From: Bifidobacterium breve
Lineage (GTDB): Bacteria > Actinomycetota > Acidimicrobiia > Acidimicrobiales > Ilumatobacteraceae
NCBI GenBank assembly: GCA_945893395.1
Contig: CAMDEC010000006.1
Coordinates: forward strand, 1-43,516
Direction: 5' to 3'
Length of the DNA stretch: 43,516 nt
Shown piece after piece: positions 1-43,516 of this stretch. Positions within the stretch are counted from its first letter, which is position 1, and each line of letters opens with the position of its first letter. Both the position numbers and the translations under genes were made by a program. The notes below the pieces were generated by a model. That model had not been told where the DNA came from. It worked only from the letters and a program-made list of their open reading frames with translations, and ran no database searches.

Positions 1-714
1 AAACGGCTCGTCGAGTTGCGCAATTCGCTTGTCGAGCGGGGCGTGTGGGGTTGGGATTTAAAAGATGCTGGCGACGCGATGGCCCAAGAATTTTTGATGT
101 CGCAGTTGCGTGAGTTTCGACCCGATGATGCAGTGCTCAGCGAAGAAGCCCTCGACACTTCAAAACGACTCAAGGCAGATCGAGTTTGGATAATCGATCC
201 GCTAGATGGCACTCAAGAGTTCAGCGAACCAGACCGCAGCGACTGGGCCGTGCATGTCGCTTTGTGGCAACGCGACAGTAATCACGGTTCATTGGTTGCC
301 GCGGCGGTCAGTTTGCCCGCAATCGAAATGACATTGAGCACCAACCCGCCACCCACGCCACCAAAAAAACACGACGGTCCACCACGACTGGTTGTTTCGC
401 GCACGCGCACACCGCGCGAAGCAGTGATCGTCGCCGAAACACTTGGCTGCGACGCGATACGACTTGGCTCTGCGGGCGCCAAAGCAATGTCAGTCGTGCT
501 CGGCGAATGCGACATTTATCTACATACGGGCGGCCAACACCAATGGGACTCTGCCGCCCCAGTCGCCGTCGCTCGCGCCGCTGGTTTGCACACAAGCCGA
601 GTTGACGGTTCACCCCTTATATATAACGAACAAGACACATGGCTACCCGACTTAATTGTGTGTCGTCAAGAATTTGCCGAACCAGTTCTCGCCGCTCTCG
701 GCTACAAAAAATAA
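1..714 (+). CDS. cysQ: 3'(2'),5'-bisphosphate nucleotidase / inositol monophosphatase family (CysQ-like), 5' truncated by window edge
   Basis: Reading frame open to base 1. IMPase-family motifs LSEE, IIDPLDGTQEF and C-terminal WDSAAPVAVARAAG. Confidence 0.8.
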   Translation, partial: KRLVELRNSLVERGVWGWDLKDAGDAMAQEFLMSQLREFRPDDAVLSEEALDTSKRLKADRVWIIDPLDGTQEFSEPDRSDWAVHVALWQRDSNHGSLVAAAVSLPAIEMTLSTNPPPTPPKKHDGPPRLVVSRTRTPREAVIVAETLGCDAIRLGSAGAKAMSVVLGECDIYLHTGGQHQWDSAAPVAVARAAGLHTSRVDGSPLIYNEQDTWLPDLIVCRQEFAEPVLAALGYKK

Positions 715-723
715 AACTTCACC

Positions 724-1383
724 ATGCGTGTAGTCATCGCTTCATGCAGCGTCACATATGAAGGTCGGCTCGCAGCCTCGTTGCCAGAAGCAACACGACT
801 GATCATGATCAAAGCCGATGGCTGCGTCGCAATTCATGCCGACGGTGGCGCCTACAAACCACTTAATTGGATGAACGCGCCGAATACATTCGAAGAACTC
901 GCAGATCGATTGATTGTTCGCAACCCGAAAGGCGAAACACTGACGATTCAACTGCATCAAGTTTTTTCTGATGTCTCGCACGAACTTGGCGAAGATCCTG
1001 GTCTGACAAAAGATGGTGTCGAAGCCGATTTGCAAGTGCTGCTTGCCGCGATGCCCGAAACAATCGAACCTGGTTTGACATTGATTCGTCGCGAATATCC
1101 AACCGCAGTTGGCCCAGTTGATTTGCTGTGTCGTGATGCAACTGGTCAAACCGTGGCTATTGAGATTAAGCGTCGTGGCGAAATTGACGGCGTCGAACAA
1201 CTCACGCGTTACATCGAATGCCTACACGCCGACTCGGCGCTCGGCAAGATTCGCGGCATCTTCGTCGCCCAATCAATCAAGCCGCAAGCCCGCATGTTGG
1301 CCGAAAGCCGAAACATCGGTTGGTGCGAAGTCGACTACGACGAACTTCGCGGCAAAAAAACTGACGACCTAAAACTTTTTTAA
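724..1383 (+). CDS. nucS: Endonuclease NucS (actinobacterial non-canonical mismatch repair nuclease)
   Basis: 219 aa; N-terminal [18 protein letters not shown]-(D/E)XK-type core [10 protein letters not shown]...[20 protein letters not shown], and a C-terminal DDLKLF tail. Confidence 0.93.
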
Positions 1384-1384
1384 A

Positions 1385-2308
1385 TTATTTCTTTTGCGGT
1401 TGAGGCCAAGTGCCGTCGCGACCATCCATGCCGGCATTCAATCGAGCCTTGGCCATCATCTCTTCGACAACCGGCCCAAGTTTCGTCGGGTCATCAACTG
1501 GCTTGTGTGTCGGCCCGCGGTGCCAACCCTCGGCAATTGCCAAGACATCGCCACTGGCTTCAAACACTCGACCCGTGATGCCAGCCGATTCGGCTGAAGC
1601 CAACCAAGTCACGATCGGCGCGATCCACTTTGGGGATCGTTGTTCACGCTCTGCTTCAGTCTCGGGTGCTGGTCCAAGATTTTCTGTCATTCGTGTCAAA
1701 GCAACTGGTGCAACAGCGTTCACAGTCACGCCGTATCGCCCGAGTTCAAGTGATGCGATTGTCGTGAACGCAGCAATACCCGCTTTTGCCGCGCCGTAAT
1801 TTGTCTGACCAACATTGCCGTAGATTCCAGAAACAGATGACGTATTGATAATTCGACCATCCACTGGTTTGCCTGCTTTGCTTCGATCGCGCCAATATGC
1901 GGCGGCATGTCGCGACGGTGCAAATGTGCCCTTGAGGTGAACCTTGATTACGCCATCCCATTCTTCTTCGCTCATGTTGGCCAACATTCGGTCGCGCAAG
2001 ATGCCGGCGTTGTTGATCACAGCATGCAAATCACCAAAAGTTTCCACGGCGGTCTTGATCAGACGCTCGGCGCCATCCCATGAAGAAATATCGTCGCCGT
2101 TGGCAATCGCTTTGCCGCCCATCGCTTCGATTTCATTGACAACTTGTTGCGCGGGAGACGCATCGCCACCTTTGCCGTCGACGCCGGCACCGAGATCGTT
2201 GACGACGACAAACGCCCCGTGCTTGGCCAGGCTAAGTGCGTGTTCGCGACCAATTCCGCGACCTGAACCCGTGACAATTACTACTCGACCTTCACATAAG
2301 CGACTCAT
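1385..2308 (-). CDS. SDR family oxidoreductase (3-oxoacyl-reductase / hydroxyacyl-CoA dehydrogenase-like)
   Basis: MSRLCEGRVVIVTGSGRGIGREHAL, NNAG, S..Y(x)3K active site (NTSSVSGIYGNVGQTNYGAAKAG). ATG at 2308 chosen over the longer ORF start at 2554. Confidence 0.88.
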   Translation of the reverse strand: MSRLCEGRVVIVTGSGRGIGREHALSLAKHGAFVVVNDLGAGVDGKGGDASPAQQVVNEIEAMGGKAIANGDDISSWDGAERLIKTAVETFGDLHAVINNAGILRDRMLANMSEEEWDGVIKVHLKGTFAPSRHAAAYWRDRSKAGKPVDGRIINTSSVSGIYGNVGQTNYGAAKAGIAAFTTIASLELGRYGVTVNAVAPVALTRMTENLGPAPETEAEREQRSPKWIAPIVTWLASAESAGITGRVFEASGDVLAIAEGWHRGPTHKPVDDPTKLGPVVEEMMAKARLNAGMDGRDGTWPQPQKK

Positions 2309-2316
2309 CGCCGAGA

Positions 2317-2326
2317 ACTCTAGCCT
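2317..2326. promoter_or_regulatory. Overlapping opposite-strand -10-like boxes for the divergent SDR / FAD-oxidoreductase pair
   Basis: + strand TAGCCT (2321-2326), 7 nt before GTG 2334; - strand TAGAGT (2322-2317), 8 nt before ATG 2308. Confidence 0.4.
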
Positions 2327-2333
2327 GAGGCTC

Positions 2334-3620
2334 GTGGTCAATGCTATTTCGCGACAAAAAACACCAAGCCATTGTGATGTATTAATAGTTGGCGCAGGTC
2401 CGGCTGGTGTCGCTGCCGCACTCACACTTGTCGCGAGTGGCAAAGATGTGTTGATCATCGACAAAGCATTATTTCCGCGCGACAAATGTTGTGGTGATGG
2501 GCTGACAACTGGCGCGTTGCGCGTTCTCGAAATGCTCGGTTTTGACCCAAGCACTGTTGCGAACTATCAGGTTTGCGACGAAATTTCACTTCGCTCGCCG
2601 TCGGGTCGCGAAATTCAACTTGATCTTCCGAACAATCGCGATCACAAAGCAGGTCAATTCGCCGCAATCGCCCCGCGAATCGAACTTGATAATGCACTCG
2701 TGCAACACGCGCGTGCAAGCGGCGTGCGCATCGTCGAAAACTGTGCGTTCGTCTCGGTCGCTCGACAAAACTCACAAGAAATAGTGATCGCCACAGATTC
2801 GCCAAGCGACTTCAAAGAGATAACTGCAAAATTCTTGGTCGCCGCCGACGGAATGTGGTCGCCAGTTCGCAAATCTCTCGGTGCGGCGCAAACCAGTTAT
2901 CTCGGCGAGTGGCACGCCTTTCGTCAATATGTCAGCAATGTCACCGGCCCCGCGAGCAAGCGTCTCTATGTTTGGTTCGAAAAAGATTTGCTGCCAGGTT
3001 ATGCATGGTCGTTTCCGTTGCCCAATGGTCGTGCCAACATTGGCTTTGGTATTTTGCGCGGATCGAACTACACGGTGCAAGAAATGAAAGCGCTATGGGT
3101 AGAACTTCTCACTCGGCCGCATATTGCGTCGGCGCTCGGTCAAAATGCGGCGCTCGAAGGTCGGCACACTGCATGGCCGATTCCGGCGCGCATCACATCG
3201 GCGAAACTTTTCTCGGGTCGAACGCTGTTCATTGGCGACGCGGTTTGTGCCGCCGACACAATGACGGGCGAAGGCATCGGCCAAGCGCTCTTGACCGGCG
3301 TGCTCGCTGGCGAAGCGATCACAAGTTCTTCAAAATATGATCAACATGCAATCTGCAAGTCGTATGCACGAAAAGTCAAGCGTGAATTTTTTGCCGATCA
3401 TCGCATGAGTTTTGCGCTCGGTAAGGTCTTACAAAACGCAGTGCTGACACGCGGAGTCTTGCGTGTGGCTGGTGCTTCAGACTGGACGCGGCGCAATTTC
3501 GTGCGGTGGATGTTCGAAGATGAACCCCGCGCCGCCGTGCTCACCCCATCGCGCTGGCATCGCAAGTTTCTTAAGCGCGACGGCGCATTCAAAACAAGCC
3601 AAGCACGCAAGACCAACTAA
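2334..3620 (+). CDS. Geranylgeranyl reductase family FAD-dependent oxidoreductase
   Basis: CDVLIVGAGPAGVAAALTLVASG Rossmann motif, FPRDKCCGDGLTTGAL, FIGDAVCAADTMTGEGIGQAL. The upstream part of the listed ORF is antisense to the SDR gene, so a GTG start at 2334 is preferred. Confidence 0.87.
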   Translation: MVNAISRQKTPSHCDVLIVGAGPAGVAAALTLVASGKDVLIIDKALFPRDKCCGDGLTTGALRVLEMLGFDPSTVANYQVCDEISLRSPSGREIQLDLPNNRDHKAGQFAAIAPRIELDNALVQHARASGVRIVENCAFVSVARQNSQEIVIATDSPSDFKEITAKFLVAADGMWSPVRKSLGAAQTSYLGEWHAFRQYVSNVTGPASKRLYVWFEKDLLPGYAWSFPLPNGRANIGFGILRGSNYTVQEMKALWVELLTRPHIASALGQNAALEGRHTAWPIPARITSAKLFSGRTLFIGDAVCAADTMTGEGIGQALLTGVLAGEAITSSSKYDQHAICKSYARKVKREFFADHRMSFALGKVLQNAVLTRGVLRVAGASDWTRRNFVRWMFEDEPRAAVLTPSRWHRKFLKRDGAFKTSQARKTN

Positions 3621-3630
3621 GTTAATAGCC

Positions 3631-4593
3631 GTGCGCACTCGTATCACTGACCTGTTCGACATCGAGCATCCTGTGATGCTGGCTGGCATGGGTGGTGTTT
3701 CATATCACGAACTCGTAGCGGCCGTCAGCGAAGCCGGCGGCATCGGCACGTTTGGTGCATCCACAATGCGTGATGGCGAACTGGCGCGAGAAATCAGCGC
3801 GCTAAAAAAACTTACGAGCAAATCATTCGGTGTTGATCTATTAACTGCGCTCCCGCAACACTTCGAGCAAGGCATTCGCGATGTCATTAATGGCGGCGCG
3901 CGAATTTTTGTTGCGGGTCTCGGTGTGCCACGTGACGCGATTGATTTGTTGCACAGCCACAACATTTTGGTCGGCTCAATGTGCGGCAAAGTTCGCCACG
4001 CAGTTGCGGCAGTTGCCAGCGGTTGCGACTTCGTCGTCGCCCAAGGCACCGAAGCCGGTGGACACACTGGACTCGTGGCGACGATGGCACTCGTGCCACA
4101 AGTTGTCGACGCCGTGTCGGCAAAAGTTCCGGTCGTTGCTGCCGGTGGGTTGTTCGACGGCCGAGGTCTTGCCGCATCGCTCGCACTAGGTGCCGATGGC
4201 ATTTGGGTCGGCACACGATTCATCGCCACACCCGAGGCTCGTGCAGTCAACGGCTACAAAGAAGCATTGGTCGCCAGTCGCGAAGACGACACAGTGATCA
4301 GTCGTTCGTATACAGGTAAGCCATGTCGAGTCGTGCGCAACGAATGGACGAACCACTACGAACAGCATCCGCAAGAAATTCAAACTTTTCCGCTGCAAGC
4401 AATTGCTTCGTCGCAAGCCAACGCCAATCACCTCGGTCATCCGTCAGGCACACAAGTCGACACTTCACGCGAGTTCTACCCTGCAGGTCAAGGCACTGGC
4501 GCGGTCAACGAAGTAATGCCCGCCGGCAAAATCGTGAGGCAAATTGTCGAACAAGCCGAACAAATTTTGCGCGCGCTCGGCAACAAGAAATAG
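3631..4593 (+). CDS. Nitronate monooxygenase / 2-nitropropane dioxygenase-like (FabK-like) FMN enzyme
   Basis: HPVMLAGMGGVSYHELVAAVSEAGGIGTFGAS, VAQGTEAGGHTG, PVVAAGGLFDGRGLAASLALGADGIWVGTRF. GTG start at 3631. Confidence 0.88.
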   Translation: MRTRITDLFDIEHPVMLAGMGGVSYHELVAAVSEAGGIGTFGASTMRDGELAREISALKKLTSKSFGVDLLTALPQHFEQGIRDVINGGARIFVAGLGVPRDAIDLLHSHNILVGSMCGKVRHAVAAVASGCDFVVAQGTEAGGHTGLVATMALVPQVVDAVSAKVPVVAAGGLFDGRGLAASLALGADGIWVGTRFIATPEARAVNGYKEALVASREDDTVISRSYTGKPCRVVRNEWTNHYEQHPQEIQTFPLQAIASSQANANHLGHPSGTQVDTSREFYPAGQGTGAVNEVMPAGKIVRQIVEQAEQILRALGNKK

Positions 4594-4602
4594 ATTCTCA
4601 CA

Positions 4603-5847
4603 GTGTTCAAAGTTTTAAAGACCAACCGTGATTTGCGCCTGCTGTTCATCGCCCAAAACCTCTCGTTCATGGGAGACTGGTTCACTTTCGTCGCGCTGGC
4701 TGGTTTGGTTCAAGATCTCACGGGTTCTAAGTTTCTCGTCTCGTTATTGCTGGTCGCGTTTTCATTGCCATCTTTTTTGGCTTCACCAATTGGTGGCCCA
4801 GTCGCCGATCGCTACGACCGTCGCAAAGTTCTGATCGTTGTTTCAATTCTGCAAGCAATCGCTGCCGCAAGTTTTTTGCTGATCGGCGATTCAAGAATTT
4901 GGATTGCTTTCGTCGCCCAAGGTTCGATCGCCGCACTCGCGGCATTCGTTCGACCAGCACTCGAAGCAGCAATCCCCAACTTGGCCAAGAACCCCGACGA
5001 ATTGCGCCAAGCCAACGCGATTTTCGGCAGCAGTTGGGGCGTGATGCTGGCAGTCGGCGCCGGCATCGGTGGAGTTTTCTCCCAGGCATTTGGTCGCAAT
5101 GCAGCATTTATCGCCGACGTCGTCACGTTCATTGTCGCTGCAATTTTGATCGCACTAGTCACTCGCCCGATGCAAGAAGCCCGCACGAAAATTCAAACTC
5201 GTCGCATTCACCCGATTAGCGACATGGGCGAAGCATTGCATCTTGCAAAATCAGACCCAGCGATCATGTCGTTATTGATGTCAAAGATGACATTTGCTGT
5301 TGGCGCTGGTGTCGTCAGTCAACTTGCAGTTTTCGCCGCTGACTCGTTCAACAGTGGCGACGCTGGTCGTGGTTTAATGCTCGGCCTGCGCGGTGTCGGC
5401 AGCGCACTCGGGCCATTGATTGCGGCACGGTTCGTCAAAAATGATTTGTCACGAGTCATTTTGGTTTGCGGCATTTCGGGTTTGGGTTTTGCCAGCGGCT
5501 ACCTCGCCGCCGCCGCATCGCCCGTGCTGATTGTTGCCGCAATTTTCGTTTGTCTCGCCCACTTAGGTGGCGGCGCACAATGGACGCTCTCTACATATGG
5601 ATTACAAGTGCGTTGCCCCGACGAGATGCGTGGTCGAGTTTTGGCCGGCGACTTTGCGTTGATCACACTCTCACTCGGGCTCAGCAGCCTGGTTGCAGGT
5701 GTCGTCTCTGAATCCATCGGTGCACGCGGCACCATCGCAGTGTTCGCACTTATTGCGATTTGCTCATCAATTATTTATTTGCTCGCCACGCGCAATGTTC
5801 GAGCCAATTTAAAAATCAGTGCAACTAATAACGCAACTATTAATTAG
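4603..5847 (+). CDS. MFS transporter (EntS-like 12-TM exporter family)
   Basis: Strongly hydrophobic 414 aa; GGPVADRYDRRKVLIVVSILQAI is the typical MFS loop 2-3 motif. GTG start. Confidence 0.87.
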   Translation: MFKVLKTNRDLRLLFIAQNLSFMGDWFTFVALAGLVQDLTGSKFLVSLLLVAFSLPSFLASPIGGPVADRYDRRKVLIVVSILQAIAAASFLLIGDSRIWIAFVAQGSIAALAAFVRPALEAAIPNLAKNPDELRQANAIFGSSWGVMLAVGAGIGGVFSQAFGRNAAFIADVVTFIVAAILIALVTRPMQEARTKIQTRRIHPISDMGEALHLAKSDPAIMSLLMSKMTFAVGAGVVSQLAVFAADSFNSGDAGRGLMLGLRGVGSALGPLIAARFVKNDLSRVILVCGISGLGFASGYLAAAASPVLIVAAIFVCLAHLGGGAQWTLSTYGLQVRCPDEMRGRVLAGDFALITLSLGLSSLVAGVVSESIGARGTIAVFALIAICSSIIYLLATRNVRANLKISATNNATIN

Positions 5848-5861
5848 CCCGAGAAATAGTC

Positions 5862-6917
5862 TTACGACTCGTCCAAAATTGAACGGAGAGTTTCGATTTC
5901 GCGCACAGGGTCAGGGCCAACTGGGTTCACCTGCAACACCGTCACGCCCGCTTCTTTGAAAGCGCCGATTCGCTCTTTGATATAGCTTCGCGGCCCGACA
6001 AGATTTGAGAGTTCAAGCCACTCACTCGGTATCAGTGCCGCAGCTTCTTTCTTCTTGCCTTCTAGATAGAGATCTTGGATCTCAACCGCTTCTTTTTCGT
6101 ATCCATAGTCACGACACATGTCGTTGTAAAAATTTTTTCCACGCGCACCCATGCCACCGACATACAACGCATAACTCGAACGGGCAAAATCGAGAACTTC
6201 GTGTTGTTTCGTTGGCGTCAACGACTCGTCAATATGCAACATGCCACCTGCCGACACATCTAGTTTTTTTAAATTCGAACTGCGCTTTGCCAAGCCAGCT
6301 TTCAGCGACTTGCCCCAAACATTCTCAAATTTTTCCGGCATAAAGAACACGGGCATCCAACCGTCGGCGATTTCTGCAGTCGCTTCAACACTCTTGTCTT
6401 TGAGTGATGCCCACCAAACCGGAATCTCACTGCGCACTGGGTGATTAATCAGTTTCAACGCTTTGCCTAAACCGGTGCCCTGACCAGCAGGCAACGGCAC
6501 TTGCACCGTCTTGCCGTTATAACTCAACGGGTTCTCTCGTCGCCACACTTCGCGACATACCTCTATATATTCTTTGGTGCGTTGCATTGGTTTTTCATAT
6601 GGCACGCCATGAAAGCCCTCGATTACTTGTGGCCCTGAAGCACCGAGACCCAAAATAAATCGTCCGTTGCTGACATAGTCGCAACCTGCTGCTGTCATTG
6701 CCGTCAGTGCAGCCGTGCGTGAGAACACATTGATGATGCCGGTGCCGATCTGCACCCGCTCGGTGACGGCGGCCAGATATCCGATCTGCGAAATCGCGTC
6801 GTAACTGTAAGCCTCGGCGACCCAAACCATGTCGAGTCCGACTTTTTCGAGTTCCGCGACTCGCTTGGCTGATGTTTGAAAATCAGAAATATAGTTGATC
6901 ATCATTGAAAGTTTCAT
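5862..6917 (-). CDS. LLM class F420-dependent oxidoreductase
   Basis: Luciferase-like pattern: KVGLDMVWVAEAYSYDAISQIGYLAAVTERVQIGTGIINVFSRTAALTAMTAAGCDYVSNGRFILGLGASGPQVIEGFHG. Confidence 0.9.
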   Translation of the reverse strand: MKLSMMINYISDFQTSAKRVAELEKVGLDMVWVAEAYSYDAISQIGYLAAVTERVQIGTGIINVFSRTAALTAMTAAGCDYVSNGRFILGLGASGPQVIEGFHGVPYEKPMQRTKEYIEVCREVWRRENPLSYNGKTVQVPLPAGQGTGLGKALKLINHPVRSEIPVWWASLKDKSVEATAEIADGWMPVFFMPEKFENVWGKSLKAGLAKRSSNLKKLDVSAGGMLHIDESLTPTKQHEVLDFARSSYALYVGGMGARGKNFYNDMCRDYGYEKEAVEIQDLYLEGKKKEAAALIPSEWLELSNLVGPRSYIKERIGAFKEAGVTVLQVNPVGPDPVREIETLRSILDES

Positions 6918-6950
6918 ATAACTACCCTCTGTTTTTCGCTAACGCGAAAT

Positions 6951-8744
6951 CTAGTTGACTTGACGAGTTCGACCTACCCAGTATGGTTCACGCAAAATCT
7001 TTTTAAGAATTTTACCGCTCGGGTTGCGTGGCAGGGCATCAACCCAACCAACAGATTTCGGTGTTTTGAAACCGGCAAGTCGCTCGCGAGCAAAAGAAAT
7101 AATCTCTTGCTCGGTGACTTGCGTGTCGGGCTTGCGCACGACTAAAGCCATCGGCACTTCGCCCCACTTTTCGTCGGGCACGCCGATCACGGCCACATCG
7201 GCGATCGCCGGATGAGCCATCAGCGCATTCTCGACTTCTGCTGGGTAGACATTTTCGCCACCAGACACGATCATGTCTTTGACTCGGTCGAAGATGTAGA
7301 CATATCCGTCTTTGTCGAAATAGCCCGCGTCGCCCGACCTAAACCAGCGACCTTTGACAATTGACTTGGCCGTCTCTTCGGGCATGTTCCAATACCCCTT
7401 CATGACTTGACGCGAGCGAATCCAGATTTCACCAACTTCACCGGTCGGCACGTCTTTGCCAGTGTCAGAGTCGACAATTCGCAACTCGATGCCAGTAAAA
7501 GCTTTTCCGCACGATCGCAAGCGACCTTTGTTGGCTGAACTCAAGTCGTGATCTTCTGGTCCGAGCACTGTGACGACGCCCGTTGTTTCTGTCAAACCAT
7601 AAACCTGCATGAACGGACACTTGAATGCTTTGATCGAACCTTCGAGCACCGCCTCAGAAATCGGCGACGCACCGTAAACAACCAACTCGAGACTTGAAAA
7701 ATCAGTCGTGCCAATGTTCGGCATCGCCAATGCAAACTGCAAAAGCACTGGCACTGCAAACGCGTGAGTGATGCGATGTTTCTCGATCAAAGTCAGCATC
7801 GCCGATGGATCAACATCGCGCATGATGATCGACCGAGCACCGGCAAATTGACCGGCCGTTGCCCAACCGCCACCGCCGATGTGAAACAGCGGCATCGCCA
7901 CGAGGTTGATGGACTCATTTGACATTCCCCATACATCACGCGCGGCTGGCAACAACGCAAAAAAGTTGTCGTTCGTTAGCATCACGCCTTTTGGTCGACC
8001 AGTCGTGCCGCTTGAATACAACTGGAATGCAACATCACTTGGCTTGGTCGGCACTTTTGGATCAACTGCCGACTGCGCACTGACCCATCGCTCATAATCG
8101 TTATGACTTGGGTGGCCACCGATCACGACGATCGTCTTGACATTTACTAAATCGCCGACGATCGCATCCAAAATGGCGACGAACTCTTGGCCCACGATCA
8201 AAACTTCTGCTTGCGAGTCGTTGACAACGAACGAAACTTCTGGGGCAGCAAGGCGCCAGTTGACATCGACACTCACTGCATTGAGCAGCGAACATCCATA
8301 AAACACTTCAAAGTGCTCAATACCATTTTTGTCTAGGAATGCAACGCGATCTTGCGGTTTAACCCCGGCACGTCGCAGACCTTGGGCAACTTGTGCCGAG
8401 CGCGACAATAACTGCGCCCAAGTAAGCGTACGATCGCCCAAGACTAACGACACGGCATTTGGTTGCTTGCGCGCATTGTCGCGAATGATGCCAGCAATAT
8501 CCCCGACTTTCAAGCCGGGCGCAGTCTTCTTTTTTGCAGTCTTCTTTTTTGCAGTCTTCTTTTTCGCGACTTTCTTCTTGACGGTTTTTTTGGCACTCTT
8601 TCTCTTGACTACCTTCTTCACGGCTTTTTTCTTCGCCGACTTTTTCTTGACGGTTTTTTTGGCGCTCTTCTTGCCAGTCTTCTTCGCGCTCTTCTTGCCA
8701 GTCTTCTTCGTTAGTTTCTTCTTGGTTTTTTTACGTGAGGCCAT
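6951..8744 (-). CDS. AMP-dependent acyl-CoA synthetase/ligase with a lysine-rich repetitive N-terminal extension
   Basis: Adenylation motifs QLYSSGTTGRPKGVMLTN, VYGLTETTGVV, WFRSGDAGYFDKDGYVYIFDRVKDMIVSGGENVYPAEVE, PRNPSGKILKK. N-terminal MASRKKTKKKLTKKTGKKSAKK... in the same frame. Start uncertain between ATG 8744 and ATG 8750. Confidence 0.9.
   Translation of the reverse strand: MASRKKTKKKLTKKTGKKSAKKTGKKSAKKTVKKKSAKKKAVKKVVKRKSAKKTVKKKVAKKKTAKKKTAKKKTAPGLKVGDIAGIIRDNARKQPNAVSLVLGDRTLTWAQLLSRSAQVAQGLRRAGVKPQDRVAFLDKNGIEHFEVFYGCSLLNAVSVDVNWRLAAPEVSFVVNDSQAEVLIVGQEFVAILDAIVGDLVNVKTIVVIGGHPSHNDYERWVSAQSAVDPKVPTKPSDVAFQLYSSGTTGRPKGVMLTNDNFFALLPAARDVWGMSNESINLVAMPLFHIGGGGWATAGQFAGARSIIMRDVDPSAMLTLIEKHRITHAFAVPVLLQFALAMPNIGTTDFSSLELVVYGASPISEAVLEGSIKAFKCPFMQVYGLTETTGVVTVLGPEDHDLSSANKGRLRSCGKAFTGIELRIVDSDTGKDVPTGEVGEIWIRSRQVMKGYWNMPEETAKSIVKGRWFRSGDAGYFDKDGYVYIFDRVKDMIVSGGENVYPAEVENALMAHPAIADVAVIGVPDEKWGEVPMALVVRKPDTQVTEQEIISFARERLAGFKTPKSVGWVDALPRNPSGKILKKILREPYWVGRTRQVN
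8520..8744 (-). repeat. Lysine-rich low-complexity segment with in-frame tandem DNA repeats
   Basis: About 39 Lys in 75 codons. On the + strand: three consecutive ~15-bp units gcagtcttctttttt/c (8521-8565) and two 24-bp units gcgctcttcttgccagtcttcttc (8662-8709). Confidence 0.9.
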
Positions 8745-8784
8745 TGGCATAAGGTAGTGCGCCAACCTGCCACAATGCAATAGC

Positions 8785-9660
8785 GTGAAAATCCTCAAAT
8801 TTTTGGTCAGTTCTTCCAACAAAGTGCAACTCAGCGCTTATAAATACCCCGCCGAATCGGGTACAACTGCGCCAACTGTCCTTTTTTGTCACCCAACTGG
8901 TTTTCACGGCCGTTGCTTTGAACCAACCATTGAGTCGCTTGTTGACGAACACGAATGCGTCTCGTTCGACTTTCGCGGTCATGGCGATTCGGTTGTCAAC
9001 CCAGATTGGCCGATTGTTTGGCAAGGTTACGGCGACGATGCCCTGGCGATCGCCAAGCAAATCTTGAAGCCAACTATTGCGGTTGGCCATTCAATGGGTG
9101 GCGCCGCACTCGTCATGGCCGCGCTCGAAGCGCCACAACTTTTTCGTGCGCTAATCCTTTACGAGCCGATCATCTTTCCGAGCGCAATTCGCGAAATTGC
9201 CAAAAAAAATAGTGGCGCTAGTCCGCTAGCCGAGGGCGCTCGTCGCCGCCGCAAAACTTTTGCATCGCGAGCCGAAGCATTCGCCAACTACGCATCAAAA
9301 CCACCAATGAACGCATTCGACCCGCGCTCGCTGCAGGCTTTTGTCGACCATGGCTTTAAAGATGCCTCAGACTGTGTCGAGCTCAAGTGTGCGCCCGAGT
9401 ACGAGGCTCGAAATTTTGAGATGGGTGCTATCCACGAAACTTGGGATCAACTAAAAAATTTGCAAACCCCGACTTGGGTCGTCAGTGGCGCACAGCAAAC
9501 AGGCCAGCCGTCGGGGTTTGCCGCCAGTATCTCCGAGCAAGTTAACAATTCACATTTCGTCGAATGGCAAGATTTGGGCCACTTCGGACCAATGCAACAA
9601 CCCGAGCGACTCGCCGACTTGGTGCGTGAAGTCGATGGTCTCACTTCGCCGAACACCTAA
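8785..9660 (+). CDS. Alpha/beta hydrolase
   Basis: LFCHPTGFHGRCFEP, SFDFRGHGDS, nucleophile elbow VGHSMGG, late His in WQDLGHFGPMQQPE. GTG start. Confidence 0.9.
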   Translation: MKILKFLVSSSNKVQLSAYKYPAESGTTAPTVLFCHPTGFHGRCFEPTIESLVDEHECVSFDFRGHGDSVVNPDWPIVWQGYGDDALAIAKQILKPTIAVGHSMGGAALVMAALEAPQLFRALILYEPIIFPSAIREIAKKNSGASPLAEGARRRRKTFASRAEAFANYASKPPMNAFDPRSLQAFVDHGFKDASDCVELKCAPEYEARNFEMGAIHETWDQLKNLQTPTWVVSGAQQTGQPSGFAASISEQVNNSHFVEWQDLGHFGPMQQPERLADLVREVDGLTSPNT

Positions 9661-9679
9661 TGCCTAGATTGTCATTGCC

Positions 9680-10513
9680 GTGACTTCTACTGTTTATTTA
9701 ACGCCGACCACGCTTTCGCCCTCGCGCATCAGCAACTTTCGCACCTGTCCGTTGCAGTTTCGATTTGCGTCAATCGAAAAACTTCCGCAGCCGCCGCAAA
9801 TTTATCTCGTCAAGGGCAATTTCGTACACCGCGTGCTCGAACTGTTGCTCGCCAACGAGCCCGAACATCGCACCGTCGAAGCCGCTCGCGAAGCCTTCGA
9901 AGTCACTCGCGCCGAATACGAGCCAAGCGCAAAATTCAAGGCACTTGGCCTAAACCAAGACGCTAGCGAAGCATTCTTCAAAGATTCGCGCAAACTTGTC
10001 AACGGCTATTACCGCATGGAGAATCCGCGCAACGCAAAAATAATTGGCCTTGAACTGCACCTCGCTTCAGACTTCGGCAAATTCAAACTTGGCGGCATCA
10101 TCGACCGACTCGAATACAACGAAAAAAACGAGTTAGTCGTCAGCGATTACAAAACAGGCAAAGTTCCAGACGCACGGTTCGGCGCCAACAAAATGGACAA
10201 CATGCACATCTACGCATCGCTTTGTCTGCGCGAGCGGGGCGAACTGCCAAAACGGCTGCGCTTGATGTATCTCAAGTCGAGCACGCCGATCGAAGTTGAA
10301 GTCACCCCCGAGTCAAACTCGGCTTGTGAGGCTGCAGCGATCGAAACTTTCGAGCAGATCGATGCATCGTGCAAATCTGGCGAGTTCGCCACCAAAAAAT
10401 CAGGGTTGTGCAACTTTTGTGCTTTCAAACAATGGTGCCCAGAGTTTGGTGGCGATGATTCACTGGCCAAGATCGAGGCACCAAAGATCTACCCGACTTT
10501 AGAACGCGATTAA
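9680..10513 (+). CDS. PD-(D/E)XK nuclease family protein (stand-alone RecB-family exonuclease, Fe-S cluster type)
   Basis: SPSRISNFRTCPLQFRF, GIIDRLEYN...ELVVSDYKTGKVPD, and Cys cluster GLCNFCAFKQWCPEF, consistent with an AddB/Cas4-type 4Fe-4S nuclease. Confidence 0.88.
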   Translation: MTSTVYLTPTTLSPSRISNFRTCPLQFRFASIEKLPQPPQIYLVKGNFVHRVLELLLANEPEHRTVEAAREAFEVTRAEYEPSAKFKALGLNQDASEAFFKDSRKLVNGYYRMENPRNAKIIGLELHLASDFGKFKLGGIIDRLEYNEKNELVVSDYKTGKVPDARFGANKMDNMHIYASLCLRERGELPKRLRLMYLKSSTPIEVEVTPESNSACEAAAIETFEQIDASCKSGEFATKKSGLCNFCAFKQWCPEFGGDDSLAKIEAPKIYPTLERD

Positions 10514-10533
10514 ATTAGTTTTAACTACTTTTT

Positions 10534-11073
10534 ATGTCTGATTCTCGATCCTCACGACTAGACGCGTTCGATGCCCGCTTCGATCGCCTGCTCGAACCGA
10601 CTCGAAATTTCAAGCCGACAATTTGGTTGTTCACGACAGCCACGGCCCTCGGCGACTTCGGCATGCTGTGGCACATCGTCGGCATCGTTCGTGCAGTCAC
10701 CGACAACTCGCGCCTCAAACAAGCACTAATTCTTTCGGCGCTTATGGGTGTCGAGAGTTTGCTCTTGAATCAGGGGATCAAGAGATTTTTTAAACGCGAA
10801 CGACCCACGGTCAAAGGCGATTCGCGATTCAAAATTCGCAAGCCTCGCACTTCGAGTTTTCCGAGCGGGCATGCCAGTTCTGCTTTTTTTGCTGCCGTCG
10901 TTTTGACTCGCTGGTCGTCTTGGCCTGCAATTGCGCTGTGGTTTAGCTTTGCAGTCATTGTTGCCACCAGCCGCATTGCGGTACGCATTCACCACGCCAC
11001 TGACATTTTCGCCGGCGCCCTGATCGGCACTGCAATGGGTCTTCTCGCCCACCTCGCAATTTCGTTCTTCTAA
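10534..11073 (+). CDS. Phosphatase PAP2 family membrane protein
   Basis: KRERPTV, SSFPSGHASSAFFAAVV, and SRIAVRIHHATDIFAGALIG = three PAP2 signature motifs. Confidence 0.92.
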   Translation: MSDSRSSRLDAFDARFDRLLEPTRNFKPTIWLFTTATALGDFGMLWHIVGIVRAVTDNSRLKQALILSALMGVESLLLNQGIKRFFKRERPTVKGDSRFKIRKPRTSSFPSGHASSAFFAAVVLTRWSSWPAIALWFSFAVIVATSRIAVRIHHATDIFAGALIGTAMGLLAHLAISFF

Positions 11074-11090
11074 AGTTCGCCTCGCGAACT
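11074..11090. terminator. Perfect 7-bp inverted repeat, candidate bidirectional terminator
   Basis: AGTTCGC-CTC-GCGAACT between the convergent PAP2 gene and the small ORF at 11097-11270. Short A/T-rich flanks on both sides, but the U-tracts are short. Confidence 0.5.
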
Positions 11091-11096
11091 GAAAAT

Positions 11097-11270
11097 TTAG
11101 GCTTTGGGGGTTGAGGTTGTCGCGCTCGCAGTGAGCAACGAACGCACATCTAACAACAAATCAGCAACTTCTCCCGTTGAGACAAGTTCACGCTGCAACA
11201 TTTCGCGAAGTGCTTTGTCGATCACGCCAAGTGCTTCACTGATAACTGCTGTCTCACGTGAATCTGTCAT
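11097..11270 (-). CDS. Small hypothetical protein, 57 aa (not in supplied ORF track)
   Basis: Manual translation: MTDSRETAVISEALGVIDKALREMLQRELVSTGEVADLLLDVRSLLTASATTSTPKA*. ATG start, occupies an otherwise empty gap, predicted helical by composition. Confidence 0.55.
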   Translation of the reverse strand: MTDSRETAVISEALGVIDKALREMLQRELVSTGEVADLLLDVRSLLTASATTSTPKA

Positions 11271-11442
11271 TTGATTGAGCCTTTCGTTGCCGTGAATCTG
11301 CTTTGTTCAGTGAACCGAAGGCTAGTGCGACCGACACACCAGACCTCGTCATTTAGATAAATCATGCCTGAAGCATGTGTCACGGTAGACGGATCGAAAT
11401 CTCAAATAGCGGCACGACCCCGCTTGTGCCTAGCATCACAAT

Positions 11443-12249
11443 GTGGAATTGCGCGATAAAAACACCGTTGTGACAGGCGCCGCAAACGGCATCGGCAAAG
11501 CAGTTGCGCAAGAATTTCACAAACAAGGAGCGCGAGTCGTACTAGCCGACCGCGACGAAAAACTTCTCGACACGGTCGTGGAGCAACTCAACGCCAAACG
11601 CCCCAATTCGGCTTTCGGTGTGGCGTGTGATTTATCCACAGAAAAAGCCAATGCCGAATTAGTAGCAAAATCAAAACAGTTTCTTGGATTCATCGACTTG
11701 TTCTATGCCAACGCCGGGGTGGCAATGGGCACCGACCTTTCAACCAGCGAAGAAACCTGGAATATATCTTTTGATATCAACGTGCACGCACATCGCTGGG
11801 CGGTCAAATATCTGATCGACGACTGGCTTGCGGCCGGTCACGGCTATTTCGTCAGCACCGCGTCAGCAGCTGGCTTGCTCACGGCGATCGGCTCGGCGCC
11901 GTATTCGTTGACCAAACATGCGGCGTTGTCGTTTGCCGAATGGCTCTCAATTACATATGGCAATCGCGGACTCAAAGTCAGTTGTCTTTGCCCACAAGGC
12001 GTAAACACGAATATGTTGCGACGCTCCGATGAAGCCACGGCCGCCGACAACGGCAATGTCGTGCGCGCATCGGGTGCCGTGCTCGAACCCGAACAAGTTG
12101 CCGAAATCGTCGTTGAAACGTTGCGCCAAGAAACCTTCATGATCTTGCCGCACCCCGAAGTGGCCCAGTTCGTCAATAAAAAAGCCAGCGAGCACGAGCG
12201 GTGGTTGGCTGGCATGCGCAAACTTCAACTACGTACGCTCGGCATTTGA
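11443..12249 (+). CDS. SDR family NAD(P)-dependent oxidoreductase
   Basis: NTVVTGAANGIGKAVAQEF, YANAGVAMG, STASAAGLLTAIGSAPYSLTKHAAL. GTG start. Confidence 0.9.
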   Translation: MELRDKNTVVTGAANGIGKAVAQEFHKQGARVVLADRDEKLLDTVVEQLNAKRPNSAFGVACDLSTEKANAELVAKSKQFLGFIDLFYANAGVAMGTDLSTSEETWNISFDINVHAHRWAVKYLIDDWLAAGHGYFVSTASAAGLLTAIGSAPYSLTKHAALSFAEWLSITYGNRGLKVSCLCPQGVNTNMLRRSDEATAADNGNVVRASGAVLEPEQVAEIVVETLRQETFMILPHPEVAQFVNKKASEHERWLAGMRKLQLRTLGI

Positions 12250-12256
12250 TTTTGTC

Positions 12257-13057
12257 GTGATTAGTAGCGAAAGCATCGCCAAATATCAAAGCGATGGCGT
12301 CGTTGTATTGCGCGATGTCTTAAGCCCACAAGCAATTTCTGAACTCTCAGATGCGCTCGAACAAAACATGCGCTCACCCGGACCATGGGCGAACGAATAT
12401 GCAGCCAATTTGCAACAAGGCAGATTTTTCGACGATTATGTCAACTGGTCGCGCTTTGCCGCATACAAAGCGCACGCTCTTTCGGGCGTGCTACCAGAGA
12501 TTGCTCTCGCCCTGATGCAAAAAACATCTGGGCGATTTTTTCATGAACACGTTTTGGTCAAAGAAGCGGGCAACAATCAAGTCACGCCATGGCACAACGA
12601 CGAGCCGTATTACGGCGTCGACTCGCAAAATAACGTCAGTTTGTGGGTGCCGCTTGATCCGATTCCTGAAAAAATTGCATTACGGGCAATTCTTGGCAGT
12701 CATCGCTGGGGCAAAAAATTTATTCCACGAAAATTCGTGGATCAGTCGCCTTATGTTTCGAGTGCCAACGAATATGAACCGCTCCCCGACTCGCAGCAAC
12801 TTGATGTTGCCGAAAACATCGAGTGCTTCGAAGCAATGCCTGGCGACATCGTTGCGTTTCACTTTCGCACGCTGCACAGCGCGCCTTCAACAACTAATTA
12901 CAGCAATCGCCGTCGAGTCGTCAGTTTTCGCTATGTCGACAGCGACGCGGTTTGGGCACCACGACCATGGAAAACGTCGCCACCCCTTGAGCCACGTTCA
13001 TTGAAGCCTGGCGACTTTTTGAACGACGATCGCTTTCCGTTAATTAAAACTCTTTAG
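12257..13057 (+). CDS. Phytanoyl-CoA dioxygenase (PhyH) family protein
   Basis: YQSDGVVVLRDVLSPQAISEL, metal-binding HxD in TPWHNDEPYY, distal His/Arg in RTLHSAPSTTNYSNRRRVVSFRY. GTG start. Confidence 0.88.
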   Translation: MISSESIAKYQSDGVVVLRDVLSPQAISELSDALEQNMRSPGPWANEYAANLQQGRFFDDYVNWSRFAAYKAHALSGVLPEIALALMQKTSGRFFHEHVLVKEAGNNQVTPWHNDEPYYGVDSQNNVSLWVPLDPIPEKIALRAILGSHRWGKKFIPRKFVDQSPYVSSANEYEPLPDSQQLDVAENIECFEAMPGDIVAFHFRTLHSAPSTTNYSNRRRVVSFRYVDSDAVWAPRPWKTSPPLEPRSLKPGDFLNDDRFPLIKTL

Positions 13058-13966
13058 CGCGGCAGCCAACTCGCGCCATTGCGCAGTTGGCAACACACCT
13101 GCCTTGCTCGATAAAACTTGCACCGACACATGGTTTGCGCCAGCAGAAATGTGATCGTTAATTCGCTTGATGATTGTTTCGAACGTGCCCCACACAACAA
13201 TCGCGTCAACCATCTTGTCGCTCGGCATTTTGTCGGGCCCGGCAATGTCGTTTTGGCTGTATCCCAATCGCAATAAATTATTCGCATAATTTGGCAAACG
13301 GTTATAGGTCAGCATGTGTTGGCGCGCAGTCGCCCGTGCCGTTTCGGCATTCGTGTCGAAAACGACCGCGATTTCTGGCGCGAGCAATGCATCATCTCCC
13401 AAAATCACCCGAGCGCCAGCCGTGTGCTCAACGGGCACGAAATACGGATGCGCACCAAGACCACGTTGCGCCGAAAGTTTCAACATCTTTGGGCCCAGCG
13501 CCGCCAACACTCGGCGGGGCGATGTCGCGGGTGGTGCAGCAAAGAACACGGCATTATCCATGGCGTCGAGATATTCGACCATCGCCGAAAATGGTTTGGA
13601 ATAAGTGCTCTGATGCACCTTTTCTGCCAAATGCTGATGGCTCGCGCCAATGCCCAATAAAAACCTGTCACCAAACTTTTCGGTCAGCGTTTTCCATCCG
13701 GCAGCCATGGTGGTAGCGCTACGCGCATGCATCGACGCAATACCAGTGGCCATCGTCAAATGTTTTGTCGACGAAAGCAACAATGCGCAGGAAGCAAACG
13801 GTTCGCGACCCACCGCTTCGGGCACCCACACGCATCGATATCCCAATTCTTCGAGTTCAATTACGGCTTCTTGAGCGCGCGTCATCGGCTGCAGATCTAA
13901 GTCGAATGTCCAAATACCGACGCGCCCCAACCCGAAATCGGAGCGCTTGTTATTTTTCATATTCAA
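13040..13966 (-). CDS. LLM class F420-dependent oxidoreductase
   Basis: GRVGIWTFDLD, ELEELGYRCVWVPEAVGREPF, GDRFLLGIGASHQHLAEK, PRRVLAALGPKMLKLSAQRGLGAHPYFVPVEHT. Start could be ATG at 13960 rather than TTG at 13966. Confidence 0.9.
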   Translation of the reverse strand: MNMKNNKRSDFGLGRVGIWTFDLDLQPMTRAQEAVIELEELGYRCVWVPEAVGREPFASCALLLSSTKHLTMATGIASMHARSATTMAAGWKTLTEKFGDRFLLGIGASHQHLAEKVHQSTYSKPFSAMVEYLDAMDNAVFFAAPPATSPRRVLAALGPKMLKLSAQRGLGAHPYFVPVEHTAGARVILGDDALLAPEIAVVFDTNAETARATARQHMLTYNRLPNYANNLLRLGYSQNDIAGPDKMPSDKMVDAIVVWGTFETIIKRINDHISAGANHVSVQVLSSKAGVLPTAQWRELAAALKSFN

Positions 13967-14001
13967 TTACCATAATCCAAAAGATACTCACACATGAACG
14001 A

Positions 14002-14508
14002 GTGTCTCGCGACTTCAAACGCAAATCACGTTACCTTCTTGCCTCGATCCTGTTTGCGTCGTGTGCGAACACGCTACAAACGTCAGTTGATACCGACTCT
14101 GCAACCGCAACAGTCTTAAAGGTGATCGATGGCGACACGATTGTTCTCAAACTGCAAAATCGAACCGAAACAGTTCGCCTGCTCGGCGTTGACACACCCG
14201 AGACCGTGCATCCAACCAGAGATGTCGAGTGTTTTGGCCCAGAGGCTTCGGCGTTCACCAAGACGATGCTGACAAGAAGTGCCGTTGTAAAACTCGTGCG
14301 CGATGTCGAACCGCGCGATCGCTTTCTGAGACTTCTCGTCTATTTGTATCTTGCCGACGGCACATTTTTTAATCAACTACTAATAGAGCAAGGATTTGCC
14401 AGAACTCTGAGCATCGAGCCAAACATGGCGTTCGCATCACAATTTGCAAGCCTTGAGTCGAGCGCGCGCGATCGGCGCGTCGGTTTATGGCAGTCGTGCG
14501 AAAGATAG
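14002..14508 (+). CDS. Thermonuclease (SNase-like) family protein, probably exported or lipoprotein
   Basis: VIDGDTIVLKLQNRTETVRLLGVDTPETVHP, FTKTMLTRSAVVKLVRDVEPRDRFLRLLVYLYLADGTFFNQLLIEQGFA. Hydrophobic N-terminus with Cys (LLASILFASC). Exact start uncertain. Confidence 0.85.
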   Translation: MSRDFKRKSRYLLASILFASCANTLQTSVDTDSATATVLKVIDGDTIVLKLQNRTETVRLLGVDTPETVHPTRDVECFGPEASAFTKTMLTRSAVVKLVRDVEPRDRFLRLLVYLYLADGTFFNQLLIEQGFARTLSIEPNMAFASQFASLESSARDRRVGLWQSCER

Positions 14509-14517
14509 CGTGAACCT

Positions 14518-15363
14518 GTGGCAAATTCGCAAAAATCTTTGGTCGAACAACTCGGCCACTCCCCGCACGCGCGACTCGTGATTCTTAGTTGCGACGACTT
14601 GGGTGCTTTTCACGCCACGAATATCGGCGTCTACGATGCGATCAACAAAGGCGTGGCGACTTGCGCCTCACTGATGGTGCCCGCACCATGGTCACGCGAT
14701 GCGATCAATCGTTACAACGGCGAAGATATCGGCGTGCACCTGACACTCAATGCCGAGCACGCGAATTATCGCTGGGGGTCAATCACCAACTCGGCTTCAT
14801 TGTCGTCTGGTGAAGGCGGGTTTCCGCGCACAATCGACGACCTATGGGAGCACGCCGACCCGCAAGAAGTTTTGCGCGAATGCCGAGCACAAATTGAACG
14901 GGCCATCGCCTGGGGGCTCGACCCGACTCACCTTGCGCCACATTTGACCGCGATCACACTGCGTCCCGAATTCTTTGACATCTATCTCGAATTGGCAGTC
15001 GAGTTTCGTTTGCCGATTCGCCTGCCAAGTTCGATTTCTGAACAACAAGCCGGTTTCCCGTTTCGAAAATTGGCTGCGGAAGAAGGCGTGGTGTTCCCTG
15101 ATTTCTTCGACCATGACTGGCGTGCCGGCAGTCGCGAGCGAGTGATGAATAGTTTGCAGAATCTGCAACCAGGCGTCACCGAAATTCATGTTCAGCCATG
15201 CATTGACACACCCGAGATTCGCGCCCTTGGCGATGTCGCCCAAAGTTGGATCGACGATTACGAACTCGTTGTCAACGACGAAGAGACCCGCGACGCAATC
15301 GAAGCTAGCGGCGCAACAATGATCGGCTTTCGCGAACTGCGCACGCTGATGCGCGCACGCTGA
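14518..15363 (+). CDS. ChbG/HpnK (YdjC-like) family deacetylase
   Basis: LVILSCDDLGAFHATNIGVYDAINKGVATCASLMVPAPW, IGVHLTLNAE, PTHLAPHLTAI, TEIHVQPC. GTG start. Confidence 0.85.
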   Translation: MANSQKSLVEQLGHSPHARLVILSCDDLGAFHATNIGVYDAINKGVATCASLMVPAPWSRDAINRYNGEDIGVHLTLNAEHANYRWGSITNSASLSSGEGGFPRTIDDLWEHADPQEVLRECRAQIERAIAWGLDPTHLAPHLTAITLRPEFFDIYLELAVEFRLPIRLPSSISEQQAGFPFRKLAAEEGVVFPDFFDHDWRAGSRERVMNSLQNLQPGVTEIHVQPCIDTPEIRALGDVAQSWIDDYELVVNDEETRDAIEASGATMIGFRELRTLMRAR

Positions 15364-16347
15364 TTACTCGTTCGTGCGAACGCCCGCAAACAAGTCAGTC
15401 TCAATCCCCGACTCAGGTGGTGCATAATCAGCGATGTGATGCGCGGCCAGAATCCAATCTTCATACGGGTAAACCTCGGCTAATTCTTCATCGCTGAGAC
15501 CAAACCAAAACGCTTCATTTTCGTCAACTTGTGTGGCATGCGCCTTGAGCGCACCTGAGCGCGCCCAAAAATATTCTCCAACTTTCGTTTTTGTCGTTAT
15601 CCGATGATCAAGATTCGGCCGATCGAACCACTTCTCGTCGTAAGGCGACGATCCACGCAAACGTAACATCGCCTCGTGCACGGTCTTAAGACGCACACGC
15701 GACCAAACCGAGTAATACATTTTCTGCGGTTGCCAAACTGGCCCGGCATTTTTATACCATGATCCATCACCTGCTCGTTCAAAAGCCAAAATACTGACAT
15801 CATGAACTTTCAAATGATCAGGGTGCAGATAGCCGCGCTGGTCATCGCTATAGGTAACCATCACCTGCGGTTTTTCGGCGCGAATAATTTTCACCAAGCG
15901 TTCAGCCGCTTCGTCATTGTCGGCCATATTAAAACACACTGGATTAGAATTTGATGCACTATCGATCATGCCCGAGTCGCGATAGCCAAGCATGTGCAAT
16001 TTGCTAAAGCCAATCACTTCGACACTTTTTTCCAACTCTTTGGGTCGCATCTCGGTCAATAATTTTCGTTGCGCAGCAAGATCAAGCCCGTGAAACGGCA
16101 TGCCTGGCTCTTTAAGCGCAGGATTATTTACGTCGCCCTCTTCGCCACCCGTGCAACACACCAACACAGTACGCACGCCCAACTCGGCATACTGCGCAAA
16201 TGTCGGCGCACCTTTGGATGCTTCATCATCGGGGTGTGCATGAATTGTCAGCGCACACAGTGGGTTGCCATAATTATCTACCGGTGAAACTATAATTTTT
16301 GAGCGATCGGCTTGTCTCACCTCGTGAAGGATAGTGAGAGTTGTCAT
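15364..16347 (-). CDS. mca: PIG-L family deacetylase, probable mycothiol S-conjugate amidase
   Basis: LTIHAHPDDEASKGA (zinc motif HPDDE), CCTGGEEGDVNNP, LGYRDSGM, TYSDDQRGYLHPDHLKVHDV. Confidence 0.88.
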   Translation of the reverse strand: MTTLTILHEVRQADRSKIIVSPVDNYGNPLCALTIHAHPDDEASKGAPTFAQYAELGVRTVLVCCTGGEEGDVNNPALKEPGMPFHGLDLAAQRKLLTEMRPKELEKSVEVIGFSKLHMLGYRDSGMIDSASNSNPVCFNMADNDEAAERLVKIIRAEKPQVMVTYSDDQRGYLHPDHLKVHDVSILAFERAGDGSWYKNAGPVWQPQKMYYSVWSRVRLKTVHEAMLRLRGSSPYDEKWFDRPNLDHRITTKTKVGEYFWARSGALKAHATQVDENEAFWFGLSDEELAEVYPYEDWILAAHHIADYAPPESGIETDLFAGVRTNE

Positions 16348-16361
16348 CGATAACGATGCCG

Positions 16362-16367
16362 TAGCCT
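16362..16367 (+). promoter_or_regulatory. -10-like TAGCCT box 7 nt upstream of the PEBP lipoprotein ATG
   Basis: TAGCCTtgaagcaATG. Same hexamer and spacing as at 2321. Confidence 0.35.
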
Positions 16368-16374
16368 TGAAGCA

Positions 16375-17016
16375 ATGCTGGTCACCAAAACACGGCGCTT
16401 ATTTTCTGGTTTGATTGTTCTCGCCCTTGTGTTGACCGCATGTTCGCGTGACGGGCGTGAACTGCGCGAAGCCGGACCAGGTCAGGGCGAGTCGATTGCA
16501 ATAATCACCACTACTTTAGAAACGGTTGTCGCCGAACAAGACCCAGCGTCGCAAAACTTTTTTTCTGTCAGCGGCACTTGGCTTGCGAGCGGCGCACTTG
16601 ATCCTCGACATACATGTCTCGGGTCGAACATCTCGCCCGCGCTGATAATTGAAAATGTGCCAGCCGAAGCGAAAAGTTTGGCCATAACTTTGATCGCCAT
16701 CGACAACCCGCAACAACCACTGTGGGTGGTGGCAAACCTTGACCCGACGCTGAAAGTGATCCAAGAAGGTGGCGTGCCAACTGGGGCGATACTCGGCGCG
16801 GCTTTCAACGGCGACAAAATTGTTGATGGATATAGCGGTCCATGCCCGATAGACAACGAGATTCATGAGTTTTTGCTCGTCGTTTACGCAATTGATCAAC
16901 AACTTGAGTTCACCCCCGAGCCACAGTCGCTGGCGAGCTCGCAACTTTTGGTACAGGCGATTCAGTCGGCGGCTTTCGATTCTGCCGAGACTCGTTTTTT
17001 CGTCCAAAACCCATAA
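16375..17016 (+). CDS. Lipoprotein with YbhB/YbcL (PEBP / Raf kinase inhibitor-like) domain
   Basis: Signal peptide with lipobox LALVLTAC; PEBP pattern including SNISPALIIENVPAEAKSLAITLIAID and GYSGPCPIDNEIHEFLLVVYAID. Confidence 0.85.
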   Translation: MLVTKTRRLFSGLIVLALVLTACSRDGRELREAGPGQGESIAIITTTLETVVAEQDPASQNFFSVSGTWLASGALDPRHTCLGSNISPALIIENVPAEAKSLAITLIAIDNPQQPLWVVANLDPTLKVIQEGGVPTGAILGAAFNGDKIVDGYSGPCPIDNEIHEFLLVVYAIDQQLEFTPEPQSLASSQLLVQAIQSAAFDSAETRFFVQNP

Positions 17017-17067
17017 ACGAACCCGCTGGTCTGCCAAGATTTAGGCATAGAACAAAATGTTTCTGCC

Positions 17068-19095
17068 TTGCCGATCTCATTGTTTGAGACCGATCTAGAC
17101 GCGCGACTCGTCGCTGCCAACGACGCATTTCGGATTCTCGCACTGGCGGGAGCACCGCTTGTGGTTGGAAGCGCACCGTGGGTGAACGCCCAACCGGCGG
17201 AACGCACTGCTGCCGAAAGAGCATGGCAACTCGCCAAACAAACTTCATCAAGTTTCAATTTTGAGTTTCGCTTGTGGCAACCCAACGGTGATGTGACATG
17301 GGTTTTGGTTTCGCTTCAAGCACAAAAAGATGGCGCGGGTCGAATTACTAATTACATCGGCAGTGCACAAGATGTAACACAGTCAGTAACTCGGCGCGTG
17401 CTCAGCGAACAACTCATCGGCCTGCTTGACGCAGCCCATGACGCAATCTTGGTTTTTGATCGGTCTGGTGCGCTGATGTTCGCCAACGATTATGCCCAAC
17501 AACTTGTCGGCAAGAGCGAGACACCAGGTCTCGGCGATGCCGCAGTGCAAACTTTCATTCAAGCGATTCGTGATCAGATCCCGCGTGAGTTGATCACCAG
17601 CACCACATCCAATCGTTGGCAAGGTGAAGTTGGCTTTCGTGGCACAGATTCAATCATGCGAACTTTGGATGTCGTACTGCAGATCGTGCGCGATGCCAAC
17701 GGCACGATCGAACATTATTCGGCGATTGCCCGAGACATCACCGAATTGAAACAAACCCAAGACGAACTGCAGCGTCAAGCCACACATGACGCACTGACAA
17801 ATCTGCCAAATCGTGTCCTGTTTTTGCGCAAACTCTCTGAGGCGCTTGACCGTTCGCGCACGCTCAAGCGTGGTGTGACGGTGCTGTACGTTGACCTTGA
17901 CAAACTCAAAGACGTCAACGACACGATCGGCCACAGCGTCGGTGATCAGTTGATCGTCAATATGTCCAAACGGCTCGTTAGCGCAACTCGCCCATCAGAC
18001 GTCGTGGCGCGAATTGGTGGCGACGAATTCGTGATTCTTTGCGACGGTTTGGGTGACGAACAAATTGCCATGGATGTCGCCAACCGCATGCGCGTAGCCG
18101 TAACTGGTCAACAGATTTTGCAGGGCTTCGAAATCGAGACGAGCGCGAGCATCGGTATCGCCATGGCTAACCCAACTTTGTTGACCGAGATGTCAAGCGC
18201 CGATGCTGCGGTGACCCTGCTGCATCATGCCGACAGCGCGATGTATCGCGCCAAACAACGCGGTCGTGGAAGATGCGAAATGTACAGCGAAGAGATGAGT
18301 GCCAACGCTCGCGAAAAAAATGTGCTCAGTTCGCAACTTGAACGCGCTCTGGCAACCGATCAACTATTCCTCGTTTATCAACCAATAGTCTCGACACACA
18401 CTGGACGCATCGCAGGCGCCGAAGCGTTGTTGCGATGGCAGCACCCCGAGCGTGGCGTGCTGACGCCACCGATATTTCTCGCACTTGCCGAAGAGTCTGG
18501 CTTAATCGGGCCAATTGGCGATTGGGTAACCAGAAAAGCCTGCAGCGATGCCCGCTCGTGGCTTGATGCCGGCACGATTGATGGCTCGTTCGTGATGCAC
18601 ATCAATGTTTCGGCACGACAACTTGGTGATGCAACTTTTGTCGAACGCACAATGTCGGCGTTGCGTGAAGCAAAACTTGAACCCCATCAAATTGATCTCG
18701 AGGTCACCGAGTCGACCTTGCTTGACGACAAAGGCTCTGTCGTGCGAACCCTAAACGCCCTCAAGCGACATGGCGTAAAGATGGCCATTGATGATTTCGG
18801 CACCGGATTCTCGTCGCTGGTTAATTTGCGTAGCTTCCAAGCCGACTTTCTCAAATTGGACGGCACTTTCATCCGCGATATTGGCAACCAAGGTGGTGAC
18901 GACCCGATTGTTCGCTCAGTCATACAACTGGCGCATTCGTTGAATATGTCGGTCGTCGCCGAGTGGGTCACGAGCCAAGATCAATCGCAACGTCTTCGAC
19001 TTTTGGGTTGTGACTTCGTCCAGGGCAACTTAATCGGTCAACCCGTCGTGGCCAAAGAGTTTGGCGCAAAGTTGATTCAGTCATCAACTAGCTAA
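17068..19095 (+). CDS. PAS-PAS-GGDEF-EAL cyclic-di-GMP signalling protein
   Basis: Two PAS-like regions (VLVSLQAQKDGAGRITNYIGSAQDVT; HDAILVFDRSGALMFANDYAQQLVG), RIGGDEFVIL, GAEALLRWQHPE, LEVTEST, IDDFGTGFSSL, FLKLDGTFI. TTG start inferred. Confidence 0.92.
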   Translation: MPISLFETDLDARLVAANDAFRILALAGAPLVVGSAPWVNAQPAERTAAERAWQLAKQTSSSFNFEFRLWQPNGDVTWVLVSLQAQKDGAGRITNYIGSAQDVTQSVTRRVLSEQLIGLLDAAHDAILVFDRSGALMFANDYAQQLVGKSETPGLGDAAVQTFIQAIRDQIPRELITSTTSNRWQGEVGFRGTDSIMRTLDVVLQIVRDANGTIEHYSAIARDITELKQTQDELQRQATHDALTNLPNRVLFLRKLSEALDRSRTLKRGVTVLYVDLDKLKDVNDTIGHSVGDQLIVNMSKRLVSATRPSDVVARIGGDEFVILCDGLGDEQIAMDVANRMRVAVTGQQILQGFEIETSASIGIAMANPTLLTEMSSADAAVTLLHHADSAMYRAKQRGRGRCEMYSEEMSANAREKNVLSSQLERALATDQLFLVYQPIVSTHTGRIAGAEALLRWQHPERGVLTPPIFLALAEESGLIGPIGDWVTRKACSDARSWLDAGTIDGSFVMHINVSARQLGDATFVERTMSALREAKLEPHQIDLEVTESTLLDDKGSVVRTLNALKRHGVKMAIDDFGTGFSSLVNLRSFQADFLKLDGTFIRDIGNQGGDDPIVRSVIQLAHSLNMSVVAEWVTSQDQSQRLRLLGCDFVQGNLIGQPVVAKEFGAKLIQSSTS

Positions 19096-19101
19096 GCGTT
19101 T

Positions 19102-20127
19102 TTATTCAGACTCTTCTGGCTCGGGGGCCGGGGCCAAGCCTCCAAAAAAAGCCAAAACCGCAGCCGAACCCTCGCCCAATTTGAGAACTGAGTTTCCGGC
19201 GATGCTGTCGCTATAGACATCTAACGAGAACCTACTGATATCACCCTTGGCTGCTGGTCGCATCTTTTTTGCGAACTCCGTCAGATCGAGGTTGCTGTCG
19301 GTGATGATTGCGCCTGTCACGCCATCAAATGCACTGGACACAGAAAAAGGATTCGACAAAACCCCGGTCAGCGCCGTATTTAGCATCGCCGCGATGAATT
19401 TACGTTGACGCTTGCCGCGACCAATATCCGATGAGCCGTCCAACCTCCATTCGTTTTCAATTTTAGTTTCGAAATATCGGCTTCGCGCAAAAGCCAGTGC
19501 CCGCACCCCGTCGAGGTTGTGGCAACCAGGCGGAATATACAAGCCGGTATTTTTGTCGCGCGACGGATACTGCACACAGATCTCGACCCCGCCGATGGCG
19601 TCAACAAGACCTTTAAAGCCTTGAAAATTAATCTCTAAATAGTGATGAATCGGAATATTGAAATTACTTTGTATTGTGCGCACCAAAACATCCGTGCCCT
19701 CTTGATAGGCCGTGTTGATCCGCGCCGTATTTTCGCCATCACCGATTCGCACCCAAAGATCGCGCGGAAACGACAGCAGTGCCCCAGCACCAGTCGCCTG
19801 GTCGTAGTGAAACACCATCAGTGTGTCGCTACGCCGACCGGTGACATCTCCTTCGTTGCCCATCGTCGCAAAATCTGGATCATTGGGGTCGGCACCTTCG
19901 CGCGAGTCTGAGCCAACCAATAGGTAATTTTCAAAGCCACTACTCGGCGCCGAAAGCGCAGAAGTAGCCGCAAGATCGCGTTGCACCGAGTCAATCTGAG
20001 AATTGGTTGCTGAAACCAATTGTTTTGCGCCTGCACCACCAACGACTGCAAAAATCGCCAACGCGGACAATAGTGCTGTTTTATTTTTTAGCAGACCGGT
20101 TGTTGAATTTCTTTTTCTGTGCACCAT
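19102..20127 (-). CDS. LytR-CpsA-Psr (LCP) family cell-wall ligase
   Basis: N-terminal TM, NYLLVGSDSREG, GRRSDTLMVFHYDQATGAGALLSFPRDLWVRI, RINTAYQEG, LDGVRALAFARSRYF. Confidence 0.93.
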   Translation of the reverse strand: MVHRKRNSTTGLLKNKTALLSALAIFAVVGGAGAKQLVSATNSQIDSVQRDLAATSALSAPSSGFENYLLVGSDSREGADPNDPDFATMGNEGDVTGRRSDTLMVFHYDQATGAGALLSFPRDLWVRIGDGENTARINTAYQEGTDVLVRTIQSNFNIPIHHYLEINFQGFKGLVDAIGGVEICVQYPSRDKNTGLYIPPGCHNLDGVRALAFARSRYFETKIENEWRLDGSSDIGRGKRQRKFIAAMLNTALTGVLSNPFSVSSAFDGVTGAIITDSNLDLTEFAKKMRPAAKGDISRFSLDVYSDSIAGNSVLKLGEGSAAVLAFFGGLAPAPEPEESE

Positions 20128-20139
20128 GCCGATACAAAG

Positions 20140-20916
20140 TTAGTCTTGATTCGCATCACGCAGGTGCACTACATCGCCACTGTCAATCGTGAGCTGTGTC
20201 AAGTCTGTTTCAACCACAAGTCGCCCTTGCGCATCAATCGCCGCTGCACGACCCGTCACGAACTCACCACTTGTCAACTCGACTCGAACCAACTTATTGA
20301 GCGTCGACAACGAATCGACGTATTCATCGTGCAATTGCTGACTAGACAACAATTCAACAATGTTCACCTGCTCAAGTAGCACCCGCAATAAATCAACTGG
20401 TTCGAACGAACTTGACACGGCCAGATCTTTGAGTTTTGCCGCGTAGTCGGGCGCCCAAGAGATGTTGATGCCGATGCCGACGACAATAAAAGTTTGCCCG
20501 ACATCAGCGATGCTCAACATGCCGCCGAACTTTTTTTCGTTCAGCAACAAGTCATTCGGCCATTTCAATTTGATCGACGCGCTCTTTGCTACAGGCTCGG
20601 CCAAGAACTTTCGGCATGCCCGCACCGCCGACACGGCAACAATCCTCTGACAAACTGACACATCAAGATGAGACTCACGAAACAGCAACGACACGAGCAA
20701 GTTAGCCCCGGACTTGGCTTCCCATGTTCGATCAAGTCGACCGCGCCCCGCAGTCTGACTGTCGGCCATCAGTGCGCTGTGATGTTCAGCGCCACGCTGG
20801 GCATTCGCATAAAGGTCGGCGTTTGTGCTGCCCGTCTCGGCAACCCTTTGCACACTCCAGTTGTTTGGCATATTTGCCAGTGCTGGGTTTTGCCAGTTGT
20901 TATCCGTGCTTGCCAT
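20140..20916 (-). CDS. birA: Biotin--[acetyl-CoA-carboxylase] ligase, monofunctional (no N-terminal HTH seen)
   Basis: ETGSTNADLYANA, ADSQTAGRGRLDRTWEAKSGANLLVSLLF, LKWPNDLLLNEKKFGGMLSI, GIGINISW. ATG at 20916 chosen. Confidence 0.92.
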   Translation of the reverse strand: MASTDNNWQNPALANMPNNWSVQRVAETGSTNADLYANAQRGAEHHSALMADSQTAGRGRLDRTWEAKSGANLLVSLLFRESHLDVSVCQRIVAVSAVRACRKFLAEPVAKSASIKLKWPNDLLLNEKKFGGMLSIADVGQTFIVVGIGINISWAPDYAAKLKDLAVSSSFEPVDLLRVLLEQVNIVELLSSQQLHDEYVDSLSTLNKLVRVELTSGEFVTGRAAAIDAQGRLVVETDLTQLTIDSGDVVHLRDANQD

Positions 20917-20924
20917 CGGCGAGA

Positions 20925-20931
20925 ATAGTAC
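20925..20931. promoter_or_regulatory. Near-palindromic ATAGTAC -10-like element shared by divergent birA and biotin carboxylase genes
   Basis: Only 18 bp separate the two start codons. - strand TACTAT lies 8 nt before the birA ATG; + strand AATAGT lies 5 nt before GTG 20935. Confidence 0.4.
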
Positions 20932-20934
20932 CCC

Positions 20935-22683
20935 GTGCTTAAGAAAATCCTGATCGCCAATCGTGGCGAAATTGCAGTACGGGTCATTCGCACCGCCCGC
21001 GAGATGGGCATCGCCACTGTTGCTGTTTATAGCGAACTTGATCGCAACGCGCTGCACGTGCGACTCGCCGACGAGGCGTTCGCCCTAGGCGGTCAGACCG
21101 CGGCTGAAAGTTATCTCAAAACGGATGCGATCATCGATGCGATTAAGCGCAGCGGTGCCGACGCCGTTCACCCTGGTTACGGCTTCTTCAGCGAGAATGC
21201 CGACTTTGCAAAAACTATTACCGACATGGGTGTGGCTTTCATCGGACCACCACCTGCAGCAATAGTCGAAATGGGTGACAAAGTGTCCTCGCGCAAAGCC
21301 GCTCTTCGCGGTGGTGCACCAATCGTGCCTGGCACGACTGAATTTTTGAAAAGTGCCAGTGAAATCTCCAAATTCGCGAAGAGTCATGGATACCCCGTGG
21401 CGATTAAAGCAGCGTTCGGAGGTGGCGGTCGTGGGATGAAAGTCGTGCACGACGAAAAGAGCGTGCACGAAGCAATCGAGTCTGCCCGACGCGAGTCAAA
21501 GGCATTTTTCGGACGAGATGAAATATATGTCGAAAAATATCTCGCGTGGCCACGCCACATCGAAATCCAACTCGTCGGCGACACTCATGGCAACGTCGTC
21601 TGGGTCTCATCACGCGACTGCTCGACGCAACGACGCCACCAAAAACTAATTGAAGAAGCCCCGGCACCGGCCCTACCAGATGGCGTAGAAGACGCAATGG
21701 GTGTCGCCGCCGTAAAAGCCGCAAAAGCAGTCGGATACTTCAACGCGGGCACCGTTGAATTCATTTATCAAGATGAAGAGTTCTTCTTTCTTGAGATGAA
21801 TACTCGCCTTCAAGTCGAGCATCCCGTAACAGAATTAATCACTGGCATCGATCTTGTTGAATGGCAAATCAGAGTTGCCGCTGGCGAAAAATTGCCGATG
21901 AATCAAAAACAAGTTCTGGCAGCGCGGCGCGGACATGCAATCGAAGTTCGCATCAACGCCGAGAATCCGACTGGCGGCAAGTTTTTGCCATCACCCGGCA
22001 CAATTACTAAACTCACGACGCCCGACGGTTTCGGTGTTCGTTTCGACGGCGGCTACGAGTCTGGTGACACGGTCAGCCAGTATTACGACAACTTGATCGG
22101 CAAACTTATTGTCTGGGGCAAAGATCGTGAGTCAGCGATCGCTCGCACAATTCGTGCTCTCGAAGAAACAAAAATCGAAGGTCTACACACAACGATCGAA
22201 GCCGACCTAGCAATCTTGCGTCATCCCGATTTCGTCGCCACGAAACATTCGACGAAATGGGTCGAAGAGAAACTTGATCTCTCGAAGATCGTCTCGACGA
22301 CTGGCGAAACACAAGCCAACAATGATGGTCTCGTCGAAAAAAGCACGGTTGTCGAAGTCAACGGCAAGCGTTTTGATGTCAAAGTCTGGGTTCCGCCCAC
22401 TGGTGGCGTGGGTCAGCCTGCGCCAAAGACTCGTTCAGCATCTCGTGGCGCGACTCAGTCGACGACAACAAGCGGCACGATCACCGCACCAATGCAAGGC
22501 ACCGTAATCAAAGTTCTGGTAACTCAAGGTCAGAGCGTCGCACAAGGTGATGCTGTTCTCGTGCTTGAGGCAATGAAAATGGAAAACCAGATTCAAGCCG
22601 ACAAAGCAGGCACAGTTACCAAAATCAATTGCAAGGCTGGCGACACGGTCGGCAGTGGTGATGTATTGCTAGTAATTGAATAA
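20935..22683 (+). CDS. Acetyl/propionyl-CoA carboxylase alpha subunit (biotin carboxylase + BCCP)
   Basis: KKILIANRGEIAVRVIRTAREMGI, EMNTRLQVEHPVTE, and C-terminal biotinyl motif VLEAMKMENQI. GTG start. Confidence 0.95.
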   Translation: MLKKILIANRGEIAVRVIRTAREMGIATVAVYSELDRNALHVRLADEAFALGGQTAAESYLKTDAIIDAIKRSGADAVHPGYGFFSENADFAKTITDMGVAFIGPPPAAIVEMGDKVSSRKAALRGGAPIVPGTTEFLKSASEISKFAKSHGYPVAIKAAFGGGGRGMKVVHDEKSVHEAIESARRESKAFFGRDEIYVEKYLAWPRHIEIQLVGDTHGNVVWVSSRDCSTQRRHQKLIEEAPAPALPDGVEDAMGVAAVKAAKAVGYFNAGTVEFIYQDEEFFFLEMNTRLQVEHPVTELITGIDLVEWQIRVAAGEKLPMNQKQVLAARRGHAIEVRINAENPTGGKFLPSPGTITKLTTPDGFGVRFDGGYESGDTVSQYYDNLIGKLIVWGKDRESAIARTIRALEETKIEGLHTTIEADLAILRHPDFVATKHSTKWVEEKLDLSKIVSTTGETQANNDGLVEKSTVVEVNGKRFDVKVWVPPTGGVGQPAPKTRSASRGATQSTTTSGTITAPMQGTVIKVLVTQGQSVAQGDAVLVLEAMKMENQIQADKAGTVTKINCKAGDTVGSGDVLLVIE

Positions 22684-22753
22684 CCTCTGCGTAGCCGGCC
22701 GCTGCGTTGAATTACAGTTGAACATCAGCAAAGTCTTTTATGAAGCGAGAAAA

Positions 22754-24292
22754 GTGACAGAAAAACCAGCCAACCCGAAAAAAATAGATGAAGAGTCTCA
22801 GGCTGAACGCAATAGCGGTTTTGCTATCGAACGCTCGCGACGTCTAGATGCAGTCAACGAACTGCGAAAGTCAGGTTCTAACCCATATCCCTATCGTTTT
22901 GATCGCACGCACACACTCGGTCAGTTGCGTGAAATTTTTGCCTCGCTTGAGGCTGGGTCTGAAACCAAAACAGTTGCCGCAGTCGCCGGCCGCATCATGC
23001 TCAAACGCGACCAAGGAAAATTGATTTTTGTCACGATCAAAGACCGAAGTTCAGAAATTCAATTGTTCGTTTCAAAAGCCGTGGTTGGTGATGCACAATT
23101 TGACGCGATCAATAATTTGGATCTCGGCGACTGGGTTGGTGCGCACGGCGCTGTCATGACGACACGCAAAGGCGAACTCTCAATCAAAGTAACTGCGGTT
23201 GAACTGCTCTCAAAGTCATTGCGACCACTCCCTGACAAATTTCATGGATTGACAGATATCGATACGCGATATCGCCAGCGATACGCCGATCTCATCGTCA
23301 ACGACGAAGCACGCCGGGTCTTTGAGGTGCGACATGCAACAATCGCTAGTTTTCGCCGCACGCTGCGTGAGCGTGATTACATCGAAGTCGAGACGCCTGT
23401 TCTGCATATTGAGGCTGGCGGAGCGCACGCTCGCCCATTTCTTACGCACCACAACACGCTGGACATGCAGTTGTTCCTGCGCATCGCACTTGAGCTGCAC
23501 TTAAAGCGACTGATCGTTGGCGGCATGGAGCGCGTATTTGAAATCGGTCGAGTATTTCGCAACGAAGGCGTCTCGACTCGTCACAATCCAGAGTTCACGA
23601 TGATGGAGTCATACCAGGCGTTTGCCGACCACACCGATGTCATGGATCTCACCGAGGTGTTGATCCGCAATGCTGCACTTGATGCGCTGGGCACCACGAC
23701 CGTGAATATCCACGGCACACAATGCGACCTGGCATCGCCATGGCGACGCGTTCGAATGATTGATCTCGCCAGCGAAGCCGTCGGCGAAAAAGTTCATCCG
23801 TCACAATCGGTTGATTCGTTGCGGGCGATTGCCAAAAAACACGGCATCCATTGCGAAGTGCGTTGGGGTTCGGGACGGATAATCGACGCAATTTTCGCTG
23901 ATAAAGCCGAATCGACTTTGATCGAGCCGACATTTGTAACTGGTCATCCGGTTGAAATCTCACCACTCGCCCGCGTCGATCGCAACGATCCATTCTTGAC
24001 TGAGCGATTCGAATTGTTTGTTGGTACGCACGAGCTGGCAAACGGCTTTACTGAATTGAACGATCCGATTGAACAACGCGAACGATTTACCGAAGAGGCA
24101 AAATCAAAAGCGGCCGGCAACCTCGAAGCGGGCACGATTGATGAGGATTATTTGCGAGCGCTCGAATTTGGTCTGCCACCAACTGGTGGCCTCGGCATCG
24201 GCATTGACCGACTGGTTATGCTTTTAAGTGGCGCGACGAGCATCAAAGATGTGATTTTGTTTCCAACGTTGCGACCAGAGGTGTTCGAATAA
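22754..24292 (+). CDS. lysS: Lysine--tRNA ligase (class II)
   Basis: OB-fold region followed by class II motifs: FEVRHATIASFRRTLRERDYIEVETPVL, IGRVFRNEGVSTRHNPEFTMMESYQAFAD, GLPPTGGLGIGIDRLVMLLSG. GTG start at 22754 inferred. Confidence 0.95.
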   Translation: MTEKPANPKKIDEESQAERNSGFAIERSRRLDAVNELRKSGSNPYPYRFDRTHTLGQLREIFASLEAGSETKTVAAVAGRIMLKRDQGKLIFVTIKDRSSEIQLFVSKAVVGDAQFDAINNLDLGDWVGAHGAVMTTRKGELSIKVTAVELLSKSLRPLPDKFHGLTDIDTRYRQRYADLIVNDEARRVFEVRHATIASFRRTLRERDYIEVETPVLHIEAGGAHARPFLTHHNTLDMQLFLRIALELHLKRLIVGGMERVFEIGRVFRNEGVSTRHNPEFTMMESYQAFADHTDVMDLTEVLIRNAALDALGTTTVNIHGTQCDLASPWRRVRMIDLASEAVGEKVHPSQSVDSLRAIAKKHGIHCEVRWGSGRIIDAIFADKAESTLIEPTFVTGHPVEISPLARVDRNDPFLTERFELFVGTHELANGFTELNDPIEQRERFTEEAKSKAAGNLEAGTIDEDYLRALEFGLPPTGGLGIGIDRLVMLLSGATSIKDVILFPTLRPEVFE

Positions 24293-25218
24293 TGAGCGCT
24301 GCAAAATTTGCATGGGGCGTTGGCGTCGCCACTATGGCGCCTGACGATTCGGTACTGGACGTCTTTTTTCGCAAACTTGGCTGGGGCGAGAGCACGCCCA
24401 CAGAGTTTTTGTCGTCTTTGCCCGTGGCCCACACCGATCCGCGTCGTGGTGTTGGCATTGTGCCCGTCAATATTTCGATTGACACAAACACAGCGCCGCG
24501 CGACGCAGCAGACGCATATTTGCGCCTGCACTTGATGTCGCATCGTTTGGCTCTGCCAAATTCAATGAACCTCGAAGGCATTTTCGGTCTATTAACAAAC
24601 GTCGCCTGGACATCCCTCGGCGCCGTGCCAGTCGATCTAATCGATGAAGTCACTTTCAACATACGCCGTCGTGGCGAACATCTGACGATTCATGGCGTCG
24701 ACAAGTTTCCGCGCATGACCGACTATATAGTGCCAAGTGGCGTGCGCATCGCCGATGCCTCGCGAGTTCGGCTCGGCGCTCACCTTGCGCCAGGCACAAC
24801 CGTGATGCACGAAGGCTTTTGCAATTTCAATGCGGGCACGCTCGGCACATCAATGGTCGAAGGTCGAATTTCTGCGGGCGTCATCGTCGACGACGGTTCA
24901 GACATCGGAGGTGGTGCATCGATCATGGGCACGCTTTCAGGTGGTGGCAAAGAAATCATTCGCGTTGGCAAGCGTTGTCTGCTCGGCGCCAACAGCGGTC
25001 TTGGCATCAGCCTCGGCGACGATTGCATCATCGAAGCCGGCCTTTATGTCACGGGTGGCACGCTGGTCAAACTTCCCGATGCGACAATCGTCAAAGCCCG
25101 CCAACTTTCTGGTGCCAACAATTTGTTGTTCCGTCGCAACAGCCAATCTGGCGCCGTCGAAGCATCACAACGCACCGGCTCTTGGGGCGGCCTCAACTCG
25201 GCCCTCCACAAAAACTGA
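24292..25218 (+). CDS. dapD: 2,3,4,5-tetrahydropyridine-2,6-dicarboxylate N-succinyltransferase (actinobacterial type)
   Basis: Left-handed beta-helix hexapeptide region: RLGAHLAPGTTVMHEGFCNFNAGTLGTSMVEGRISAGVIVDDGSDIGGGASIMGTLSGGGKEIIRVGKRCLLGANSGLGISLGDDCIIEAGLYVTGGT. Confidence 0.93.
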   Translation: MSAAKFAWGVGVATMAPDDSVLDVFFRKLGWGESTPTEFLSSLPVAHTDPRRGVGIVPVNISIDTNTAPRDAADAYLRLHLMSHRLALPNSMNLEGIFGLLTNVAWTSLGAVPVDLIDEVTFNIRRRGEHLTIHGVDKFPRMTDYIVPSGVRIADASRVRLGAHLAPGTTVMHEGFCNFNAGTLGTSMVEGRISAGVIVDDGSDIGGGASIMGTLSGGGKEIIRVGKRCLLGANSGLGISLGDDCIIEAGLYVTGGTLVKLPDATIVKARQLSGANNLLFRRNSQSGAVEASQRTGSWGGLNSALHKN

Positions 25219-25228
25219 ATCTCGTCCC

Positions 25229-26209
25229 ATGTCAAGCTTGAAACGGGCGATCAAAAATCTTGCAACTTCATCTTTTGACAAACAACAAGCTTCGCTCGTT
25301 ACAAAAATAATCCATTCAACGACTATCTCGCTGCTAGATGTCGGCGCTGCGCACGGCGCATACGATCGCTGGTCTAGTTTTAAAAGACACATCGACTACT
25401 TTGCCGTTGAACCAGATTCACGATCATCAACAAGCGTGCTCAAATCAAATAGCGCATCGGCATACAATTCAGAAACTTTAATCACCAAGGCCCTCTGGCA
25501 CTCCGTGGGTGAAGTAACTTTAAACCTCTGTCGCAAGCCAATGGCTTCGTCGATCTACGAACCCAATCGTCAGTTCACCGACTTATTTCCCGAACCAGAG
25601 CGCAACGACATCGTCGGCAAAGTAACGCTACCATGCGAAACAGTAGACCGAATCGCACAACAACTCAATACAACTTTCGATGTAATCAAACTTGATGTTC
25701 AAGGCGCAGAACTAGACGTGATGCATGGTTCGGCCAAAAGTCTCGAGCATGCTTTGGCGATCGACATTGAAGTCGAGTTCTGCGAACTATATAAGGGTCA
25801 ACCATTGTTTGACCAAGTATTTTCGTTTTTGCGAAAAGCAGGTCTCGAGTTCATCGACTTCACTTATATTTATCGGTGGTCGCCAGACACTTACAACGGT
25901 TTGGGTCAAGCAACATTCAGTGATGTGCTTTTCATGAGGGCCCCCGAAAAAGTCGCCGAGTCGAGCGACGCGTCGACGATTAGCAAGTTCGCAATGATCT
26001 GTGCCGTTTATGAGCGTGGCGATCTGTTGATTCGTCTTGGCAATGGCTGCAAAAAGAGCAGTTCCGCAAATCTTGAAATGACCAGTCAAATTCTCGAACT
26101 CGGCAAATTACTGAGCCGGCGAAATGCCAGAACTCAACGCCAACTCAATCGCGCCACCAAGATAATTAGACTTTTCCATCCACGCGTCCGCGCACATATT
26201 GCGCACTAG
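25229..26209 (+). CDS. FkbM family methyltransferase
   Basis: LLDVGAAHGAYDRW SAM motif, VDRIAQQLNTTFDVIKLDVQGAELDVMHGS typical of FkbM. ATG at 25229 chosen within the longer ORF. Confidence 0.8.
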   Translation: MSSLKRAIKNLATSSFDKQQASLVTKIIHSTTISLLDVGAAHGAYDRWSSFKRHIDYFAVEPDSRSSTSVLKSNSASAYNSETLITKALWHSVGEVTLNLCRKPMASSIYEPNRQFTDLFPEPERNDIVGKVTLPCETVDRIAQQLNTTFDVIKLDVQGAELDVMHGSAKSLEHALAIDIEVEFCELYKGQPLFDQVFSFLRKAGLEFIDFTYIYRWSPDTYNGLGQATFSDVLFMRAPEKVAESSDASTISKFAMICAVYERGDLLIRLGNGCKKSSSANLEMTSQILELGKLLSRRNARTQRQLNRATKIIRLFHPRVRAHIAH

Positions 26210-26223
26210 ATGGAAGGCTCGAT

Positions 26224-26781
26224 ATGAAGTTTGAAGAGTTGCGAGAACTCGTACGGGCACGGCGCACAGACATGATGGTCGACAAAGACCGCCCGTTAGA
26301 TGCGGGCGTGCTCGAAAAACTCTGCGAACTCGCAATGTGGGCGCCAAACCACAAACTCACATTTCCGTGGATGTTTGCTGCCGTCACCGGCGACGCCCGT
26401 GAACGCTTAAGCAACTGTGTTGCCGATGCGATGGCGCGCGAAGGCGACAAGCCCGAAAAAGTCGCCAAAACCCGCACCAAGTTTCAGCGCGCACCGGTCA
26501 TCTTGATCGTCGGCACAGAACCAGGCGACACACAGTTGCGCACCGAAGAAAATCGCGACGCAGTTTCAGCCGGCATTCAAAACATTTTGCTCGGCGCTAC
26601 AACGCTCGGCTTGGCCAGTTTCTGGTCAAGTTGCCCGAAAGGTGCCAACGGCGATGTTGCGAACTTCTGCGGATTTAAAACTGGCACGCACATCACGGCG
26701 ATGATCTACCTCGGCCATCCCGAACGCCAAGCCCAAGCCATCGAACGACCGCCAGCAAAAGTCCAAACAATTACGAGCTAA
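26224..26781 (+). CDS. Nitroreductase family protein
   Basis: FEELRELVRARRTDMM, CELAMWAPNHKLTFPWMFAAVTG, AGIQNILLGATTLGLASFWSS. Confidence 0.9.
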   Translation: MKFEELRELVRARRTDMMVDKDRPLDAGVLEKLCELAMWAPNHKLTFPWMFAAVTGDARERLSNCVADAMAREGDKPEKVAKTRTKFQRAPVILIVGTEPGDTQLRTEENRDAVSAGIQNILLGATTLGLASFWSSCPKGANGDVANFCGFKTGTHITAMIYLGHPERQAQAIERPPAKVQTITS

Positions 26782-26827
26782 TTCGCTTACTCGCGAGACA
26801 GCACATCGCTTTGCGGCGCCAAAATTC

Positions 26828-28402
26828 TCAACTTGGCTGATAAACGCCAAACACCTCGCGTAACACATCGCTCACTTCGCCAAGTGTGGCGTTAGTGCGC
26901 AAAGCATCTTTCATTGGATACAACAAATTGTCGCTCTCCCGCGCCGCACTCTTCAACTTATCAAGCGCCGAAGTCACCGCGACTTGGTTGCGCGACGCAC
27001 GCAACTTTGCGACCCTGGCGATCTGACTTCGTTCAAGTTCTGGATCAACTTTTTTCGGCACGAATTCTTTTTCGGACTCGGCGACGAACTTATTTACCCC
27101 AACCAAAACGCGCGAACCATCATCGATCGACTTTGTATACGCATAAGCCGACTCTTCAATTTCGCCAACCTGAAACCCAGACTCAATAGCCTGCACTGCG
27201 CCACCCATTTGCTCGATGCGTTCGATGTACTGCCAAGACAATCGCTCCACTTCATTTGTCAACGACTCAACATAATAAGAACCAGCCAATGGATCAGGCG
27301 TGTCGGTGACGCCACTCTCGTAGCCGATGATTTGTTGCGTTCGCAACGCAATGCGTGCTGCATCTTCGGTTGGCAAACTCAGTGCCTCGTCAAAACCATT
27401 GGTATGCAAACTTTGCGTACCACCCAACACGGCAGCCATGCTCTGCATCGCGACTCGCACGATATTGTTCTGCGGTTGTTGTGCCGTAAGTGTCGAACCG
27501 CCAGTTTGTGTGTGAAAACGCATCAGCAAACTGGCAGGGTTCTGCGCACCAAACCGCTTCGACATAATTTCATGCCACATGCGACGGCTGGCACGAAACT
27601 TGGCGACCTCTTCAAAAAAATTGTTGTGGCCGTTCCAAAAGAAACTGATCCGCGGGGCGAAATCGTCGACGTCGAGCCCCGAGTCGACCGCCGCCTGAAC
27701 ATAAGCGATCGCATTCGACAAAGTAAACGCAAGTTCTTGCACGGCACTAGAACCCGCCTCACGAATGTGATAACCCGAGATTGAGATCGTGTTCCACTTT
27801 GGAATGTGCTTGGCGCAATACGCAAAAATATCCGTGATGATTCGCATCGACGGTCGCGGTGGGTAAATATATGTTCCGCGCGCAATGTATTCTTTCAACA
27901 AGTCATTTTGAATCGTTCCAGAAATTTCGGTCGACGCGACGCCGCGTTCTTCGGCCACTAATTCGTAGAGCAACAACAGCACCGCCGCTGTCGAGTTAAT
28001 CGTCATCGATGTCGTCACCTTGTCGAGCGGCAGATCGGCGAGCAACACGCGCATGTCTTCGATCGAGTCGATCGCCACACCAACTTTGCCGACCTCACCC
28101 GCCGCACGTGGATGATCGCTGTCATAACCCATCTGCGTCGGCAAATCGAACGCGCACGACAAACCCGTCTGCCCCGCGTTCAACAAAAATTTGAATCGCT
28201 CATTTGTGTCGGCAGCCGTACCGAAGCCCGCATACTGACGCATCGTCCACAAACGATCCCGATGCATCGTCTCGTAAATACCCCTGGTGTATGGCTCCGC
28301 ACCAGGAGAGCCGAGTTTCGACCTCGCGTCGAAACCGCTCAAGGACTCGTCTGAATATAAAGGTTTAATCTCAATACCTGAGTCGGTTTTTCGATCAGTC
28401 AT
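26828..28402 (-). CDS. Acyl-CoA mutase (methylmalonyl-CoA mutase family) large subunit, without B12-binding domain
   Basis: [93 protein letters not shown] ends at ~524 aa with no DxHxxG region. Confidence 0.92.
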
Positions 28403-28417
28403 AATGCAATCTCAAGG

Positions 28418-28840
28418 CTACGAGTTTGGTTGCCCCGCCGCGAGCACGGAGATCTCCATTAACCACTCGGGCTTGGCCAACGCGGGCACAGTTACGAGCG
28501 TGCTCGCCGCCAGATGACCATTCAATGCTGCATCACGAGCAGCCATCACAGTCTTTAATTTCGCAGACAGATCAGAGGCGTCAGAGGTGCTGACAACATA
28601 AGTCGTCACCGAAATTATGTCGCCTGCTTTCATTTTTCCTTCGGCCAGAATCGCCAAAATATTTTGCCAAACCACACTCGCCTGCTCGCCAATATTCGCC
28701 GGCACGCTACCGTCGCGTCGCGTCGGCACGACACCAGAAGTGACGATCAATTCATAACCTGCGGGCACATGCACGCCGTGCGCATATCTGGCCGCTGGGG
28801 CCGCCATCTCGGCAGGTTTCAATTCGCGCGGCATAGTCAA
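28418..28840 (-). CDS. RidA (YjgF/YER057c/UK114) family protein
   Basis: VTSGVVPTRRDGSVPANIGEQASVVWQNILAILAEGKMKAGDIISVTTYVV...GHLAASTLVTVPALAKPEWLMEISVLA. Confidence 0.85.
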   Translation of the reverse strand: MTMPRELKPAEMAAPAARYAHGVHVPAGYELIVTSGVVPTRRDGSVPANIGEQASVVWQNILAILAEGKMKAGDIISVTTYVVSTSDASDLSAKLKTVMAARDAALNGHLAASTLVTVPALAKPEWLMEISVLAAGQPNS

Positions 28841-28869
28841 GACCTTTCACGATAAGCCATAATTGACGA

Positions 28870-31242
28870 ATGGGCAAAAAAATAGTCGGACAAGAAAACC
28901 TCGCCGATATCGACGTGCTCGAACGAATTCAACAACGAGTGCTCTGGCTTGCAGTACGCATGGTCGACTACGCCAATCGCGAACGCGAAAGCGCGCCTGC
29001 ACCAGGTGGCAGAGACGCCGAGTTCAACGTAAAAGTTGGTGGGCACATGGCCAGCAGCGCTTCGGTCGTCAGCATCATGACATCACTTTGGTTCGGTCAC
29101 TTGAATGGTGACGACAAAGTCGTGGTCAAACCACACGCCTCACCAATTTTTCACGCGATCAAATATCTGACCGGCGAACTTGACAAGTCATATCTAAAAC
29201 GTCTGCGCACACTTGGCGGTTTGCAGAGTTACCCGAGTCGAACCAAAGATCCCGATGTTGCCGACTTCTCAACTGGCTCGATTGGTCTGGGTGCGGTTGC
29301 CCCGTTGTTTGCTTCGATGGTCCGTCGTTATATTGATTCACATTTTGCGCCCCGACCAGCGGCACGGTTCATTGCTCTAGTCGGCGATGCCGAACTTGAC
29401 GAGGGCAACATTTGGGAAGCAATCGCCGACCCATCGCTGCAAGGTCTCGGCAATGTGATGTGGGTCGTGGATGCCAACCGACAAAGTCTTGACCGAGTTG
29501 TGCCTGGCATGAAGATCAAAAAACTTGCCGAGTTTTTTGCAGACGCCGACTGGCATGTGATCGAAGCCAAATACGGACACAAATTGCAATCGGCATTTGC
29601 GCAACCAGGGGGCGAATCGTTGCGTCAATACATCGACGACATGTCGAATGAGCGATATCAAAGTTTGTTCGCTGTGTACGGCTCGGCGCTTCGCGAAAAA
29701 TTCTTAGACGGCGCCCCAAGCGAAGTAGTCGCCTTCATCAATGATGTTTCAGACGATGATCTCGCACCACTCGTGCAAAATCTCGGTGGCCACGACATCG
29801 AAATGTTGCTCGACGCCTATCGCGAGTGCGACCTGGTCACCGATAAACCAAGCGTCGTCTTCGCCTACACAGTCAAAGGTTGGGGCTTGCCGATTGCGGG
29901 CGATCCGCTCAACCATGCCGCGCTGCTCTCAGAAAGACAGATCAACGAATTACGCATTCAAAACGGCTTGACTCCCGAAACTGAGTGGGATCAATTCACC
30001 CGCGACAGCGAAGAAGACCGAGTCTGTCGTGCCGTAGGTGGCGATATCAACAATAAACAGTTGCCGGACCGACCAATGCTCAAAGTTCCGAACGAAGTCA
30101 GCCTGGCGATCGGCAAGAAACCAATTTCAACACAAGAAGTTTTCGGTCGATTGTTGACTGGTCTCGGCGCAATACCCGAAGTCGCCGAGCGCATGGTCAC
30201 GATGTCGCCTGATGTCAGCATCAGCACGAATCTCGGTGGCTGGATAAACAAGTTTGGTGTGTTCAGCTCTGATGCCCAACCAAACTATTTAGGTGATGAC
30301 CGATTGTTGCGCTGGAACGAGGGCCCCCAGGGTCGACATGTTGAACTCGGTCTAAGCGAAATGAATTTATTCTTGGCGTTGCATGCATTCGGGCTCGGCC
30401 ATGAATTGCACGGCGAACACTTGTTGCCAATCGGCACGGTTTACGATCCGTTCGTGTGTCGCGGTCTCGACGCTTTGATCTATGCGCTCTACAACGGAGC
30501 GAGATTTATTTTGGTTGGCACACCGTCTGGTATCACCCTCGCACCAGAAGGTGGTGCGCACCAAAGCACCGTCACAACCTCGCTGGGTCTCGAGTTGCCG
30601 AACATGACTTACGCCGAGCCGTGTTTTGCGCGCACACTCGACTGGTTAATCTGCAACGGCCTCGATCGACTCAGCACGCCCGATGGCGACAGCATGTACT
30701 TGCGACTTTCAACTCGCCCAATCAATCAAACACCATTTGAAGAACTCTTGGCAAAGCGTGGCGCTGATGCATTGCGCGCCGATGTCTTGGCTGGCGGATA
30801 TAGATTGCGCGAACCGAACGAAAGCCAACCTGCCGATTTAGTTATCGCCGCAACCGGAAGCGTCATACCCGAGGCAATGGCCGCGGCAAAACTGCTCGAG
30901 GCCGAAGGTGTCAACGCGCTGGTGCTGGATATTTGCTCGCCCGATCGTATTTATCGCGGCTGGCGCACTGCGCAACAAAGTGCAACCCGCAACGGCATGA
31001 CGACGCGCGATGTCGGCCACTTCGGCGCACTGCTAAATGATTCAGAACGTCGCCAGCCAATTCTCACGGTGCAAGACTCGGCGAGCCATTCGTTGGCTTG
31101 GCTGGGATCAATATTCGGCGCTCGCACGGTGCCCGTTGGTGTTGACGAATTTGGTCAATCAGGCTCTATTGCCGAACTTTACGGCACTTTCGATCTGCTT
31201 CCAGAGCAACTCGTCAACGCAGCCTTGCTCGCTTTGTCGTAA
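28870..31242 (+). CDS. AceE-like / transketolase-type ThDP-dependent dehydrogenase E1 (pyruvate dehydrogenase E1 homologue)
   Basis: VGGHMASSASVVSIMTSLWFGHL, FIALVGDAELDEGNIWEA (ThDP motif), SVVFAYTVKGWGLPIAGDPLNHAAL, RFILVGTPSGITLAPEGGAHQS. Confidence 0.82.
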   Translation: MGKKIVGQENLADIDVLERIQQRVLWLAVRMVDYANRERESAPAPGGRDAEFNVKVGGHMASSASVVSIMTSLWFGHLNGDDKVVVKPHASPIFHAIKYLTGELDKSYLKRLRTLGGLQSYPSRTKDPDVADFSTGSIGLGAVAPLFASMVRRYIDSHFAPRPAARFIALVGDAELDEGNIWEAIADPSLQGLGNVMWVVDANRQSLDRVVPGMKIKKLAEFFADADWHVIEAKYGHKLQSAFAQPGGESLRQYIDDMSNERYQSLFAVYGSALREKFLDGAPSEVVAFINDVSDDDLAPLVQNLGGHDIEMLLDAYRECDLVTDKPSVVFAYTVKGWGLPIAGDPLNHAALLSERQINELRIQNGLTPETEWDQFTRDSEEDRVCRAVGGDINNKQLPDRPMLKVPNEVSLAIGKKPISTQEVFGRLLTGLGAIPEVAERMVTMSPDVSISTNLGGWINKFGVFSSDAQPNYLGDDRLLRWNEGPQGRHVELGLSEMNLFLALHAFGLGHELHGEHLLPIGTVYDPFVCRGLDALIYALYNGARFILVGTPSGITLAPEGGAHQSTVTTSLGLELPNMTYAEPCFARTLDWLICNGLDRLSTPDGDSMYLRLSTRPINQTPFEELLAKRGADALRADVLAGGYRLREPNESQPADLVIAATGSVIPEAMAAAKLLEAEGVNALVLDICSPDRIYRGWRTAQQSATRNGMTTRDVGHFGALLNDSERRQPILTVQDSASHSLAWLGSIFGARTVPVGVDEFGQSGSIAELYGTFDLLPEQLVNAALLALS

Positions 31243-31251
31243 CCTAAAGCC

Positions 31252-32076
31252 ATGGCAATCATCGAGAACCAAACCACCACCAAAAAGACGATCGACGGCA
31301 TCGAGTTGACGCCAAAAACTGTCACCCAACTCGCGCCACCAAAATTTGCAACACTCGAACAAGAACGTCAGCATCGCAAAGAAAAACTTGCCGGTGCAAT
31401 GCGAATTTTTGGTCGCCTCGGTTTCGGCGAAGGCGTTGCAGGTCACATCACCGTGCGCGACCCCGAATTCACAGATCACTTCTGGGTCAACCCATTTGCG
31501 AAAAGTTTTCGTTACATGCGAGTCAGCGATTTAATTCTTGTCAATCACGATGGCGAGGTCGTTTATGGTTCGCAGCCAGTCAATCGTGCAGCGTTTTGCA
31601 TCCACGCGGCAATTCACCAGGCCCGCCCCGATGTCATTTCTGCTGCGCACGCTCACTCGCCGTTTGGCAAATCATGGTCGTCACTCGGTCGCAAACTCGA
31701 CCCGATCACCCAAGACTCGTGCTACTTCTACGACGACCACACGGTGATCACCGAGCAAGGCGGCGCCGTCGTGCTCGAAATCTCTGCTGGCCAAGAAATC
31801 GCCGCGAAGTTTCCAAAAGGCAAAGCGGCGATTCACCAAAATCACGGTTTGTTCACCGTCAGCGACACGGTTGACGCGGCGGCTTTTTGGTTCATCACCA
31901 TGGAGCGCACATGCCAAGCGCAGTTGATGGCCGAAGCAGCAGGCACGCCAAAACTTATTCCGCACGAAATGGCTAGTTACACTCGCGATCTAACTGCGTT
32001 TCCGGCTGCAGGTTGGTTGCAATTTCAACCTCTGTGGGAAGAAATTTGTCGCACTGACCCAGATCTTTTCGATTGA
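31252..32076 (+). CDS. Class II aldolase/adducin family protein
   Basis: GEGVAGHITVRDPEFTDHFWVNP, AAIHQARPDVISAAHAHSPFGKSWSSLGR (HAH metal site), AAIHQNHGLFTVSDTVDAAAFWF. Confidence 0.9.
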   Translation: MAIIENQTTTKKTIDGIELTPKTVTQLAPPKFATLEQERQHRKEKLAGAMRIFGRLGFGEGVAGHITVRDPEFTDHFWVNPFAKSFRYMRVSDLILVNHDGEVVYGSQPVNRAAFCIHAAIHQARPDVISAAHAHSPFGKSWSSLGRKLDPITQDSCYFYDDHTVITEQGGAVVLEISAGQEIAAKFPKGKAAIHQNHGLFTVSDTVDAAAFWFITMERTCQAQLMAEAAGTPKLIPHEMASYTRDLTAFPAAGWLQFQPLWEEICRTDPDLFD

Positions 32077-32969
32077 GTTCTAGCGCCGCCTCGCGCGGAT
32101 TAAATCGTTTTGCAAATACAGCACCACCCGAACTTCTATTCGTAGTTTCAGCCTTAGGTCAGTACTGCGGTGCGGTCATCGCAGTTGGGCTATTCGACGA
32201 TCTTGCCCCAGCCAGTGTCGCCTGGCTACGCGTGATCGGTGCGGCAATTTTTTTGCTTGCGTTCTCGTTTAAATCGTTAAGGCTCGGCGGCCACTGGTCG
32301 CGCCAACAATTAATCAGCGTCAGCCTGTTTGGCATTTCAACAGCTCTAATGAACTTGTTTTTTTACTTGGCAATTCAACATCTTGATCTAGGCAAAGGTG
32401 TAGCGATCGAATTCATTGGACCAATAACCGTCGCCGCACTTCGCACCCGCACGCGCCGCAATGCCATCGCCCTAGGCTTGGCCGTGGTCGGCGTCGTGAT
32501 TTTGTCGGGTCTCGAACTCGGCAACGAGCCATTGGGTTTGCTTTTTATTTTTCTGGCTTCAATCATGTGGGCGCTGTACATCGTGATCGGGTCGAAGGTC
32601 GCAAGTTTTGACCGTGGCGTTTCTGGTCTTGGCATCGGCCTGTTGATCGGTGCTCTTTTCATCGCTCCATTTGGTGCGCCAACTGTCGGCCCCGCATTCA
32701 GTACACCGTGGATTCTCGCAACAGGTCTTGTCGTTGGCGTTTTGTCCAATGCAATCGGTTACGGCATCGATCAATTCACGTTGCGACGCATTCCAGTACG
32801 CAGATTTTCTGTGTTGCTCGCGCTGCTACCGGTCACAGCAACTATTTTTGGACTGCTCTTTTTAAATCAAGTGCCAAGCATCACAGACTTGATCGGCATC
32901 AGTTTTGTCTTGATCGGTGTTGTTGTGCAACAACGCGAAACGCTTCCGGCAACCGAAGTTGTCGCTTAA
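32073..32969 (+). CDS. EamA/DMT superfamily transporter (RhtA-like)
   Basis: Ten hydrophobic segments; FYLAIQHLDLGKGVAIEFIGPITVA and RIPVRRFSVLLALLPVTATIFGLLFLNQ. TTG start overlaps the preceding stop (TTGA). Confidence 0.87.
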   Translation: MSSSAASRGLNRFANTAPPELLFVVSALGQYCGAVIAVGLFDDLAPASVAWLRVIGAAIFLLAFSFKSLRLGGHWSRQQLISVSLFGISTALMNLFFYLAIQHLDLGKGVAIEFIGPITVAALRTRTRRNAIALGLAVVGVVILSGLELGNEPLGLLFIFLASIMWALYIVIGSKVASFDRGVSGLGIGLLIGALFIAPFGAPTVGPAFSTPWILATGLVVGVLSNAIGYGIDQFTLRRIPVRRFSVLLALLPVTATIFGLLFLNQVPSITDLIGISFVLIGVVVQQRETLPATEVVA

Positions 32970-32984
32970 CTTCAAGTAGACTGT

Positions 32985-32998
32985 CCTCGCGGGCGAGG
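32985..32998 (+). terminator. Short hairpin followed by a short T-tract upstream of the SpoIID-like gene (weak terminator or 5' UTR structure)
   Basis: CCTCG-CGGG-CGAGG, then ggagtttta. Five-bp stem, weak T-tract. Confidence 0.3.
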
Positions 32999-33013
32999 GA
33001 GTTTTAATTCTCT

Positions 33014-35389
33014 ATGCGCATACCCCAAATCTCATACAAACGGCGCTTCGTCGCATTATTCGGCATCGCAACACTCGTTGCGGGGCTCGCACCTGCGCAA
33101 CTCGCCCACGCCGAACTGGGGCAACTGCCTGGCGGCGTGATTATTTACGGTCGCGGTTTCGGCCATGGTCGCGGTCTGAGCCAATACGGTGCTTACGGCT
33201 GGGCAACCGTTCACGGCTGGTCGTGGGAGCAAATTCTCGATTTTTATTACGGCGGAGCAACGGGCAACTTGCGATCAAATCTTGAAGCACCAAACCAAGA
33301 TATGACAACTTGGCTGAGCGTGATGAACAACAAGCAAACCGGCGTCGTTTCAGACTCAAGCACGATGCGTCTGCTCGAAGACCCAGACCAGGGTCGACGG
33401 TTCACCAGCATGGTCGCCCGCGAAAAATCTGGGGCACAACGCGTCTATCAAGTTTGGGGTTCAGGCGAACGCAAATGTCTCAACGAATCTGACTCACCTG
33501 AGGCGGCAGGTTTTACGCTGATCGGTGAGTTCAATGAAACCGCATCGTTTCTCACCAACGCCAGTCAAGACCCCGCCGCATCGGCACTCGACACGGTTGG
33601 CCTTTGCGAACCCAAATCGGCAAGCGCAAATCAAGTTCGTTATTATCGCGGCATTGTTCGCGCGATGAACAACACAAAAAACGAAAACCGCACGATCAAC
33701 ATCGCTCGTCTTGACGATTATCTGCGTGGCGTCGTGCCACGCGAATCACCAGCATCATGGGGTGACACTGCTGGCGGTGCGGGCATGAATGCGTTGCGTG
33801 CCCAAGCCGTTGCTGCCCGATCTTATTCAGTCACCGAAAATCGTTATGCAGGTCTAGCGAAAACATGCGACACACAAGACTGCCAAGTTTATGGTGGTGC
33901 CGCACTTCGAACTTCAGTCAACGCATCACCGTCAGTTCTCGAAAGTGCCAATACCGATCGTGCCGTTGCTGAAACTTCTGGCGTTGTGATTCGAAATCCA
34001 AATGGCAATGTTGTGCGCACCGAGTTCTCATCTTCAAACGGTGGTCGCACCGCAGGTGGCGAATTTCCGGCCTTGGTTGACGAAGGTGATATTGCTTCGA
34101 ATAGTTCGCTAATGGTTTGGACGCGCGCGTTTTCTGCCACACAGATCGTCGCCAAATACCCACAAATCGGCATTCTTACTTCAGTTACGACAACGAACGA
34201 CGGTCTGGGTGGCGATTGGGGTGGCTACACGATTGATGTCACGATCACCGGCACTGCTGGCGCGGTCAAAGTTTCGGGTTGGGCGTTTCGCACATCATTC
34301 GGCTTACCTGCACCGTGGTTCGGAGCGACACAAGTTTTTGGCGCGCCACTTGAATCTGGTGTGGTTGGCTCAATGTTGTTCGTCGGTGACTCAATCGGTC
34401 AGAGCATCGTTCCAGAATTCTCGGCAATAATGTCGCCAGCCTATCCCTCGGTCAATTTTCAAGCCATCGCCAACCGCTGCATGGTCGGTCCGAGTTGCGT
34501 CACACCAGACAAAGGTTTGCCAGATGCAATCGGCGTCGTTAATTCGCTGAGCGTCGAACAGTTCCCACAAATTGCAATCGTTCAATTGGGATACAACGAC
34601 GACCCCAACACGATGGCCGGCGATGTGGCTGCAGTGATTAACGCGCTAAATGCACGCAATGTGCAAAGAATCATCTTTGTCAACCTGTCAACACGTCGCG
34701 CTTCACAAAACTATGCATTGTCAAACGCAGCGTTGGCGGCTGCCGCGCAAATCAACCCGAATGTTTCTGTCCTCGACTGGAACGCGGCCAGCAGCGACCC
34801 GTCGGCTTCGCGCTGGTTCAGCGACGACATCCATCTAACGACCACTGGTCGCACCGAGTTCACATTATTTTTGCGCAAGCAACTCGACGAACTTCGCGCC
34901 CAAGGTCTGATTACGCCGAACCCAGACAGTGTCTTGCCATTGGCGGTACCTCTAGTCGCTGGCAATCGAGGCGAGCCGGTTTCTCAGTTGCAAAAGGCAC
35001 TGAACGTCGCCCTGGGCTTGAAAAAGAAACAGAAACTTGCCACCGATGGCGCATACGGCAAAGGCACTGCAAGCGCCGTGAGCAAAGTCGAAGAACTCAA
35101 CGGTCTGCCAATAGACGGCATTGCTGACGTCACAGTCCTGAGCCTTCTTGGCATCGACACCACAACTTTCAAACTCAGTCGAAACTCGCGCCATACATCT
35201 ATAGCCACGGCTCAAACAGCACTCGCCCGTGTACTCAAAATTAAAATGAAGGCAGATGGAATCTTTGGTTCGGGCACGGCTAAACAACTCAAGCGCTTTC
35301 AAAAAAGTGTCGGGCTCAAACAAACTGGTGTGATCGACCGTACAACTTGGCTTTCGCTACTGGCTGCCAGCGCAACGCTCACAAAATAA
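33014..35389 (+). CDS. Secreted SpoIID/LytB-like protein with SGNH/GDSL hydrolase-like region and two C-terminal peptidoglycan-binding repeats
   Basis: Signal peptide; YGRGFGHGRGLSQYGAYGWA, LDDYLRGVVPRESPASWG, ALRAQAVAARSYSV (SpoIID hallmarks); MLFVGDSIGQS, IVQLGYND, SDDIHLTTTGR (SGNH blocks); two PG_binding_1-like repeats (GEPVSQLQKALNV... ; TAQTALARVLKIKMKADGIFGSGTAKQLKRFQKSVGLKQTGVIDRTTW). Confidence 0.87.
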   Translation: MRIPQISYKRRFVALFGIATLVAGLAPAQLAHAELGQLPGGVIIYGRGFGHGRGLSQYGAYGWATVHGWSWEQILDFYYGGATGNLRSNLEAPNQDMTTWLSVMNNKQTGVVSDSSTMRLLEDPDQGRRFTSMVAREKSGAQRVYQVWGSGERKCLNESDSPEAAGFTLIGEFNETASFLTNASQDPAASALDTVGLCEPKSASANQVRYYRGIVRAMNNTKNENRTINIARLDDYLRGVVPRESPASWGDTAGGAGMNALRAQAVAARSYSVTENRYAGLAKTCDTQDCQVYGGAALRTSVNASPSVLESANTDRAVAETSGVVIRNPNGNVVRTEFSSSNGGRTAGGEFPALVDEGDIASNSSLMVWTRAFSATQIVAKYPQIGILTSVTTTNDGLGGDWGGYTIDVTITGTAGAVKVSGWAFRTSFGLPAPWFGATQVFGAPLESGVVGSMLFVGDSIGQSIVPEFSAIMSPAYPSVNFQAIANRCMVGPSCVTPDKGLPDAIGVVNSLSVEQFPQIAIVQLGYNDDPNTMAGDVAAVINALNARNVQRIIFVNLSTRRASQNYALSNAALAAAAQINPNVSVLDWNAASSDPSASRWFSDDIHLTTTGRTEFTLFLRKQLDELRAQGLITPNPDSVLPLAVPLVAGNRGEPVSQLQKALNVALGLKKKQKLATDGAYGKGTASAVSKVEELNGLPIDGIADVTVLSLLGIDTTTFKLSRNSRHTSIATAQTALARVLKIKMKADGIFGSGTAKQLKRFQKSVGLKQTGVIDRTTWLSLLAASATLTK

Positions 35390-35394
35390 AATAA

Positions 35395-37179
35395 TCAGCT
35401 ATTAAATTTTTTTTGCCAGCTCTCGTCACTCACAAGAGTCGGATAAGCATCGCGGTATTCGCGCTTGAGCCGACGATAATTCAGCGCAATTTCTTTGGTC
35501 ACGACGCAGACTTCGCGCAATAACGCAAAAAACCGACGTGAGTCGCGCTCAACTACGAAACCTTCAGGCAGTCTGTCGTGGCGATACAAAATTCTGTTAT
35601 ATCTGGTTGCCAAACCCACGGCTCGCGAGTCAATCGGTGCAGTTCTTAAGACATCACGACGTAACGCCTTGGGCAAGACGTAGCCACCGATAAGTGGCAC
35701 GGCCAGTGCAAAACCAATCAAGCGGATCGGCTTGATCCTTGGTTTGGTGATTTTCACCGCAGCCAATTCTGCCGACAGCGGTGCGGGTTTTTCTTCAGAG
35801 ACTTTGCGCAAATCATCGTGTAGCGCCGAGTGATCCGTGGCGATCAACGCCGCCGGGCCCTGCAGATATGCACGCACACCGCGAATCATGTATTCGACGC
35901 TGGCGTAACGCATCGAGAACAAGTTTCTGAAACACAACGCTATGAACCGTCGCGCCAAGTGCCACCAGTGATGCCTGTCAAACACGAGCGTGTCGATGAT
36001 CGCAAAATTGCGCTTTTCATAAAACAACGAAGACGGGTTGTTTTTCAGACCAAAATCTGCGTGCCAGACGATCACGCCGTTCAAAGTAACGCTGTGCTTG
36101 CCGGTATGCAGCAAACCAAAACTCACATCGTCGCCACGCACAAAAATTGGTAACGGGTTATCCCGCGTGATCATCACCGGAAATGCCGTATACCACCACG
36201 CCGTATAGGCGAACTTCTTTTCGCGCGCATCGCGCAGCACTAATTTGCGCTCACGCAAGTCGTCTTCACGACCAATCGCCCGCAACGGATACAGCGATCG
36301 CCAACGATATTTCGAGCCCGCTTCAAACTGCATCCAACCTCGCTCTTCGCTGAGCATCGCTCCATGAATGCATAATTTTTCGTCACGCGCAAAACTAAAC
36401 AATGCATAGGTTCGCACGAGGGCATCTGGTTCGAGAGTGATGTCATCGTCCATCAACAAAATATGTGTCGACCAACCTTCGTTGCGCAGATGAATGATTC
36501 CGCGAGCGAACCCACCAGCACCACCCAAGTTGGGATTCTGCACGACCGTGATCGGCGCATTTTGTTCGGTATCAAATTCGATGTTTCGTGCGTTGTCGAC
36601 CACGAGCACACGCAGTTTGCCGCGCAGTGTTTCGACCGTTTTTTCAAGATGCAAAACTTTTGCCACGGTCGGCTTGACATAATCTTGGCGATTAAAAGTG
36701 GTTATCGACAGCGAAAGCCTGATCTCGCGCGCAACATTCGTGGTCGTCGTCCATTCTCCACCGGTAACCACAACATCGGTCTGCTCTGCGCTGAGTCGAA
36801 CGAAATAGCTTCCATAATTCGCCCCAGAAAAATCTGGCACTTCGATCGTCGTCTTGCCGTTCAACGCAATGACGGTCGAGGCAACGACTTTTTCTGTTTG
36901 TTTCAAGCCGAACAACTTGGCACTAACGCCCACAATTTCGATTCGACCAGACCCGGTTGCATAAACAGTCACGAAGAGATTCTCGATGGTGCTCAGCCGT
37001 CGCCAACGACCAGCGGCAAAAACCCCAAATGAAGTATCAAAACTGAGTTCAGCGCCCGCATGCAAAAGAACCCGACCATCTACGATCGGTGCATTACCTT
37101 CAGCGCGCACATACAGCAACGGCTCGGTTGTCTCTGCACGCGGCAGAGTCAGTCTTTGCAACAAAAAATTATTCATCAC
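35395..37179 (-). CDS. glfT2: GlfT2-like galactofuranosyltransferase (GT2 family)
   Basis: 594 aa; N-terminal beta-rich domain, LSITTFNRQDYV, NPNLGGAGGFARGI, ILLMDDDITLEPDAL, AWWYTAFP, WHADFGLKNNPSSLFYEKRNFAI. Confidence 0.9.
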   Translation of the reverse strand: MMNNFLLQRLTLPRAETTEPLLYVRAEGNAPIVDGRVLLHAGAELSFDTSFGVFAAGRWRRLSTIENLFVTVYATGSGRIEIVGVSAKLFGLKQTEKVVASTVIALNGKTTIEVPDFSGANYGSYFVRLSAEQTDVVVTGGEWTTTTNVAREIRLSLSITTFNRQDYVKPTVAKVLHLEKTVETLRGKLRVLVVDNARNIEFDTEQNAPITVVQNPNLGGAGGFARGIIHLRNEGWSTHILLMDDDITLEPDALVRTYALFSFARDEKLCIHGAMLSEERGWMQFEAGSKYRWRSLYPLRAIGREDDLRERKLVLRDAREKKFAYTAWWYTAFPVMITRDNPLPIFVRGDDVSFGLLHTGKHSVTLNGVIVWHADFGLKNNPSSLFYEKRNFAIIDTLVFDRHHWWHLARRFIALCFRNLFSMRYASVEYMIRGVRAYLQGPAALIATDHSALHDDLRKVSEEKPAPLSAELAAVKITKPRIKPIRLIGFALAVPLIGGYVLPKALRRDVLRTAPIDSRAVGLATRYNRILYRHDRLPEGFVVERDSRRFFALLREVCVVTKEIALNYRRLKREYRDAYPTLVSDESWQKKFNS

Positions 37180-38330
37180 GCCATCGGATCAACCGAAAAA
37201 CTCGGCAACGATTTTTTCGCGGTCAAACAATCCAGCATCACTTTTGACGCCGACAGTGCTTCATGAATCGTCACATCCATGTCTAGATAACGGTAGGTGC
37301 CAAGTCTGCCAATGAATGTCACGCCTTTGGCGCTGCGAGCCCGTTGCACATATTGCAGCAACTGCTCTTTTTCCTTGACCAATCGAATCGGATAATAAGG
37401 CGTATCAGTCTCGCCACAAAGTCGTGAAAACTCGCGATAGACAACTGTTTGAGAGTGAGTCTCCCAAGGTGCGAAGTGTTTGTGCTCGGTGATTCGCGTA
37501 TACGGCACCTCGACATCGCAGTAGTTGACAACTGGGTGACCCTGATAATCGCCGTCACTTACCTCGGGCAAAAAATCCAGGGTTCGGTAGCCCAATCGTC
37601 CGAATTCAAAATTAAAGTACGCATCGATTGGCCCGGTCCAGACAACATGGTCGAATTCACCAAACTCGCTCGACTCGCTCGGCACGAACTTCGTGTTGAG
37701 CCGCACTGAAATCGACGGGTGATCCAGAATCGCCTCGACTATCGGTGTATAACCATCTTTGGGTATCGCCTGATACGGGTGGTTGAAATATGAGTCGTCT
37801 TCCGTAAAGCGCACAGGCAGTCTCGCCAAAATACTTGCAGGCAACTCTTTTGGATCAACCCCCCACTGCTTTGACGTATAACCCGCGAAAAACGCCTCGT
37901 ACAACTCTCGACCGACGAATCGCAAACCTTGGTCTTCGAATGAAACCGGGTTGGTGATCGTCGTGTCAGCCTTGCTCTGAATAAATTCTTCGGCTTGCTG
38001 GGCATCAAAATCGCGGTCAAAAAACTGGTTGATCGTCTTTAGGTTCACCGGCAACGAATACATTGCGCCCTGCGAAATCGCCTTGACTTTGTGCCGATAC
38101 GGCATCATTTCACCAAAACGATTGATGTACTCCCAAACATGTTCGTGCTGTGTATGAAAAATGTGCGGACCATATTTATGGATCATCACGCCCGTGTCGT
38201 GACGCGCTGTAAAACAATTGCCGGCAACATGGTCACGGGCATCAAAAACCATGGCTTTGTGGCCCGCCTGCGCTAATTCTCGAGCGACAACCGCTCCTGA
38301 AAACCCAGCCCCAACAATGGCAAATCGCAC
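37176..38330 (-). CDS. glf: UDP-galactopyranose mutase
   Basis: AIVGAGFSGAVVARELAQAGHKAMVFDARDHVAGNCFTARHDTGVMIHKYGPHIFHTQHEHVWEYINRFGEMMPYRHKV, KQWGVDPKELPASILARLPVRFTEDDSYFNHPYQAIPKDGYT. GTG start. Confidence 0.96.
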   Translation of the reverse strand: MRFAIVGAGFSGAVVARELAQAGHKAMVFDARDHVAGNCFTARHDTGVMIHKYGPHIFHTQHEHVWEYINRFGEMMPYRHKVKAISQGAMYSLPVNLKTINQFFDRDFDAQQAEEFIQSKADTTITNPVSFEDQGLRFVGRELYEAFFAGYTSKQWGVDPKELPASILARLPVRFTEDDSYFNHPYQAIPKDGYTPIVEAILDHPSISVRLNTKFVPSESSEFGEFDHVVWTGPIDAYFNFEFGRLGYRTLDFLPEVSDGDYQGHPVVNYCDVEVPYTRITEHKHFAPWETHSQTVVYREFSRLCGETDTPYYPIRLVKEKEQLLQYVQRARSAKGVTFIGRLGTYRYLDMDVTIHEALSASKVMLDCLTAKKSLPSFSVDPMA

Positions 38331-38336
38331 TAGATA

Positions 38337-38356
38337 ATCATACGACTTGAGGTCGT
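38337..38356 (-). promoter_or_regulatory. Putative glf promoter: TATGAT box 6 nt from the GTG start, abutted by ACGAC-N5-GTCGT inverted repeat
   Basis: Minus strand reads ACGACctcaaGTCGTATGATtatctaGTG; the inverted repeat runs into the -10-like box. Confidence 0.4.
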
Positions 38357-38398
38357 GCGACTGAGTTCAACTAGATATCTGGCTTGTTGGCTATGCAA

Positions 38399-39565
38399 TT
38401 ATTTTGAGAGCCACGGTGAGCAGGCACCTTCGAGATCACGAATTTGAATTCTCTCTCGATTGTCATACGTCACAGCATTCTTCGGATCACGTTGCAACTT
38501 GAAAGTGCGAAACGACATTTCGGTCGTATCAATTGTCAAGATTTTGCCGATCAACGAATCGCCCAAATTAAGGATCAACTTCAACGCTTCCAGCGCTTGA
38601 ATCGAACCGACGATTCCAGGCAATACACCCAGCACTCCAGCCTCGGCACAACTCGGGGCCAATTCTGCCGGTGGCGGCTCTGGCACCATGTCGCGATATG
38701 TCGGGCCAAGAATCGGGTGGAACACACTGACCATGCCTTCAAATCTGAATATTGAGCCGTGCACAACCGGAATGCCAAGTTTGACGCTGGCATCGTTGAG
38801 CAGATACCGACTTGGAAAGTTATCCGCACCATCCACAATCACGTCGTAACCCGTCAGGATTTCAATTACATTTTCAGCGCAAAGTCGCGTGTCGTAAGTA
38901 ACGACATCCACATCGGGGTTCAGCATCGTCAAAGTTTTTTTCGCCGAGTCAACTTTGCGGTCTCCAACTCGATCGAGGTTGTGCAAAATTTGACGCTGCA
39001 AGTTCGAAGCATCAACTACGTCCATATCCACGATGCCTAGCGTGCCGACACCGGCTGCCGCCAAATACATCGCCGCTGGCGAGCCAAGCCCACCAGCACC
39101 TAGCAACAACACCTTGCTCGAAAGCAACTTTGTCTGACCTTCAATACCGACCTCGGGCAACAGCACATGCCGTTGATACCGATTTTTCTGCTCTGCCGAC
39201 AACTGTGCCGGTGTTGACCACTCGCGGTTTTCGTCTTTCCATTTGCCAAAGCCACCAGCCATGCTGAGCACACTGGTGTAGCCCAACTCTTGCAGTGTCT
39301 CGGCGGCAAAAGCACTGCGCACACCGCCTGCGCAATAGACGATTACTGGAGAATTTTTATCGACGATCTTTGATTCGACTTGCGCCTCAAGATGCCCGCG
39401 CGGAATATGCACAGCATTTTTCAGTGCGCCTTGTTCGAACTCGTCGGGCTCGCGGACATCCAAAACTACGACCTGCTTCGCCGCAATTTTTTCTGCGGCG
39501 GTCTGCGTGTCGACTTCTTGAATCTTCGACTTGGCAGCAGCGAGTAGTTCGCGAAAACTGGACAT
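38399..39565 (-). CDS. Rhodanese-ThiF/MoeB fusion (E1-like sulfur-carrier adenylyltransferase), rhodanese at N-terminus
   Basis: VVVLDVREPDEFEQGAL and VIVYCAGGVRSAFAAE (rhodanese loop) precede RYQRHVLLPEVGIEGQTKLLSSKVLLLGAGGLGSPAAMYLAAAGVGTLGIVDMDVVDASNLQRQILH and PSCAEAGVLGVLPGIVGSIQALEALK. Confidence 0.92.
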   Translation of the reverse strand: MSSFRELLAAAKSKIQEVDTQTAAEKIAAKQVVVLDVREPDEFEQGALKNAVHIPRGHLEAQVESKIVDKNSPVIVYCAGGVRSAFAAETLQELGYTSVLSMAGGFGKWKDENREWSTPAQLSAEQKNRYQRHVLLPEVGIEGQTKLLSSKVLLLGAGGLGSPAAMYLAAAGVGTLGIVDMDVVDASNLQRQILHNLDRVGDRKVDSAKKTLTMLNPDVDVVTYDTRLCAENVIEILTGYDVIVDGADNFPSRYLLNDASVKLGIPVVHGSIFRFEGMVSVFHPILGPTYRDMVPEPPPAELAPSCAEAGVLGVLPGIVGSIQALEALKLILNLGDSLIGKILTIDTTEMSFRTFKLQRDPKNAVTYDNRERIQIRDLEGACSPWLSK

Positions 39566-39586
39566 ATCAATACCCTACCGTTTTTG

Positions 39587-40363
39587 TCAAGATTTCACGA
39601 CGCTACAAATTTCGGGCAAAACTTCGGAAATCGGCGCGTTCACAATCACCTCGGCGTATTTATCCATTTCAGTTGGCTGACCATTGACGATGACTATTTT
39701 GGCGCCAGAACTTTTTGCTCTCGGCAAGGTGTTGCACGCCGGAAAAACCGAAAGAGAAGTGCCGACGGCCAAAAACACGTCGCATTCGGTGCTCGCCTGC
39801 ATTGCGCGGTCCATCACATCTTGATCCAACGACTGACCAAACAAGATCGTGTCACTCTTGAGAATGCCGCCACAAAGTTCACACTTCGGATCTGGATCAC
39901 CCGCCAAAACTCGATCTAATGCTTCAGTCATCGGACGGCGATCTTTGCAGTCCCAACAACATGTGCGATGCAAAGTGCCGTGTACTTCTAGAACTTTGCT
40001 TGGGTCGTGACCCGCTTGTTGATGCAACTCATCGACGTTTTGTGTGACGATGGCAACGAGTGATTCGCGCTCTTCAATCGAAAGCAATGCACGATGACCG
40101 TCATTGGGTTGTGGGTTGTTGTTGATCCATTTCGCGCGATTTTGCCAAGACCTCTGGCGTAGTTGATGGTCTTGCAGATAAAACTGCAACGTCGCCGCCC
40201 GCTCAGCATCGGGATTCTTGGTCCATAAACCATTCGGTCCACGAAAGTCTGGAATCCCCGAGTCAGTTGAAATGCCGGCTCCTGTCAACACAGTTATTTT
40301 TGAAGATGCAGCAACAATCTGCTTGGCTGCACGCACTGCTTGGTCGACGCCGTTATTTTCCAC
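39587..40363 (-). CDS. Sir2 family NAD-dependent protein deacylase (sirtuin)
   Basis: ITVLTGAGISTDSGIPDFRGPNGLW, VTQNVDELHQQAG, EVHGTLHRTCCWDC...CELCGGILKSDTILFGQSL, VGTSLSVFP. GTG start at 40363 inferred. Confidence 0.92.
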   Translation of the reverse strand: MENNGVDQAVRAAKQIVAASSKITVLTGAGISTDSGIPDFRGPNGLWTKNPDAERAATLQFYLQDHQLRQRSWQNRAKWINNNPQPNDGHRALLSIEERESLVAIVTQNVDELHQQAGHDPSKVLEVHGTLHRTCCWDCKDRRPMTEALDRVLAGDPDPKCELCGGILKSDTILFGQSLDQDVMDRAMQASTECDVFLAVGTSLSVFPACNTLPRAKSSGAKIVIVNGQPTEMDKYAEVIVNAPISEVLPEICSVVKS

Positions 40364-40421
40364 CGCAATATTCTGCCTTAAATTGCCGGCCAAAACTTCG
40401 AACAGACGCACACAAATCACT

Positions 40422-40841
40422 ATGGCTTCAAACATTTGCGACTTCACAAACACCGAAATCTTTGTCTCTGAATGGGTTGACCCGGTATTGACCGCATCCG
40501 GTTTCGACGCGTGTGGTGACTATGTCGAAACATATTGGCTCGGCGTCATCGGCCCCAGCGCCACATGGGTGCTGCGATACCTGTCGCGCGAACTCGAGGT
40601 TTTCCCAAACGGATACTGCCTCGACTTGGCCGACACGGCGGCGGCACTCGGGCTCGCCTTTCGCCACGGTTCGGGTTCGCTCGAACGAGCCATCCAGCGA
40701 TGCGCAACATTTGGTTTGGTGGCTCAACTTCCACAGTCGCTTGCCGTCCGCAGGCGACTGCCTGCACTAACCAAACGTCAACTACTTCGCTTGCCGACGG
40801 CCTTGCAACACAGCCACAACGAGTTGTTTGCTAAAAACTGA
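40422..40841 (+). CDS. Hypothetical protein (139 aa)
   Basis: MASNICDFTNTEIFVSEWVDPVLTASGFDACGDYVETYWLGVIGPSATWVLRYLSRELEV...RRRLPALTKRQLLRLPTALQHSHNEL. Resembles a conserved actinobacterial hypothetical family by recollection only. Confidence 0.75.
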   Translation: MASNICDFTNTEIFVSEWVDPVLTASGFDACGDYVETYWLGVIGPSATWVLRYLSRELEVFPNGYCLDLADTAAALGLAFRHGSGSLERAIQRCATFGLVAQLPQSLAVRRRLPALTKRQLLRLPTALQHSHNELFAKN

Positions 40842-42089
40842 CTATTTTTCAGCGACCGTGCGACGAATTTCGACGATTCGCTCTTGGTCATGATTTACAT
40901 CATCACCTTTTTCGGCCAACGCAGCATTGCGATCTTTCGCCGCTTCTCGCTCGGCAATCGTGGTGTCGACCCGTTTCAGCGCGGCTTCCGTGCCATGCTC
41001 ATGAATGAAAGTCGCCCACTCAACTAAAGCCTCAACCATTTCACTTTCTGGCACGACGGCGACATTGCGCCCTTTGACAAACAAGTGCCCGCGTTTGTTG
41101 CCAGCGGCGATGCCCAAGTCGGCTTCACGGGCCTCACCAGGACCATTGACCACGCAACCCATAACTGCAATTTGAAGCGGCAACTTTTTGTCAGCGAAAG
41201 CCTGTTGCGCACGCTGGGCAATGTCGATCACATCAACTTCTGCTCGACCACAACTCGGACACGCAATCAAGTCGACATTTTTCCGCTCGCGCAATCCAAG
41301 AGATTCAAGCAACAGCCGACCGGCCCGGGCTTCTTCAATCGGGTCGGCCGTAAGGCTGTAGCGAATCGTGTCACCAATGCCTTCAAGCAACAATGTGGCG
41401 ATGCCCGCGGTGGCTTTTACTAGTCCCCCAGGCAGGGGCCCCGCTTCAGTGACACCAAGATGCAACGGAAAATCAGTGATCTCACTCAGCATGCGATAGG
41501 CGTCAACCATCAACACGACATTAGAAGCCTTGACCGAAATCTTGACCAAGTTGAAATCAACTTCTTCGAAATATCTCAACTCTTGCTGCGCCGATTCGAC
41601 CATCGCCAACGCTGTTAGCCCGCCATGTTTTTCGTAAAGATCCGAATCTAATGAGCCACCGTTCACACCGATTCGAATTGACACGCCCCGATCGCGAGCC
41701 TCCGAGGCGACGGCCTTAATGTGTTCTGGTTTACGGATATTGCCAGGGTTGAGGCGCAAACCGTGCACACCCGCTTCAAGTGCGGCAAGCGCCATGCGAT
41801 ATTGATGATGAATATCGGCGATTATCGGCACCGGCGAGCGCGGCACAATTTTGGCCAAGCCCTCGGCGGCAGCCGCATCGTTGCAAGTGCAACGCACGAT
41901 GTCGCAACCCGCCGCCGCCAGCGCATAAATCTGTTGCAGCGTGCCTTCGACGTCGGCCGTCTTTGTGATCGTCATCGACTGCACGCTGATCGGCGCGCCG
42001 CCGCCGACCAAAACTTTGCCGACCTGAATTTGACGGGTCTTTTTGCGCTGGTAATTTTTTGAATCACGTTTCGTCATGTGCGCACCCAA
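40842..42089 (-). CDS. ispG: 4-hydroxy-3-methylbut-2-en-1-yl diphosphate synthase
   Basis: VQSMTITKTADVEGTLQQIYALAAAGCDIVRCTC, ADIHHQYRMALAALEAGVHGLRLNPGNI, CPSCGRAEVDV, VMGCVVNGPGEAREADLGIA. Confidence 0.96.
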   Translation of the reverse strand: MGAHMTKRDSKNYQRKKTRQIQVGKVLVGGGAPISVQSMTITKTADVEGTLQQIYALAAAGCDIVRCTCNDAAAAEGLAKIVPRSPVPIIADIHHQYRMALAALEAGVHGLRLNPGNIRKPEHIKAVASEARDRGVSIRIGVNGGSLDSDLYEKHGGLTALAMVESAQQELRYFEEVDFNLVKISVKASNVVLMVDAYRMLSEITDFPLHLGVTEAGPLPGGLVKATAGIATLLLEGIGDTIRYSLTADPIEEARAGRLLLESLGLRERKNVDLIACPSCGRAEVDVIDIAQRAQQAFADKKLPLQIAVMGCVVNGPGEAREADLGIAAGNKRGHLFVKGRNVAVVPESEMVEALVEWATFIHEHGTEAALKRVDTTIAEREAAKDRNAALAEKGDDVNHDQERIVEIRRTVAEK

Positions 42090-42103
42090 ATCTCAGAATC
42101 TTT

Positions 42104-43348
42104 TTAGCCGAGCGGGCTCGTGATATCCAAATAAAGGCCCGCAAACATCAACGTTACGAGCAAAACCACCACGGTCGTCGCCACCGGAATCATCTTGCCG
42201 ACATCTGCACGATAAACGCGCCCACGACGCGAACGAACGCGCTCATATGTGGCAATCGCCGCATGACCACCATCAAATGGCAGAAGCGGCATCATGTTGA
42301 ACACCCCCACAAAAATGTTGACACTGGCGAGCAACATCAGAACGCCTTTAAGGCCCTCGCTGCGACCGATCTCTCCGCCAACTTGGCTCGCCCCGACAAC
42401 CGTCGTTGGTCGCGTCATCATGTCTGGTTCGTCGGCGACGACATTTGAAAATATATTTTTCGGATTAAGCACCACGAATAGACCTGATACCGAATCTCTC
42501 GCGGTTCGAGCAACATCAAACAGCCCAAGTCGCACCGCATCAAATGGATTTTGGCGCACATAGCGATATGAGTCTGATGCAACACCCAAGAATGCGACCT
42601 TCGGGTTGGCTGGGTTTGCTCCAAGTGCAACCTGCTCGACGCCCACCTGACCTTCGCGCAGATATTGCACAGTGACGATTGCTCCTGGCTGATTTTCAAC
42701 GATCGCAAAAATTAATTCGCTTCGTGAAGTTATCTGCTTGTCATCAATCGCCACGATTTGATCACCTTCACGCAAACCAATTTTTGCTGCAGCAGAGTCA
42801 ATCGCCGGCGCGCCATAAATCAAAAGTTTGCCCGTATCACCAAATCGACCGGCGGTCGAATAGATGCCAATGAATAGCACGATCGCGATAATCAAATGCA
42901 TCAAGCTGCCGGCAGTGATCACGAGCATTCGCTTCGGATACGACTGCTGACGATATGTGCGGGGCTCGTCTTGCGGGTCGGACTCATCCAAATTGTTCAT
43001 GCCCACGATGCGAACAAAAGCGCCAATCGGCAGAGCACGCAAACCAAATTCGACCTCGCCGCGCTGAAAACTGAACACTCGTGGTCCCATGCCCATGTAG
43101 AACTGCGTCACCTTCATGCCGCTGCGTCGAGCGGTCAGAAAGTGGCCGAGTTCATGCAAAAAAACCGAGACGATCAAGCCGGCCACGAAAACCAGCGACC
43201 ACGGGTTCTTTACACCCAGCCAAACCAGTAGCCCGACGACTACGGCGCCGGTGATTGCGGTCGTCGCAGAATTATTTTTTGGTTTTTGCGGATCGACTGC
43301 ACCACCCGCAGCGATCTCGTCACGAAACTTCGTGTAAAAAGAACTCAA
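42104..43348 (-). CDS. rip1: M50 family site-2 metalloprotease (RseP/Rip1-like) with PDZ domain
   Basis: SVFLHELGHFLTARRSGMKV (HExxH), VTQFYMGMGPRVFSFQRGEVEFGLRALPIGAFVRIVGM, PDZ-like region IGLREGDQIVAIDDKQI, NMMPLLPFDGGHA. TTG start. Confidence 0.93.
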   Translation of the reverse strand: MSSFYTKFRDEIAAGGAVDPQKPKNNSATTAITGAVVVGLLVWLGVKNPWSLVFVAGLIVSVFLHELGHFLTARRSGMKVTQFYMGMGPRVFSFQRGEVEFGLRALPIGAFVRIVGMNNLDESDPQDEPRTYRQQSYPKRMLVITAGSLMHLIIAIVLFIGIYSTAGRFGDTGKLLIYGAPAIDSAAAKIGLREGDQIVAIDDKQITSRSELIFAIVENQPGAIVTVQYLREGQVGVEQVALGANPANPKVAFLGVASDSYRYVRQNPFDAVRLGLFDVARTARDSVSGLFVVLNPKNIFSNVVADEPDMMTRPTTVVGASQVGGEIGRSEGLKGVLMLLASVNIFVGVFNMMPLLPFDGGHAAIATYERVRSRRGRVYRADVGKMIPVATTVVVLLVTLMFAGLYLDITSPLG

Positions 43349-43516
43349 TTACTTTGTCTCCTTCGTCGCCCATTCACGCGCCAGTCGGTCGGCTTCTAAA
43401 ATATCGTCGACCGTATTTGGTATTTGACCATCATGGTGTTGCATGGTTGACTCAATGATGCTCGGAATCTCCGACCATTTGAGGCCTCCAGCCAAAAATA
43501 TTTCGACCGCGATTTC
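43349..43516 (-). CDS. dxr: C-terminal end of 1-deoxy-D-xylulose-5-phosphate reductoisomerase, truncated by window edge
   Basis: Manual reverse translation EIAVEIFLAGGLKWSEIPSIIESTMQHHDGQIPNTVDDILEADRLAREWATKETK*. Resembles the Dxr C-terminus and fits the dxr-rip1-ispG order. Stop abuts the rip1 start. Confidence 0.8.
   Translation of the reverse strand, partial: EIAVEIFLAGGLKWSEIPSIIESTMQHHDGQIPNTVDDILEADRLAREWATKETK

Follow-up and report, generated by a model that had tools for sequence, protein, structure and literature searches.

A circularly permuted SpoIID domain fused to an SGNH domain and two peptidoglycan-binding repeats in a secreted protein of one actinobacterial family

Introduction

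What a single secreted protein would do with both a SpoIID and an SGNH domain is the question raised by one locus in the window analysed here, a stretch of 43,516 nucleotides from a 1.69-Mb metagenome-assembled genome (82% complete), whose near relatives are catalogued as Acidimicrobiia, Ilumatobacteraceae and acIV freshwater actinobacteria. A sequence-only reading of this locus had proposed that SpoIID, SGNH and two peptidoglycan-binding units are joined in one secreted protein, and that their combination suggests a processive wall-remodelling enzyme that both edits acetylation and cleaves glycan. An O-acetyl group on the C6 hydroxyl of MurNAc precludes the action of lytic transglycosylases, which need that hydroxyl (PMC1199599), and an esterase was proposed in 2005 to act ahead of these enzymes (PMC1199599). 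In Neisseria, the LtgA transglycosylase and the Ape1 esterase associate in a complex in which each stimulates the other (PMC7083599). SpoIID enzymes use denuded glycan as a substrate in vitro (PMC6221140, PMC6635528).

Results

Architecture of the protein

Positions 33014-35389 of the window hold a single open reading frame on the forward strand, with an ATG start and 791 codons for amino acids, whose features are as follows.

33014..35389, + strand: whole coding sequence, 791 aa, permuted SpoIID, SGNH and two PG_binding units (ORF call, Pfam/NCBIfam, model)
33014..33112, + strand: predicted Sec signal peptide, aa 1-33, with KRR n-region, hydrophobic h-region and AHA followed by E (read from the sequence)
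33125..33271, + strand: GxGHGxGxSQxGA block, aa 38-86, N-terminal here and C-terminal in solved SpoIID (PDB profile search)
33272..33628, + strand: beta-rich segment linking the block to the SpoIID core, aa 87-205 (alignment of relatives, model)
33629..34348, + strand: SpoIID core, aa 206-445 (PF08486/TIGR02669, model, Foldseek)
33743..33745, + strand: Glu244, counterpart of the catalytic residue E101 in C. difficile SpoIID (aligned in PDB profile search)
33866..33883, + strand: Cys285 to Cys290, equivalents of the C. difficile Zn ligands C140/C146 (alignment)
34352..34915, + strand: SGNH domain, aa 447-634 (profile, PF13472, AlphaFold2, Foldseek)
34391..34393, + strand: Ser460, block I nucleophile (GDSIGQS, aa 458-464)
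34595..34597, + strand: Asn528, block III oxyanion Asn (GYND, aa 526-529)
34823..34834, + strand: Asp604 and His607, block V (DDIHL, aa 604-608)
34952..35134, + strand: PG_binding_1-like repeat 1, about aa 647-707 (Pfam, model)
35192..35350, + strand: PG_binding_1 repeat 2, aa 727-779 (Pfam)

The presence of all these domains in one secreted protein, as first proposed, was borne out by profile HMMs, by a profile search of the PDB, and by AlphaFold2 and Foldseek; the whole-chain model, built with an 88-row alignment of relatives, reached a mean pLDDT of 93 and a pTM of 0.85. An assembly artefact or a pseudogene could be ruled out, as 136 of the 151 genomes of the family contain a match to the protein and every mature domain has a dN/dS far below 1; the signal peptide is the fastest-evolving part (dN/dS 0.2-0.8, compared to about 0.1 or less elsewhere). 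A phage origin was likewise rejected, as searches of viral sequences returned single-domain or weak matches only. The locus therefore encodes one secreted wall protein made of a permuted SpoIID domain, an SGNH domain and two wall-binding repeats, an arrangement that is real, ancient and conserved in its family. Just 5' of the start codon, at 32984-33005, lies a perfect inverted repeat (CCTCGC-GG-GCGAGG) followed by TTTT, which could form a leader hairpin or serve to terminate the gene before it.

The SpoIID domain is circularly permuted

SpoIID/LytB hallmarks had been noticed in the N-terminal 430 residues or so, and both family models do match there above their cut-offs, PF08486 at aa 223-326 (E=1.9e-18, 67 bits, cut-off 23) and TIGR02669 SpoIID_LytB at aa 227-431 (E=1.2e-35, 124 bits, cut-off 83). 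What the earlier reading missed is the order of the parts. In the PDB profile search, residues 201-422 of the profile align with residues 53-270 of 4rwr (i-E 2e-25), and residues 35-87 match 271-322 of that chain (i-E 6e-13); 5i1t, from C. difficile, and 5txu gave the same split alignment. Since the block that ends the canonical domain aligns to the N-terminus of this protein, it opens a permuted SpoIID, and alignment thus indicates that the domain is circularly permuted, with the GxGHGxGxSQxGA block ahead of the core. The canonical order, core and then GHGxGxSQxGA block, was not found here, and we refer to the domain as a permuted SpoIID, classing it as a variant of the family outside its canonical members. 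When the domain was modelled alone (pLDDT 94.7), 5i1t was the only significant Foldseek match, at a TMt of 0.53, and with the full chain no SpoIID structure was among the best 50 hits; a permutation would be expected to cause such a miss and such a low TMt with an aligner that works sequentially.

Glu244 is invariant in 88 of 88 relatives and corresponds to Glu101 of C. difficile, for which a catalytic role is described (PMC6221140); by analogy with the family, the permuted domain would be a lytic transglycosylase with Glu244 as its general acid/base. With regard to the zinc site of C. difficile SpoIID (H134, C140, H145, C146), which is not universal within the SpoIID/LytB family, the two Cys equivalents are kept and both His ligands are not conserved. 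Two further cysteines of the connecting segment, Cys155 and Cys198, are near-invariant, and these four residues may form disulfides in the secreted protein.

To see how common the permutation is, we read block order in 30 loci from a phylum-wide sample carrying PF08486, and both orders were found to coexist in Actinomycetota, with about 13 permuted and 15 canonical loci. Rhodococcus and Tsukamurella plasmid copies have the permuted order, and copies from Paenibacillus, Acetoanaerobium, Niallia, Pusillibacter and Thermus the canonical one. On a tree of 93 SpoIID cores, whose backbone support is weak, block order changes at least six times, of which the supported branches force only two. A third arrangement was found in g26, a sister genus within the family of the window (L118 in genome G026 and L266 in G044), where the core is followed by the SGNH domain, then by the block and finally by LDTR repeats, so that the SGNH domain sits inside a SpoIID of canonical order. 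An artefact can be ruled out for this re-ordering, given that the same form occurs in two genomes, and it would be expected if the SpoIID fold has adjoining ends and the SGNH domain hangs at their joint.

The SGNH domain has the expected predicted fold and its catalytic Ser, Asn, Asp and His

The GDSIGQS, GYND and DDIHL motifs had been read as the catalytic blocks of an SGNH domain. On the single sequence, PF13472 scored below its cut-off (E=0.0015, 19.5 bits, cut-off 32.9), unlike the SpoIID and PG_binding_1 models, which both scored above theirs; the relative L066, however, exceeds it (33.5 bits), and 46 of 46 relatives match PF13472 at E<=0.01. A profile of these 46 relatives found OatA domains in the PDB by sequence (E about 5e-6). 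The predicted fold was also found at the expected place, with pLDDT above 90 over most of residues 450-634 and, as first Foldseek match in the PDB, the OatA C-terminal catalytic domain 6vjp_A (prob 1.00, TMt 0.85, rmsd 2.4, 22% identity); OatA 5ufy reached a TMt of 0.73, and thioesterase I, PAF acetylhydrolase and PatB followed further down. Together with the conservation described below, profile and structure rule out a chance occurrence or misreading of the motifs, and the assignment of the three blocks is confirmed.

The catalytic residues are retained in close homologues. Ser460 is conserved in 45 of 48 aligned sequences, or in 46/46 once four degenerate members are left out; Asn528 is invariant in the 46 relatives, as is His607 (46/46), and Asp occupies the position three residues before this His in 38 of the 46, the remaining eight, all in one clade, having Cys. 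These eight would use a Ser-His dyad, for which there is precedent in SGNH enzymes of CE2. Their block V motif (L031, L030, L027, L032, L136, L138, L029 and L094) is CCWVHL or CCFVHL, with an insertion that carries two Cys. The Gly position of block II is Asn487 here and N, S or G in most relatives, and is followed by an invariant Arg488 that an HMMER alignment places in common with S. aureus OatA. Overall, Ser and His are retained in 46 of 50 fused SGNH domains, and active-site residues have been lost in L154 and in L125, L126 and L128, the latter three from genus g23, which makes these four domains look like pseudo-enzymes.

The fusion is confined to one family, and its wall-binding module is swapped

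An SGNH domain following SpoIID in one chain was found only in the family of the window (Ilumatobacteraceae/acIV), and no such chain was present among the loci read from the rest of the order and phylum; this restriction to one family had not been part of the earlier reading. SpoIID is present in exactly one copy in each of the 55 SpoIID-bearing genomes of a 61-genome sample, and in some family genomes it comes without SGNH. In the tree, the 18 fused rows all cluster together (SH-aLRT 82), and their neighbours are unfused members from within the family, which indicates, on phylogenetic grounds, a single origin of the fusion by one event. The fusion protein is under strong purifying selection, with dN/dS of about 0.04-0.07 in the SGNH domain and 0.04-0.06 in the SpoIID core for pairs in which pS is unsaturated.

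The two C-terminal repeats are indeed recognised by PG_binding_1 (E=5.2e-22, 78 bits, two stretches), although they are particular to the clade of the window and relatives carry other modules: three CW_binding_2 units in L096 and L153, an FG-GAP module in L119, and LDTR beta repeats in L066, L115 and L124. In L066, L124, L096, L153 and others, moreover, a PG_binding_1 insertion separates the GHG block from the core, and in L118 it lies ahead of the core. Judging from these comparisons, the wall-binding module is swapped between relatives while the SpoIID-SGNH pair is constant. Neither this swapping nor the neighbouring genes described next had been part of the earlier reading.

Neighbouring genes and acetylation context

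Downstream of the fusion, on the opposite strand, lie two genes.

35395..37179, - strand: GlfT2-like galactofuranosyltransferase, convergent neighbour (PF19320, PF17994)
37176..38330, - strand: Glf, UDP-galactopyranose mutase, neighbour (PF03275, E=1.7e-79)

Throughout the clade these neighbours are retained, in relatives with as little as about 47% identity. Five permuted SpoIID loci of Mycobacteriales type (L189, L200, L204, L206, L207) are likewise close to glf, and four of the five have glfT2 nearby as well; no canonical-order locus lies near glf. A link between permuted SpoIID and galactan-bearing walls is therefore possible, but the pattern is suggestive only. A family-wide functional link was not upheld, as other family members with the fusion have no Glf or GlfT2 neighbour in the stretches read, and the association holds for the clade of the window and the Mycobacteriales-type loci only.

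AT3 acyltransferases were found in 111 of 111 family genomes, with two in the genome of the window, so that O-acetylation is possible there; these proteins are ubiquitous, which left a presence-or-absence test for AT3 dependence uninformative, and they may act on other glycans. The fusion chain contains neither an AT3 (PF01757) nor an MBOAT domain, and in the genome, at 82% completeness, we found neither an MBOAT gene nor one for an Amidase_3, a possible partner. The two AT3 proteins carry SGNH domains of their own, which the profile of the fused SGNH scores at 32 bits (L186) or does not match (L185), and the same profile gives 60 bits to a stand-alone secreted SGNH protein, L002. In S. aureus OatA an Asp, presumably the solvent-excluding residue, stands four positions beyond the Ser; it corresponds to Ser464 here and to Ser or Gly in nearly all relatives. 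A solvent-excluding residue has been described for the S. aureus enzyme (PMC9487903).

Discussion

With catalytic residues intact in both domains, the most economical reading of this protein is that it edits an acyl group and cuts glycan, and in this respect the original proposal stands in part: whether acetyl is removed or added is not settled by sequence, as the closest solved SGNH relatives are transferases (OatA), and nothing was found in favour of processivity, which is thus unsupported. We consider it about an even call that the protein is a two-headed enzyme, secreted and anchored to the wall, whose SGNH domain de-O-acetylates MurNAc before the SpoIID lytic transglycosylase cuts. In such a scheme, the signal peptide would export the protein and the C-terminal PG_binding repeats, judging from their family, would hold it on the wall. 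The SGNH domain would then hydrolyse a glycan acyl ester, most likely the 6-O-acetyl of MurNAc, freeing the C6 hydroxyl that a lytic transglycosylase needs for the 1,6-anhydro end, and the permuted SpoIID would cut the MurNAc-GlcNAc bond with Glu244, as expected from its family, as general acid/base. One chain would thereby do the job of the separate LtgA and Ape1 of the Neisseria complex. Hydrolysis is favoured by the lack of an AT3 donor in the chain and by the higher score of L002 compared to the SGNH domains of the AT3 proteins. The analysis turned up nothing to indicate that Acidimicrobiia O-acetylate their peptidoglycan. Also counting against this scheme are the transferase activity of the closest solved SGNH relatives, the presence of SpoIID without SGNH in some family genomes, the retention of the fusion with a degenerate SGNH domain in genus g23 and, as to the assumed SpoIID activity, B. 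subtilis LytB, a SpoIID-domain protein that "does not hydrolyze PG" (PMC10653849).

The alternative that fares best, though we regard it as unlikely, is that the SGNH domain is an O-acetyltransferase that receives acetyl in trans from a membrane AT3 protein, so that the wall would be cut and then capped or protected, in a PatB-like division of labour. OatA C-terminal domains are in fact the best solved relatives, with PatB further down the list, Arg488 is shared with S. aureus OatA, and AT3 is found in every family genome. However, the chain has no acyl-donor domain and the genome no detected MBOAT gene, the AT3 proteins are already equipped with SGNH domains, the nearest SGNH that this genome encodes is secreted and stands alone, and the residue at the presumed solvent-excluding position differs.

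It is quite improbable, in our opinion, that the SGNH domain acts instead on an ester of another wall polymer, such as an acylated polymer that contains galactofuranose, trimming the wall at sites of attachment to the C6 of MurNAc. The conserved convergent GlfT2-like and Glf genes, the Mycobacteriales-type loci near glf (mostly with glfT2, and with no canonical-order counterpart), and a pair of genes for LCP-type ligases elsewhere in the genome and within the window, one in each, would all fit with it, but the GlfT2-like and Glf genes are convergent and not co-transcribed with the fusion, other fused family members lack these neighbours in the stretches read, and no acyl-galactan is known here. 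That the protein is instead a non-enzymatic modifier like LytB, its SpoIID and SGNH domains mainly binding glycan to localise or stimulate other autolysins, would agree with the B. subtilis protein and with the degenerate domains of g23 but is very doubtful given the invariance of Glu244 and the retention of Ser and His in nearly all fused SGNH domains.

Returning to the de-O-acetylase and transglycosylase scheme, we would entertain, as a long shot, a more specific version, with the SGNH domain placed at the natural end-to-end joint of SpoIID and both sites working on the same MurNAc C6, so that a single chain would gate acetylation, the anhydro cut or, in view of the GlfT2-like and Glf neighbours, galactan attachment. 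If the scheme is true, the protein would be a covalent version of the esterase and lytic transglycosylase pair that was put forward in 2005 and that Neisseria has as a complex. Cutting of the wall at places where acetyl groups would block it may be explained in this way. One purifiable protein and two point mutants would suffice to address the coupling of both activities. The permutation has implications of its own, as a single bacterial family contains proteins with the block before the core and others with it behind, and SpoIID thereby offers a natural experiment in domain permutation. The permuted form is widespread in Actinomycetota, yet it is annotated plainly as "SpoIID/LytB domain", and a search for the family that uses only the core model, PF08486, leaves the permutation invisible.

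The individual domains are known, and we could not find a description of either the permuted SpoIID or the fusion; full-text searches, whose coverage excludes most subscription papers, returned no literature on SpoIID with SGNH or on circular permutation of SpoIID. Among known systems, the SpoIID lytic transglycosylases of Bacillus and Clostridioides (4rwr, 5i1t, 5txu) share with this protein the core fold, the catalytic Glu, the GHGxGxSQxGA block and two of the four zinc-site residues of C. difficile SpoIID. The protein described here differs from them in its permuted order, with a long beta-rich segment between block and core, in lacking the zinc His ligands, and in not being a sporulation protein but one fused to SGNH and wall-binding modules. 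The C-terminal SGNH domains of OatA (6vjp, 5ufy) have the same fold and catalytic residues; here, however, the AT3 membrane domain is missing, another residue occupies the presumed position of the solvent-excluding Asp, and the SGNH domain is joined to a predicted glycan-cutting domain. The "SpoIID/LytB domain-containing" proteins of Rhodococcus ruber and Tsukamurella have the same permuted order, but they lack SGNH and end in other C-termini, an LGFP repeat in the case of Rhodococcus. Finally, the Ape1-LtgA pair of Neisseria meningitidis (PMC7083599) follows the same logic as that proposed here, a de-O-acetylase paired with a lytic transglycosylase, although it consists of separate proteins with a transglycosylase of an unrelated family, whereas the protein of the window would combine both in one chain of the SpoIID type.
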